In this document: piece by piece, positions 1 to 44,744 of the stretch
Layout of the letters: each line of letters begins with the position of its first letter
Numbering within the stretch: position 1 is the stretch's first letter
Assembly: GCA_001803635.1 (NCBI GenBank)
Contig: MHDU01000066.1
Span: forward strand, 1-44,744
Source: Nitrospirae bacterium GWB2_47_37
GTDB lineage: Bacteria > Nitrospirota > Thermodesulfovibrionia > Thermodesulfovibrionales > Dissulfurispiraceae
DNA: 44,744 nucleotides
Direction: 5' to 3'
Program-made: the position numbers and the translations under genes
Notes under the pieces: generated by a model
Told to the model about the DNA's origin: nothing
The model's input: only the letters and a program-made list of their open reading frames with translations
Databases searched by the model: none

Positions 1-2
1 AT

Positions 3-668
3 GAATTGCTTGCCCGTATCCGCGATATTCGTTCATCTGAAAAGGTCTTCTGGCGCAAGGTGCTGGATATTTACGCAACCAGCATTGACTATTCGCCAAA
101 CGCTAAAATATCCAAAGAATTTTTCAAGGTCATTCAGAATAAAATGCACTGGGCGGCGCATGGACATACAGCAGCAGAAGTCATTGATAAGCGGGCTGAT
201 TCGACACTGCCTAATATGGGGCTTACCTCTTGGCAGGGCGATAAACCGAGGAAAGATGATGTTGTCATAGCTAAAAATTACTTAAACGAAAAAGAGCTGA
301 ATCTGCTTAACCGCATTGTTACCGCCTATCTTGAATTTGCAGAGCTTCAGGCATTGGAGCAAAAGCCCATGTACATGAAAGACTGGATAGCCAAACTCGA
401 TGACTTTCTCAAACTCAGCGGGAGACAGCTTCTGACTCATGCCGGGAAAATCAGCCATGACGATGCTGTTACAAAGGCCATTGCTGAATATGAAAAGTTC
501 CGGCAAGCGCATTTAAATGAACCTTCCCCTGTAGAGAGACATTTCATTGAAGCGATAAGAGAGGTAAAGGGAATTGAAAAGGCAGTAAGGAAGGGCAAGA
601 AAAAGGGCGGAAGTGAATCGGTAACAAAATGTAACCGGTTGAAGGATGATGTCGAGGCGAAGAAATGA
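3..668 (+). CDS. RhuM family protein, C-terminal part (cut by window edge)
   Basis: The reading frame is open from the first base, so this is the 3' part of a longer gene; the first complete codon is at 3. The translated segment matches the C-terminal half of RhuM-family proteins as I know them: RIRDIRSSEKVFWRKVLDIY, then NKMHWAAHGHTAAEVI, then AKNYLNEKELNLLNRIVTAY, then a basic tail. RhuM proteins were named from a Salmonella pathogenicity island and often sit inside restriction-modification loci. Their biochemical role is not established. The last 20 or so residues contain VTKCNRLK, a string typical of BRO/DinD N-terminal domains rather than RhuM, and the same DNA recurs in the DinD-like gene at 3849. 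The stop overlaps the res start by 4 bases, so the two are probably co-transcribed. The methyltransferase gene expected in a type III locus is not in view and may lie upstream. Confidence 0.85.
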   Translation, partial: ELLARIRDIRSSEKVFWRKVLDIYATSIDYSPNAKISKEFFKVIQNKMHWAAHGHTAAEVIDKRADSTLPNMGLTSWQGDKPRKDDVVIAKNYLNEKELNLLNRIVTAYLEFAELQALEQKPMYMKDWIAKLDDFLKLSGRQLLTHAGKISHDDAVTKAIAEYEKFRQAHLNEPSPVERHFIEAIREVKGIEKAVRKGKKKGGSESVTKCNRLKDDVEAKK

Positions 669-3619
669 AACTCAAATTCGACAGCGGCCTCGAATACCAA
701 CTTGAGGCCATAAAGAGCGTAACCGACCTGTTTGACGGACTGCCGCAGGCGCAGGGCGGACTATCAATCAAATTGAGCACAGAAATGCTTGCTACAGGCA
801 TGGAGTTTAACGAACTCGGTATCGGCAACAATCTGATGCTCTCCCATGAACAGCTTTTGAAAAACCTGCATTCTGTTCAATCCCGCAATCAAGTGCCGAA
901 GTCACGCGCCTTGTTTGAAACGGAGAATTATACCTTCCCTAACTTCTCAGTTGAGATGGAAACCGGCACGGGGAAAACCTATGTGTATCTGCGCACTATT
1001 TTTGAACTGAACAAACTCTACGGCTTCAAGAAATTCATTATCGTTGTGCCGTCGGTAGCAATCCGCGAGGGCGTTACTACCTCCATCAAACTTATGAAAG
1101 AGCACTTCAAGGGGCTTTATGACAGTGTGGCGTTTGATAATTTTGTCTACCAGTCAAAGGATTTAAGCCGAGTCCGCCAGTTTGCGGTGAATAACGAAGT
1201 GCAGATCATGGTGATTAACATTCAGGCGTTTCAGAAAGATGCCGAGAAGACCGGCAATGTCATTCATCAGGAACAGGACAAGATGTCAGGCCGCCGTCCT
1301 ATTGAATATGTGCAGGATACAAACCCGATACTGATTATAGACGAGCCGCAGAGCGTGGACAATACGCCCAAGTCTCAAAAGGCCATTGGCAACTTAAACC
1401 CACTGTTTGCCCTGCGTTATTCAGCGACCCATACAAACCCGTATAACCTCTTGTATCAGCTTGACCCTATCCGAGCTTATGATATGCGGATTGTGAAGCA
1501 GATAGAGGTTGTAGACGCAAGCGGAGGGCAGGATTTCAATCAGACTATGGTACGTCTGGACGCAGTGGGCTACTGGCCGAAGACAGCTAAAACACCCCAG
1601 GCAAAAGTGACCATATTTGAAGATACGCCAAACGGCCCTCGTGAAAAGCAGAAGAAGGTAAAGCACGGAACGGATTTGGCACAGCAGACCAACAGGCCGG
1701 ATTATGAAGGTTATCTCATTACCAATATAAACGCCGAACCGGGCAATGAATACATCGAGTTTCAGAACGGAACTGTAATTGAACTCGCGCAGGAATCTGG
1801 GGGCATGAATGACGAGCGGTTGAAAAGCCAGCTCCGCCAGACCATTGAACAGCACTTTGCCAAAGAGAAGAAACTAAAAGGCAAGGGCATCAAAGTTCTT
1901 TCGCTATTCTTTATAGACCATGTGAAAAGCTACCGCAATTATGACGATGACGGCATTAGGCAGAAGGGAAAACTTGCCGCTTGGTTTGAAGAACTGTACG
2001 CTGAAATAGGCAATATGCCCATGTATAAAGGGTTGATCCCCCATAGTGCCGACTCTGTGCATGACGGCTATTTTTCGGCGGACAAAAAGAAAGGCAAGGT
2101 GGTAGAAGAACTGGACACCAGCGGCGGCACGGCAAAGGACGATGAGACATACGAATTAATTATGAAGGACAAGGAACGCCTGCTGAATGCAGAGGAGCCA
2201 TTGAGGTTTATTTTCAGCCATTCCGCCCTTCGTGAAGGCTGGGATAACCCTAATGTATTTCAGATTTGCACCCTGCGGGAAATGGGAACTGACCGGGAAC
2301 GCCGCCAGACCATAGGCCGCGGCTTGCGCCTGCCGGTGAATCAGGACGGCGACAGGATATATGACGATCAGGTTAACAGACTTACAGTGATTGCCAATGA
2401 GTCCTTTGAAAACTTTGCGCGGGGCCTGCAGTCGGATATTGAAACAGCGATTGATCCAAACGGTGGTTTCAAATTCGGACGTGTTCCACAAATTGCCTTT
2501 ACTCCTCTGCTCAATGCAGCCGGTACGGAGTATCTCACGCAGGACGAATCAAAAGCGCTCTGGACACATATTCAGCAACAGGGTGTCATTGATACGAACG
2601 GTGACTTTACTACGGCATTCAAGCCGGACGTTGCCGGATTTTCCTTGAATCTTCCCTCTGAATTTACAGGAATTGACGAAGCAGTCATCAGCCGCATAAA
2701 GAAATTCCTGCCACGTGATTTTGTCAAAGATGCCCGCAAACGGCAACCGGTTTCATACAATAAACGGATTGAGCTTAACCCGGACTTCAAAATTCTATGG
2801 GACAAAATCAGCCAGAAAACCCGCTATTCAGTGGAGTTTAAGACTGAGGAACTGGTAAAGCTTGCTGCTGATAAAATCAATAAAATGGCAGAAGTAAAGA
2901 AAGTGCAGATTGAAATCACCAGGCGCGACCTTGAAATAAAAGAATCTGGTATCGAAGGCGGAAAAATAACCAGCAACCGGACCTATATCGTAAGCAATGA
3001 GCAGCCGTTGCCTGACATGCTGGCGTTTCTCCAACGGGAAACAGAACTGACGCGAGGCACGCTGGCGGAGATTATTAAACAAGCTGGACGCATGAAAGAT
3101 TTTACAGTCAATCCAGTGATGTTCATGTCAGAAGCCGCAAAACTCATCAATAGGGCCTTGCATGAGCTGATTATTGACGGCATTAAATACGAGCCGATAG
3201 CCGGTCAATTCTATGAAATGCGTCTTTTTGAACAAGAGGAAGTGCAAGAGTATTTAAACAGGCTCTATACAGTTACAAGCATGGACAACAGGACGCCCTA
3301 TGATTATATTGCCTATGAATCGAATACAGAAGAAGAAGTTGCAAAACTTCTGGACGCTGACGATAGAGTGCAGTTTTTCTGCAAACTACCGCGATGGTTC
3401 AAGGTTGCCACACCACTTGGTGACTATAACCCCGACTGGGCAGTAGTCGTTGAGAATAGCCATAAACTTTATTTGGTACGCGAAACGAAAAGTACACTTG
3501 ACCGAGACAAGCGGCGTGAAACTGAAAACAAAAAGGTTGACTGCGGTAAGGCTCACTTCACGGCGCTTGGGGTCAACTTTAAGGATGCGACAAGCATTTA
3601 TGAAGTACTTCAGGCATGA
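665..3619 (+). CDS. res: Type III restriction enzyme, Res subunit (helicase-nuclease)
   Basis: 984 aa, a normal length for Res subunits, which together with Mod translocate on and cleave unmethylated DNA using ATP. Visible SF2 helicase motifs: Walker A METGTGKTYVY (about 98-108), DEPQ box LIIDEPQSV (about 223-231), motif III RYSATHTN (about 251), LREGWDNPNVFQ and the arginine-finger motif VI RRQTIGRGLRLPV. A PD-(D/E)xK nuclease is visible at the C-terminus: PDW at 923-925 and E940-T-K942 in YLVRETKS, followed by a short helical end. All key residues are present, so the protein appears intact. The ATG overlaps the end of the RhuM-like gene (ATGA). No Mod gene is in the window, so methyltransferase activity must come from upstream or be missing. 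Confidence 0.93.
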   Translation: MKLKFDSGLEYQLEAIKSVTDLFDGLPQAQGGLSIKLSTEMLATGMEFNELGIGNNLMLSHEQLLKNLHSVQSRNQVPKSRALFETENYTFPNFSVEMETGTGKTYVYLRTIFELNKLYGFKKFIIVVPSVAIREGVTTSIKLMKEHFKGLYDSVAFDNFVYQSKDLSRVRQFAVNNEVQIMVINIQAFQKDAEKTGNVIHQEQDKMSGRRPIEYVQDTNPILIIDEPQSVDNTPKSQKAIGNLNPLFALRYSATHTNPYNLLYQLDPIRAYDMRIVKQIEVVDASGGQDFNQTMVRLDAVGYWPKTAKTPQAKVTIFEDTPNGPREKQKKVKHGTDLAQQTNRPDYEGYLITNINAEPGNEYIEFQNGTVIELAQESGGMNDERLKSQLRQTIEQHFAKEKKLKGKGIKVLSLFFIDHVKSYRNYDDDGIRQKGKLAAWFEELYAEIGNMPMYKGLIPHSADSVHDGYFSADKKKGKVVEELDTSGGTAKDDETYELIMKDKERLLNAEEPLRFIFSHSALREGWDNPNVFQICTLREMGTDRERRQTIGRGLRLPVNQDGDRIYDDQVNRLTVIANESFENFARGLQSDIETAIDPNGGFKFGRVPQIAFTPLLNAAGTEYLTQDESKALWTHIQQQGVIDTNGDFTTAFKPDVAGFSLNLPSEFTGIDEAVISRIKKFLPRDFVKDARKRQPVSYNKRIELNPDFKILWDKISQKTRYSVEFKTEELVKLAADKINKMAEVKKVQIEITRRDLEIKESGIEGGKITSNRTYIVSNEQPLPDMLAFLQRETELTRGTLAEIIKQAGRMKDFTVNPVMFMSEAAKLINRALHELIIDGIKYEPIAGQFYEMRLFEQEEVQEYLNRLYTVTSMDNRTPYDYIAYESNTEEEVAKLLDADDRVQFFCKLPRWFKVATPLGDYNPDWAVVVENSHKLYLVRETKSTLDRDKRRETENKKVDCGKAHFTALGVNFKDATSIYEVLQA

Positions 3620-3848
3620 CATGAAAAGGGGATAGGCTACCTTAGACAAAAAGACGCTTGGCCGTGGCTTGCTGAAGCAGAAGATAGAAACCAAAGAGTT
3701 GTTTACTATAAAATGGAAGCTGATTTAAGGATGTTTCCAATATTTTGCCCTACAAGGCTAAATATTGGGAAAGTGGTTTAATATGTTTTAGAATCAGGTA
3801 GATAAAAATGGATGATTAGATTTTTTAAGACCGCTGAGAGGGTGAACA
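3620..3848 (+). other. Intergenic stretch with an orphan open frame
   Basis: A frame from about 3623 to 3781 stays open for about 50 codons (it reads ...KDAWPWLAEAEDRNQRVVYY... and ends in TAA at 3779-3781) but has no ATG or ribosome-binding site at its start. It may be a remnant of an interrupted gene or chance. The last 30 bases hold the leader of the DinD-like gene, with GAGAGGG just upstream of its ATG. Nothing else recognisable was seen. Confidence 0.3.
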
Positions 3849-4691
3849 ATGAAAGAGAACTCGCTTGCTGTATTTGAAGATTACAAAATCCGCAGAGTAT
3901 ATGATGAGGAATCTGAAACATGGTATTTTTCGGTAGTGGATATTATTCAGGTGTTGATTCAGCAGCCTGATTATCAAGCCGCAAGAAATTATTGGAAGGT
4001 ATTGAAAAACCGCTTGAATAAAGAAGGAAGTGAAACGGTTACAAAATGTAACCGGTTGAAGATGGTCGCGGAAGACGGTAAAATGCGCTTTACCGATGTG
4101 GCTGATCCTGAAACGCTTCTACGCCTTATACAGTCTGTTCCAAGTCCTAAGGCAGAGCCGATCAAGCTCTGGTTGGCTAAAGTGGGTTATGAACGGTTGC
4201 AGGATATGAGCGATCCGGCGCGGTCTTTAGATAGGGCGCGTGAATACTGGCAGCAGCACGGCAGAAGCGAAAAGTGGATTCAGCAGCGGATGATGGGGCA
4301 GGAAACTCGCAATAAGCTGACCGACTACTGGCAAGATCACGAGATAACGAAGGAAGAGGAGTATGCTATTCTGACCAATATTATCCATCAGGAATGGACG
4401 GGCGTATCGGTAAAAAAGCACAAGGAATTAAAGGGACTTAAAAACCAGAATCTCAGAGACCATATGAGCGAGGCAGAACTAATCTTTACGGCCCTTGCCG
4501 AACTTTCAACCCGCCAAATAGCAGAGAGTGTGAACGCAACCGGCATGGATGAAAACAAAGAAGCAGGGGAAAAAGGCGGAGGTATCGCCAGAAAAGCAAG
4601 GCGAGAACTGGAAGCAAAAACAGGGAGGAAGGTAGTTACCGGAGAGAGCTTCCTTCCGCCGTCTTCAAAAAAAGAATTGCCGAAAAAGTAA
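3849..4691 (+). CDS. dinD: BRO-N / DinD-like DNA damage-inducible protein
   Basis: 280 aa. The N-terminus is a BRO-N domain: AVFEDYKIRRVYDEESETWY, then FSVVDIIQVL and ARNYWKVLKNRL. Next come VTKCNRLKM...DGKMRFTDVADPETLLRLIQ and SPKAEPIKLWLAKVGYERLQ, which are hallmark strings of the DinD/BRO antirepressor group. The second half (RSEKWIQQRMMGQETRNKL, TDYWQDHEI, GVSVKKHKELKGLK) matches the DinD-specific C-terminal region. E. coli DinD is an SOS protein that inhibits RecA in vitro. Phage BRO proteins act as antirepressors. Location beside a type III restriction gene suggests an island or phage-derived cargo. No LexA-like box was evident upstream. The gene embeds the perfect 19-bp inverted repeat discussed in the findings. 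Confidence 0.85.
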   Translation: MKENSLAVFEDYKIRRVYDEESETWYFSVVDIIQVLIQQPDYQAARNYWKVLKNRLNKEGSETVTKCNRLKMVAEDGKMRFTDVADPETLLRLIQSVPSPKAEPIKLWLAKVGYERLQDMSDPARSLDRAREYWQQHGRSEKWIQQRMMGQETRNKLTDYWQDHEITKEEEYAILTNIIHQEWTGVSVKKHKELKGLKNQNLRDHMSEAELIFTALAELSTRQIAESVNATGMDENKEAGEKGGGIARKARRELEAKTGRKVVTGESFLPPSSKKELPKK

Positions 4692-4697
4692 ACATAT

Positions 4698-5066
4698 ATG
4701 GACAAAAAACAGAAACTTGAACTCACATGGATAGGGAAGGATGAGCAGCCGAGGCTGGAGCCGAGGATATTGATTGAAGACCCAGAGAGATCTTACTGGG
4801 ACAAAAACTCAAGACAGTATCATCCCGACTTTGTAGCTGAAACAAAGGACAACATATACCTGATAGAGACAAAGAAAGAGGGGGATATTGAAACCTCTGA
4901 TGTTCAGGAGAAGGCAATAGCTGCCATCAAGTACTGCAACTACGCCACTGAATTTACCACACAAAACAGCGGCAAACCGTGGAAGTATATTTTGATCCCG
5001 CATAATGCAGTGCAGGCAAATATGAGTTTTGAGGCATTGACGAGGAAATACGAGGCTGTAAATTGA
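4698..5066 (+). CDS. Small PD-(D/E)xK protein, apparent Mod-Res chimera
   Basis: 122 aa, starting 6 bases after the DinD-like gene. The first about 33 residues (KQKLELTWIGKDEQPRLEP, then RILIEDPERSY) resemble the start of type III Mod methyltransferases, which commonly open with LELTWIGKE..P.LEPRIL.EDP. From residue 34 on, the sequence resembles the C-terminal nuclease region of type III Res proteins: PDF (43-45), then IYLIETKKE with E57 and K59, then VQEKAIAAIKYCNYAT and KPWKYILIPH. It is therefore best read as a deletion product joining a mod start to a res end, possibly expressed as a small standalone nuclease-fold protein. The Res part is not a copy of the Res tail at 3440-3619, so it came from a different type III system. 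Both similarities are from memory of the families; no alignment was run. Confidence 0.7.
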   Translation: MDKKQKLELTWIGKDEQPRLEPRILIEDPERSYWDKNSRQYHPDFVAETKDNIYLIETKKEGDIETSDVQEKAIAAIKYCNYATEFTTQNSGKPWKYILIPHNAVQANMSFEALTRKYEAVN

Positions 5067-5207
5067 GACTGTCCCCGAAACAAAGCCTTTATAATTTCAT
5101 TTTATAAAGACGCACGACAGGAAAGTTGAAACGATCATTATTATCTTGCCGAAATTTTTGAACGCAAGGACGATTGTTACAACAATGTCATTTTTAAGGA
5201 TTCAGAT

Positions 5208-5234
5208 TTGACTTTCAGGCCGGACGGGTATAAT
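5208..5234 (+). promoter_or_regulatory. Sigma70-type promoter for the OmpA operon
   Basis: TTGACT (5208-5213) and a perfect TATAAT (5229-5234) are separated by 15 bases; TTTGAC one base earlier gives 16. An inverted repeat ATTGTT-AC-AACAAT lies at 5173-5186 upstream and could bind a regulator. The first downstream gene starts at 5270. Confidence 0.55.
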
Positions 5235-5269
5235 AATATAAAAAATTCAAATTGATGCGGGGGGCGCGC

Positions 5270-5662
5270 ATGAGAATAAAAATCCTGCTTGTTATGACTT
5301 TCCTGTTGGTGTATGTACCGTATGCAGCGGCTGCCGATAAGGTCTCGCCGGCCGTAATCGAACTATATCAGCAGACCCGTAACGAAGTCGAAAGCCTGTC
5401 TAAAACTAAAGTCGGCACATACGCTAAAGATGTGCTCGATGAAGCCCGTAAGAGCCTTTTTAAGGCGCAGGAAGGGCTTGCCGCCAAAAACGAAAAAGGC
5501 GTCAAGGAGGCTGTTGAGAAGGCCCAAATGGAAATGGTTCTTGCAGGGGTGAAGGCCGAGGAGAGGGAGGCAACCGAAAAAACAGGAATGACAAGGGCGA
5601 AGGTAAAAATGCTGGAGCAGAAGCTTGCGGACCTTCTTGGAGAGAAAGGGGGACAGAGATGA
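5270..5662 (+). CDS. Secreted Ala/Lys/Glu-rich helical protein
   Basis: 130 aa from ATG 5270, which has GGGGGG about 8 bases upstream; ATG 5255 and TTG 5252 are in frame but would put charged residues before the signal peptide. Residues 1-22 form a signal peptide (MRIKILLVMTFLLVYVPYAA, then AA|DK). The mature part is highly helical and charged, with KSLFKAQEGLAAKNEKGVKE and KVKMLEQKLADLLGEK suggesting a coiled coil. No known domain was recognised. It overlaps the OmpA-family gene by 4 bases (ATGA), so the two are translationally coupled, and both proteins are coiled-coil exported products. They may form an envelope complex anchored to peptidoglycan by the OmpA domain (inference). Confidence 0.75.
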   Translation: MRIKILLVMTFLLVYVPYAAAADKVSPAVIELYQQTRNEVESLSKTKVGTYAKDVLDEARKSLFKAQEGLAAKNEKGVKEAVEKAQMEMVLAGVKAEEREATEKTGMTRAKVKMLEQKLADLLGEKGGQR

Positions 5663-6768
5663 ATAGATTTTTGATTTTTGCTTTTGTTATCCTCGCGCTG
5701 ATATTCGTTCAAAAAGGTTTTGCCGCCGATAAGTCGGAGATCAGTTCCCAGATCAATAAGGTAAAAGCCTCAATAGAGAAACTCAAATCCGAGGTATCCG
5801 ATACCGCGACATTGGCCGAGGATATTTTGAAGGCTCAACATTATATCAAGCTTGCCGAGGATGAATTAAATAAAAATATTTCCCTGATCGGAAGCATAAC
5901 AGGCAGTGTGAAAAGCGAAGCCGTGCCGACCATAACTCATTATATTTCGTTATCGGAACTTACTATTGCGGTCGTCAAATCCAAGATGGAAAAAATGAAG
6001 CAGGAGAATGAAAATTCCGGGTTGGCGAAGCTTATACCTGAGCTTGAAACTAAAATTAAGACGGTCGAGGATAAGAATGCCGAGATAAAGAGATTAAGGG
6101 GAATAATAGAGAAACCTAAAGAGGAGAACGATCAACTTGCGAAGGAGATCGCAACGCTGAAAAGCGATAAGACAAATCTGACCGCTCAGGTTGAGACGTT
6201 GAGCGGCGCTGTTGCGTCGCTTAAAAAAGATATGTCCGAGAAGCTTAAGGCATGCGAACATATTTCGATAGAAAACAAAAGCCTCAAAGAACAATTGAAA
6301 ACGGTCGAGGCGCAAAAGGGCGCGGATATTACAGAAATGAAGGAACAGTTGAATCGGTTGACCAAGCTGAGAGATCTGTTATGGGAAACCGGTAAAGGCG
6401 GGTTTATAAGCAGGATTTCCGAAAAGGATATTACCTTGATTCTGCCCCGGGCCTATTTTATTAAAAATACACCGAAGGGGGCAGGTCTCTCTCCTGAAGC
6501 CGAAAGGAATATACACTGGCTTTCTTCCGTGATGAACAAATTTTCCGAATATAAGGTGATTGTAAAGGTTTTCGGTTTCGGACTGCCGGCAAAAAACGAA
6601 AATATTAAGGCGACCGAACATATGGCGAAATTGATAAAAGCATCTCTTGTTGAAAAAGGGGTAAACGCTTCATCCATAGAAGCCATAGGGGCGGGAGATG
6701 CCAAGCCGATTTTTTCACAGAAGGCCGTGGAGGAGAACAGACGGGTAGAAATATCGTTTGTATACTAA
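5659..6768 (+). CDS. OmpA-family protein with long coiled coil
   Basis: 369 aa. Signal peptide about 1-22 (MNRFLIFAFVILALIFVQKG, cleavage after FAA). Residues about 25-235 are charged heptad-rich coiled coil (KVKASIEKLKSEVSD, IKRLRGIIEKPKEENDQLAK, LKEQLKTVEAQK). The C-terminal about 120 residues are an OmpA/MotB peptidoglycan-binding domain: NIHWLSSVMNKFSEYKVIVK at the start, then a helix with EHMAKLIKASLVEKGV, then the closing IEAIGAGDAKPIF...NRRVEISF, which carries the NRRVE signature. It lacks a beta-barrel, so it is probably a periplasmic spacer or tether. It is coupled to the upstream secreted protein by a 4-base overlap and followed by a hairpin terminator. Confidence 0.85.
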   Translation: MNRFLIFAFVILALIFVQKGFAADKSEISSQINKVKASIEKLKSEVSDTATLAEDILKAQHYIKLAEDELNKNISLIGSITGSVKSEAVPTITHYISLSELTIAVVKSKMEKMKQENENSGLAKLIPELETKIKTVEDKNAEIKRLRGIIEKPKEENDQLAKEIATLKSDKTNLTAQVETLSGAVASLKKDMSEKLKACEHISIENKSLKEQLKTVEAQKGADITEMKEQLNRLTKLRDLLWETGKGGFISRISEKDITLILPRAYFIKNTPKGAGLSPEAERNIHWLSSVMNKFSEYKVIVKVFGFGLPAKNENIKATEHMAKLIKASLVEKGVNASSIEAIGAGDAKPIFSQKAVEENRRVEISFVY

Positions 6769-6776
6769 CTTTCAGA

Positions 6777-6799
6777 AATTACTCAATGGTTGAGTAATT
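6777..6799. terminator. Hairpin between convergent genes
   Basis: AATTACTCAA - TGG - TTGAGTAATT gives perfect 10-bp arms with a 3-base loop between the OmpA gene (+) and the response regulator (-). T tracts on either side are weak, so it may act in both directions or only protect 3' ends. Confidence 0.55.
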
Positions 6800-6811
6800 G
6801 CAAAATCGCCG

Positions 6812-8173
6812 TCAGTTATCTTCCAGCCCGTGTTTTTTGAGCTTGCGCCAGAGCGACACCCTGTCTATTCCGAGTATCTGAGCCGCAAGGCTCTTGTTGC
6901 CTCCGGCCTCGCTTAATACCCATTTTATGTAAGCAGTCTCCTGCTCTTCGAGGGAAGGGATTTTGCCTTCTTTCTTCCTGAAAGTCCTTATGCTTAATTC
7001 ACGCAGGTCTTCGGGCAGGTGGCCCGATTCGATTGTGTTGCCGTTTGAAAGTGCTACGCCCCTCTCTATGATATTCTCAAGCTCCCTCACGTTGCCGGGG
7101 AAATCATAATTCATCAACAGAGCTATCACGTCCTGAGATATTTCATTAAGATCCTTTTTCATTATTGCCGTGTATTTTTTTAAAAAGTAATAGCTTAAAA
7201 GCGGTATGTCATCTTTTCTTTCGGACAGCGGCGGGATACGCAGCGAGACCACATTGAGCCTGAAATAGAGGTCCTGCCTGAAGTGTTTGCTCTTGATGGC
7301 GTCCTGAATATCCCTGTTTGTGGCGGCTATGAACCTCACGTCGATTTTTACCGGCTCCGTGGCTCCGACCCTCAGCACTTCCCTCTCCTGAATAACCCTC
7401 AATAGCTTTACCTGCATGGAGGGCGGCATTTCGGTTATCTCATCGAGGAACAGCGTTCCGCCGGAGGCCGTTTCTATCAACCCTTTTTTCATCTCGGTCG
7501 CGCCGGTGAACGCCCCTTTTTCGTGCCCGAACAATTCGTTGCCCAATAGTTCTTCGGTAAAGGCGCCGCAGTTTATCGCGAAGAAAGGCCCTCCTGAGCG
7601 CTTGCTGTTGAAGTGTATGTATCTCGCGAACAACTCCTTGCCTGTTCCGCTCTCCCCGTTTATCAGGACATTGCAGTCAGTGGGCGCGATCTGTTTTGCC
7701 GTATCGAGAAGTCCCTGCATGCTGCTGTCCTGCGTGATTATCCTGACTTTGCCCTGATATTTTTCTATCTGCTCCCTGAGGCTTGTATTTTCTTTTTTGA
7801 GCCTTACCTTTTCGGTCGCTTCTTTTACGACCTTTCTCACTTCGTCCAGTTTAAAAGGCTTGGCGATATAATAAAAGGCCCCGTGTTTCATAGCGTTTAC
7901 TGCGGATTCGAGGGTAGCGTAGCCCGTTATCATTATCACCTCCGCGTCGGGATGAAGTTCGCGGCATTTTTTCAGTATCTGCATGCCGTCCACCTTCTCC
8001 ATCCGCAGGTCGGTAAGCACTACGTCGAAGTATTGCTCTTCGAGGTGTTTCAGGGCGTTCTGCCCGCTTTGAGTGGCTGTTACGTTATAGCCTTCTTTTT
8101 TTATCACATGTTCCAGATTTTTGAGGGCGATCTTTTCGTCGTCAACGATTAATATCTTTGGGTTATTGTTCAT
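6812..8173 (-). CDS. NtrC-family sigma54 response regulator (module 1)
   Basis: 453 aa. Receiver domain about 1-120 with acidic pair DD11-12, phospho-acceptor D55 (VVLTDLRM) and the K in YYIAKPFKLDE. Sigma54 AAA+ domain about 140-375: Walker A INGESGTGKELFARYIH, the sigma54-contacting loop GAFTGA, Walker B GTLFLDEI and the R-finger region FRQDLYFRLNV. C-terminal Fis-type helix-turn-helix (EAGGNKSLAAQILGIDR, then VSLWRKLKKH). All residues needed for phosphorylation, ATP use and sigma54 activation are present. Its start overlaps the kinase gene by 11 bases, so it pairs with the 8163-9692 kinase. A likely target is the divergent operon beginning at 10363, since GTTGC-N5-GCAA sites occur in the region between. 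The signal sensed is unknown. Confidence 0.95.
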   Translation of the reverse strand: MNNNPKILIVDDEKIALKNLEHVIKKEGYNVTATQSGQNALKHLEEQYFDVVLTDLRMEKVDGMQILKKCRELHPDAEVIMITGYATLESAVNAMKHGAFYYIAKPFKLDEVRKVVKEATEKVRLKKENTSLREQIEKYQGKVRIITQDSSMQGLLDTAKQIAPTDCNVLINGESGTGKELFARYIHFNSKRSGGPFFAINCGAFTEELLGNELFGHEKGAFTGATEMKKGLIETASGGTLFLDEITEMPPSMQVKLLRVIQEREVLRVGATEPVKIDVRFIAATNRDIQDAIKSKHFRQDLYFRLNVVSLRIPPLSERKDDIPLLSYYFLKKYTAIMKKDLNEISQDVIALLMNYDFPGNVRELENIIERGVALSNGNTIESGHLPEDLRELSIRTFRKKEGKIPSLEEQETAYIKWVLSEAGGNKSLAAQILGIDRVSLWRKLKKHGLEDN

Positions 8174-9692
8174 CTATTACTCCTTTTAAACTGTTCAAAC
8201 CGTTTAAACCGCTTAAACGGTTCCTTATAATCGGCAGCCGTATCAAAAAAGTCGTTCCCTTTCCGGGTTCGCTGACGACTGCTATGCAGCCGTCATGCTC
8301 TTCTATTATTTCGTGTACGATGAACATTCCGAGTCCGGAGCCCTTGCCCACGTCCTTTGTGGTGAAAAACGGATCGAATATCTTTGAGAGAAACTCCTGC
8401 GGTATTCCCCCGCCCGTATCTTTTATCTCGATATCCACGGTATCTTCTTCGAGGGTGCATTTGCCCCGGTATTTCATGTAATTATATATTCCGGTTTCGT
8501 CCTCGGCCTTGTCTATCGCTTTATGCGTGTGCGCCTTTATGAAAATATTCCCTTCTCCTTCTATCGATTCGAGGGCGTTTTTAATGAGGTTCAGGAGCGC
8601 CTGCTGAATACGCTGCTTATCCGCGAATATCACGATGTCTCCGGGTATATCGAGGCTTATTCCTATGCTTGTTGGAACCTGACCCTTGACGAATCTGATC
8701 GTTTCCTCAAAGAGTTTGTTCAGGGGCGTTATTTCTTTTTTGAATTCCTTTTCCCGCGAGAATTCAAGGAGTGAACGGACTATGTTTCGGGCTCTTTCCG
8801 TCTGCCCCTCTATCTGCGACAACAGTTCTTTTTTCTGTTCATTGTCCATTGTTTCGATCTCTTCTTTAAGTATTTCGGTGGATGTGGATATGTTCGATAT
8901 CGGATTGTTCAGCTCATGCGCCACGCCCGAAAGGAGCGTTCCGAGCGACGCCAGTTTTTCGGATTGTATGAGATGCCTCTGACGCATCTCCAGTTCCTTA
9001 AGCATTTTGTTAAGGGCGTTTGCAAGGGAAACGATCTCCCTGTCTTTTGAGTTTATCTGTATGCTTTCGAATTTTCCGTCCGCGATTATCTCCATGCTGT
9101 TTTCAAGCAGCTTAAGCGGTCTTACTACCACTTTGGAGAGGGCCTGACCCAGCCCGGCGCCGATGAGAGAAAGGACTATGATCGAAAACACGAGAATGCT
9201 CTGGGAGTTATACAGCATTGTTTGAAGATTGTGTCGCTCCGTTTTTGAAATATCTTCGGCATCAGTGATTATGTCTTTGCCTGTTTGCCGTATCTTGCCG
9301 GCCAATATCGCTTTTTGACCATGCGGCAAGGCGTATTGCTCCATAAGTTCCCTATATTTCTTCAAGTCTGTTCTCAATGCCGTTATTTGCTGCGGGGCGG
9401 CAAGGGTTTCGAAGCCTTTGATGTTTTTCTCGAGCAATTCCTGCGCCTTGGTTACATACCTGATATTTTCGTAGTAGTCGTCCTCTTTTTCGTAAAGGAA
9501 GTAATTTTTTTCGAAGCGCCTGATCTCGAGGGTCGTGTCGAAGAATTCGGATATGACCTCTCCGAACATGATCTTCTTTTCCATAAACCGGAGTTCCACG
9601 AATGAAAATATCGATAGTCCGACGATTATGCCCACTATTATGTAGTAACCGAATGTGATCTTTTGCCTTATGCTCGGCCGGTATTTGAACAT
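8163..9692 (-). CDS. Membrane sensor histidine kinase (module 1)
   Basis: 509 aa. Transmembrane helix 1 about 12-33 (ITFGYYIIVGIIVGLSIFSF), a helical periplasmic sensor of about 130 residues (RRFEKNYFLYEKEDDYYENI region), then transmembrane helix 2 (ILVFSIIVLSLIGAGLGQAL). HAMP follows, then HisKA with GVAHELNNPISNIST holding the phospho-accepting His. The HATPase_c domain has N box LLNLIKNALESI, G1 DTGGGIP, F box FDPFFTTK and G2 GKGSGLGMF. The H-E-L-N-N-P form is typical of NtrB-like kinases that pair with NtrC-type regulators. The sensor motif RR.EKNFFLY is shared with the kinase at 13357, so the two are paralogues. A TATAAT-like box lies only 5 bases before the ATG on the minus strand, so the mRNA might be nearly leaderless. 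Confidence 0.94.
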   Translation of the reverse strand: MFKYRPSIRQKITFGYYIIVGIIVGLSIFSFVELRFMEKKIMFGEVISEFFDTTLEIRRFEKNYFLYEKEDDYYENIRYVTKAQELLEKNIKGFETLAAPQQITALRTDLKKYRELMEQYALPHGQKAILAGKIRQTGKDIITDAEDISKTERHNLQTMLYNSQSILVFSIIVLSLIGAGLGQALSKVVVRPLKLLENSMEIIADGKFESIQINSKDREIVSLANALNKMLKELEMRQRHLIQSEKLASLGTLLSGVAHELNNPISNISTSTEILKEEIETMDNEQKKELLSQIEGQTERARNIVRSLLEFSREKEFKKEITPLNKLFEETIRFVKGQVPTSIGISLDIPGDIVIFADKQRIQQALLNLIKNALESIEGEGNIFIKAHTHKAIDKAEDETGIYNYMKYRGKCTLEEDTVDIEIKDTGGGIPQEFLSKIFDPFFTTKDVGKGSGLGMFIVHEIIEEHDGCIAVVSEPGKGTTFLIRLPIIRNRLSGLNGLNSLKGVIDEQ

Positions 9693-9713
9693 GTCTCATT
9701 ATATCAATCCTAT

Positions 9714-9728
9714 ATTGCAAAAAGCAAC
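9714..9728 (-). promoter_or_regulatory. GTTGC-N5-GCAA dyad at the kinase promoter
   Basis: On the minus strand this reads GTTGC-TTTTT-GCAA, matching in both half-sites the palindrome at 10216-10230. It overlaps a possible -35 (TTGCTT) placed 18 bases from TATAAT (9698-9703). This would fit autoregulation by the module 1 regulator or another DNA-binding protein. Confidence 0.4.
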
Positions 9729-9768
9729 ATCACCTGCTTTGGATGCAACGGTTGGAATAATACGCAGC

Positions 9769-9997
9769 CAAGGCATTGAAGGCACGGCTCTTAAAGCCTT
9801 CAATAATGCAAAGCGCAAATCCGCAATCAAGGCATGGAAGGCACGGCTTCAAAGCCTTTACAAGTGCATGGTTATGTTCAGAGCATAGATAATCAGCGAA
9901 TTTTCCAATAAGAAAGCATCGATGCGGATGACGGGAAAGCGTATGTTAGTTAAATATTTCGCCGGTAAAGTCTTTTCCGCCATACCTTCCATGCCTT
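9769..9997. repeat. REP-like repeat pair plus inverted partial copy
   Basis: Copies at 9769-9800 and 9828-9859 are nearly identical 32-mers (caaggcatKgaaggcacggc followed by a short AAAGCCTT end). Each can fold through GAAGGC...GCCTT. A 13-base inverted fragment, CCTTCCATGCCTT, lies at 9985-9997. The arrangement resembles an intergenic REP/BIME-type cluster. Confidence 0.5.
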
Positions 9998-10215
9998 CAG
10001 CCAAAACTTATCAATGGGATGTGAGGCGTGCTGAAAAAGCCTTTACTCATATGTAATATCATAACAACATTTTCTTTCTGATGAGCTACAACATTGCTTT
10101 CTTATTCAATGAGACAAAGGTAATCTCCGGATTGCACCGGCAACTACACTTAGTAAAGGTTTTTGAAGTATGCCTTACATCCCACTGGCGTCAATAATAA
10201 ATCTCAAATAACTCA

Positions 10216-10230
10216 GTTGCAATTTGCAAC
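10216..10230. promoter_or_regulatory. Perfect 15-bp palindrome, likely activator site
   Basis: GTTGCAATTTGCAAC has perfect 7-base arms around one central T. It lies 133 bases before the first gene of the module 1 TSUP operon and shares half-sites with the dyad at 9714-9728. It is a good candidate binding site for the NtrC-type regulator encoded at 6812-8173. Confidence 0.5.
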
Positions 10231-10243
10231 AAAAAGCGGTTTT

Positions 10244-10258
10244 TGGTCGATTTTGTGC
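10244..10258 (+). promoter_or_regulatory. Candidate sigma54 -24/-12 element (module 1)
   Basis: TGGTCGATTTTGTGC keeps the TGG and TGC(A) cores at the right spacing. A competing arrangement is an IHF-consensus match at 10279-10291 (AATCAATAGGTTG) followed by TTGC at 10304-10307; that promoter would sit about 95 bases from the palindrome, a more usual activator distance, but its -24 lacks GG. The true start site cannot be decided from sequence. Confidence 0.35.
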
Positions 10259-10362
10259 AACGGGATAAATTCATTGTAAATCAATAGGTTGCATGAAACC
10301 TGTTTGCCGGCATGAAAGATGATATTAGGAAAGATAAAAAACATACAAGGAGGATTTGGATT

Positions 10363-10551
10363 ATGGGTTCGTTTGCAAAAAAGCTGGAGAAGATATTCAC
10401 GGCCGTGACTTTTGCCGAGGCCGGAGAATTCGACACCGCAAGGCAGATCATGAACGAGCGGGAAACGCCGGTGGAGACCAAGGATTCGAGAACAAAGGAC
10501 TCGAATGTCGCGCTTCGCGGTTCCGGACTGACCGCGGATTCGGCGGCGTAA
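10363..10551 (+). CDS. Small FAEAGEFDTAR-motif protein
   Basis: 62 aa, with AAGGAGG well placed before ATG 10363. The first 32 residues (MGSFAKKLEKIFTAVTFAEA, then GEFDTARQIMNE) closely parallel the start of the next protein and residues 40-75 of the one at 16524. The remainder is a polar, probably disordered tail rich in K, D, T and S. No transmembrane segment or cysteine is present. It is the first gene of the TSUP operon. No function is known. The conserved amphipathic helix suggests a docking peptide that binds a common partner, possibly a Usp protein or the permease (inference). Confidence 0.75.
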   Translation: MGSFAKKLEKIFTAVTFAEAGEFDTARQIMNERETPVETKDSRTKDSNVALRGSGLTADSAA

Positions 10552-10563
10552 GGAAGCGTTTCT

Positions 10564-11034
10564 ATGGGCAGACTCTCAAAAAGAATCGAAGACCTGATGT
10601 CTGCGGTTTCCTTTGCGGAGGAGGGAGAGTTCGATACCGCAAGGCAGATCCTTAAGGAAGATAGAAGGGTTCTAATGGCGGTAAAGAAGGGACAGATCGA
10701 AAGGAAGACCCTGAAGTATGCCCTCAACACCTGCAAGAGGATCGGGGCGCATCTCGATATCCTTTATGTCGCGGAAGACGGAGCCGACGGCTCGGCGGAT
10801 CCGGTTATAACGGGGTTTTGTTCGGACATTGAGAAGGAGGGAGTACGCTGCGAGGTGATATCGAGGAGCGGATGCCTGAAGGAGCGGGTCGTGGAATATA
10901 CGAATTCCCGAAAGGATATTCTCTTTGTCGTCATAGAATCAGCCGGGGATCTCGATGTCGGCTGCGGCAAGGGCAAAAGGCTTTCGGATTCGTGGGACAA
11001 CCTGAAATGTCCTTTGGTAGTGGTAGGGGCATAA
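10564..11034 (+). CDS. FAEEGEF-motif protein with Usp-like domain
   Basis: 156 aa. Residues 1-35 repeat the operon's first protein (RIEDLMSAVSFAEEGEFDTA, then RQILKEDRR). From about residue 45 the fold looks UspA-like: a Rossmann-type alternation with LNTCKRIGAHLDILYVAED, GVRCEVISRSGCLKERVVEY, DILFVVIESAG and the closing WDNLKCPLVVVGA, which matches the Usp C-terminal strand CPVLVVG. The usual Usp ATP loop G-2x-G-9x-G-S/T is not evident, so nucleotide binding is doubtful. It shares architecture with the protein at 16524, where the motif sits within the Usp-like domain. It lies 12 bases after the preceding gene. Confidence 0.75.
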   Translation: MGRLSKRIEDLMSAVSFAEEGEFDTARQILKEDRRVLMAVKKGQIERKTLKYALNTCKRIGAHLDILYVAEDGADGSADPVITGFCSDIEKEGVRCEVISRSGCLKERVVEYTNSRKDILFVVIESAGDLDVGCGKGKRLSDSWDNLKCPLVVVGA

Positions 11035-11072
11035 AACTAAAAAATAAAACAATGCAAGGAGGAAGTATAGGT

Positions 11073-11318
11073 ATGGGCGGTTACAAAAAAAAGAAACCCT
11101 ATGCAAGCCTTATAATCATGGGGATTGTCTCGACAGCGCTGTATGTGGCGCTGCTGCTTAATCAGGATATTATCAACAATACATTCGGGAAGGGCGGCAT
11201 GTACGCGTTTTTTCCGATTATAACCGCGTTTGTTTTCTCATACTTTCACGGCGCTTTCACAGGAAGCTTCTGGACGGTAATGGGAGTAGAGGCTAAAAAG
11301 AAAAAGGAGGTCAAATAA
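11073..11318 (+). CDS. Small two-helix membrane protein
   Basis: 81 aa, with AAGGAGG 10 bases before ATG 11073. Two hydrophobic helices are visible (ASLIIMGIVSTALYVALLL and YAFFPIITAFVFSYFHGAFTG), flanked by lysine-rich ends (GGYKKKKP and EAKKKKEVK), so both termini are probably cytoplasmic. It ends 2 bases before the TSUP permease gene, which argues for an accessory subunit of that permease. Similar short proteins next to TauE/SafE genes are familiar to me in sulfur-metabolising bacteria, but no role has been shown. No counterpart is present in module 2. Confidence 0.75.
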   Translation: MGGYKKKKPYASLIIMGIVSTALYVALLLNQDIINNTFGKGGMYAFFPIITAFVFSYFHGAFTGSFWTVMGVEAKKKKEVK

Positions 11319-11320
11319 TT

Positions 11321-12409
11321 ATGCAGGATGTAGTTTCTCAGGTATCCAATTTCATAGACCTTAACTGGGTGAATATGACCTATCTTTTTCTGGTAGGATT
11401 TGTAGGAGGATTGGTAAGCGGTTTTATAGGCTCGGGCGGCGCGTTCGTGCTTACACCGGGAATGATGAGCCTTGGCGTTCCGGGGCTTGTGGCGGTTGCG
11501 AGTAATATGTGCCATAAGTTTCCAAAAGCTCTCGTAGGTTCGCTTAAGCGCGCCAAATACGGGCAGGTTGATGTTAAATTAGGCATAGTGCTCGGAATTT
11601 CCGCAGAGGCCGGCGTCCTCTATGGAGCGCACATTCAAGAAAACATTAAGAAGGCATTCGGAGACGCGGGCTCGAACCTTTATGTCAGCGTTGCCTTTGT
11701 AGTAATTCTTGCTGTGGTCGGCGGTTTTGTCTTGATGGATGCATGGAAGACATATAAGTCGGGAACAACGGATGCCGAAGAAAAAGTCACAAAGTTAGCG
11801 AAATGGGTTCAGTCCATTAACATACCGGGCACGATGGTTTATTTCAAGAGCCTTAACGCAAGGATTTCCGTTTTATTCACCATCCCTCTCGGTTTTGCAA
11901 CCGGCATGCTCGCGGCAACGATCGCGGTGGGCGGGTTTATCGGCGTTCCCGCGATGATATATGTGCTCGGCGCTCCGAGCCTTATGGCTTCCGCGACAGA
12001 GCTTGTTATCGCGTTCGTCATGGGTCTCGGCGGTTCTTTCAAATACGCAATGAGCGGCCTTGTGGATATAAGGCTTGCAATGATAATCCTCGCCGGTTCC
12101 CTTTTCGGGATTCAGCTCGGCGCGATCGGAACTACTTATGTGAAGCCCTTTATGATAAAGATGGTCATGGGCGTTATTATGGTAACGGTCCTTTTCAGCC
12201 GCGCGCTTATGGTGCCTGTTTATATGTCGCAGCTCGGACTTATAAGCGAGATTGGAGATACTGTTGTAAAGGCTTTGAAGAGCACGAGCTTTGCCATAAT
12301 GATATTCGCTTTGGCGCTCGGAGCGTTTATAGTCCTTAAGGCGATGTGGCAGGGACGCCGCGAGGAGAAATTAGCCGCGCAGGAAGCCGTAAGTCATGGT
12401 AAAATTTAA
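11321..12409 (+). CDS. TauE/SafE (TSUP) family anion permease, module 1
   Basis: 362 aa, AGGAGG upstream. TSUP permeases export or import sulfite, sulfoacetate, thiosulfate and related anions. The two signature half-repeats are visible: FLVGFVGGLVSGFIGSGGAF with VLTPGMMSLGVPG in the first half and ATGMLAATIAVGGFIGVPAM with IYVLGAPSLMASATEL in the second. About 8 membrane helices with a hydrophilic loop (AWKTYKSGTTDAEEKVTKLA). It is longer than the module 2 permease (305 aa) because of a longer N-terminus, middle loop and C-terminal tail. Co-transcription with Usp-like and FAEEGEF proteins and a sigma54 two-component pair suggests expression in response to its substrate. Substrate is not determinable from sequence. 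Confidence 0.9.
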   Translation: MQDVVSQVSNFIDLNWVNMTYLFLVGFVGGLVSGFIGSGGAFVLTPGMMSLGVPGLVAVASNMCHKFPKALVGSLKRAKYGQVDVKLGIVLGISAEAGVLYGAHIQENIKKAFGDAGSNLYVSVAFVVILAVVGGFVLMDAWKTYKSGTTDAEEKVTKLAKWVQSINIPGTMVYFKSLNARISVLFTIPLGFATGMLAATIAVGGFIGVPAMIYVLGAPSLMASATELVIAFVMGLGGSFKYAMSGLVDIRLAMIILAGSLFGIQLGAIGTTYVKPFMIKMVMGVIMVTVLFSRALMVPVYMSQLGLISEIGDTVVKALKSTSFAIMIFALALGAFIVLKAMWQGRREEKLAAQEAVSHGKI

Positions 12410-12412
12410 ATA

Positions 12413-13282
12413 ATGGGCAAAGCACGGAAGGGGAGGTATAAGAAAATGCTCACGGCAATAGACGGTTCGGAATCCGGATTTCACGCATTAAAGGAATCAT
12501 TTAAGCTCGCCTCTAACGAGAAAAGCTGGATTACGGTAACCTGCGTTGTCCCCTCTTATGAAGGCGATCTCGATACGGTCGCCCTCGGCTCCGTCATGGA
12601 TTCCATAAGAAAGCCGTGCGAGCAGGCGCTTGAAGAGGCAAAGAGAATAGCCAAGTCCGAAGGCGCTTTGATAAAGACGGTTTGCGAGGAAGGCGAGCCT
12701 TACGAAAGGATCATCGATCTCTCGGAGGAAGAAAACGCCGAACTCATTATAATGGGAAGGCGCGGTATGAGCCGGCTCGAAAGGGCTCTCATGGGAAGCG
12801 TTACTGCCCGCGTCATCGGACACAGCCGGAGGGACGTGCTTATCGTGCCGAGGGACGCGTCGATAGGCTGGAATAAAATCCTTATAACCACCGACGGTTC
12901 GAAATACAGCAAGGCCGCGACAGAGAGGGCCATAGATTTCGCCGCAGCGTATGGAGGCGAAATCAAAATCCTCTCCATAGTCGATGTGCCTGCGGAATTC
13001 TACGGGGAAGCCCCCGATGCCGTCGAGGATTTGGTCAATAAGGCAAAATCATACGTGGAGGATGTAAAGAAACAGGCCGAAGCCGCCGGAGTAAAGGCGG
13101 AGACCCTCGTAAGAGAGGGCGAGAGTTACAGGATGATACTGGACGTAGCGGAAGACCTAAGCGTAAATGCCATAGTAATGGGCTCTCACGGAAGGACGGG
13201 ATTGAAAAGGCTTCTTATGGGAAGCGTAACCGAGAAGGTTATAGGCTACGCGCATTGCCCGGTTCTAATAGTTAAGTCATAA
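12413..13282 (+). CDS. Tandem universal stress protein (two UspA domains)
   Basis: 289 aa, two UspA domains. Domain 1 (about 10-143) opens with KKMLTAIDGSESGF and has the ATP loop MGRRGMSRLERALMGSVTAR. Domain 2 (about 148-289) opens with NKILITTDGSKYS and has MGSHGRTGLKRLLMGSVTEK, ending CPVLIVKS. Both loops keep G-2x-G-9x-G-S, so ATP/AMP binding is likely. ATG 12413 has no clear ribosome site; an alternative ATG at 12446 has GGGAGG 9 bases upstream but would begin immediately at MLTAIDG, so I keep the longer form with reservation. A 26-base stretch in domain 1 is identical in the single-domain Usp at 19594. The gene ends the module 1 operon before a strong terminator. Confidence 0.9.
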   Translation: MGKARKGRYKKMLTAIDGSESGFHALKESFKLASNEKSWITVTCVVPSYEGDLDTVALGSVMDSIRKPCEQALEEAKRIAKSEGALIKTVCEEGEPYERIIDLSEEENAELIIMGRRGMSRLERALMGSVTARVIGHSRRDVLIVPRDASIGWNKILITTDGSKYSKAATERAIDFAAAYGGEIKILSIVDVPAEFYGEAPDAVEDLVNKAKSYVEDVKKQAEAAGVKAETLVREGESYRMILDVAEDLSVNAIVMGSHGRTGLKRLLMGSVTEKVIGYAHCPVLIVKS

Positions 13283-13298
13283 TGTGGAAACGATAAGC

Positions 13299-13341
13299 AG
13301 AGGCAGGGGTAGAGATAAATCTTTACCTTTGCCTCTTTATT
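13299..13341 (+). terminator. Strong rho-independent terminator
   Basis: An 18-bp continuous stem with four G-U pairs (AGAGGCAGGGGTAGAGAT at 13299-13316 pairing with 13319-13336) and a 2-base apex is followed by TTATTGTT. It ends the module 1 operon only 16-20 bases before the kinase start at 13357. Confidence 0.8.
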
Positions 13342-13356
13342 GTTATATCTTTATCC

Positions 13357-14928
13357 ATGTCTCTTAAGAAAAAGATAACCCTCGGTTTTTTAATCAGCGC
13401 CTTTATCATCGCCATACTCGCAACATTCGAATACATCAATTTTATCGAGATCAAAAAAGAGATAAGGCATCTCGAACTTACCGATACTATAAGAAGCAAG
13501 TCGCTTCAGTTGAGAAGGCATGAGAAAAACTTTTTCCTCTACGGAATGCCCGATGCCGCCGAAGAGTCCGAAGCTATTCATAAATATCTGAGAGAACTGA
13601 ATACCGTCCTTGACGGAAACGATAAGGCCGGGAAATTGTCCCGTCTCAAGAAGCATATAATTGAATACGGCGCGAGATTTAATAAGATAGAGTCGTCGGT
13701 AAAAAACATTACCGACGAGCTCGAAAAGATAAAAGGCTCTTACGCCGGATACGATAAATTTTTTCCACTCATAGAATTGACCTTTATGGAGAGGCCTGAG
13801 CAGGCGGCGAAGTTTTTAGGAAAGGTGTTTTTATTGCCTCCGGGGCACAAGCTTGTTGCCGGATTGAACGGCCTTTATTCCGACATACAGATCCTAAGGA
13901 AAGAAGGGGAGGAGATAATAAACATCTCCAAGGAGCTTGACAGGGCGGCAAGGGAAAACGTCGAAGCCGTTATTCATATGTCTCAGATCGCTATCCTTAT
14001 ATTTTTCCCGCTGTTTTTAGTTGTAGGGATAGGAATGCTTTTTTTTATAAGCAATAATGTCGTGAACAGGCTGAAACTCCTTATAGGCCTTGCTGGAAAA
14101 ACCGGTAAAGGGGATTATTTCCACATACCTGTTTCGTCTCATAAAGATGAAGTCGGCGTCCTCATTAGAGAATTTAACGATATGGAAAACCAGTTATCCC
14201 GGAGGGAGGAAGAGATTGAAAAAAAGAATAAAGAACTTCTCCAGTCAAGGAAACTGGCCGCTATCGGAACCCTCGCATCGGGGGTTGCCCATGAGCTTAA
14301 CAATCCGCTGAATAATATCTACATATCGGCGCAGGTGCTTATGAAGGAGGCAGGCGACAGTTGTTCGCTCACCGCGAGAGAGACCGTGAACGACATACTC
14401 GGGCAGACATTAAGGGTAAAGGGGATAGTCGCCGACCTCCTCGAATTCGCGAGGGGCAGGGAACCGCAGATGGGAGAGGTGGAACTCAACGAAATTATAA
14501 TGGGCGCGTACAAATTAGTGAGCGCTACCGTCAATACCGAGATGATAAATTTTGTTGTCCGTAAAGATTCAGGGGAGATAAAAATAGTCGCAGACCATGA
14601 GCAGATGGAAAGGGTTTTTATTAATTTATTTACCAATGCCGTCGATGCCATGAACGGAAAAGGCGACCTGACAGTGACGCCGGTTAAAAATAGAGAATTT
14701 GTAAAAATAAAAATCTCCGATACGGGCAGAGGGATGCCTCCGGATGCCGTTGAAAAGATATTCGAGCCTTTTTATACTACGAAGGACAAGGGCACGGGGC
14801 TTGGGCTTGCCATTGTTTTTAATATAATGAAGAAGCACGGCGGCGAGATAAACGCGCAGAGCGAAGAAGGCAGAGGGACGACATTTACCGTTACATTGCC
14901 GTTGATGAAGGAGAGCCGTGAATTTTAA
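13357..14928 (+). CDS. Membrane sensor histidine kinase (module 2)
   Basis: 523 aa. Transmembrane helix 1 about 7-27 (ITLGFLISAFIIAILATFEY), helical periplasmic sensor to about 208 containing LRRHEKNFFLYG (the same motif as in the module 1 kinase), transmembrane helix 2 (IAILIFFPLFLVVGIGMLFF), and a HAMP linker. HisKA: GTLASGVAHELNNPLNNIYI with the phospho-accepting His. HATPase_c: N box FINLFTNAVDAM, G1 DTGRGMP, F box FEPFYTTK, G2 KGTGLGLAI. It overlaps the regulator gene by 11 bases, the same overlap as in module 1. No ribosome-binding site is obvious before ATG 13357, and the module 1 terminator lies directly upstream, so expression may rely on read-through or an unrecognised promoter. Confidence 0.94.
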   Translation: MSLKKKITLGFLISAFIIAILATFEYINFIEIKKEIRHLELTDTIRSKSLQLRRHEKNFFLYGMPDAAEESEAIHKYLRELNTVLDGNDKAGKLSRLKKHIIEYGARFNKIESSVKNITDELEKIKGSYAGYDKFFPLIELTFMERPEQAAKFLGKVFLLPPGHKLVAGLNGLYSDIQILRKEGEEIINISKELDRAARENVEAVIHMSQIAILIFFPLFLVVGIGMLFFISNNVVNRLKLLIGLAGKTGKGDYFHIPVSSHKDEVGVLIREFNDMENQLSRREEEIEKKNKELLQSRKLAAIGTLASGVAHELNNPLNNIYISAQVLMKEAGDSCSLTARETVNDILGQTLRVKGIVADLLEFARGREPQMGEVELNEIIMGAYKLVSATVNTEMINFVVRKDSGEIKIVADHEQMERVFINLFTNAVDAMNGKGDLTVTPVKNREFVKIKISDTGRGMPPDAVEKIFEPFYTTKDKGTGLGLAIVFNIMKKHGGEINAQSEEGRGTTFTVTLPLMKESREF

Positions 14929-16270
14929 GATTTTAGTGGCGGAAGACGAAGAAATAACCCTGAGACACCTCGTGAATACCCTTAAGAAGGAAGGCTACGA
15001 CGTGCTGGGCACGAGGAACGGCCGCGAGGCATTGGATGCTATGTCCATGGAGCATTACGATGTGCTCCTGACGGATATAAAGATGCCGGAGATGAACGGA
15101 ATGGAACTGCTCGAAAAGGCAAAGGAAGCGGATCAAGAGATTGAGGTGCTTATAATCACAGGATTCGGCAGCATCGGCTCGGCAGTGGAGGCGATGAAAA
15201 AGGGCGCTTACGAATATATAACAAAACCGTTCGATCTGGATGAGCTTATCATAAAGGTCAAAAACATACATGAGCGCAAGGTCTTAAGAAAAGAAAACGT
15301 CGCGTTGAAGGCATTTTTCGGCATGAACAAAAAGGTCTCCATTATCGCAAAAAGCGAAAGCATGAGAAAGATACTGGACATTATAGAAAGCATAAGGGAT
15401 TCGGACTGCAACGTGCTTCTTACCGGAGAAAGCGGCGTAGGGAAAAGCCTTTTGGCAAAGATAATCCATTTTACAAGCAGAAGGCAGAACATGCCGTTCC
15501 TTTCAATAAATTGCGCTACCCTTACGGAAGAACTCCTTGCCAGCGAATTGTTCGGACACGAGAGGGGCGCTTTTACCGGAGCGGTGAGGACAAAACAGGG
15601 GCTTGTGGAGATTGCCGACAGAGGCACTTTGTTTCTTGACGAGATCGCGGAGATGGTTACGAATCTTCAGGCGAAACTCCTGAAGGTAATAGAGGACGGC
15701 GAGTTTTTCAGGGTCGGCGGAACGAGGCCGACAAAGGTGGATGTCAGGTTTGTAGCGGCGACCAACCGCAATGTAAGGAGCGCCATAACGGAAGGAAAGT
15801 TCAGGGAAGACCTTTATTACAGGCTGAATGTAATGGAAATATTCATACCGCCGTTAAGGGAGCGCAGGGATGATATAGAGCCGCTCAGCGGCTACTTCCT
15901 TAAGAAACACCTTCCCAAGTCAAACAAAAACATAAAGGATTTTTCAAAAGAGGCTATGAATATCCTCAAACATTACAGTTTTCCCGGCAATGTGAGGGAG
16001 CTTGAGAATATTATTGAAAGAGCGATAATACTTGAAAAGAGCCCGATGATTACTCCCGAGAGCCTTCCCCAAAGCATTACCATGTTCCAGATAGAAACCA
16101 TCGAGCCGGGAAAAATAAAGAGCATGGACGAGATCAACAGGGAATACGCGGAAAAAGTAGTAGAGATGTTCGGAGGCAATAAATCGAAGGCTGCCGAGGT
16201 TCTCGGCATTTCGAGGACGAGCCTCTGGAGGATACTGAAGCAGGAAGACCTTCTGGATGCGCAGGGCTGA
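14918..16270 (+). CDS. NtrC-family sigma54 response regulator (module 2)
   Basis: 450 aa. Receiver domain with acidic residues at 10-12, phospho-acceptor D53 (VLLTDIKM) and YITKPFDLDE. AAA+ domain: Walker A LTGESGVGKSLLAKIIHFTS (V-G-K-S instead of the common T-G-K-E, still a valid P loop), GAFTGA sigma54 contact loop in HERGAFTGAVR, Walker B GTLFLDEI, FREDLYYRLNV. C-terminal Fis-type helix-turn-helix (FGGNKSKAAEVLGISR, then TSLWRILKQ). It is a paralogue of the module 1 regulator and directly precedes the operon at 16524. The intergenic region contains two GTTCAAATYTGAAACG sites at activator distances from a sigma54 promoter, so this protein is their probable ligand. Confidence 0.95.
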   Translation: MNFKILVAEDEEITLRHLVNTLKKEGYDVLGTRNGREALDAMSMEHYDVLLTDIKMPEMNGMELLEKAKEADQEIEVLIITGFGSIGSAVEAMKKGAYEYITKPFDLDELIIKVKNIHERKVLRKENVALKAFFGMNKKVSIIAKSESMRKILDIIESIRDSDCNVLLTGESGVGKSLLAKIIHFTSRRQNMPFLSINCATLTEELLASELFGHERGAFTGAVRTKQGLVEIADRGTLFLDEIAEMVTNLQAKLLKVIEDGEFFRVGGTRPTKVDVRFVAATNRNVRSAITEGKFREDLYYRLNVMEIFIPPLRERRDDIEPLSGYFLKKHLPKSNKNIKDFSKEAMNILKHYSFPGNVRELENIIERAIILEKSPMITPESLPQSITMFQIETIEPGKIKSMDEINREYAEKVVEMFGGNKSKAAEVLGISRTSLWRILKQEDLLDAQG

Positions 16271-16317
16271 ACGGAAGGTTTATATAAATAGGGCCTACAT
16301 GTTAAGTTTTCAGAACT

Positions 16318-16418
16318 GTTCAAATTTGAAACGCTATCAAAACCATTTCCAAACCTTATTCTCCTTAATTATCGGTATTAATTAAGATTAACGTTCATCG
16401 TTGTTCAAATCTGAAACG
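16318..16418 (+). promoter_or_regulatory. Two upstream activator sites, GTTCAAATYTGAAACG
   Basis: Copies at 16318-16333 and 16403-16418 differ at one base, and the core TTCAAATTTGAA of the first is a perfect palindrome. Their start-to-start distance is 85 bases, close to eight helical turns. Relative to the predicted start site near 16498 the centres lie at about -172 and -88, typical of enhancer sites for NtrC-type activators. An AT-rich inverted repeat CTTAATTA...TAATTAAG (16364-16386) lies between. Confidence 0.7.
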
Positions 16419-16453
16419 ATAAACAAACCCCCAACTTTAGAAATATCATTTTA

Positions 16454-16466
16454 AATCAATCACTTA
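16454..16466 (+). promoter_or_regulatory. IHF-consensus match
   Basis: AATCAATCACTTA fits WATCAANNNNTTR exactly and lies between the activator sites and the sigma54 promoter, the place where IHF usually bends DNA. Confidence 0.5.
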
Positions 16467-16471
16467 TCTTC

Positions 16472-16486
16472 TGGCATCCGTCTTGC
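16472..16486 (+). promoter_or_regulatory. Sigma54 promoter of the module 2 operon
   Basis: TGGCATCCGTCTTGC has intact -24 (TGGCA) and -12 (TTGC) elements with correct GG-N10-GC spacing. Transcription would begin near 16498, giving a leader of about 26 bases before ATG 16524. Confidence 0.85.
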
Positions 16487-16523
16487 CTTATATATCCATA
16501 AGAATTCAAAAATGGAGGCAAGG

Positions 16524-17015
16524 ATGGGAAAGAAGCAGCTTTTGTTTGTCACCTACCATGACGAGAACGTCGAGGCAGGGCTTTCCTATGCCGTTGATCT
16601 GGCAAAGACAATGAATGAAGACATTTCCATATTAATGCTTTTCAGAAGGAAGGCAATGGAAAGATTAGAGGACTATATGACGGCGGTTGCATTCGCGGAG
16701 GAGGGCGAGTTCAAAACGGCAAGGGAGTTAATAGGAGAGGATTTGAAAAGAAGAAACGAGAGTTATGAGGAAAAGGCGGGCCTTCTGATGAAGAGGTGTT
16801 CGGATGCCGGAGTTTCCGTTGATGTAGGCGCTTCGGCAGCGGATATAGTGTCGGCCGTGAGAAACCTTCTCAGGCAGAATTCAAAGATCGATATGGTGCT
16901 GTTAAGTCCTGCCGTAACGGAGGGCGGAAATATTTCCTCAAAGGAGCTTAACAGGCTCGTAAAAACCTCATCGAGGCCGGTCGTAACAATGTCAAAACAC
17001 ACGCAGGTTGCTTGA
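16524..17015 (+). CDS. Usp-like protein with FAEEGEF motif
   Basis: 163 aa from ATG 16524, preceded at 5 bases by GGAGG; an upstream in-frame ATG (16512) overlaps that ribosome site and is less likely. It starts like a Usp domain (GKKQLLFVTYHDENVEAGLS, then YAVDLAKTMNEDISILML). An insert follows at about 45-72 with LEDYMTAVAFAEEGEFKTAR, then resumes with GLLMKRCSDAGVSVDVGASA, DMVLLSPAVTEGG and SSRPVVTMSK. The Usp ATP loop is absent. The insert matches the N-terminal modules of the two first proteins of the module 1 operon. It is first in an operon with a TSUP permease and two Usp genes, driven by the sigma54 promoter. Confidence 0.8.
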   Translation: MGKKQLLFVTYHDENVEAGLSYAVDLAKTMNEDISILMLFRRKAMERLEDYMTAVAFAEEGEFKTARELIGEDLKRRNESYEEKAGLLMKRCSDAGVSVDVGASAADIVSAVRNLLRQNSKIDMVLLSPAVTEGGNISSKELNRLVKTSSRPVVTMSKHTQVA

Positions 17016-17042
17016 TAAAAATTTTAAAGGAGGAAAGAGTAG

Positions 17043-17960
17043 ATGTATCTTTATTTGCCGGTAGCATTAACGAGTATTAACATTATCATCCCTATCGGGC
17101 TTGGATTGGTGGTAGGCCTGCTATCAGGGCTTTTTGGTGTTGGCGGCGGCTTTCTTATGACCCCGCTCCTTATTATGTTAGGCATTCCTGCAACAGTTGC
17201 AGCTGCAACGGACTCCAACCAGATAGTTGCAGCCTCCACTTCGGGCACATACGCTCACTGGAAGGTAGGCAATGTGGATTTTAAGATGGGTTTTCATCTG
17301 CTGATAGGAGGATTTGTCGGAGGGCTTTTCGGAGTACAGGCCATAAAAATTCTCAGGGCGATGGGTAATGCGGATTTCGTAATAAAAATGACATACGTAT
17401 TGATGCTCGGCATAGTCGGGGCATATATGTTCATCGAGAGCATCCAGAGCATGAGGAAGAAAAAATTTGAAGACTCGAAGCCTGAGAAGGAATCAGGATT
17501 TTCCAAAGTTCTTAAATCGCTTCCTCTTCAAACGCATTACGAAAAATCGGGCGTTACACATTCGGCTTTAGTGCCGGTAATATTCGGCGGCTTTGTAGGG
17601 GTGCTTGCCGCGGTTATGGGCGTCGGCGGCGGTTTCCTGATGGTTCCGGTAATGGTCTATATCCTGAGAATGCCGATGCATGTAGTCGTGGGCACAAGCC
17701 TTTTCCAGATACTCTTTAACTGCATTGAAGTTACATTTCTTCAGGCGTATACGAACCACAATGTCGATTTTATCTTAGCCGTGCTCTTATTGCTCGGCTC
17801 TACAATAGGCGCTCAGGTCGGAGCGGTATTCGGCAGAAAACTCAAGGGCGAGCAGTTGAAGATAATACTCGCAGTGATAGTGCTGGTAGTGACGGTGAAG
17901 ATAGTCTTCGATCTCACGACGACGCCGTCATTGTTGCTCGGACAGGCAGGAGGGCACTAA
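17043..17960 (+). CDS. TauE/SafE (TSUP) family anion permease, module 2
   Basis: 305 aa, AAAGGAGG before the ATG. Signature half-repeats: VVGLLSGLFGVGGGFLMTPL with MLGIPATVAAATDSNQI in the first and VGVLAAVMGVGGGFLMVPVM with YILRMPMHVVVGTSLFQ in the second. About 8 transmembrane helices; cytoplasmic loop near MRKKKFEDSKPEKESG. The G-V-G-G-G-F-L-M motif is textbook TSUP. It is only distantly similar to the module 1 permease, so the two probably handle different anions. It overlaps the next gene by one base (TAATG), pointing to a fixed partnership with the Alph_Pro_TM protein. Confidence 0.93.
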   Translation: MYLYLPVALTSINIIIPIGLGLVVGLLSGLFGVGGGFLMTPLLIMLGIPATVAAATDSNQIVAASTSGTYAHWKVGNVDFKMGFHLLIGGFVGGLFGVQAIKILRAMGNADFVIKMTYVLMLGIVGAYMFIESIQSMRKKKFEDSKPEKESGFSKVLKSLPLQTHYEKSGVTHSALVPVIFGGFVGVLAAVMGVGGGFLMVPVMVYILRMPMHVVVGTSLFQILFNCIEVTFLQAYTNHNVDFILAVLLLLGSTIGAQVGAVFGRKLKGEQLKIILAVIVLVVTVKIVFDLTTTPSLLLGQAGGH

Positions 17961-18733
17961 TGAAAATTTCAAATCTGATTGCAGCAGTCATTACGGCATT
18001 GGCCGTCATATATTCGGGAACGGCATCGGCGGACCTTACGATTAACGCTAATCGCGACCATATCTCGATAGGCTTTTTCTATCACGGGAGCACGGTAAGC
18101 GTAAGCGGCTTATCAGACACAGGAACGGATATGATCGTCAAGATAACCGCTCCGGACGGGCATGAAACACTTAAGCAGAAAGGCAAGGCAGCGGGCTTTC
18201 TCTGGATGAATATCGGGACGCTTAAGTTTGAGCACGCGCCGAGCCTTTATTTTATTCACGCCACAAAAAAGCCGGATGAGATTCTAAACGCGGAAGAGAT
18301 GAATAAACATATCATCGGCTATCCTGCGTTGAGCAAACACATGGAGATTATGCCGGTTTCAGGCGATGAGGAAAGAACGAAATGGTTCGATGAGTTCATA
18401 AGCTACAAGGAGGCATCTAAGCTGTATGCGGCTTCTTCAGGCCTGATAAAGATCACGAACGAAAACGGCAGGCAAAAATATTATATGCAAACGGATTGGC
18501 CGTATCAGGCCCCTCCCGGCGAATATCTCGTAACCGTATATGCCGTTAAGGATAAAAAAGTTATGGAAAAGGCGGAGGCGAAGGTTACCGTCGAGCAGGC
18601 CGGTATTGTGAAGGCGCTCTCGGGCATGGCGAAAAACAACGGCGCTTTATACGGGATTATTTCCATACTCATTGCCCTCGGAGCGGGTTTCGGGGTAGGC
18701 ATGATATTCAGGAAAGGCGGAGGTGCTCACTAA
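17960..18733 (+). CDS. TIGR02186-type (Alph_Pro_TM) membrane-anchored protein
   Basis: 257 aa. Signal peptide 1-24 (MKISNLIAAVITALAVIYSG, then TASA|D), a periplasmic beta-rich domain with DLTINANRDHISIGFFYHGS, FLWMNIGTLKFEHAPSLYFI and the tail GEYLVTVYAVKDKKV, then one C-terminal transmembrane helix (YGIISILIALGAGFGVGMIF). This matches the family TIGR02186/PF09608, of unknown function, commonly encoded beside TSUP permeases in proteobacteria. The overlap with the permease and the topology (outside domain, one anchor) suggest a periplasmic substrate-handling subunit for the permease (inference). It overlaps the next Usp gene by one base. Confidence 0.82.
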   Translation: MKISNLIAAVITALAVIYSGTASADLTINANRDHISIGFFYHGSTVSVSGLSDTGTDMIVKITAPDGHETLKQKGKAAGFLWMNIGTLKFEHAPSLYFIHATKKPDEILNAEEMNKHIIGYPALSKHMEIMPVSGDEERTKWFDEFISYKEASKLYAASSGLIKITNENGRQKYYMQTDWPYQAPPGEYLVTVYAVKDKKVMEKAEAKVTVEQAGIVKALSGMAKNNGALYGIISILIALGAGFGVGMIFRKGGGAH

Positions 18734-19590
18734 TGTATAAGACAATACTTGTAGCCTTTGACGGCTCGGAATACAGCAGGGCGGCGCTTATAGAATCTTC
18801 AAACCGGGTAAAGCGGCACGGCGGAAGGATCATAATGGTTCATGCGGTTTATTTCGATGAAGAGGAGTTCGGCATCGCGCCCGAACAGAGGGAAAAAAGG
18901 TTCGAACTCGGTAAAAACGTTTGTTATCAAGCACGCGAGACATTTTCCGCCGAATTCAATATCGACATTGAATCCATAGTGTGCGAAGGAGAGCCGCCCG
19001 ATGTAATAGGCAATATCGCCCGTGAAAAAAAGGCGGACCTCATCGCTATGGGCACTCACGGCAGAAAGGGTCTGAAGAGGCTGATCATGGGAAGCGTGAC
19101 ATCTAAAGTAATCGTCAACTCCCAATGCGACGTGCTTGTGGTGAAAAGACCGTGTATCGAGTGCGTAGGGGAATATAAGTCTATTCTGGTTCCTTTTGAC
19201 GGCTCGGAATTCAGCAAAAAGGCGCTCGGCCGGGCATGCGATATTTCAAAGGCGGATAGTGCGGATGTAACGGTGCTGTATGTAATCCCGAGATACGAAG
19301 AGATGATAGGATTTTTCAGGACCGAATCCATAAAAAAGAGCCTTTTAAATGAAGCGCAAAAGATCACGGATGCGGCAAAGGACTTAGCATTTTCGCGCGG
19401 AGTATCCATAGCCGCGACAATTCAGGAAGGACACGCGGGAGACAGGATCGTGGAGATCGCCTCTGCAATGAAACACGACCTTATAGCAATGGGCACATAC
19501 GGATGGAAGGGTGTCGATAAAGCCATCATGGGGAGCGCTACAGAGAGGGTGATAATGAACGCCTCGTGTCCTGTGCTTGTGGTGAAATGA
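18733..19590 (+). CDS. Tandem universal stress protein
   Basis: 285 aa with two UspA domains. Domain 1 begins YKTILVAFDGSEYSRAALIE and carries MGTHGRKGLKRLIMGSVTSK. Domain 2 begins YKSILVPFDGSEFSKKALGR and carries MGTYGWKGVDKAIMGSATER, ending CPVLVVK. Both keep the ATP-binding G-2x-G-9x-G-S pattern. The start codon overlaps the previous stop (TAATG). Its role in the operon may be to couple transport to cellular energy or stress state; this is inferred from Usp biology only. Confidence 0.92.
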   Translation: MYKTILVAFDGSEYSRAALIESSNRVKRHGGRIIMVHAVYFDEEEFGIAPEQREKRFELGKNVCYQARETFSAEFNIDIESIVCEGEPPDVIGNIAREKKADLIAMGTHGRKGLKRLIMGSVTSKVIVNSQCDVLVVKRPCIECVGEYKSILVPFDGSEFSKKALGRACDISKADSADVTVLYVIPRYEEMIGFFRTESIKKSLLNEAQKITDAAKDLAFSRGVSIAATIQEGHAGDRIVEIASAMKHDLIAMGTYGWKGVDKAIMGSATERVIMNASCPVLVVK

Positions 19591-19593
19591 GAT

Positions 19594-20013
19594 ATGAAAG
19601 GATATAGAAAGATTTTAATCGCTGTGAACGGCTCCAAAGATGTGCTTAAGAACGGCTTGCAGCTTGCCTATGACGAGAAATGCTGGGTTACTGTTGTGAA
19701 GGTCATCCCTCCTTACGAGGGAGACCTTCACCTTACGGGGATTAAGAATTTAGAGGACGCGTTGAACAGCGGGGTATCCGGCGCGGTTTCCGAAATCAAG
19801 GACATCGCAAAGTCCGAAGGCGCTTTGATAAAGACCAGAGTGGAAGAGGGAGAGGTCGATAAAAAGATTGTGGAGGTTGCGGAAGAGGAAAGATGCGACA
19901 TTATCATAATGGGCGGCAATAAAACGAATTGGTTCAAAAAACTCTTCGGTAAAAACGTAATAGAAAAAGTTATCGATCGGTCTCCATGCCCTGTGCTTGT
20001 GGTTGGGGCATGA
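19594..20013 (+). CDS. Single-domain Usp with degenerate ATP loop
   Basis: 139 aa. Opens YRKILIAVNGSKDVLKNGLQ and closes CPVLVVGA, so it is a UspA fold. The ATP loop is altered to MGGNKTNWFKKLFGKNVIEK, losing the second Gly and the G-S pair, so nucleotide binding is doubtful. Its first 110 residues closely resemble domain 1 of the tandem Usp at 12413 (EGDL, IAKSEGALIKT, IIIMG), with 26 identical bases at 19810-19835. This suggests duplication between the two modules. It ends the module 2 operon, 9 bases from the convergent M23 gene; no terminator was seen in the gap. Confidence 0.88.
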   Translation: MKGYRKILIAVNGSKDVLKNGLQLAYDEKCWVTVVKVIPPYEGDLHLTGIKNLEDALNSGVSGAVSEIKDIAKSEGALIKTRVEEGEVDKKIVEVAEEERCDIIIMGGNKTNWFKKLFGKNVIEKVIDRSPCPVLVVGA

Positions 20014-20022
20014 AACAGATGT

Positions 20023-20847
20023 CTACAGCTTAAGGTTAAATATCGACGCGGGGTTCGCACTGACGCCTCCGACTTTTACCCCGAAGTGAAGATGAGGGCC
20101 GCTCGCCCTGCCGGTTGCTCCTACAAGCCCGATAACATTGCCCTTTGACACCGTATCGTTCAGGGCGACCTTAAAACCGGAAAGGTGCATGTAGACCGTA
20201 TATATCCCCAGACCGTGATCTATGACAACCGTATTGCCTCCGAAAAAAAGCTCCTCGGCCAGGACGACTTTACCGCTGTTGGAGGCGGTTATTATTTCGC
20301 CTTCTTTGCCCCTTATATCAAGCCCTTCATGGATGCTTATTTTTTCTTTGTTGATGATCCTCTTTACGCCGAATCTTGTAGAAAATTCGTTTTTCAGAGG
20401 GACTATAAAATTTCCGTCCCAATGCTTACCGGATGCCGCCTGAAATATAGCAGTAAGTTTCTCGCGCTCTATCCCGGCCCTTTTCAGGTCTTCGGGGCTT
20501 AAAAATACCCTTTTAGCGTCGAGGGTCAGTTTTATTTCCGGGAAGGCGGTATGTTTGACGGTTAACGGCAGTTCCGTTGTTTTTCCTCCAAGTTCGAATT
20601 TAATAGTATGAACGCCCGGCTGTGTTTTAAGACCCGCTGTTCCTATCGCGATAAAACAACCGTCTCCGCATTTCCCGAAATGAAGCGCATCGCCGTTTAA
20701 GGACGCTTGAGGCGCAACGGTCTCGGCGCTGTTTATCTTAACGACGAATGCGTCGCCGATGCTTATTTCGGAAGGCTCTATATCCGCTTGAAAGGCATGC
20801 GCCTGTAAATGAAATAAGATGAGGATGATTGTGATCGGCAGTTTCAT
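20023..20847 (-). CDS. M23 family metallopeptidase (LytM-like)
   Basis: 274 aa. Signal peptide 1-18 (MKLPITIILILFHLQAHA). An N-terminal beta-rich domain (about 20-110) precedes a LytM/M23 domain: IHEGLDIRG (zinc ligands H and D), YTVYMHLSGF and GPHLHFGVKVGG (H-x-H). All zinc and catalytic residues are in place, so peptidoglycan endopeptidase activity is likely, in the periplasm. It overlaps the HD-GYP gene by one base (TAATG), so they form an operon. Confidence 0.9.
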   Translation of the reverse strand: MKLPITIILILFHLQAHAFQADIEPSEISIGDAFVVKINSAETVAPQASLNGDALHFGKCGDGCFIAIGTAGLKTQPGVHTIKFELGGKTTELPLTVKHTAFPEIKLTLDAKRVFLSPEDLKRAGIEREKLTAIFQAASGKHWDGNFIVPLKNEFSTRFGVKRIINKEKISIHEGLDIRGKEGEIITASNSGKVVLAEELFFGGNTVVIDHGLGIYTVYMHLSGFKVALNDTVSKGNVIGLVGATGRASGPHLHFGVKVGGVSANPASIFNLKL

Positions 20848-22523
20848 TATTCCCTCACGAGTATCTTTATGAAGATTTTCAAGAGCATCGTGTCATAACT
20901 GCCCGCCTCTTTTGAAAGGGTGGACAGCGCCTGAAACGTTGTCAACGCATTTCTGTAAGGGCGGTTTGTGGTCAATACATCGTACGCGTCGGCGATTGCC
21001 GCTATCTGCCCGAAAAAGGATATTTTGTCTCCGGAGAGCATAAAGGGATATCCCCTGCCGCTCATTTTTTCGTGGTGGTGCAATATAAGTTTAAGGGTTT
21101 CCGTCGTCATCCCTTCGTGTTCGCGCAATATATTTATGCTCTCGATCACATGGGTTTTGAAAAGGCTGTATTCAGTGTCGCTGAGCCTTCCCTGTTTGTT
21201 TATAAGCTCGTTATTCATTGAACTGTGTCCTATATCGTGGAGCATGGCGCCTATGCCGAGTTGTTTGAGGGCCTTTCTGCTCATGCCCAGTTCTATCCCT
21301 ATCGCTATGCATAATATCGAGACATTGACGCAATGCACACGCGTATAAAAGTCGCCCTTATCGGCTGAAAGAAGGGTGTATAACGAACTGCCGTCCTCGA
21401 ACATGCAGTCGATGATATGTTCGATATGCGACAACAGCGTTTTTATTTTTTCTTTGTCGCGCGGATCTTCAAAAAAATCGCTCATCGCTATAACAGCGTT
21501 TTCTTTTATAACGATTGGCTTCAGGTTTTTTTCTTCCGTTGCTTTGTCGGTTATGGAAAGCAGATAGTTGCAATATCGCGGCATGTCGATTTTTTTTATC
21601 AGGAAATGTCCCTGTGCGGACAATATTTTTTCATCCAGCGTTACAGGCTGTTCGGGCGTTATTTCAGATAGAGGGGCATAGTTGAAATCGTTCATGAGGA
21701 ATACGCTGAAGTTTATATCGGAGTGAGGGATGAGAACGGCCCGGGGTATGGGATGATAGATAGTTTTATGGAAGGAGTATTTTTTGAATGAGAGGAGGTT
21801 TTCCTTATCGAACGGGTCGGCTTTTGCCTTCTTTTTGAATACGATATCTTCGAGGGCAGGAAGGTCTTCCTGTTTTACGTATATCTTCGATATGCCCCGC
21901 TCTTCAAAAAACTCTTTTGTTATGGCGTCGCAGGGCAGTCCGGGCGCGAAGAGGTATTTTATACCGTCGCCGTCTTTTATGAAAATTTCGAACGGCAGAC
22001 TGATCCCTGTCGATAGCCTATCTATAAAAACAGGTTCAAAAGCGGTTCCGGCGTTGATCTGCGTATTCCTGAGAAGCTCTCTTTCCCATTGGAAGACAAA
22101 ATTCATTATTACCTCGCGTATTTTTTCGGTTATCGAGGTAAATCCTATAAATGTATGATAATTGCCTCCGGCTGATTTTTGCGCCCGCAAAACCCTGCCG
22201 TAAACACGGACGGTTGTAGCTATAGGTGTGTGTTCCCTGACCGTAAGAGCCTTTTGGATATAAACATTTGTTGTTGCAGCGCCTGATAACATATAAAGGG
22301 CTATTATAAGTTCGAGAGTATCGCCTTTCGAGTATTCTTTTGCAGCCTTGAACGAAATCCCCCCTCCGCTGATATTGACGATAACCGGCTGCAGATCCTG
22401 AACATTGCCTATTATTGCCGGGTTTGCGTGCTGAACAATATCCGGAGGAACGACATTAACCTGCACGGGCAGGAATGTGTCGATTCTGAAATAATTTCTT
22501 TTAAATTTGTCCTGCTTTTTCAT
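20847..22523 (-). CDS. PilZ / HD-GYP protein (c-di-GMP phosphodiesterase-like)
   Basis: 558 aa from ATG 22523, which has GGAG 9 bases upstream; a TTG five codons earlier is less likely. The N-terminus is PilZ-like (YFRIDTFLPVQVNV, then VNISGGGISFKAA), a c-di-GMP-binding fold. A middle region of about 200 residues is unassigned. The C-terminus is an HD-GYP domain: GAMLHDIGHSSMN (HD), LILHHHEKMSGRGYPFML (GYP loop) and DAYDVLTTNRPYR. Key metal-binding residues are present, so c-di-GMP hydrolysis is plausible, perhaps with feedback through PilZ. It is divergent from kup (about 95 bases apart). Confidence 0.9.
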   Translation of the reverse strand: MKKQDKFKRNYFRIDTFLPVQVNVVPPDIVQHANPAIIGNVQDLQPVIVNISGGGISFKAAKEYSKGDTLELIIALYMLSGAATTNVYIQKALTVREHTPIATTVRVYGRVLRAQKSAGGNYHTFIGFTSITEKIREVIMNFVFQWERELLRNTQINAGTAFEPVFIDRLSTGISLPFEIFIKDGDGIKYLFAPGLPCDAITKEFFEERGISKIYVKQEDLPALEDIVFKKKAKADPFDKENLLSFKKYSFHKTIYHPIPRAVLIPHSDINFSVFLMNDFNYAPLSEITPEQPVTLDEKILSAQGHFLIKKIDMPRYCNYLLSITDKATEEKNLKPIVIKENAVIAMSDFFEDPRDKEKIKTLLSHIEHIIDCMFEDGSSLYTLLSADKGDFYTRVHCVNVSILCIAIGIELGMSRKALKQLGIGAMLHDIGHSSMNNELINKQGRLSDTEYSLFKTHVIESINILREHEGMTTETLKLILHHHEKMSGRGYPFMLSGDKISFFGQIAAIADAYDVLTTNRPYRNALTTFQALSTLSKEAGSYDTMLLKIFIKILVRE

Positions 22524-22618
22524 GAGAGGCCGCTCCAATTGTCGCGCTGCAGGTATATTCTAACAGATTGCCGTATTGTCTTGTAATTTGTCCGCTTCAT
22601 AATGTTTAATATTGAACT

Positions 22619-24433
22619 ATGCTCGAAAAAGAATCGCCCATTAAGGGGATAATAAAGTCCCTCGGCCTCGTATTCGGAGACATCGGGACAAGCCCTATTT
22701 ATACTCTTACGGTTATCTTTCTTACGACAAGACCTACAGAGAACAATGTAATAGGAGTTCTCTCCCTTATCGTATGGACATTGACGATTCTGGTTACCGT
22801 CGAATACACATGGCTCGCCATGAGCCTGAGCAGAAAGGGAGAAGGCGGCACTATTGTATTGAAGGAAATACTCCTGCCGCTCCTCAAATCAGGCAGAAAG
22901 GCGGCATTCTTCACCCTTCTTTCATTCGTAGGCATATCACTTCTCGTAGGCGACGGGGTAATAACGCCTGCGATAAGCATACTGAGCGCCGTTGAAGGCA
23001 TGCGCCTGATCCCGGGGCTTGAAAAGACCGGTCAGGAAACGGTCGTAATCATAGCGGCTGTAATAGCAATTGTCCTGTTCTCGTTTCAAAGGAAAGGCAC
23101 GGAGCGGGTTGCGGTGGCGTTCGGCCCTTTGATGATAGTATGGTTTTTGGCCCTTGCGGTTTCCGGTATTGCCTCTATATTGCAAGCGCCGCAGGTTTTA
23201 AAGGCCGTCAATCCTTATTACGCGTTCAATTTTTTTGCCGAAAACGGTATTGCAGGATTTTTTGTCTTATCTGAAGTGATTCTCTGCGCTACGGGCGGCG
23301 AGGCGCTTTATGCCGATATGGGACATTTAGGCAGGATGCCTATACTCAGGGCGTGGTATTTTGTCTGCGTTGCCTTATTGTTGAATTATTTCGGACAGGG
23401 CGCGTTTCTTATCCAATATCCCGGAACTAAGAACGTTCTTTTCGAGATGATGTTTAATCAGGCAAGCCTTCTGTACATCCCGTTTCTGATCCTCAGTATT
23501 GCAGCCACTATCATAGCTTCTCAGGCGATGATAAGCGGGATGTTTTCTATTTTCTATCAGGCGATAATGACGCACATAATGCCGCTTTTCAAGGTGGATT
23601 ATACATCAACGGAGATAAGGTCGCAGATTTATATAGGGTTTGTGAACTGGTTCCTGCTTATATCGGTGCTTTTCATAATGTTTGAATTCAGGGAATCGCA
23701 CCGGCTTGCCGCCGCCTATGGCATGGCCGTGAACGTGGACATGATGATTACCGGAATACTGATGACATCTATTTTTTATTTTAAGAACAATAGGGCGAAA
23801 TGCGCGGCCGCGTTGCTTGTCGTATTTGTAGACGTAGCATTCCTTATATCGAACACCTACAAAATTCCGCATGGCGGTTATTGGTCAATAATCATCGCGT
23901 TGATACCGTTTTGCATCATCATGATTTATACGAGGGGACAGCGGAGGCTTTATAAATCTATGAAGCCGATGCCCCTTCGGGATTTTCTTACACGGTATGA
24001 GGTTTTATACAGGACGACGACCAAGATCGGCGGAACCGCTCTATATTTTGCCCGCGATGCGGAAAGGATCCCTCCTTATATCGTCAGAACCATGTTCACC
24101 AACAATATACTCTACGAAGACAATATTATCGTCTCCATAATCAGGCGGGACGACCCGTTCGGCGTAACAGGTTTTTTCAAAGGAGAACTCTCCGACGGAC
24201 TCAGACATTTCGAGATCCAGCTCGGGTATATGGAAGTCATAGATGTGGAGGAGATATTGAGGGAGGCCGGGATAAGGGAGAAATCCATATTTTACGGCCT
24301 TGAGGATATAGCCACCCGCAATATTGTCTGGAAGACATTTTCGATATTCAAGAGGCTTACGCCGGCGTATGTCCAGTTTTATAAGCTCCCGTCCCACAAG
24401 CTTCACGGCGTTATTACAAGGGTAGAGATGTAA
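22619..24433 (+). CDS. kup: Kup-type potassium uptake protein
   Basis: 604 aa, close to family length. It opens with the signature IIKSLGLVFGDIGTSPIYTL and continues with GEGGTIVLKEILLPLL, VGDGVITPAISILSAVEGM, PYYAFNFFAENGIAGFFVLS, CATGGEALYADMGHLGR and YGMAVNVDMMITGILM. About 12 transmembrane helices in the first 440 residues, then a cytoplasmic C-terminal domain of about 160 residues. It imports K+ with protons in the inner membrane. It stands alone between the HD-GYP gene (divergent) and the DsrE operon. No ydaO/kimA-type riboswitch was seen in the short leader. Confidence 0.95.
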   Translation: MLEKESPIKGIIKSLGLVFGDIGTSPIYTLTVIFLTTRPTENNVIGVLSLIVWTLTILVTVEYTWLAMSLSRKGEGGTIVLKEILLPLLKSGRKAAFFTLLSFVGISLLVGDGVITPAISILSAVEGMRLIPGLEKTGQETVVIIAAVIAIVLFSFQRKGTERVAVAFGPLMIVWFLALAVSGIASILQAPQVLKAVNPYYAFNFFAENGIAGFFVLSEVILCATGGEALYADMGHLGRMPILRAWYFVCVALLLNYFGQGAFLIQYPGTKNVLFEMMFNQASLLYIPFLILSIAATIIASQAMISGMFSIFYQAIMTHIMPLFKVDYTSTEIRSQIYIGFVNWFLLISVLFIMFEFRESHRLAAAYGMAVNVDMMITGILMTSIFYFKNNRAKCAAALLVVFVDVAFLISNTYKIPHGGYWSIIIALIPFCIIMIYTRGQRRLYKSMKPMPLRDFLTRYEVLYRTTTKIGGTALYFARDAERIPPYIVRTMFTNNILYEDNIIVSIIRRDDPFGVTGFFKGELSDGLRHFEIQLGYMEVIDVEEILREAGIREKSIFYGLEDIATRNIVWKTFSIFKRLTPAYVQFYKLPSHKLHGVITRVEM

Positions 24434-24489
24434 GTGTATAGCCGCGATTATTAAGGCCGGATGCCTTCCGGAAATGAGGCGGGAATGCG

Positions 24490-24503
24490 ATGCCTTAAGG
24501 CAT
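24490..24503. repeat. 14-bp palindrome upstream of the DsrE operon
   Basis: ATGCCTTAAGGCAT is a perfect palindrome in the 180-base gap after kup, followed by AATAAAGTTTT. It could serve as an operator or a 3' hairpin for kup; the sequence does not decide. Confidence 0.35.
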
Positions 24504-24613
24504 AATAAAGTTTTATGATTAATACAGCTAAATTTATAAGAAGATAGGTTTACTTTTCTAATTCTCTTATGCTACAAAATAGCCGTTGTTAAGAAATTGT
24601 AAATATTAAGCCT

Positions 24614-24916
24614 ATGACACTCGGAATACTTGTCAACACGGATAACTACGGCGATGACATAAAGGGCATCGCGCAGGCGGCCGTTAAAAAAGGCCACAAG
24701 GTCATTATTTTTTTCATGGATAAAGGATGCCGCCTCGCAACGGCAGGCGGCATTGTTTCTCTCTGTAGTTCGGATAACATCTCAATGGGTATGTGCGACT
24801 ATAACCGTAATAAAATGGGGATTTCTAAGGAAGAATTGCCTGCCGGCATTGTCTGCGGCAGCCAGTATGATAACGCTGTGATGAACAGGGACGCCGACAA
24901 GGTAATGGTGTTTTAA
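24614..24916 (+). CDS. DsrE-family small sulfur-relay protein
   Basis: 100 aa. DsrE/TusD-like pattern: a first beta strand LGILVNTDNYGDDIKGIAQA, second strand HKVIIFFMDKGC, then the cysteine-bearing loop NISMGMCDYNRNKMG, where family members carry the persulfide-carrying Cys (here C61), ending ADKVMVF. Additional cysteines at 39, 51 and 81. Proteins of this family pass persulfide sulfur between partners in the Dsr/Tus systems. It overlaps the next gene by one base. No Shine-Dalgarno sequence is clear before ATG 24614. It is the first gene of the operon leading to the Sec-containing YeeE permease. Confidence 0.8.
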   Translation: MTLGILVNTDNYGDDIKGIAQAAVKKGHKVIIFFMDKGCRLATAGGIVSLCSSDNISMGMCDYNRNKMGISKEELPAGIVCGSQYDNAVMNRDADKVMVF

Positions 24917-25182
24917 TGAAAAAAATCGCAGTCATAGTACGGGACAGGCAGGCAGAGGCGCTGCGTATGGCCATCGGGCTTACAGTGCTTAATAAGGTGG
25001 ATGTTTACGTTCTCGATGGAAAACTCGAAGCATCCGGCGACATCGCCATGAACCTCGAAATGATAAGGGAGATTCGTATGGGGTTTTATACAAATACAAA
25101 AATGAATGAGGATATAGCCTATATGCCTATGGAGGATATTGCAAAAAGGCTTTTGGAATATGATAATATTCTCCCATATTGA
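24916..25182 (+). CDS. Cysteine-free small protein, DsrF/TusC-position
   Basis: 88 aa (KKIAVIVRDRQAEALRMAIG, LTVLNKVDVYVLDGKLEASG, ...). The alternating strand-helix pattern fits a DsrE/F fold, and its place between DsrE-like and DsrH-like genes matches the TusC/DsrF slot. It has no cysteine, so it would be structural rather than a sulfur carrier. It shares one base with the previous gene's stop (TAATG). Confidence 0.6.
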   Translation: MKKIAVIVRDRQAEALRMAIGLTVLNKVDVYVLDGKLEASGDIAMNLEMIREIRMGFYTNTKMNEDIAYMPMEDIAKRLLEYDNILPY

Positions 25183-25196
25183 TTTATGCCGATATT

Positions 25197-25364
25197 ATGA
25201 AAATTCTGCATATTCTGAAAACGGAGCCTGAAGCCGGCGTAAAGGCGGTAATAGAGGAGCATAGGAAATACCATGACGTTACCGTTATAGAGATGCATAA
25301 AAATAAAGATTATGATCTAATCGTGGAACTTATGGAGAGGGCGGATAAGGTTATTTCGTGGTAA
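25197..25364 (+). CDS. DsrH/TusB-like small protein
   Basis: 55 aa from ATG 25197 (KILHILKTEPEAGVKAVIEE...DYDLIVELMERADKVISW). A TTG at 25179 overlapping the previous stop would add six residues; the ATG gives the usual DsrH-like start. It ends in K-V-I-S-W as many DsrH/TusB proteins end in a similar short strand. The cysteine found in DsrH is missing, so it is an atypical or much-reduced member. It sits 43 bases before the YeeE permease. Assignment rests on position and pattern. Confidence 0.55.
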   Translation: MKILHILKTEPEAGVKAVIEEHRKYHDVTVIEMHKNKDYDLIVELMERADKVISW

Positions 25365-25407
25365 AGCAGGCCCTTGGCCTGTATGAAAAACTCAGTGGGA
25401 GGTCTAA

Positions 25408-26505
25408 ATGGAGGGGATACCGCAGGCGAGCATCATGATTATTTTAAGCGGTGTGCTGGTGGGCGTAATATTCGGCTTTGTACTTCAGCGCGGCCGGTAT
25501 TGAATGAACTCAGCGTTCAGAGACGTGATCTTTGTAAACGATACGACTTTGCTGAGGGCATGGCTTTTGGCGCTTGTAATAGCCATCATAGGCGCTAATT
25601 TTATCGAGGATATAGGGCTGATGGGAGATGACGGTCTGCGCCGTCAGGCATTCGCCCCTATCGCCGCGATCATCGGCGGTTATATCTTCGGGCTCGGAAT
25701 CGTTATAGCAGGCGGGTGCGGCAGCGGTGTTCTGTATAAGCAGGGCGAGGGTCAGTTCGCCGCCACTATAGCTACATTCGGTTTCGGCGTAGGCCTGATT
25801 TCGACAATGCACGGCCCGCTCAAGCCCGTAAGTCAGTTTTTGAAGAGTTATAAGATGTCTGTAGGCACGGATGCGGCCGGCGATCCGATAGCAAGCCCTG
25901 CTTTATGGGATGTATTCGGAGGCGGGAATATCAAATGGATAATTATCGCTGTTATAGCGGCTATAATTATTCCGGTAGTGTTGAAGGGAAAACCCTTTGC
26001 CAAAGGCCCCAAGAAGGGCTGGTCATGGTCAGTCGGAGGAGCTTTGATAGGGGCGGTAGTAGTTCTTGCTTGGTGGGCTTCTTATTACTGGGGCGGACAG
26101 GCGAGGGGACTCTCATTCTCAGGCCCTCTTTCCGACTTTTTGATGTTCGTTCTTACCGCAAACAGCAGCGCTCCGTTTGATCCGATGTTCAGTATCCTCG
26201 GAATAGGCGTGGCTACATGGAGCGCCCTGTATGTCATAGGCGTTCCGGTGGGAGCTTATTTAAGCGCAAAAGGTCTCAGTGAATTTAAGCTCACGGCTCC
26301 GAAGGATCCGAATGAATTAGTAAGGGTCTTTTTCGGAGGACTTGTAATGGGGTTCGGCGGCGCAGTTGCAGGCGGTTGAACTGTGGGACATTCGCTGACA
26401 GGTATGTCGGCATTATCGCTTCAGAGCATAGCGGCTACGGTTTTCATTATACTCGGCAACTGGACTATGACTTACTTTATGTTCATTAAGCCGATGAAGG
26501 ATTAG
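25408..26505 (+). CDS. YeeE/YedE-family transporter with two predicted selenocysteines
   Basis: 365 aa if the in-frame TGA codons at 25501-25503 (residue 32) and 26377-26379 (residue 324) are read as Sec; the true stop is TAG at 26503-26505. GGGAGG precedes ATG 25408. Conserved YeeE motifs run straight through both TGAs: FVLQRGRY-U-MNSAFRD and GGAVAGG-U-TVGHSLTGMSAL, where relatives have Cys. A third conserved site keeps Cys (AGGCGSG, C104). About 9 membrane helices. YeeE/TsuA imports thiosulfate through a cysteine relay; YedE relatives are linked to selenium uptake. Here selenolates would line the path. Reading TGA as stop would split one protein into three fragments each lacking a key motif. 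Operon context with DsrE-type proteins supports a sulfur or selenium uptake role. The Sec machinery genes are not in the window. Confidence 0.9.
25515..25539 (+). promoter_or_regulatory. Predicted bacterial SECIS hairpin after Sec32 codon
   Basis: Stem GTT/AAC plus CAGAGA/TCTTTG (one G-U pair, 2-base bulge) closes a CGTGA loop at 25524-25528. The loop starts 21 bases after the TGA and has G as its second base, as bacterial SECIS models require. A longer outer pairing CTCAGC/GCTGAG (25510 and about 25550) could enclose it. Confidence 0.65.
26387..26408 (+). promoter_or_regulatory. Possible SECIS hairpin after Sec324 codon
   Basis: GACAT (26387-26391) pairs with ATGTC (26404-26408); with a T-T mismatch and one further C-G pair the loop begins with G at 26394. 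The loop lies about 14 bases after the TGA, slightly closer than usual, so this element is weaker than the first. Confidence 0.45.
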
Positions 26506-26587
26506 TTCCTTAAAAGGGGAGACTTATTCCTGAATAGGAAAAGATTTTTATCGGTGAGCAAAGAGAAGTTGTTGTAAAACGAACGAA

Positions 26588-26624
26588 ACATGCATGGCAT
26601 GTTAGTTGCTAAATGTATTATAAT
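26588..26624 (+). promoter_or_regulatory. -10 box and overlapping palindrome before the mini-protein gene
   Basis: TATAAT at 26619-26624 has no good -35; instead the dyad AACATGC-ATG-GCATGTT (26587-26603) covers that position. A regulator binding there could activate or repress the gene at 26649. Confidence 0.45.
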
Positions 26625-26648
26625 AAAACAAAAGAGGAGGTGAACAAT

Positions 26649-26834
26649 ATGAAGAGGATTTTAGCGTTGATAGTGGCTCTTCTTTTCGTATTCGCGGTTT
26701 CCACAGTAGCTATTGCTGCCGAGAAGCCTGCTGACGCAAAGGATAAGAAGGCAGACAAGGCGGACAAGAAGGACGATAAGAAGGCTGATACAAAGGATAC
26801 AAAGAAGAAGAAAAAGGCTATTGAAGGTTGCTAA
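26649..26834 (+). CDS. Secreted Lys/Asp-rich mini-protein ending in Cys
   Basis: 61 aa from ATG 26649, with GAGGAGGTGA 6 bases upstream. Signal peptide 1-22 (MKRILALIVALLFVFAVSTV, AIA|AE). The mature about 38 residues are almost only K, D, A and T (KDKKADKADKKDDKKADTKD, then TKKKKKAIEGC), with no hydrophobic core, and end in a single C-terminal Cys. No family was recognised. It has its own promoter and a strong terminator, so it is probably an abundant monocistronic product. Its charge pattern suggests binding to polyanions or metals, and the terminal Cys could be a tether (inference). Confidence 0.75.
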   Translation: MKRILALIVALLFVFAVSTVAIAAEKPADAKDKKADKADKKDDKKADTKDTKKKKKAIEGC

Positions 26835-26852
26835 TTGTTTAAATATAATTAA

Positions 26853-26886
26853 GGGTGGGAGCCGTAGGCTTTCACCCTATTTTTTT
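26853..26886 (+). terminator. Rho-independent terminator of the mini-protein gene
   Basis: GGGTGGGAGCC - GTA - GGCTTTCACCC forms an 11-bp stem (two G-U pairs) at 26853-26877, followed by TATTTTTTT. Confidence 0.9.
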
Positions 26887-26905
26887 GTCATATGCCAGAC
26901 ATTAT

Positions 26906-27637
26906 ATGAAAAACTGGAAAGATAATATTTATTTCATTCTTGTTGAGCCTAAAGAGCCCGGTAACATCGGCGCATCCGCTCGTGCTGTGAAGAATATGGG
27001 TTTTAAGAACCTTTGCCTTGTAAATCCGCCTGTTCTCACCGATGAGGCTCGTTGGTTTGCCTGCAACGCCCTCGATGTCCTTGACTCCGCGCAAAAATAT
27101 GACGGCATTGCCGATGCCGTTAAGGATAAGGCGATTGTAGCCGGCACAAGCCGCAGGAAAGGCCGCAGCCGGGGTGTTTTCCTGAATGTCGGAGAGGGAG
27201 CGGCAAGGCTTCATGATATTGCTCAAAAGAACAAAATAGCGATACTGTTCGGCAGGGAGGACAGAGGATTGTATAACGATGAGGTTGAGGAATGCGGATT
27301 TCTGATAACCATCCCTTCAAGCGCTAAGCAGCCTTCTCTTAATCTTTCTCAAGCGGTTTTGCTGACGGCTTATGAACTCTCAAATGCCGGATACAAAAAA
27401 GAGGGCGTTCCAAAGGTCAGATGGCAGGAATTGGCCGATATTAAAGAGACGGAAGCGCTTTACCGCAGGATCGCAGGCACCCTTAAATTGCTTGACTATA
27501 TTCCGAGAGGCGACAGGAATCTTGAGGATAAAATCATAAAGAATTTTAAGCATTTTATCGGCAGGGCCGGGATGACCCGGTGGGAATTAAAGATGCTCCA
27601 CGGCATCTGTACCCAGATAGAGAAGAAGGTGAAATAA
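26906..27637 (+). CDS. trmJ: SpoU-type RNA 2'-O-methyltransferase, TrmJ-like
   Basis: 243 aa from ATG 26906. SPOUT fold motifs: motif 1 FILVEPKEPGNIGASARAVK with NMGF, GTSRRKGR in the middle, motif 2 AILFGREDRGLYNDEVE and motif 3 LITIPSSAKQPSLNLSQAVL. This matches the TrmH family, TrmJ subgroup (TIGR00050), which methylates the 2'-O of residue 32 in tRNAs using S-adenosylmethionine. The C-terminal helical region (EALYRRIAGTLKLLDYIP...LKMLHGICTQIEKK) is also TrmJ-like. The leader is short and lacks a clear ribosome site, and the preceding terminator ends only 20 bases upstream. Confidence 0.85.
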   Translation: MKNWKDNIYFILVEPKEPGNIGASARAVKNMGFKNLCLVNPPVLTDEARWFACNALDVLDSAQKYDGIADAVKDKAIVAGTSRRKGRSRGVFLNVGEGAARLHDIAQKNKIAILFGREDRGLYNDEVEECGFLITIPSSAKQPSLNLSQAVLLTAYELSNAGYKKEGVPKVRWQELADIKETEALYRRIAGTLKLLDYIPRGDRNLEDKIIKNFKHFIGRAGMTRWELKMLHGICTQIEKKVK

Positions 27638-27664
27638 CGGCCCGGAAAACAACTTTCCGGGCCG
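27638..27664. terminator. GC-rich hairpin between convergent genes
   Basis: CGGCCCGGAAA - ACAAC - TTTCCGGGCCG gives perfect 11-bp arms between the stop of trmJ (+) and the ferredoxin-type gene (-). T tracts are lacking, but position and symmetry argue for a bidirectional terminator. Confidence 0.65.
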
Positions 27665-27670
27665 CAGAGG

Positions 27671-28318
27671 TTAAGCGGCTGTCAGCGCATTTTTCGGGCA
27701 TGCGACCGCGCAGGTAGAGCATTTAATGCAGTCGTTGTCGCCCATCACGCCGGACTCCTTATATTCATACGGTTTTAACTGCATAGGGCAGACCTTGGAG
27801 CATATCTTGCAGTCTACGCACATTTCATTGATGTTCAGCGGTTTTTTGCCTTCGGACATCCTGTTCGCTATAGTTCCCATAGGGCAGATATGACACCATA
27901 TACGCTGCTGATATGTTACCCCGAGGATTATGCCCACGATTGTAGTTACCGTGAGGATCATTACCATCGCCAGTCCTATGGCATCGGCGTTTCCCCAATG
28001 AATATATATTTGGCTCCCTAAAACGCCGATAAGAACGGCGAGAACGAATAGGCGCACGCTGTCCTTTCTGAAGAACGCGGGTATTTTCCTGTTCATGCTG
28101 ATCTTCCGAATAAAAAGATCGTAAAAGCTTCCCCTCGGACACATCCAGTCGCACCATGCCCTTCCCTTATAAAAGGCTACGCCTATCGCGCCTACCATGC
28201 AGCCTAAAAGCAGATAACCTAATTTCGGATAAAACCAGCCGGCCACAACAACCAGAGGCAGTCCGAGCCATGTATATGACTGAAGCCTGTTTCTTTTCTT
28301 TTTGAATTCCGACAACAT
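27671..28318 (-). CDS. NapH-like membrane 4Fe-4S protein
   Basis: 215 aa with about four transmembrane helices (LGLPLVVVAGWFYPKLGYLL, VRLFVLAVLIGVLGSQIYIH, AIGLAMVMILTVTTIVGIIL). Two C-x3-C-P motifs at cytoplasm-membrane borders (AWCDWMCPRGSFYD and IWCHICPMGTI) are characteristic of NapH/RdxA-type proteins. The C-terminus holds two ferredoxin clusters, CVDCKICSKVCP and CIKCSTCAVACP. Such proteins pass electrons between quinols and periplasmic partners or act in cofactor handling. It is a short member and monocistronic here; the leader spans 28319-28380. Its exact partner is unknown, but the nearby cytochromes are candidates (inference). Confidence 0.85.
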   Translation of the reverse strand: MLSEFKKKRNRLQSYTWLGLPLVVVAGWFYPKLGYLLLGCMVGAIGVAFYKGRAWCDWMCPRGSFYDLFIRKISMNRKIPAFFRKDSVRLFVLAVLIGVLGSQIYIHWGNADAIGLAMVMILTVTTIVGIILGVTYQQRIWCHICPMGTIANRMSEGKKPLNINEMCVDCKICSKVCPMQLKPYEYKESGVMGDNDCIKCSTCAVACPKNALTAA

Positions 28319-28458
28319 TGTAATGCCTCCTTAATGATGTTCTCTATAAATTATTTATACCTGATTTTAAGTTAAATTGTCAATTGATTTCTTGACTATT
28401 CAACTTTTCTTTTGCTGATCTTCTTGTTTTTTTGCTGCTTATTCTGTAGCCTTTATAT

Positions 28459-28878
28459 ATGTCTATATTCGTTGTCCACGAGCACCATGCGAAACATCTC
28501 CATTTCGATTTCAGGCTCGAAATGGACGGCGTCTTGAAGTCATGGGCCGTTCCAAAAGGGCCGTCAATGAACCCGGCGGACAAAAGGCTTGCCGTAATGA
28601 CGGATGATCATGCATTGGATTACGGTTCGTTTGAAGGAGTAATCCCTGAGGGTCGTTACGGCGCGGGAGAGGTTATCATATGGGACAGGGGGACGTATAA
28701 ATCAATCGGAGGCAGCCTTGCTTCCGGACGATTTGAATTCGATTTAAGCGGCAAAAAATTGAAGGGCGCCTTTGTGCTTGTGAAAATGAAAGGCAAAGAC
28801 AAAGAATGGCTTTTGATAAAGAAAAAGGACGAACATGCCGTAAAAGTTGATTTTATCTTCGTGATATTATTAGCATAA
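28459..28878 (+). CDS. Free-standing LigD-type 3'-phosphoesterase domain
   Basis: 139 aa. It matches the PE domain of LigD: FVVHEHHAKHLHFDFRLEMD, then GVLKSWAVPKGPSMNP, GSFEGVIPEGRYGAGEVIIW and KGAFVLVKMKGKDKEWLLIK. Catalytic residues H-x-D/E (H-H-A-K-H-L-H-F-D) and R are present. PE domains heal ribonucleotide-ended or 3'-phosphate DNA ends. Standalone versions exist in bacteria and archaea. The final residues after KKKDEHA (VKVDFIFVILLA) are unusual, hydrophobic and may be a read-on tail. No ligase, polymerase or Ku gene is nearby. No ribosome site precedes ATG 28459. Confidence 0.85.
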   Translation: MSIFVVHEHHAKHLHFDFRLEMDGVLKSWAVPKGPSMNPADKRLAVMTDDHALDYGSFEGVIPEGRYGAGEVIIWDRGTYKSIGGSLASGRFEFDLSGKKLKGAFVLVKMKGKDKEWLLIKKKDEHAVKVDFIFVILLA

Positions 28879-28901
28879 GAACAAAAATTTAGGAGGGGCG
28901 G

Positions 28902-29384
28902 ATGGATAAGGGTATTTTCGTATTAAAGACAGCGTTTATGGCGGCGCTGTCCGTTTTATTATTAACGGGCGTTTCCATGGGGATGGGCGTATCGCCGAAG
29001 CTGCCAAAGATAAGTATCGAAGGCGCCGAGGCAAGGCTGTCGACAATGATGCTCGGTGTCGGTTCCGTATTCATGAAGATCGTGAATTCCGGAGAGGGCG
29101 ATGATAATCTTGTCGGAGCGCGAACAAACATTCCGAATACGGTCGTCGAACTCCATGACGTAAAAGACGGGAAGATGGCGAAAATAGGAAAGATAGCCGT
29201 ACCCGGCAACAATACCGTGGAACTTAAGCCCAGGAGCCTGCATATAATGATATTTAAGATGCCCAAGGACACGAAGGAAGGCTCTGAATTTACTCTCTAC
29301 CTCATGTTCGAAAAATCCGGAGAAAAACAGGTGAACGTGAAATTCGGGAAGGGAGCGGAGCAACATATGCATCATAGCCATTAA
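28902..29384 (+). CDS. PCuAC-type periplasmic copper chaperone
   Basis: 160 aa, AGGAGGGG before ATG 28902. An export signal at about 1-28 (VLKTAFMAALSVLLLTG) is followed by a beta-barrel-like PCuAC domain: EARLSTMMLGVGSVFMKIVN, VELHDVKDGKM and LKPRSLHIMIFKM, giving the H..M...H-x-M copper-binding set. It ends in a His/Met-rich HMHHSH tail. PCuAC proteins deliver Cu(I) in the periplasm, often to cytochrome oxidase. Here the neighbours are c-type cytochromes rather than oxidase genes. It lies 23 bases after the PE domain gene. Confidence 0.8.
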   Translation: MDKGIFVLKTAFMAALSVLLLTGVSMGMGVSPKLPKISIEGAEARLSTMMLGVGSVFMKIVNSGEGDDNLVGARTNIPNTVVELHDVKDGKMAKIGKIAVPGNNTVELKPRSLHIMIFKMPKDTKEGSEFTLYLMFEKSGEKQVNVKFGKGAEQHMHHSH

Positions 29385-29422
29385 GCCCTGATTTGAATGT
29401 AATCTAAAATTTTAAATTGAGG

Positions 29423-29451
29423 TTGACATAAAGCCGCGCGTATGTTAAGTT
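29423..29451 (+). promoter_or_regulatory. Sigma70-type promoter for the cytochrome-region operon
   Basis: TTGACA (29423-29428) and TAAGTT (29446-29451) are spaced by 17 bases. A small dyad ACCGT-AA-ACGGT (29460-29471) follows, at the expected start site. The leader to 29584 is about 120 bases. Confidence 0.45.
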
Positions 29452-29583
29452 TTTTTAACACCGTAAACGGTATATATATACAAAAGGGGGTGAGAATTAA
29501 GCATATTCAGCAATCGGCAATTTCTGTTTGGACGTACAGCAAGACAAAATAAAAAAACACAAACACAAACGGGGAGGAAGTAT

Positions 29584-30699
29584 ATGAAGAAAAGATTAGT
29601 TGCTGTAGTCGGTATAGTAGCAATCGCGTTTCTGAGTTATTTTGTTTTTAGCGCTGTCGATTCGAAAACCTCTGTAGCTGTCGCAGCAAAGAAAATGTAT
29701 TCCGGCGTTGCATACGTAGCCGGTCACGGCGGACACTTTGCCAAGATCGATGTAGCAATAGACCCGAACAACGCAGACAATCCGCTTCAGGTTAAGGGGC
29801 TCGACAGGGTTGTGGTCGGCGACAGCAAGAACTACGCGATGCACGATGTAAGGATCGATTCCAATGACAGTAATATAATGTTCTGGTCCACATATATTCC
29901 GGATGCAAACGGAAAAATGCATGTCGGAAAGACGGATCTCAAGAGCGGCGATAAACTTAAGGACGTTGTGATCGCACAGGACGATAGGAGCAGCAAAAAG
30001 CCGCCCCTTTATTGCGCGTCGGGACAGAGCAAGAAATACTATATGCCTGTCTTTATGGGTGTGGAAGGCTTTGTGGATGTGTTCGACAAAGCGAGCATGG
30101 AGCAGAAGCACAGGGTATTCATCAGCGACCTCGGCTACGCTAAAGGCACATACCAGTTCACGCACGGTAATAACTCGCCTGACATGAAGACCTTCATCCT
30201 CACCATGAATCAGGTGAAGGACGGTAAAATGACGGGCGATGTGGATTTCGTTATGGTCGACCTGGCGGCGCTTGAGAACGGCAAGTTTAAGCAACTGGCC
30301 AAGAACACGCTGAAGGGCGAGGCGGGCAAGACCATCACATTCCGCATGTATTTTACGAAGGACGGAAAATACATCATGCAGTCCGCTGGGGATAGGCTCT
30401 GGGTGCTCGACGCCAAGACATTGAAGCTTGTGGACGAGAAGATGATCCCGGACGGCGGACAGGTTCACGATGCGATACCTACGGCAGACGGTAAATATGC
30501 CGTCATGACGCTGAGAGCTCTCGAGGCTGCTCCCGGCACCGAAGGTAAAGAGGTAACAGGCGGCTTTATATCTCTCTATGACGCCGATGCCAAGAAAATA
30601 GTCGGCAAGCCGTCTTCCATCTGTATAGAATGCCACAAGAATTTCGGACTCGCCAAAGCCACTATACTTTGCGGTATAGACGCCAACTGGAAAAAATAA
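29584..30699 (+). CDS. Secreted propeller-like protein with a single CxxCH
   Basis: 371 aa, GGGGAGG before the ATG. N-terminal signal or anchor (LVAVVGIVAIAFLSYFVFSA, about 4-23), then repeated strands typical of a beta-propeller (KDGKYIMQSAGDRLWVLDAK, then TADGKYAVMTLRALE). Near the C-terminus is one heme-binding motif C347-I-E-C-H351, with further Cys at about 363 and in PPLYCASGQSKKYYMP. It is therefore probably a periplasmic or membrane-anchored monoheme protein of YVTN/D1-like fold. No named family was recognised. It ends with a strong terminator before the ABC pair, and a pentaheme cytochrome follows 2 kb downstream, so it probably belongs to a periplasmic redox pathway. Confidence 0.7.
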   Translation: MKKRLVAVVGIVAIAFLSYFVFSAVDSKTSVAVAAKKMYSGVAYVAGHGGHFAKIDVAIDPNNADNPLQVKGLDRVVVGDSKNYAMHDVRIDSNDSNIMFWSTYIPDANGKMHVGKTDLKSGDKLKDVVIAQDDRSSKKPPLYCASGQSKKYYMPVFMGVEGFVDVFDKASMEQKHRVFISDLGYAKGTYQFTHGNNSPDMKTFILTMNQVKDGKMTGDVDFVMVDLAALENGKFKQLAKNTLKGEAGKTITFRMYFTKDGKYIMQSAGDRLWVLDAKTLKLVDEKMIPDGGQVHDAIPTADGKYAVMTLRALEAAPGTEGKEVTGGFISLYDADAKKIVGKPSSICIECHKNFGLAKATILCGIDANWKK

Positions 30700-30712
30700 G
30701 TCCGTTAGTTTT

Positions 30713-30753
30713 AAAATATCCCTTCTATGCGCACGCATAGAAGGGATATTTTT
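30713..30753 (+). terminator. Strong rho-independent terminator
   Basis: Arms of up to 19 bases (AAAATATCCCTTCTATGCG and its complement, 30713-30752) meet at a 2-base centre and run into TATTTTT. It separates the secreted heme protein from the ABC genes. Confidence 0.85.
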
Positions 30754-30792
30754 ATCCGGCCCAAATAAATAGCGATAAAAGGATTTTATTGT

Positions 30793-31989
30793 ATGAATGG
30801 GAAATTTACACTTATTTCGCTTGCATCTAAAAACTTAAAAAGAAAACCTTTAAGAACCCTTATTTTGATGATTGCCATATCCCTGCTCGTTTCTACCCTT
30901 GTGTTCGCTTTATCTTTCGTGAGGCGCGTGGATTCGAGCATTAAGCTTACTTCCGAACGTCTCGGCGCCGATATACTTATCGTGCCTGCGGGATCCAGAG
31001 GCGCGGCAGAGGATATACTGCTGGAGAATAAGGTAAAGACGTTTTACATGGATAAGGGCATAATGGAAAAAGTCGGACAAATCGAAGGCATAACCGATGT
31101 GACGTATCAGACATATCTTATTACCATTCAGGGCCTTTGTTGTTCGGTGCCGGAGACTATGGTTGTCGCTTTCAATCAGGATACCGATTTTATAATAAAG
31201 CCATGGCTTAAGGGAAAAGTAAGCGGAAGGCTCCTGAAGGGAGAGGCTATTGTAGGCAGCGAATCTGCGTTTAATATAGAGACGGGGGCGATAGAGGTCG
31301 ATAGTGTTCTGTTCGGGAATGTGTTTAAAATGGTGGGTGTCCTCGATAAGACGGGAACGGGCCTCGATACCGCCTTATTCATGGACGAGGCAAACCTCGA
31401 CGATATAATCAAAAAAGGGAAATCGGACATGAAGCCGGGGCAGATTTCCATAATTTTTGCCAGGGTAAAAGCCGGTATCGATCCCTATAAAGTAGCAGCT
31501 AAAATAGAGGACTCGGTTATTGAAGTCGATGCCGTCGCGCGGAAAGATATAGGGAAGAATCTCATAAACACGCTGAGGGACATAAACCGGATATTCTCGA
31601 TTTCGGTGCTTATAGCGTCTCTTTTATCCATTTTTCTCGTATGGGCGATTTTTTCCGCAGTCGTTAACGAACGACTCAAGGAAGTCGGGATCATGCGGGC
31701 AATAGGCGCAAAGGAATCTCACGTTTTACGGCTCTTTCTTTTTGAGGTCATTATAATAGGGAGCCTTGGAAGCATTGTCGGTATTGTATGCGGAACCGCC
31801 GTTTCGTTTTTTCTGGCGAAAGGATTCAGCATAATGAAGAATATATCGACCGACTTGAGCGTCCTTCAGCGCGTATATATAAGTTTAACAGGCTTTGTAG
31901 GCGGTACGATAATATGTGTCATAGGGGCCTTATCTCCGATTCAACGCATAAAAAAGACGGAGCCGCTCAATGTGATAAAGGAGGTTTAA
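30793..31989 (+). CDS. ABC transporter permease, MacB/FtsX type
   Basis: 398 aa. One N-terminal transmembrane helix (RTLILMIAISLLVSTLVFAL), a large periplasmic domain (about 45-270, MacB_PCD-like), then three C-terminal helices with the FtsX signature (FSISVLIASLLSIFLVWAIF, then RLKEVGIMRAIGAKESHVLR). This is the LolC/MacB topology used for mechanotransmission, which moves lipoproteins, peptides or periplasmic substrates without a pore. It is followed after one base by its ATPase. Placement between two c-type cytochrome genes suggests a role in that periplasmic pathway. Its substrate is unknown. Confidence 0.9.
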   Translation: MNGKFTLISLASKNLKRKPLRTLILMIAISLLVSTLVFALSFVRRVDSSIKLTSERLGADILIVPAGSRGAAEDILLENKVKTFYMDKGIMEKVGQIEGITDVTYQTYLITIQGLCCSVPETMVVAFNQDTDFIIKPWLKGKVSGRLLKGEAIVGSESAFNIETGAIEVDSVLFGNVFKMVGVLDKTGTGLDTALFMDEANLDDIIKKGKSDMKPGQISIIFARVKAGIDPYKVAAKIEDSVIEVDAVARKDIGKNLINTLRDINRIFSISVLIASLLSIFLVWAIFSAVVNERLKEVGIMRAIGAKESHVLRLFLFEVIIIGSLGSIVGIVCGTAVSFFLAKGFSIMKNISTDLSVLQRVYISLTGFVGGTIICVIGALSPIQRIKKTEPLNVIKEV

Positions 31990-31990
31990 T

Positions 31991-32671
31991 ATGACACACC
32001 TGACCATAGAGAATGTTACCAAGACATATTTTTTGGAAGGCAATAAGATAGATGCGGTCAGCAATATAACGCTCGGAATAAATAAAGGAGAATTCGTATC
32101 TATCGTCGGACATTCCGGTTCCGGTAAAACCACGCTGCTTTCGATTATCGGAGGTATTGCAAGACCGACATCCGGAAGGGTTGTTTTCGAAGGCGACGAT
32201 CTTTATGCCCTCGACAGCGATAGACTTTCCGGGTACCGCTGCGAAAAAATAGGGTTTATGTTCCAGTTTTCAAGCCTCTTGCCCGTCCTGACAGCAAAAG
32301 AGAATATACTGCTGTCGGTGCTTTTCAAGTCCAACGGCGGCGCATCCGATGTCCATGAAGAAAAGGCGGTAGAACTTTTAAAGATGGTCGGGCTGGGCGA
32401 TAAAATCAATGCCTATCCTTCGCAGCTTTCGGGCGGACAGCAGAGGCGCGTTGCGATAGCGAGGGCATTTATGAACGATCCCGAATTGATCCTCGCGGAC
32501 GAACCTACCGGCGATCTCGACGAGGAGACCGAAGCGGAGATGATGCGGTTTTTCAAGAGCATGAATGCCGGGAAAAACATAACATTTATTATGGTAACGC
32601 ATAACAGCGATCTTGCCATGCAGACCGGCCGCAGGCTGAGAATGAGCAACGGCGCTATTGCCGAATTGTAG
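31991..32671 (+). CDS. ABC transporter ATPase, LolD/MacB type
   Basis: 226 aa. Walker [18 protein letters not shown] loop [20 protein letters not shown], signature [14 protein letters not shown], Walker [15 protein letters not shown] loop [11 protein letters not shown]. All catalytic residues are present. Length and Q-x-F-x-L-L-P-x-L-T-A-x-E-N pattern place it in the LolD/MacB group, matching the MacB/FtsX permease directly upstream. Cytoplasmic, dimeric, energising the permease. Confidence 0.94.
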
Positions 32672-32713
32672 CTTCCACGTCAAGTTGTAACCGGATTTTA
32701 CCCGTAAACTTTC

Positions 32714-32731
32714 CTGCCCCTTTCGGGGCAG
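32714..32731 (+). terminator. Hairpin after the ABC genes
   Basis: CTGCCCC - TTTC - GGGGCAG has perfect 7-bp arms, followed by AAATCTTCTT. It could terminate the ABC operon 43 bases past its stop; the T tract is imperfect. Confidence 0.5.
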
Positions 32732-32827
32732 AAATCTTCTTAAAATCATATCCTCCGGAATATATTTTGAATTGCGCGCTTTTTGAGCTATTATTTAATT
32801 AAGAGCCGTTTCAAAAAAGGAGGGTTT

Positions 32828-34114
32828 ATGAGAGTATTCAAGCTTATTTTGGCGGTGCTTTTTATTGCTGTGCCGTTGACGGCGTTCGCCGCTGAGAAAA
32901 AGGCGAATTCCATCGACGAACTCGCAAAGATGTACGACGTATCTTCGTGTAAGGCATGTCATGCAAAGATTTATGAGGAATGGGAAAAATCCTATCATGC
33001 CGCATCTCTTATCGGTTCGCCCCGCACTATGGCAACCATAGCAAGCGCCGTGAAAGACGGGATGATGAAGGAATGGACAAAATCAGGGGTTAAAAAAGTA
33101 GAAGACATTAAGGTGGAACATATGCTGTCCTGCCTGAAATGTCATCTGCCTCAGATTAAAGACGCGACAGACGCTGTTGCTCAGGAGATAGCAAAGGCTG
33201 CCATTGACGGAGCAGCGGGTGATGAGGATGCACGCGCAAAGCTCAAAAAGGTCGGCATCAATTGTCTTGTCTGTCATAACACGAAGGCGCTTGTCCATAA
33301 GTGGGTTGACGGCGAGCCTGAAAAGGGCGTTGTTTACGGAAATAAAGATGGCGCCCATGCCGATCCAAAATACAAGTCCATGAAGAAGAGCCCGATAATG
33401 AAAGAGTCCATACTCTGCGGCCAATGCCACGGACTCGGTCCAAATTTCGATTTGGCAAATCCGACCCAGTGCGCAACTCAGTACGGCAGCTACCTGCATG
33501 CTTATGTCCCGTCCGGAGGATCCGAGACTTGTCAGGATTGCCATATGCACAAACATAAGACAGGACATTTCATGCCCGCATACAGGGATCCCTCTCAGGC
33601 GAAGAGCGCCGTGAAAGTTGATGTCGATACAAAGGCTTATTATACTTTCTACGCTCCTGCGAAAGGTCATATTCCCACGGCGGTTTTGACGGTGAAGATG
33701 ATTAGTAATGCGGGACATAGAATACCCGACGGCTGACCGTCTCCGAACAGGCTGGTCCTGGATGTGACCGCTAAGACGAAAGACGGTAAAGAAGTATTTA
33801 ATTCCTCTAAGATTTATATGCCGCAGTCTCCTGCTTACGGCAAGGGCGATAAGATGGTCTACGGGCCGTTCAGAAAGTCGGGCATGCTCCGCGATACGAG
33901 CCTTCAGCCCGGCAAAAAGACGGTAGAGACCTTCGAGATTAAATTCCCGTATGAAGAGAAAGACGGTAAGCCTGATCCCGCGACAATAAAGAGAGAGATA
34001 GACGTAACGATAAAACTCTGGTATATGCCTGCGGGCGGCGACCATAAAAAGGGTGTCGTAGATAAAGATCAATATCTCTTCTATGAGACAACAAAGACGG
34101 TAAAAGTGCAGTAA
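32828..34114 (+). CDS. Pentaheme c-type cytochrome with one predicted selenocysteine
   Basis: 428 aa if TGA at 33734-33736 is Sec (residue 303); AAGGAGGG precedes ATG 32828. Signal peptide 1-21 (MRVFKLILAVLFIAVPLTAF, AA). Five CxxCH motifs at 41-45, 102-106, 146-150, 197-201 and 235-239, with extra His (HMHKHKTGHF) as candidate distal ligands. The TGA lies in NAGHRIPDG-U-PSPNRLVLDV, at the start of a beta-rich C-terminal domain of about 125 residues. The frame continues openly with no frameshift and stops at TAA. A ribosome site is absent after the TGA, so a separate downstream gene is unlikely. Sec near the hemes suggests a catalytic or ligand role. The electron acceptor is unknown. Nonsense mutation remains possible. 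Confidence 0.8.
33739..33768 (+). promoter_or_regulatory. Candidate SECIS hairpin after Sec303 codon
   Basis: Inner stem CAGG (33748-33751)/CCTG (33757-33760) closes a CTGGT loop that begins 15 bases past the TGA; an outer GTC/GAC pair (33739-33741 with 33766-33768) frames it. G is at loop positions 3 and 4, so it fits the model less exactly than the first YeeE element. Confidence 0.45.
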
Positions 34115-34129
34115 CTTTATTTGAGAGTG

Positions 34130-34168
34130 AAAGAGCCGTGCCCCGATTAAGAGGGCATGGCTCTTTTT
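34130..34168. terminator. Bidirectional terminator between cytochrome and ksgA
   Basis: AAAGAGCCGTGCCC pairs with GGGCATGGCTCTTT (one G-U), followed by a T run on the plus strand. The right arm overlaps the end of ksgA. Confidence 0.8.
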
Positions 34169-34923
34169 ATTAAATCGGCGAGCCTTGCAAATTCATCTAT
34201 GCTTAAAGTTTCAGCTCTCCTTTTCGGCTCTATTCCTGCTGAAATCAGTATTTCCTTTATGTCCTTTGAGAGAGGCTTTAGGGCATTTGATAATGTTTTT
34301 CTCCGCTGCCCGAAGGCGGTTTTTACCGTTCTGAAGAATATATTTTCATCGATTACCTTTACATGCGGCTTTTTCAATATCTCTATATGTATTACCGCCG
34401 AATCCACTTTAGGCACAGGCCTGAACGCGCCTTTGGGAATTATGAATTTCAATTCGGGCTTTCCATAGTATTGAACCATTATCGACAGAACGCCGTATTC
34501 CTTTGTATCCGGCTTCGCGGCGATTCTCTGGGCAACTTCCTTCTGTATTGTCAGTGTAATGGATTTAAGGCTTTTACGGGCTTCTAACAGCCTGAAAATG
34601 ATAGGAGTAGTGATGTAGTAAGGAATGTTCGCCGTTACTTTGAAAGGTTCTAATGTTTCATAATCGTATTTGAGCGCGTCGCCGCAAATAAGCTCTACGT
34701 TGTCAAATGCCGATAGGCTTTCTTTCAGCTTCTCATGGAGTTCGAAATCAAGCTCTATGGCAATTACATTTTTTGCCGCGCCTGCAAGTATTTTTGTAAG
34801 CGTTCCGAGTCCGGGGCCGATTTCGACAACCGTATCGTCATGTGTTATGCCGGCAACCTCAACAATCCTGTGAAGAATAGACGGGTCAAAGAGAAAATTC
34901 TGTCCGAGGTGTTTTTTAGGCAT
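34147..34923 (-). CDS. ksgA: 16S rRNA (A1518/A1519) dimethyltransferase KsgA/RsmA
   Basis: 258 aa. Rossmann methyltransferase with opening PKKHLGQNFLFDPSILHRIV, motif I VVEIGPGLGTLTKIL, the acidic ribose-binding residue in AIELDFEL, catalytic motif IV NIPYYITTPII, and the C-terminal region PVPKVDSAVIHIE and AFGQRRKTLSNALK. All are family hallmarks. It dimethylates two adjacent adenines in helix 45 of 16S rRNA and checks 30S assembly. It is transcribed after the lipoprotein gene with 8 bases between. Confidence 0.96.
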   Translation of the reverse strand: MPKKHLGQNFLFDPSILHRIVEVAGITHDDTVVEIGPGLGTLTKILAGAAKNVIAIELDFELHEKLKESLSAFDNVELICGDALKYDYETLEPFKVTANIPYYITTPIIFRLLEARKSLKSITLTIQKEVAQRIAAKPDTKEYGVLSIMVQYYGKPELKFIIPKGAFRPVPKVDSAVIHIEILKKPHVKVIDENIFFRTVKTAFGQRRKTLSNALKPLSKDIKEILISAGIEPKRRAETLSIDEFARLADLIKRAMPS

Positions 34924-34931
34924 AGGTAGGA

Positions 34932-35669
34932 TTATCTCACAACCGAATACGATTTTACCTTTATCCGCACGATATAATTTTTGAACTCGATCCGCAATGC
35001 CGAGTTATACCATGAAGACGGCGATGAGTCATCTGTGATGAGCGAAGGGCCGGCTGATTTTTCATTTGATTCTTTTTCGCCGGCATTCTGCTTTACCGGC
35101 GAATCGTAGAGAATATTCAATTTTTCACCGTCGTTTATTTCTATTATTTGCCGTACAGGCAGTAATGTCTTTTTGCTGATAAAAAGCTTCCTGTAAGAGT
35201 TTTTCAATTCGTATGAATCTTCTCTTTCCTGTAATGTATAGTCCTGCATGTTCCACCAGAAAAAGCTGTTTTTAAGGCCGTCGACGAGAATGGCGCTTTT
35301 GTTTTTATCGAGCCTCGGTTTGTTTTTTATGATGACTCCGTTTTCTTCTTTTACTTCCCCTGCCAAAAAACCGAGATAATAGAGCTTTAAGTCGAGGCTT
35401 TTTTCCGAAAGATTCATCGAGGCGTCGCCGCTCATGGCGCTGTCGCCTTTTTCATAATCGACCGATAGAACCGCTTCGATAGTTCGTATTTTTTTAAGCT
35501 CGGATATGGTTTCGTTAAGGTCTGCCCTTTCATAAGAGGGCACTTCTACATGCTTGGGGGCGCAGGATACAAGCAACAGCACCAGCAATGGAGCAATGGA
35601 GTAATGGAGTAATGATTCCAATATTCCGGTATTTTTAATTTCCGATATTCTCAATAGCCTCTTCAACAT
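34932..35669 (-). CDS. Probable lipoprotein of unknown function
   Basis: 245 aa from ATG 35669, overlapping radA by 35 bases. Lipobox: PLLVLLLVSC at about residues 27-36, preceded by a basic N-region (MLKRLLRI). The mature protein has beta-rich strands (AVLSVDYEKGDSAMSGDASM, LYYLGFLAGEV, LLPVRQIIEIND) that recall LolA/DUF4292-like outer-membrane lipoprotein-binding folds, but this is only a pattern match. The signal sequence is encoded across an 8-base tandem repeat (35586-35617). A shorter start at an in-frame TTG just upstream of the repeat is possible. Operon with ksgA and radA. Confidence 0.7.
   Translation of the reverse strand: MLKRLLRISEIKNTGILESLLHYSIAPLLVLLLVSCAPKHVEVPSYERADLNETISELKKIRTIEAVLSVDYEKGDSAMSGDASMNLSEKSLDLKLYYLGFLAGEVKEENGVIIKNKPRLDKNKSAILVDGLKNSFFWWNMQDYTLQEREDSYELKNSYRKLFISKKTLLPVRQIIEINDGEKLNILYDSPVKQNAGEKESNEKSAGPSLITDDSSPSSWYNSALRIEFKNYIVRIKVKSYSVVR
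35586..35617 (-). repeat. Octamer tandem repeat in the lipoprotein signal sequence
   Basis: Three copies of YAATGGAG (35586-35609, plus strand) and a degenerate fourth (TAATGATT). An 8-base unit cannot change copy number without shifting the reading frame. Confidence 0.7.
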
Positions 35670-36999
35670 CTTTTACTCCTATAATCGTCAGTCCTAAATC
35701 GCCTTTTAATCTCCCGGCATTGTTTTTGGGGATGATAGCCTTTTTAAAGCCTATCTTTGCCGCCTCTTTCAACCGCGCTTCGCCTTGAGCAACCGCCCTA
35801 ACTTCGCCTGACAGGCCGACTTCTCCAAAGAGAATGGTTTTGGGGTCTATGGGTGCTTCCCTGAACGACGATACGATGGATGAGATGATGCCCATATCCG
35901 CCGCGGGTTCGAGTATTTTCAGCCCGCCTACAATATTTATAAATACATCCATGCCTCCCAAATGAATTCCGGCCTTTTTTTCGAGTACTGCTATCAATAG
36001 GTTCACCCTGTTGAAATCGACTCCCATGCTTGTCCTTCTCGGCATTCCGAATGTCGTCGGAGAAACGAGCGCCTGCATTTCGACCAGTAAAGGTCTCGTG
36101 CCTTCCATAGTCGCAATTACCGTAGAACCCGATACATTCAGCGGCCTCTCCGACATGAATAATTCGGACGGATTGCTTATTTCCATAAGGCCTTCGTCGG
36201 TCATTTCAAAGACGCCGATTTCATTTGTCGAGCCGAACCTGTTTTTCATCGTCCTGAGTATGCGGTATGGATGCCCCCTGTCCCCTTCGAAATAGAGGAC
36301 AGTATCCACTATATGCTCCAATACCCTCGGTCCCGCAATTGCCCCTTCTTTGGTTACATGGCCTATCAGAAATACCGGGATATCCGACCTCTTTGCAAAG
36401 AACATGAGCTTTGCGGCCGACTCCCTTATCTGTCCGACGGAGCCCGGCGCTGAGGTGAGTTCTTCGGTATAAATGGTTTGAATGGAGTCGATAACAACGG
36501 CGGATGGTTTGAGGTCATTTGCAGCATTTATTATATTTTCGACAAGCGTTTCAGGCAGTAGAATGATATTGTCCGAGTCTATGGAAAGGCGCTCCGCCCT
36601 TAATTTTATCTGTTCGGGGGACTCTTCTCCTGAGACATACAGAACGGTTCTGAGTTCAGTATCTGACTGCTGCTCTGTTATCTTTGCTACCGCCTGAAGG
36701 AGCAGCGTCGATTTGCCTATGCCCGGGTCTCCTCCTATGAGGATTATCGAGCCGTTTACAAGGCCCCCTCCCAGCACCCTGTCGAATTCCTGTATGCCGA
36801 TCAGTGTTCGGTTTTCCCTTCCGCCGACTATTTTGCTTAAGGGCTGGGGTTCCGACAGGCCGAAGGATCTCAGCGGTTTTGGACTCTGTTTTTCTTCCGA
36901 AAAGCTGTTCCACGCGCCGCAGTCCGGGCATTTCCCGAGCCACTTGGGGCTTGAGTAACCGCACGCCTGACATTGGAAGACGGTTTTGATTTTAGACAT
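35635..36999 (-). CDS. radA: DNA repair protein RadA/Sms
   Basis: 454 aa. N-terminal C4 zinc finger (CQACGYSSPKWLGKCPDCGA, C9-C12 and C24-C27), Walker A LIGGDPGIGKSTLLLQAV, Walker B VVIDSIQTIY, the RadA-specific KNRFGSTNEIGVFEM motif, and a C-terminal Lon-protease-like domain (KKAGIHLGGMDVFINIVGGL, GEVGLSGEVRAVAQGEARLK). Complete, usual length. RadA drives branch migration in recombinational repair. It overlaps thiD by 8 bases upstream and the lipoprotein by 35 downstream, so four genes (thiD, radA, lipoprotein, ksgA) likely form one transcript. Confidence 0.97.
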   Translation of the reverse strand: MSKIKTVFQCQACGYSSPKWLGKCPDCGAWNSFSEEKQSPKPLRSFGLSEPQPLSKIVGGRENRTLIGIQEFDRVLGGGLVNGSIILIGGDPGIGKSTLLLQAVAKITEQQSDTELRTVLYVSGEESPEQIKLRAERLSIDSDNIILLPETLVENIINAANDLKPSAVVIDSIQTIYTEELTSAPGSVGQIRESAAKLMFFAKRSDIPVFLIGHVTKEGAIAGPRVLEHIVDTVLYFEGDRGHPYRILRTMKNRFGSTNEIGVFEMTDEGLMEISNPSELFMSERPLNVSGSTVIATMEGTRPLLVEMQALVSPTTFGMPRRTSMGVDFNRVNLLIAVLEKKAGIHLGGMDVFINIVGGLKILEPAADMGIISSIVSSFREAPIDPKTILFGEVGLSGEVRAVAQGEARLKEAAKIGFKKAIIPKNNAGRLKGDLGLTIIGVKDVEEAIENIGN

Positions 37000-37783
37000 C
37001 GAGCAGCCTCATTCCTTTTCCTATGGTATGCGCGTTTTTTATTGCGGTATTCATGAATTTTTTTGTTTTTTTAACCGCCTCTACAACCGTCATACCCTTT
37101 GCGAGGCAGGCCGTTATTGCCGCGGAAAAGGCGCATCCCGTCCCGTGATATTCCCCTTTTATCTTTTCCCCTCCGATAATATTAACGTTTTTCCCGTTAT
37201 AGACCAGCTCCATGGTCTTTCTGCCTCCTGCCCGCCGTTTCCCGACGTTATCGAAATGCCCGCCTGTTATTATGACAGTTTCGGGGCCGAACTGCTTCAG
37301 TTTCATTGCAGCCCTTTCGATGTCCTTTTCATTTTCGATATTTACGCCTGAAATAGCGGCCGCCTCATAAATATTGGGCGTGATAACCTTTGCGAGCGGG
37401 AATAACTCCTCCTTAAGAATGTCGAGCGCTCCGTCTTCCATAAGGTTTGCGCCTGTTGAGGATATTGTAACCGGGTCTATAACCAGATTCTCCAATTCAT
37501 ATCCCTTTATAATTTTAGCTGCCGCTTTTACGGCCTCGATGGAAAATAACATTCCTGTTTTTACGGCATCCGGCCTTATATCGCTTACGAGGGTGTTGAG
37601 TTGTTTTTCGAGAAATTCGCCGTCTACTTTTAATATCGCATTCACCTCATATGTATTCTGGGAGGTCAGCGCGGCTACAGCGGAAAGCCCGTAAACCCCG
37701 AAGAGGCTGAAAACCTTGATGTCCGCCTGAATGCCCGCTCCCCCCGTAGGGTCGGAACCGGCTATGGTAAGAGCTGTTTTCAT
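36992..37783 (-). CDS. thiD: Hydroxymethylpyrimidine/phosphomethylpyrimidine kinase
   Basis: 263 aa. Ribokinase-like fold opening ALTIAGSDPTGGAGIQADIK, with DPVTISSTGANLMEDGAL, TPNIYEAAAISGV and the anion-hole/catalytic motif GEYHGTGCAFSAAITACLA. Catalytic Asp is replaced at the usual GTGC position context (G-T-G-C-A, typical for ThiD, which uses Cys). It phosphorylates HMP and HMP-P in thiamine synthesis. First gene of the minus-strand operon, divergent from rplM (about 105 bases). Confidence 0.94.
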   Translation of the reverse strand: MKTALTIAGSDPTGGAGIQADIKVFSLFGVYGLSAVAALTSQNTYEVNAILKVDGEFLEKQLNTLVSDIRPDAVKTGMLFSIEAVKAAAKIIKGYELENLVIDPVTISSTGANLMEDGALDILKEELFPLAKVITPNIYEAAAISGVNIENEKDIERAAMKLKQFGPETVIITGGHFDNVGKRRAGGRKTMELVYNGKNVNIIGGEKIKGEYHGTGCAFSAAITACLAKGMTVVEAVKKTKKFMNTAIKNAHTIGKGMRLLDV

Positions 37784-37813
37784 AAGAGCTATTATATCAG
37801 CCGGTAATAAATA

Positions 37814-37843
37814 TTGACAAATGTCTGCTGTTTTTATTATCTT
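37814..37843 (+). promoter_or_regulatory. Sigma70-type promoter of rplM-rpsI
   Basis: TTGACA (37814-37819) is followed after 17 bases by TTATCT, or after 18 by TATCTT. The leader to ATG 37890 would be about 40 bases, too short for a structured L13 leader. Confidence 0.7.
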
Positions 37844-37889
37844 ATTTATCTCAATCTATCCGACACTTAAATCTTAGGAAGGTGTATAA

Positions 37890-38324
37890 ATGAAGACGAA
37901 GTTCGCAAAGAAACAAGAAGTCGAGCACAAATGGTATGTTGTAGACGCAAAGGACGAGGTGCTGGGAAGGATGGCGTGCAGGATCGCGACATACCTGCGC
38001 GGCAAGCATAAACCCATATTTACCCCTAATGTCGACACCGGCGATTTTGTGATTGTCGTGAATGCCGATAGAGTCAGGGTAACGGGCAAAAAACTTACCG
38101 ATAAGATGTACTACCGCCACTCCGGTTATATCGGAAGCATAAAGGAGACGGCGCTGAAGGACAGGATGAAGGATGAACCGGAGAAGGTCATAACCGATGC
38201 GGTTTGGGGAATGCTGCCGAAGAACAGGCTTGGAAGGCAGATGATCAAGAAATTGAAGGTATATCGCGGAGCCGAGCACAGTCACGCTGCGCAGAAACCG
38301 GAAATAATACAAATTACAAAATAA
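37890..38324 (+). CDS. rplM: 50S ribosomal protein L13
   Basis: 144 aa, AGGAAGGTG upstream. Family strings: [67 protein letters not shown] and [20 protein letters not shown]. Complete. It begins the conserved rplM-rpsI operon; 9 bases separate it from rpsI. Confidence 0.98.
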
Positions 38325-38333
38325 GGAGTAAAG

Positions 38334-38726
38334 ATGGCTTCGATAAAGTATAACGCGACAGGAAGAAGAAAAAGGTCAACGGCAAGGGTCACAATGCTTC
38401 CGGGCAAGGGCACGATTACGGTCAACAACAGGGAATTCGAAAATTATTTTCCGAGGGAAACCCTGAGGATGATCATAAAGCAGCCGCTTCAGGTTACCGG
38501 GATGATAGGACGATACGATATCCTTGTGAATGTAGACGGCGGCGGACTGAGCGGGCAGGCCGGGGCGGTCAGGCACGGCATCGCAAGGGCATTGGTTGCT
38601 GTTGACGCCGATATGAAAACAAAACTGAAGAAGGAAGGGCTTCTTACGAGAGATCCGAGGGAAGTGGAGAGAAAGAAATTCGGACAGAAGGGCGCAAGGG
38701 CAAGGTTCCAGTTCTCCAAGAGATAA
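38334..38726 (+). CDS. rpsI: 30S ribosomal protein S9
   Basis: 130 aa, AAGGAG before the ATG. Family strings: [40 protein letters not shown], and the basic C-terminal end [14 protein letters not shown] that reaches the P-site tRNA. Complete. Ends at a strong terminator. Confidence 0.98.
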
Positions 38727-38754
38727 TAAGAGGTTTAACGATTGCGATAACACT

Positions 38755-38786
38755 AAAGCCCGTTCTTCCGAACGGGCTTTGTTTTT
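38755..38786 (+). terminator. Rho-independent terminator after rpsI
   Basis: AAAGCCCGTTC - TTCC - GAACGGGCTTT (perfect 11-bp arms) followed by GTTTTT. It ends 13 bases before argC. Confidence 0.93.
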
Positions 38787-38798
38787 AGGCGAGGGATT

Positions 38799-39839
38799 AT
38801 GATAAAGATAGCGATTTGCGGAGGAAGCGGATACACGGGCGCGGAGCTTCTGCGTATCCTTTCGGGGCATCCTGAAGTCGAGATAACCGCCGTTACATCC
38901 GAGAAGTCCGCGGGCAAGAAGGTTACGGATCTATTTCCGCATCTTCATAAATATGCGCGTTTGGTTTACGAGCCTCTAAATAAAGAGGATGTTCTCAAAA
39001 AGGCGGATCTGTTTTTTATGGCTCTGCCTCACGGTGCTTCTCAGGAAGCGGTCGATTATTTCTTTAAAAAGGGCAAGAAGGTAATAGACCTCTCCGCCGA
39101 TTACCGGATATCCGATTCTGCGGTATATGAAGAATGGTATAAGGCACAGCATAATTATACCGATACGCTGAATAAGGCCGTTTACGGATTGCCCGAACTT
39201 CATCGTGAAGAAATAAAAAAGGCAAATCTTATTGCCAATCCGGGTTGTTATCCCACAAGCGCTATTTTGGGCTTGTATCCGGCAATAAAAGAGGGCGTTA
39301 TTGATATTGAATCCATCGTCGTGGATTCCAAGTCAGGCGCTTCGGGAGCAGGCCGTAAGGCCGACGTCGGATTTTCTTATTGCGAGGTGAACGAAGGGTT
39401 TAAGGCTTATGGGATCGGCGTTCACCGTCACACGCCTGAAATAGAGCAGGAGTTGTCGGGAATCGCGGGCAAAAAGATCGCGATAAACTTCACGCCGCAT
39501 CTCGTTCCGATGGACAGGGGAATAATTTCTACTATGTATGGAAAGATGATTAAAAAAGCTGATACTGAGGACATACTTGCAGGTTACAAAGAATCCTATG
39601 GAGCGGAGCCTTTTGTTAATGTACTCGCCGAAGGCATATTTCCGAACGCAAAGAATGTCCGTGGAAGCAATTACTGCGAGATCGGGCTTAAGGTCAACAA
39701 GCGCACGAATACGTTGATTGTCGTTTCCGCTATAGACAACCTTGTCAAAGGCGCGTCGGGACAGGCCGTGCAGAACATGAATATCATGATGGGGATTAAA
39801 GAAACGACGGCGCTTGAGTCATTGGCGGTGTTTCCATGA
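38799..39839 (+). CDS. argC: N-acetyl-gamma-glutamyl-phosphate reductase
   Basis: 346 aa. NADP-binding opening IKIAICGGSGYTGAELLRIL, FFMALPHGASQE, VIDLSADYR, catalytic Cys in LIANPGCYPTSAILGLYP, SKSGASGAGRK and the general-base His in YGIGVHRHTPEIEQ. Complete. It reduces N-acetylglutamyl-phosphate to the semialdehyde in arginine synthesis. It overlaps argJ by 4 bases (ATGA), a common pairing. Confidence 0.97.
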   Translation: MIKIAICGGSGYTGAELLRILSGHPEVEITAVTSEKSAGKKVTDLFPHLHKYARLVYEPLNKEDVLKKADLFFMALPHGASQEAVDYFFKKGKKVIDLSADYRISDSAVYEEWYKAQHNYTDTLNKAVYGLPELHREEIKKANLIANPGCYPTSAILGLYPAIKEGVIDIESIVVDSKSGASGAGRKADVGFSYCEVNEGFKAYGIGVHRHTPEIEQELSGIAGKKIAINFTPHLVPMDRGIISTMYGKMIKKADTEDILAGYKESYGAEPFVNVLAEGIFPNAKNVRGSNYCEIGLKVNKRTNTLIVVSAIDNLVKGASGQAVQNMNIMMGIKETTALESLAVFP

Positions 39840-41011
39840 AAGCACCTAAAGGTTTTCTTTTTTCCACTGTTGAGGCGGCCATAAAAAGGCCCGGCAGGAA
39901 AGACCTTGCCCTGATATATTCGGAAAAGCAATCCGTGATGTCCGGCATGTTCACAACGAACAATGTAAAGGCCGCGCCGGTTAAGCTCGATATGAAAAGA
40001 ATCAAATCAGGCAAAGGACAGGCGATTATAGTCAACAGCGGCAATGCAAACGCATGCACAGGCGAGCAGGGCATGAAGGACGCTTTGGAAATGACGGCGC
40101 TGACCGCCAAGGCATTCGGTTTGAAACAGGGCGATGTGTATGTCTGTTCAACCGGAGTTATCGGCACGCCTCTGCCTATGGAGCGCATACGGCCTAAGAT
40201 CACAGAGCTTGCGGATAATCTCGATATTGCCGTCGATGATGTAGCTGCCGCAATTATGACGACGGACACATTCCCCAAAAATATATCTAAAATTATAAAA
40301 ATTAACGGCAAGACCGTCAATGTCGCGGGAATATGCAAGGGTGCGGGAATGATATGCCCGAATATGGCGACAATGCTCTGTTTTATCATGACCGACGCGA
40401 ACATCGATAAAAAGGCGCTCGATGCGGCTTTAAAGAGCGCTGTCCGAAAATCATTTAACAGGATAACAATCGACGGCGATATGTCCACGAACGATACGGT
40501 TTTGATAATGGCCAACGGCACGGCAGGCAACGATTTGATTAAAGCCGGGTCGAAGGAGTTCGATGTATTTGCAAAAGCGCTTTCAGGCATGACGTATGAA
40601 TTGAGCAAAATGATTGTAACGGACGGAGAGGGTGCGACAAAGCTTGTAGAGATCGAGATCAAAAACGCAAAGAATGATAACGATGCCGAAAAAGGCGCTC
40701 TTGCCGTTGCAAATTCGTTGCTCGTTAAAACGGCAATATACGGCAATGATGCCAATTGGGGACGTATAATGGCGGCTCTCGGCTATTCCGGCATAGGGAT
40801 AAAAGAGGAAAAGGCGGATATATTTCTTAACGGCCTTAAAATAGTCGGCAAGGGCATGGGAACCGGCAGGGATAAAGAGGCGAATGAAAAATTAAAGAAT
40901 AAAGAGATCAAGATAGTCGTTGACCTGCATTTAGGCAAAGGCGCTGCAAAGGTGCTCACCTGCGATTTGACGGAAGAGTATGTGAAGATAAATGCGGAAT
41001 ACAGGACATAG
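39836..41011 (+). CDS. argJ: Bifunctional ornithine acetyltransferase / N-acetylglutamate synthase
   Basis: 391 aa. Self-cleavage site in CKGAGMICPNMATMLCF, with the nucleophile Thr179 after Ala178. Other signature strings: MFTTNNVKAAPV, IVNSGNANACTGEQGMKDAL, CSTGVIGTPLPMERI, TIDGDMSTNDTVLIMANG and AIYGNDANWGRIMAALGYSG. It moves the acetyl group from N-acetylornithine to glutamate. An A-x-C replacement (CPNM for the common APNM) is harmless by position. Confidence 0.96.
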   Translation: MKAPKGFLFSTVEAAIKRPGRKDLALIYSEKQSVMSGMFTTNNVKAAPVKLDMKRIKSGKGQAIIVNSGNANACTGEQGMKDALEMTALTAKAFGLKQGDVYVCSTGVIGTPLPMERIRPKITELADNLDIAVDDVAAAIMTTDTFPKNISKIIKINGKTVNVAGICKGAGMICPNMATMLCFIMTDANIDKKALDAALKSAVRKSFNRITIDGDMSTNDTVLIMANGTAGNDLIKAGSKEFDVFAKALSGMTYELSKMIVTDGEGATKLVEIEIKNAKNDNDAEKGALAVANSLLVKTAIYGNDANWGRIMAALGYSGIGIKEEKADIFLNGLKIVGKGMGTGRDKEANEKLKNKEIKIVVDLHLGKGAAKVLTCDLTEEYVKINAEYRT

Positions 41012-41180
41012 AACAGTTGTAAGTCCAATAGCCGTTAGTTAATAGAAAAAGCAGATTCAGCTTGATTAAATAGCCCTTAATAGGCGATTATAAACAATCA
41101 GCAAAAAACGATACAGACCTTCCTTAAAGCCGGATATTCTGTTAAGCGTTTTTTCTGCAATCTTTTTTTGCGAGGTTAGA
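41012..41180. other. Intergenic stretch after argJ
   Basis: 169 bases, AT-rich, with GCGAGGT 7 bases before the ATG at 41181 as a ribosome site. No clear terminator, RNA gene or promoter was recognised. Confidence 0.4.
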
Positions 41181-42299
41181 ATGTCTGGTAATGAGTCTAT
41201 ACTGCCTGAGATTGTAATTAAAGGCAAAAAGATAAAAGTTCCCGTCATCCAAGGCGGGATGGGCGTCGGCGTATCCCTTTATCCCCTTGCAAGCGCTGTT
41301 GCAAAGGAGGGCGGCCTTGGTATTGTTTCGAGCGCCTGTCTCGACAGGCTTGTTTCAAAGAGGACAGGTAAAAAATATAATTCTTACGAGGCCGCGTACG
41401 AAGAGGTCTCACGTGCAAAGTCTGCCGGAGGTTATGCCGGAATAAATATAATGGGCGCTCTGGTAAGGGATTATAACGATTCCGTCAAAGGGGCGCTCGA
41501 TGCCGGAGCCGATGCCATAATTTCAGGCGCCGGCCTGCCGTTGAATCTGCCTGCCATCCAGCCGCCTAAAGATACGGCCCTTATACCGATCGTTTCATCG
41601 GCAAGGGCCCTTGAACTTATCTGTAAAAAATGGGAAAGGCTCGGGTACAGGCCGGATGCCGTTGTCCTCGAAGGTCCGCTTGCAGGAGGACATTTAGGAT
41701 TTAAAATGGACCAGATAGATCTCGAGTCTAATATCCTTGAAAATCTCTTTTCTCCCGTTAAAGACATGGCGATAAAGTACGGCGATTTTCCTGTTATTGT
41801 TGCCGGCGGGATATACACTCATGACGATATTCTGACCTTCCTGAAGATGGGCGCTGACGGTGTCCAGATGGGGACAAGGTTTTTAGCTACGGAGGAAAGC
41901 AGCGCGTCCGATGAATATAAACAGGCTGTAATCTCCGCAAAAGAAGAAGATATAATTGTAGGCCATGATCCGGGTTCTCCATGCGGCCTCCCGTTCAGGG
42001 TGATAAAACAGTCTCCGATGTATGTCTCGGCTATTAAGCGGCTAAGGCAGCCTAAATGCGATAAAGGCTATGTGCTTCTGAAAGACAAGGAAGGTAAGTT
42101 CACCGTCTGCCCTGCAAAGGAAAGCAACGAGCACCACTTCTGCATCTGCAACGGGCTTCTCAGTTCAGCCGGATATAACCGCGATAAGGAAGAGCCGCTC
42201 TACACCGTAGGCACCAATGCCGCACGGGTTGATACTATTCTTTCCGTCAAAACCCTTATGGAAGAGTTGACCGGAAAGGCGCCGGCTGCCGCACTATAA
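41181..42299 (+). CDS. Nitronate monooxygenase / FabK-like flavoprotein with Cys-rich end
   Basis: 372 aa. TIM-barrel of the NMO/2-nitropropane dioxygenase type: VPVIQGGMGVGVSLYPLASA, VAKEGGLGIVSS, GYAGINIMGALVRDY, GADAIISGAGLPLNLP, VLEGPLAGGHLGFK (putative catalytic His), FPVIVAGGIYTHDD and ADGVQMGTRFLATEESSASD. It would bind FMN. The last about 80 residues add a Cys-rich tail (RQPKCDKGYVLLKDKEGKFT with VCPAKE, then HHFCICNGLLSSAGYN). Tails like this are seen in anaerobic NMO-like proteins, and the cysteines could hold a metal. The physiological substrate is unknown. Confidence 0.85.
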   Translation: MSGNESILPEIVIKGKKIKVPVIQGGMGVGVSLYPLASAVAKEGGLGIVSSACLDRLVSKRTGKKYNSYEAAYEEVSRAKSAGGYAGINIMGALVRDYNDSVKGALDAGADAIISGAGLPLNLPAIQPPKDTALIPIVSSARALELICKKWERLGYRPDAVVLEGPLAGGHLGFKMDQIDLESNILENLFSPVKDMAIKYGDFPVIVAGGIYTHDDILTFLKMGADGVQMGTRFLATEESSASDEYKQAVISAKEEDIIVGHDPGSPCGLPFRVIKQSPMYVSAIKRLRQPKCDKGYVLLKDKEGKFTVCPAKESNEHHFCICNGLLSSAGYNRDKEEPLYTVGTNAARVDTILSVKTLMEELTGKAPAAAL

Positions 42300-42311
42300 A
42301 AAATAGAACGG

Positions 42312-43523
42312 TTATTTTGAAGTTATCTTCACGAACTTCCTTTTTCCCGCCTTGATAAGGTAATCCCCTTTTTTGAAGGTTATCTTGGGGTCGGTGATTT
42401 TCTGGTCGTCAACGCTGACGGCTCCCTGTTTGATTAAACGCATCGCCTCTCCGGTGCTCGGCATCAATCCCGACAGTTTCATGATTTTCGGAAGCCACAT
42501 TTTTTCTTCGTCCCATGAAAGCTCAAATACGGGTATTTCATCCGGCGTTCCCTTATCCTTAAACATCCTGTCGAATTCTTCCTGCGCCTTCAGGGCCTCA
42601 TCTCTTCCCCAATATCTATCGACAATCTCCACCGCAAGATTTTCCTTGGCTTTTTTAGGATGGATGGAGCCCGCTTTTAAACCGTCCTTAAGGGCATTGA
42701 ATTCTTCGATGCTGATATGGCTTAACAACTCATAATATTTGAGCATCAGTTCGTCGCTGATCGACATGAGTTTGCCGTACATATCCTTTGGGGGCTCGGA
42801 TATTCCGATATAGTTTCCGAGGCTTTTGGACATCTTTTGAACCCCGTCCGTTCCTTCGAGCAGGGGCATCATAACGACTACCTGCTTATCCATTTCCATT
42901 GTTTCCTGCATCTGCCTTCCCATGAGCAGATTGAATCTCTGATCCGTGCCTCCGAGCTCTACATCCGACTTAAGATGCACCGAGTCATAAGCCTGAAACA
43001 GGGGATAATAAAATTCGAGTATGGTTATTTCCTGCTGACTATGGAAACGCTTCTTGAAATCCTCTCTTTCGAGCATCCTTGCTACCGTTTTCATCGCCCC
43101 GAGCCTTACGATTTCCATAGCGGACATCTTTTCAAACCACTCGCTGTTGAATACAATTTTTGTTTTTTTGGGATCGAGGATTTTAAAGACCTGCTCCTTG
43201 TACGTCTCGGAGTTTTTTAATACCTCTTCCTTTGTCAAAGGTTTTCTCAGTTCGGAGCGCCCGGTAGGGTCGCCTATCATGCCGGTAAAGTCGCCGATAA
43301 GGAAGACAACCTCATGTCCCAGTTCCTGAAACTGCCGCATCTTTTCAAGAAGCACGGTATGTCCCAAATGAATGTCAGGGGCCGTGGGATCAAAGCCGGC
43401 TTTGACTTTCAGAGGCTTATTTTCTTTATGCGATTTTTCGAGTTTGAGCAGAAGCTCTTTTTCGAGGATTATCTCTACAGAGCCTCTCTTTATTATTTCG
43501 AGTTGCTGTTCCGGCGAAAGCAT
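42312..43523 (-). CDS. tyrS: Tyrosyl-tRNA synthetase
   Basis: 403 aa, TyrZ-like length. Class I signatures: the HIGH variant [20 protein letters not shown] and KMSKSLGNY, with [17 protein letters not shown] binding tyrosine. The C-terminus carries an S4 domain ([20 protein letters not shown], then [20 protein letters not shown]). Complete. It charges tRNA-Tyr. Convergent with the NMO gene, 12 bases apart. No T-box leader was seen between 43524 and 43574. Confidence 0.97.
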
Positions 43524-43574
43524 AACAGATATGATAAAACAGACAAGAGATTATAGGCAATAGCAAGCTTTATT

Positions 43575-44654
43575 TCATATCTGCGTGCATTTCACAACGT
43601 CGAGCTTCTGGAATCTCATGCAGCCGTTGCAAGAAATACAGTCTGCCTTTTCCTTGCCCGCCATGAATTTATTCGGCAGATCGGGCTCTCTTATGAGCGG
43701 TCTCGATATGGATATAAGGTCGGCGTCTTTTTTTTCGAGTATATCCTCCGCTATGGCTTTTGAGCGGATTCCACCGACGAGTATGACAGGAATATCCGTT
43801 TCTTTTTTTAACAGCCCGGATGAATTTCTGAAATACGCTTCCTGTTCTGTTTTGAGAATATTCAATTGCGCCGTCTTTGCCCCCGATTCATACATGCCGC
43901 CGCTTACTTCTATTGCGTCTATGCCGAGTTCTTTAAGTCTCTTTGCGATTTTCACGCTTTCTTCCGGGTTTAATCCGTTCTCGACAAAATCATCGCCGTT
44001 CATTTTTATCAGCACGGGATAGTTGTCCCCTACTTCTTTTCTTATGGCCTTATACGTCTCTTCAAGGAAATGGAATCTCCTTTCCGCGTCTCCTCCCCAG
44101 TAATCTTTTCTCCTGTTCGTATGCGGAGAAAGGAATTCGCTCACAAGATAGCCGTGCGCGCCGTGTATCTGAATGCCGTCAAAGCTGGCGTACATAGCCC
44201 TCCTTGCCGCGTCGCCGAATGCCTCTATTGTCTCCCATATCTCTTCATTGGTCATCTCTCTCGGGGTGATCTTCGTGGACGGGTCATAGACCTCTGAAGG
44301 CGCAATCGGTTTTTCTCCGCCGAGAAGGGCCGGGAAACATTGCCTCCCACCGTGAACGAGCTGTATGACGATTTTGCCGTCATGCCTGTGAACGGCGTCC
44401 GTGAGGCGCTTGAGCTTATCGATGTAATGATCATTGTGTATGCAAATCATCTGCGGCACCGACCTGCCGGAGGTATGCACCAGCGCGTTGCCCGTTATTA
44501 TCAGTCCGATGCCGCCTTTTGCGAGGTCTTTATAGAATTCGATCAGGGCGTCCGTAACAAAGCCGTCGATATCGGCCCGTTTTTCATAGGTTGCCGAGCG
44601 GATAAGGCGGTTTTTAAGTTCGATCCCGGCTAAATTATACGGTTCGAATAACAT
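43575..44654 (-). CDS. NADH:flavin oxidoreductase (old yellow enzyme family)
   Basis: 359 aa, GGAGGGG before the ATG. OYE-type TIM barrel: LFEPYNLAGIELKNRLIRSA, GGIGLIITGNALV, VIQLVHGGRQC, ASFDGIQIHGAHGYLVSEFL (FMN-contacting H-x-x-H), NRRKDYWGGDAERR, and VILVGGIRSKAIAEDILEKK followed by ADLISISRPLIREPDLPNKF. The tail has CISCNGCMRF, three of the four cysteines that in longer 2,4-dienoyl-CoA reductase-type relatives hold a 4Fe-4S cluster; a fourth Cys (VVKCTQI) is close to the end. The longer C-terminal NADH domain is absent. Confidence 0.92.
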   Translation of the reverse strand: MLFEPYNLAGIELKNRLIRSATYEKRADIDGFVTDALIEFYKDLAKGGIGLIITGNALVHTSGRSVPQMICIHNDHYIDKLKRLTDAVHRHDGKIVIQLVHGGRQCFPALLGGEKPIAPSEVYDPSTKITPREMTNEEIWETIEAFGDAARRAMYASFDGIQIHGAHGYLVSEFLSPHTNRRKDYWGGDAERRFHFLEETYKAIRKEVGDNYPVLIKMNGDDFVENGLNPEESVKIAKRLKELGIDAIEVSGGMYESGAKTAQLNILKTEQEAYFRNSSGLLKKETDIPVILVGGIRSKAIAEDILEKKDADLISISRPLIREPDLPNKFMAGKEKADCISCNGCMRFQKLDVVKCTQI

Positions 44655-44667
44655 ATCCCCTCCATAA

Positions 44668-44744
44668 TCACCGCAAAATCACCCTTGCCGCCAATTTTAT
44701 TGCCTCGATAATGCTTGAAGGATTTGCGATGCCTTTCCACGCTA
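44668..44744 (-). CDS. C-terminal fragment of an unidentified gene (window edge)
   Basis: On the minus strand the last 24 codons before a TGA at 44668-44670 read AWKGIANPSSIIEAIKLAAR then VILR. The segment looks like a real protein end and has a small gap (about 13 bases) to the OYE gene start, suggesting an upstream operon partner. Too little is visible to name it. Confidence 0.4.
   Translation of the reverse strand, partial: AWKGIANPSSIIEAIKLAARVILR

Follow-up and report, generated by a model that had tools for sequence, protein, structure and literature searches.

The gene reported here belongs with the YeeE/TsuA family of sulfur transporters. In YeeE of Spirochaeta thermophila (StYeeE), the relay cysteines are C22, C91, and C293 (PMC11073785). 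TsuA is proposed to hand thiosulfate from one cysteine thiol to the next by hydrogen bonds, and in E. coli TsuA requires YeeD. Clusters of the yeeE-tusA-dsrEFH kind (type II) have been described in Nitrospirota and other sulfate reducers (PMC13293266). A YeeE/YedE subfamily with one selenocysteine (Sec) in the motif GUxSG is already listed in reviews (PMC13188914, PMC9312934; WP_012471001.1).

The window analyzed is a DNA stretch of 44,744 nucleotides from Nitrospirae bacterium GWB2_47_37 (contig MHDU01000066.1), and the gene, termed yeeE-UU, occupies a single frame of 365 residues followed by TAG (Table 1). The only interruptions of the frame are two TGA codons, 32 and 324. When TGA is read as Sec, these lie in the contexts GRY-U-MNSAFRD and AGG-U-TVGHSLTG. 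Under standard annotation with translation table 11, only 291 residues of the protein are called, and this fragment contains neither active site. The frame encodes a YeeE/TsuA-type permease with two predicted selenocysteines; actual incorporation of selenium is inferred, as there is no protein-level or expression evidence.

Table 1. Features of the yeeE-UU locus, in window positions
Feature	Position	Strand	Evidence
DsrE-like sulfur carrier, invariant Cys61 and Cys81	24614..24916	+	PF02635 22 bits (just under cut-off); fold
Small protein, DsrF-like by position only	24916..25182	+	conservation next to dsrE and yeeE
Small protein, called DsrH/TusB-like from its position and size alone	25197..25364	+	gene order
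yeeE-UU, YeeE/TsuA-type permease, 365 aa, two predicted selenocysteines	25408..26505	+	sequence, PF04143, orthologues, fold match 8k1r/6leo
TGA at codon 32 (Sec 1), aligned with C22, the third relay cysteine of StYeeE, at the cytoplasmic exit	25501..25503	+	sequence, alignment
SECIS-like hairpin 1 (upper stem 25518-25534, loop CGTGA 25524-25528)	25514..25540	+	pairing, covariation
Codon 104 (TGC), aligned with C91 of StYeeE; every double-Sec orthologue has Cys here	25717..25719	+	alignment
TGA at codon 324 (Sec 2), aligned with C293, the first relay cysteine of StYeeE, on the entry side	26377..26379	+	sequence, alignment
SECIS-like hairpin 2 (loop GGTA 26401-26404)	26394..26411	+	pairing, covariation
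Small secreted ExtJ-related protein with the C-terminus EGC-COOH	26649..26834	+	NF040942 matches of relatives
Terminator-like hairpin closing the dsrE-F-H-yeeE-extJ unit	26852..26878	+	hairpin
ExtKL multiheme cytochrome, known selenoprotein family, in-frame TGA 33734-33736 (HRIPDG-U-PSPN)	32828..34114	+	NF040886 545.8 bits, cut-off 250

Membership in the superfamily is clear. The Sulf_transp profile (PF04143) matches residues 28–353 over profile positions 1–310 with 238.8 bits against a gathering cut-off of 27, and alignment to the crystallized Spirochaeta YeeE (E 6.7e-47) places U32 at C22, C104 at C91, and U324 at C293. The predicted model superposes on the YeeE-YeeD complex (8k1r) with Z 40.3 and an rmsd of 2.4 over 320 residues, and on 6leo with Z 38.5. 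The cut-offs of the TsuA models were not met (NF052577, 252.9 versus 400; NF041049, 149.1 versus 645), nor were those of the selenium YedE models (TIGR04112, 45.9 versus 200; NF033796, 88.4 versus 350). Among NCBIfam models the protein is nearest to TsuA, below cut-off, and far from selenium YedE. Because no NCBIfam cut-off is met, its substrate is not assigned by family.

Among 60 relatives, the orthologues of 16 genomes, including the source genome, carry precisely two TGAs, in every case at the codons that correspond to 32 and 324. The fifteen further genomes belong to the same order (Thermodesulfovibrionales, Nitrospirota), and their orthologues are 70%–92% identical. All three segments of the gene are under purifying selection in the double-Sec orthologues, with pN/pS of 0.19 before, 0.23 between, and 0.10 after the TGAs. 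Together, the orthologues and the selection in every segment rule out a frameshift, pseudogene, or assembly error. An exact-match search for the motif around the first TGA in 84,980 species genomes returned 13 stretches from assemblies of Nitrospirota/Thermodesulfovibrionales, one probably mis-binned contig, and one chance match. The latter, from Rhizobium (L088), shows no homology. The contig (L082, 3.4 kb), labeled “Bacteroidetes,” shows the same dsrE-F-H-yeeE order up to the start of yeeE with its first TGA; mis-binning is most likely, with lateral transfer not excluded.

Each TGA is followed by its own SECIS-like hairpin. The first (CAGAGA-CGTGA-TCTTTG plus a lower stem) has a loop that begins at the 21st base after the TGA and carries G in second place, and the second (GCTGACA-GGTA-TGTCGGC) has a loop that begins at the 22nd base and carries G in first place. 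The upper stem at site 1 is fully paired in 14 of 14 distinct double-Sec sequences versus 1 of 36 Cys homologues, and the stem at site 2 in 12 of 15 versus 1 of 26. The observed pairing was reached in none of 2000 synonymous-codon randomizations; this null assumes independent sequences, which makes the Cys homologues a better control. Compensatory changes are found at two pairs per site in the double-Sec set, for both hairpins, and slid structures are only 26%–58% paired, versus 95%–97%. Codon usage points to the same regions: out of 134 degenerate codons with an invariant amino acid, only 7 are invariant as codons, and 6 of these fall in the two hairpin regions (codons 38–42 in the site 1 hairpin and codon 332 in the site 2 loop), the seventh being elsewhere (Fisher p 1.7e-5). 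Each TGA thus has a conserved, covarying SECIS-like hairpin that is largely missing from the Cys homologues.

The source genome (2.47 Mb, 98% complete) is equipped to decode such codons. Profile searches gave matches to selA (625 bits), selB (391 bits), and selD (323 bits), the last interrupted by an in-frame TGA of its own (AAGUAAKMGP), and a tRNA-Sec was found at 71 bits, with which ARAGORN concurs. In the double-TGA genomes selB is matched in 16 of 16 and selA in 15 of 16, the exception being a genome that is 80% complete. TGA has kept its ordinary meaning elsewhere, ending 12 of the 44 window genes checked; because such ordinary stops exist in the window, genome-wide reassignment of TGA is ruled out. 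The ExtKL gene, a member of a known selenoprotein family, lies about six kilobases downstream of yeeE-UU; standard gene calling breaks this frame (32828-34114) into pieces.

A first-pass annotation, made from the sequence alone, had described one frame broken only by these two TGAs, both at Cys positions of family motifs, and had noted Cys at the third conserved position, C104. All of this held: the frame was confirmed on rereading, Cys homologues align at both sites, and residue 104 is Cys in 16 of 16 double-TGA orthologues. The hairpin with loop CGTGA, said to fit the SECIS rule, was likewise confirmed; the second hairpin was absent from that description and was found in the follow-up. The prediction of a double selenoprotein was supported by every genomic test that the annotation had proposed, with Sec machinery, homologues with TGA at the same codons, Cys homologues, and SECIS-like hairpins at both sites all found. 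Neither of two outcomes that it regarded as refuting was met: selA, selB, selD, and tRNA-Sec are not absent but all in the genome, and the idea that the TGAs are assembly errors is contradicted by their presence in 16 independent assemblies. The core prediction holds.

On the family tree, the double-Sec proteins form one clade (100/99 support), which includes a protein with Cys at 32 and Sec at 324 (G324), and the sister clade is all-Cys (100/99 support). Six state changes were counted at site 324 and four at site 32. More distant homologues in the order have a single Sec at the 324 site, for example in GGGUNIGHG. A lone Sec at this site, in GGUNIGHG, was observed at loci L045, L048-L050, L052-L054, L093, L097, and L098; the motif is unlike the GUxSG of the reviews. 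The converse pattern is seen in one pair of homologues (L055, L056), which have a lone TGA at the codon-32 site (QRGRFUMLSA) and Asp at the codon-324 site; these are distant YeeE proteins of a Sec-at-exit-only type. The GUxSG motif itself is carried by split, half-length YeeE forms (L057, GUPSG; L059, GUTSG). An assignment of GUxSG to the C104 position was considered and dropped, as the second-half motif of the split forms fits better. At L034, an all-Cys YeeE occupies the same kup-yeeE-extJ-trmJ locus and its site 2 region still folds into a SECIS-like structure, possibly as the result of a Sec-to-Cys reversion.

An all-Cys paralogue, 61%–66% identical, accompanies the double-Sec gene in 7 of the 16 double-TGA genomes (G001, G007, G008, G019, G020, G026, and G027; the copy in G001 is truncated by the contig end). 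A homologue search of the source genome found no close Cys paralogue. A LysR_Sec_metab regulator (308–319 bits versus an NCBIfam cut-off of 250) precedes the all-Cys paralogue in G007, G019, and G027, and one also lies upstream of the Cys paralogue in G041; YedF is encoded downstream of the all-Cys paralogue in G027 and G001. Control of the paralogue by this regulator is inferred from gene position, and G007, G019, and G027 would by inference resemble hosts of a Sec/Cys YeeE isozyme pair. HrsM, a related regulator from archaea, keeps Cys isogenes repressed as long as the selenium supply suffices (PMC11097638, PMC5322559). The loci with a selenium-metabolism LysR gene before the all-Cys YeeE paralogue are L101, L102, L103, and L140, and those with YedF downstream are L102 and L108.

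The DsrE-like protein encoded upstream of yeeE-UU matches the folds of DsrEFH (2hy5, Z 9.4) and TusBCD (2d1p, Z 9.3). No family match was found for the two small proteins that follow it, and profile searches against PDB sequences gave nothing usable; the names DsrF and DsrH are inferences from gene order and size alone. The trio is kept upstream at eight double-TGA loci, among them the window itself and L082, which is probably mis-binned, and is absent at several double-Sec loci. No TusA/YeeD gene was found in the yeeE-UU cluster, and no CPxP protein that could represent TusA is encoded between kup and trmJ in the window. At 11321-12409 and 17043-17960 the window also holds two TauE/SafE-family permeases among universal-stress-type genes, which are further candidate transporters of sulfur compounds.

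Downstream of yeeE-UU, the ExtJ-like gene is a shortened copy that scores 18.1 bits against NF040942 (cut-off 52.5); orthologous relatives reach 78 (L121) and 58.6 bits. The final three residues are EGC in most relatives, and GGY in some members beside other YeeE types. Such proteins, some with an extra beta-rich domain, were observed beside YeeE at L121, L122, L018, L023, L026, and other loci. The secreted EGC-COOH protein is a possible periplasmic sulfur carrier or permease partner. In G324 (L128, contig C113), the ExtJ-like gene ends in GAG GGT TGA TAA, where relatives have GAA GGC TGC TAA. Just 3′ of this is a 7-bp hairpin (loop TGGA) whose first base is the 13th after the TGA, and the cluster continues downstream with ExtKL, again with TGA, and a TusA-like gene. 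Profile search of this genome found selB, whereas selA was not found, and double stops are frequent in the ExtJ-like genes of relatives. The TGA could represent either a C-terminal selenocysteine or a nonsense loss of Cys followed by a terminator-like hairpin.

The reading preferred, with moderate confidence, is that yeeE-UU is an inner-membrane importer of sulfane sulfur, of the thiosulfate or polysulfide type, with selenolates at its entry and exit. It rests on TsuA homology and the DsrE neighbor. The sequence, orthologue conservation, SECIS covariation, decoding machinery, homology, and gene order are shown; selenium incorporation, substrate, relay order, partner roles, and regulation are inferred. 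In this scheme, SelB and tRNA-Sec would decode both UGAs, each by means of its own downstream hairpin. Sulfur, possibly delivered by the secreted ExtJ-like protein with its C-terminal Cys, would enter at U324, pass the central C104, and leave at U32, where the DsrE-type carrier encoded upstream would pick it up in the cytoplasm. In some relatives, the all-Cys paralogue beside the selenium-metabolism LysR gene may serve as a selenium-free backup.

Selenolates stay mostly deprotonated at neutral pH; they donate hydrogen bonds poorly but are much stronger nucleophiles. Selenolates at both ends of the pathway would, by inference and with the chemistry untested, favor a nucleophilic and possibly covalent hand-over over the hydrogen-bond relay of TsuA. 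The use of selenolates as the relay, already suggested in the first-pass annotation, remains an inference with respect to both substrate and chemistry. Because of these properties of the selenolate, a natural Sec-Cys-Sec transporter offers a system, ready to hand, in which a hydrogen-bond relay can be told from a covalent one. A bolder reading, which the evidence does not quite carry, has selenium acting at one hand-over after another: the secreted carrier, whose C-terminal residue is Cys (Sec in one relative), would pass sulfane sulfur to the entry selenolate, from which a covalent selenenyl-sulfide or persulfide would travel via the central Cys to an exit selenolate facing DsrE, with a selenium-repressed all-Cys set as backup. 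If true, chalcogen would be relayed covalently across a membrane channel, in contrast to the hydrogen bonding proposed for TsuA.

The alternative that deserves most attention keeps the double selenoprotein and changes the cargo, which would be selenium (selenide, perselenide, or selenotrisulfide derived from selenite) carried by a YedE-like importer. This is possible. YedE is a predicted selenium transporter (PMC5322559), the cluster has genes of the ExtJ and ExtKL families, which in Geobacter are part of a cluster linked to selenite/tellurite reduction, and the Cys paralogue is found near YedF and the selenium LysR. Against it, the TsuA score of 253 bits is far above the 88 and 46 bits obtained with the models of selenium YedE, a DsrE sulfur carrier is encoded upstream, and start-up would be hard for a selenium importer that itself needs two selenium atoms.

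Perhaps Sec serves chiefly to resist irreversible oxidation or to tune redox sensing, in SoxT1B-like signaling, and changes the transport rate little. Sec is often favored where oxidation must be reversible. SoxT1B, a YeeE-like protein, does have a signaling role (PMC11582611). This explanation is nonetheless unlikely, since no regulator gene adjoins the double-Sec gene, the hosts seem to be anaerobes, and the central Cys is not replaced. That the TGAs are real stops, sequencing errors, marks of a decayed gene, or products of genome-wide reassignment can be all but dismissed: the use of TGA as an ordinary stop in the window makes a stop reading possible in principle, but the same codons recur across independent assemblies under purifying selection, hairpins follow them, the paralogues have Cys at both sites, and the Sec machinery is complete.

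The first-pass annotation knew of no description of selenolate relay chemistry in this transporter family; Sec in the family is itself not new, given the reviewed one-Sec subfamily. No report of a two-Sec YeeE or of Sec at the C22 position was found in the literature searched; coverage was incomplete and an earlier mention is not excluded. Nothing relevant was found there on selenoproteins in Thermodesulfovibrio or in sulfur disproportionation. Within that literature, what is new is the second Sec, at the C22-equivalent cytoplasmic exit, and its conservation. In a selenoproteome of mostly single-Sec proteins, yeeE-UU would stand out as a transporter integral to the membrane whose two predicted Sec residues are decoded separately. 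The Sec/Cys pairs within single genomes, some beside a selenium LysR gene, make selenium-dependent control of sulfur import testable.

Compared with known systems, yeeE-UU shares its superfamily with the YedE permease of selenium metabolism (TIGR04112, NF033796), but its scores of 46 and 88 bits are far too low for that assignment. As in the ExtHIJKL cluster of Geobacter (PMC5877670), the window holds an ExtJ-like secreted protein and a Sec-containing ExtKL; the porin ExtI and the rhodanese ExtH, however, were not found adjoining, and a permease precedes ExtJ. In the YTD, or yeeE-tusA-dsrEFH type II, cluster known from sulfate reducers and cable bacteria (PMC13293266), and likewise in Nitrospirota, a YeeE-like permease also adjoins a DsrE-fold protein and a pair of small proteins, whereas the order in the window is dsrE-F-H-yeeE-extJ, without tusA and with Sec in the permease. 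The one-Sec GUxSG subfamily likewise consists of PF04143 proteins with Sec, and GUxSG fits the second-half site of the split forms, that is, codon 324. In contrast, yeeE-UU has two predicted Sec residues, in GRYUMN and GGUTVGH (GUTVG rather than GUxSG), and no Sec has been reported in that subfamily at the C22-equivalent GRYU site. With TsuA/YeeE of Spirochaeta thermophila (6LEO, 8K1R), yeeE-UU shares fold (Z 38–40), about 35% identity, length, the three relay positions, and the conserved GRxC(M/F)NSAFRD and AGGC motifs. It differs in that its cluster has a DsrE set upstream instead of a YeeD gene, and in the predicted replacement of two of the three relay cysteines by selenocysteine.
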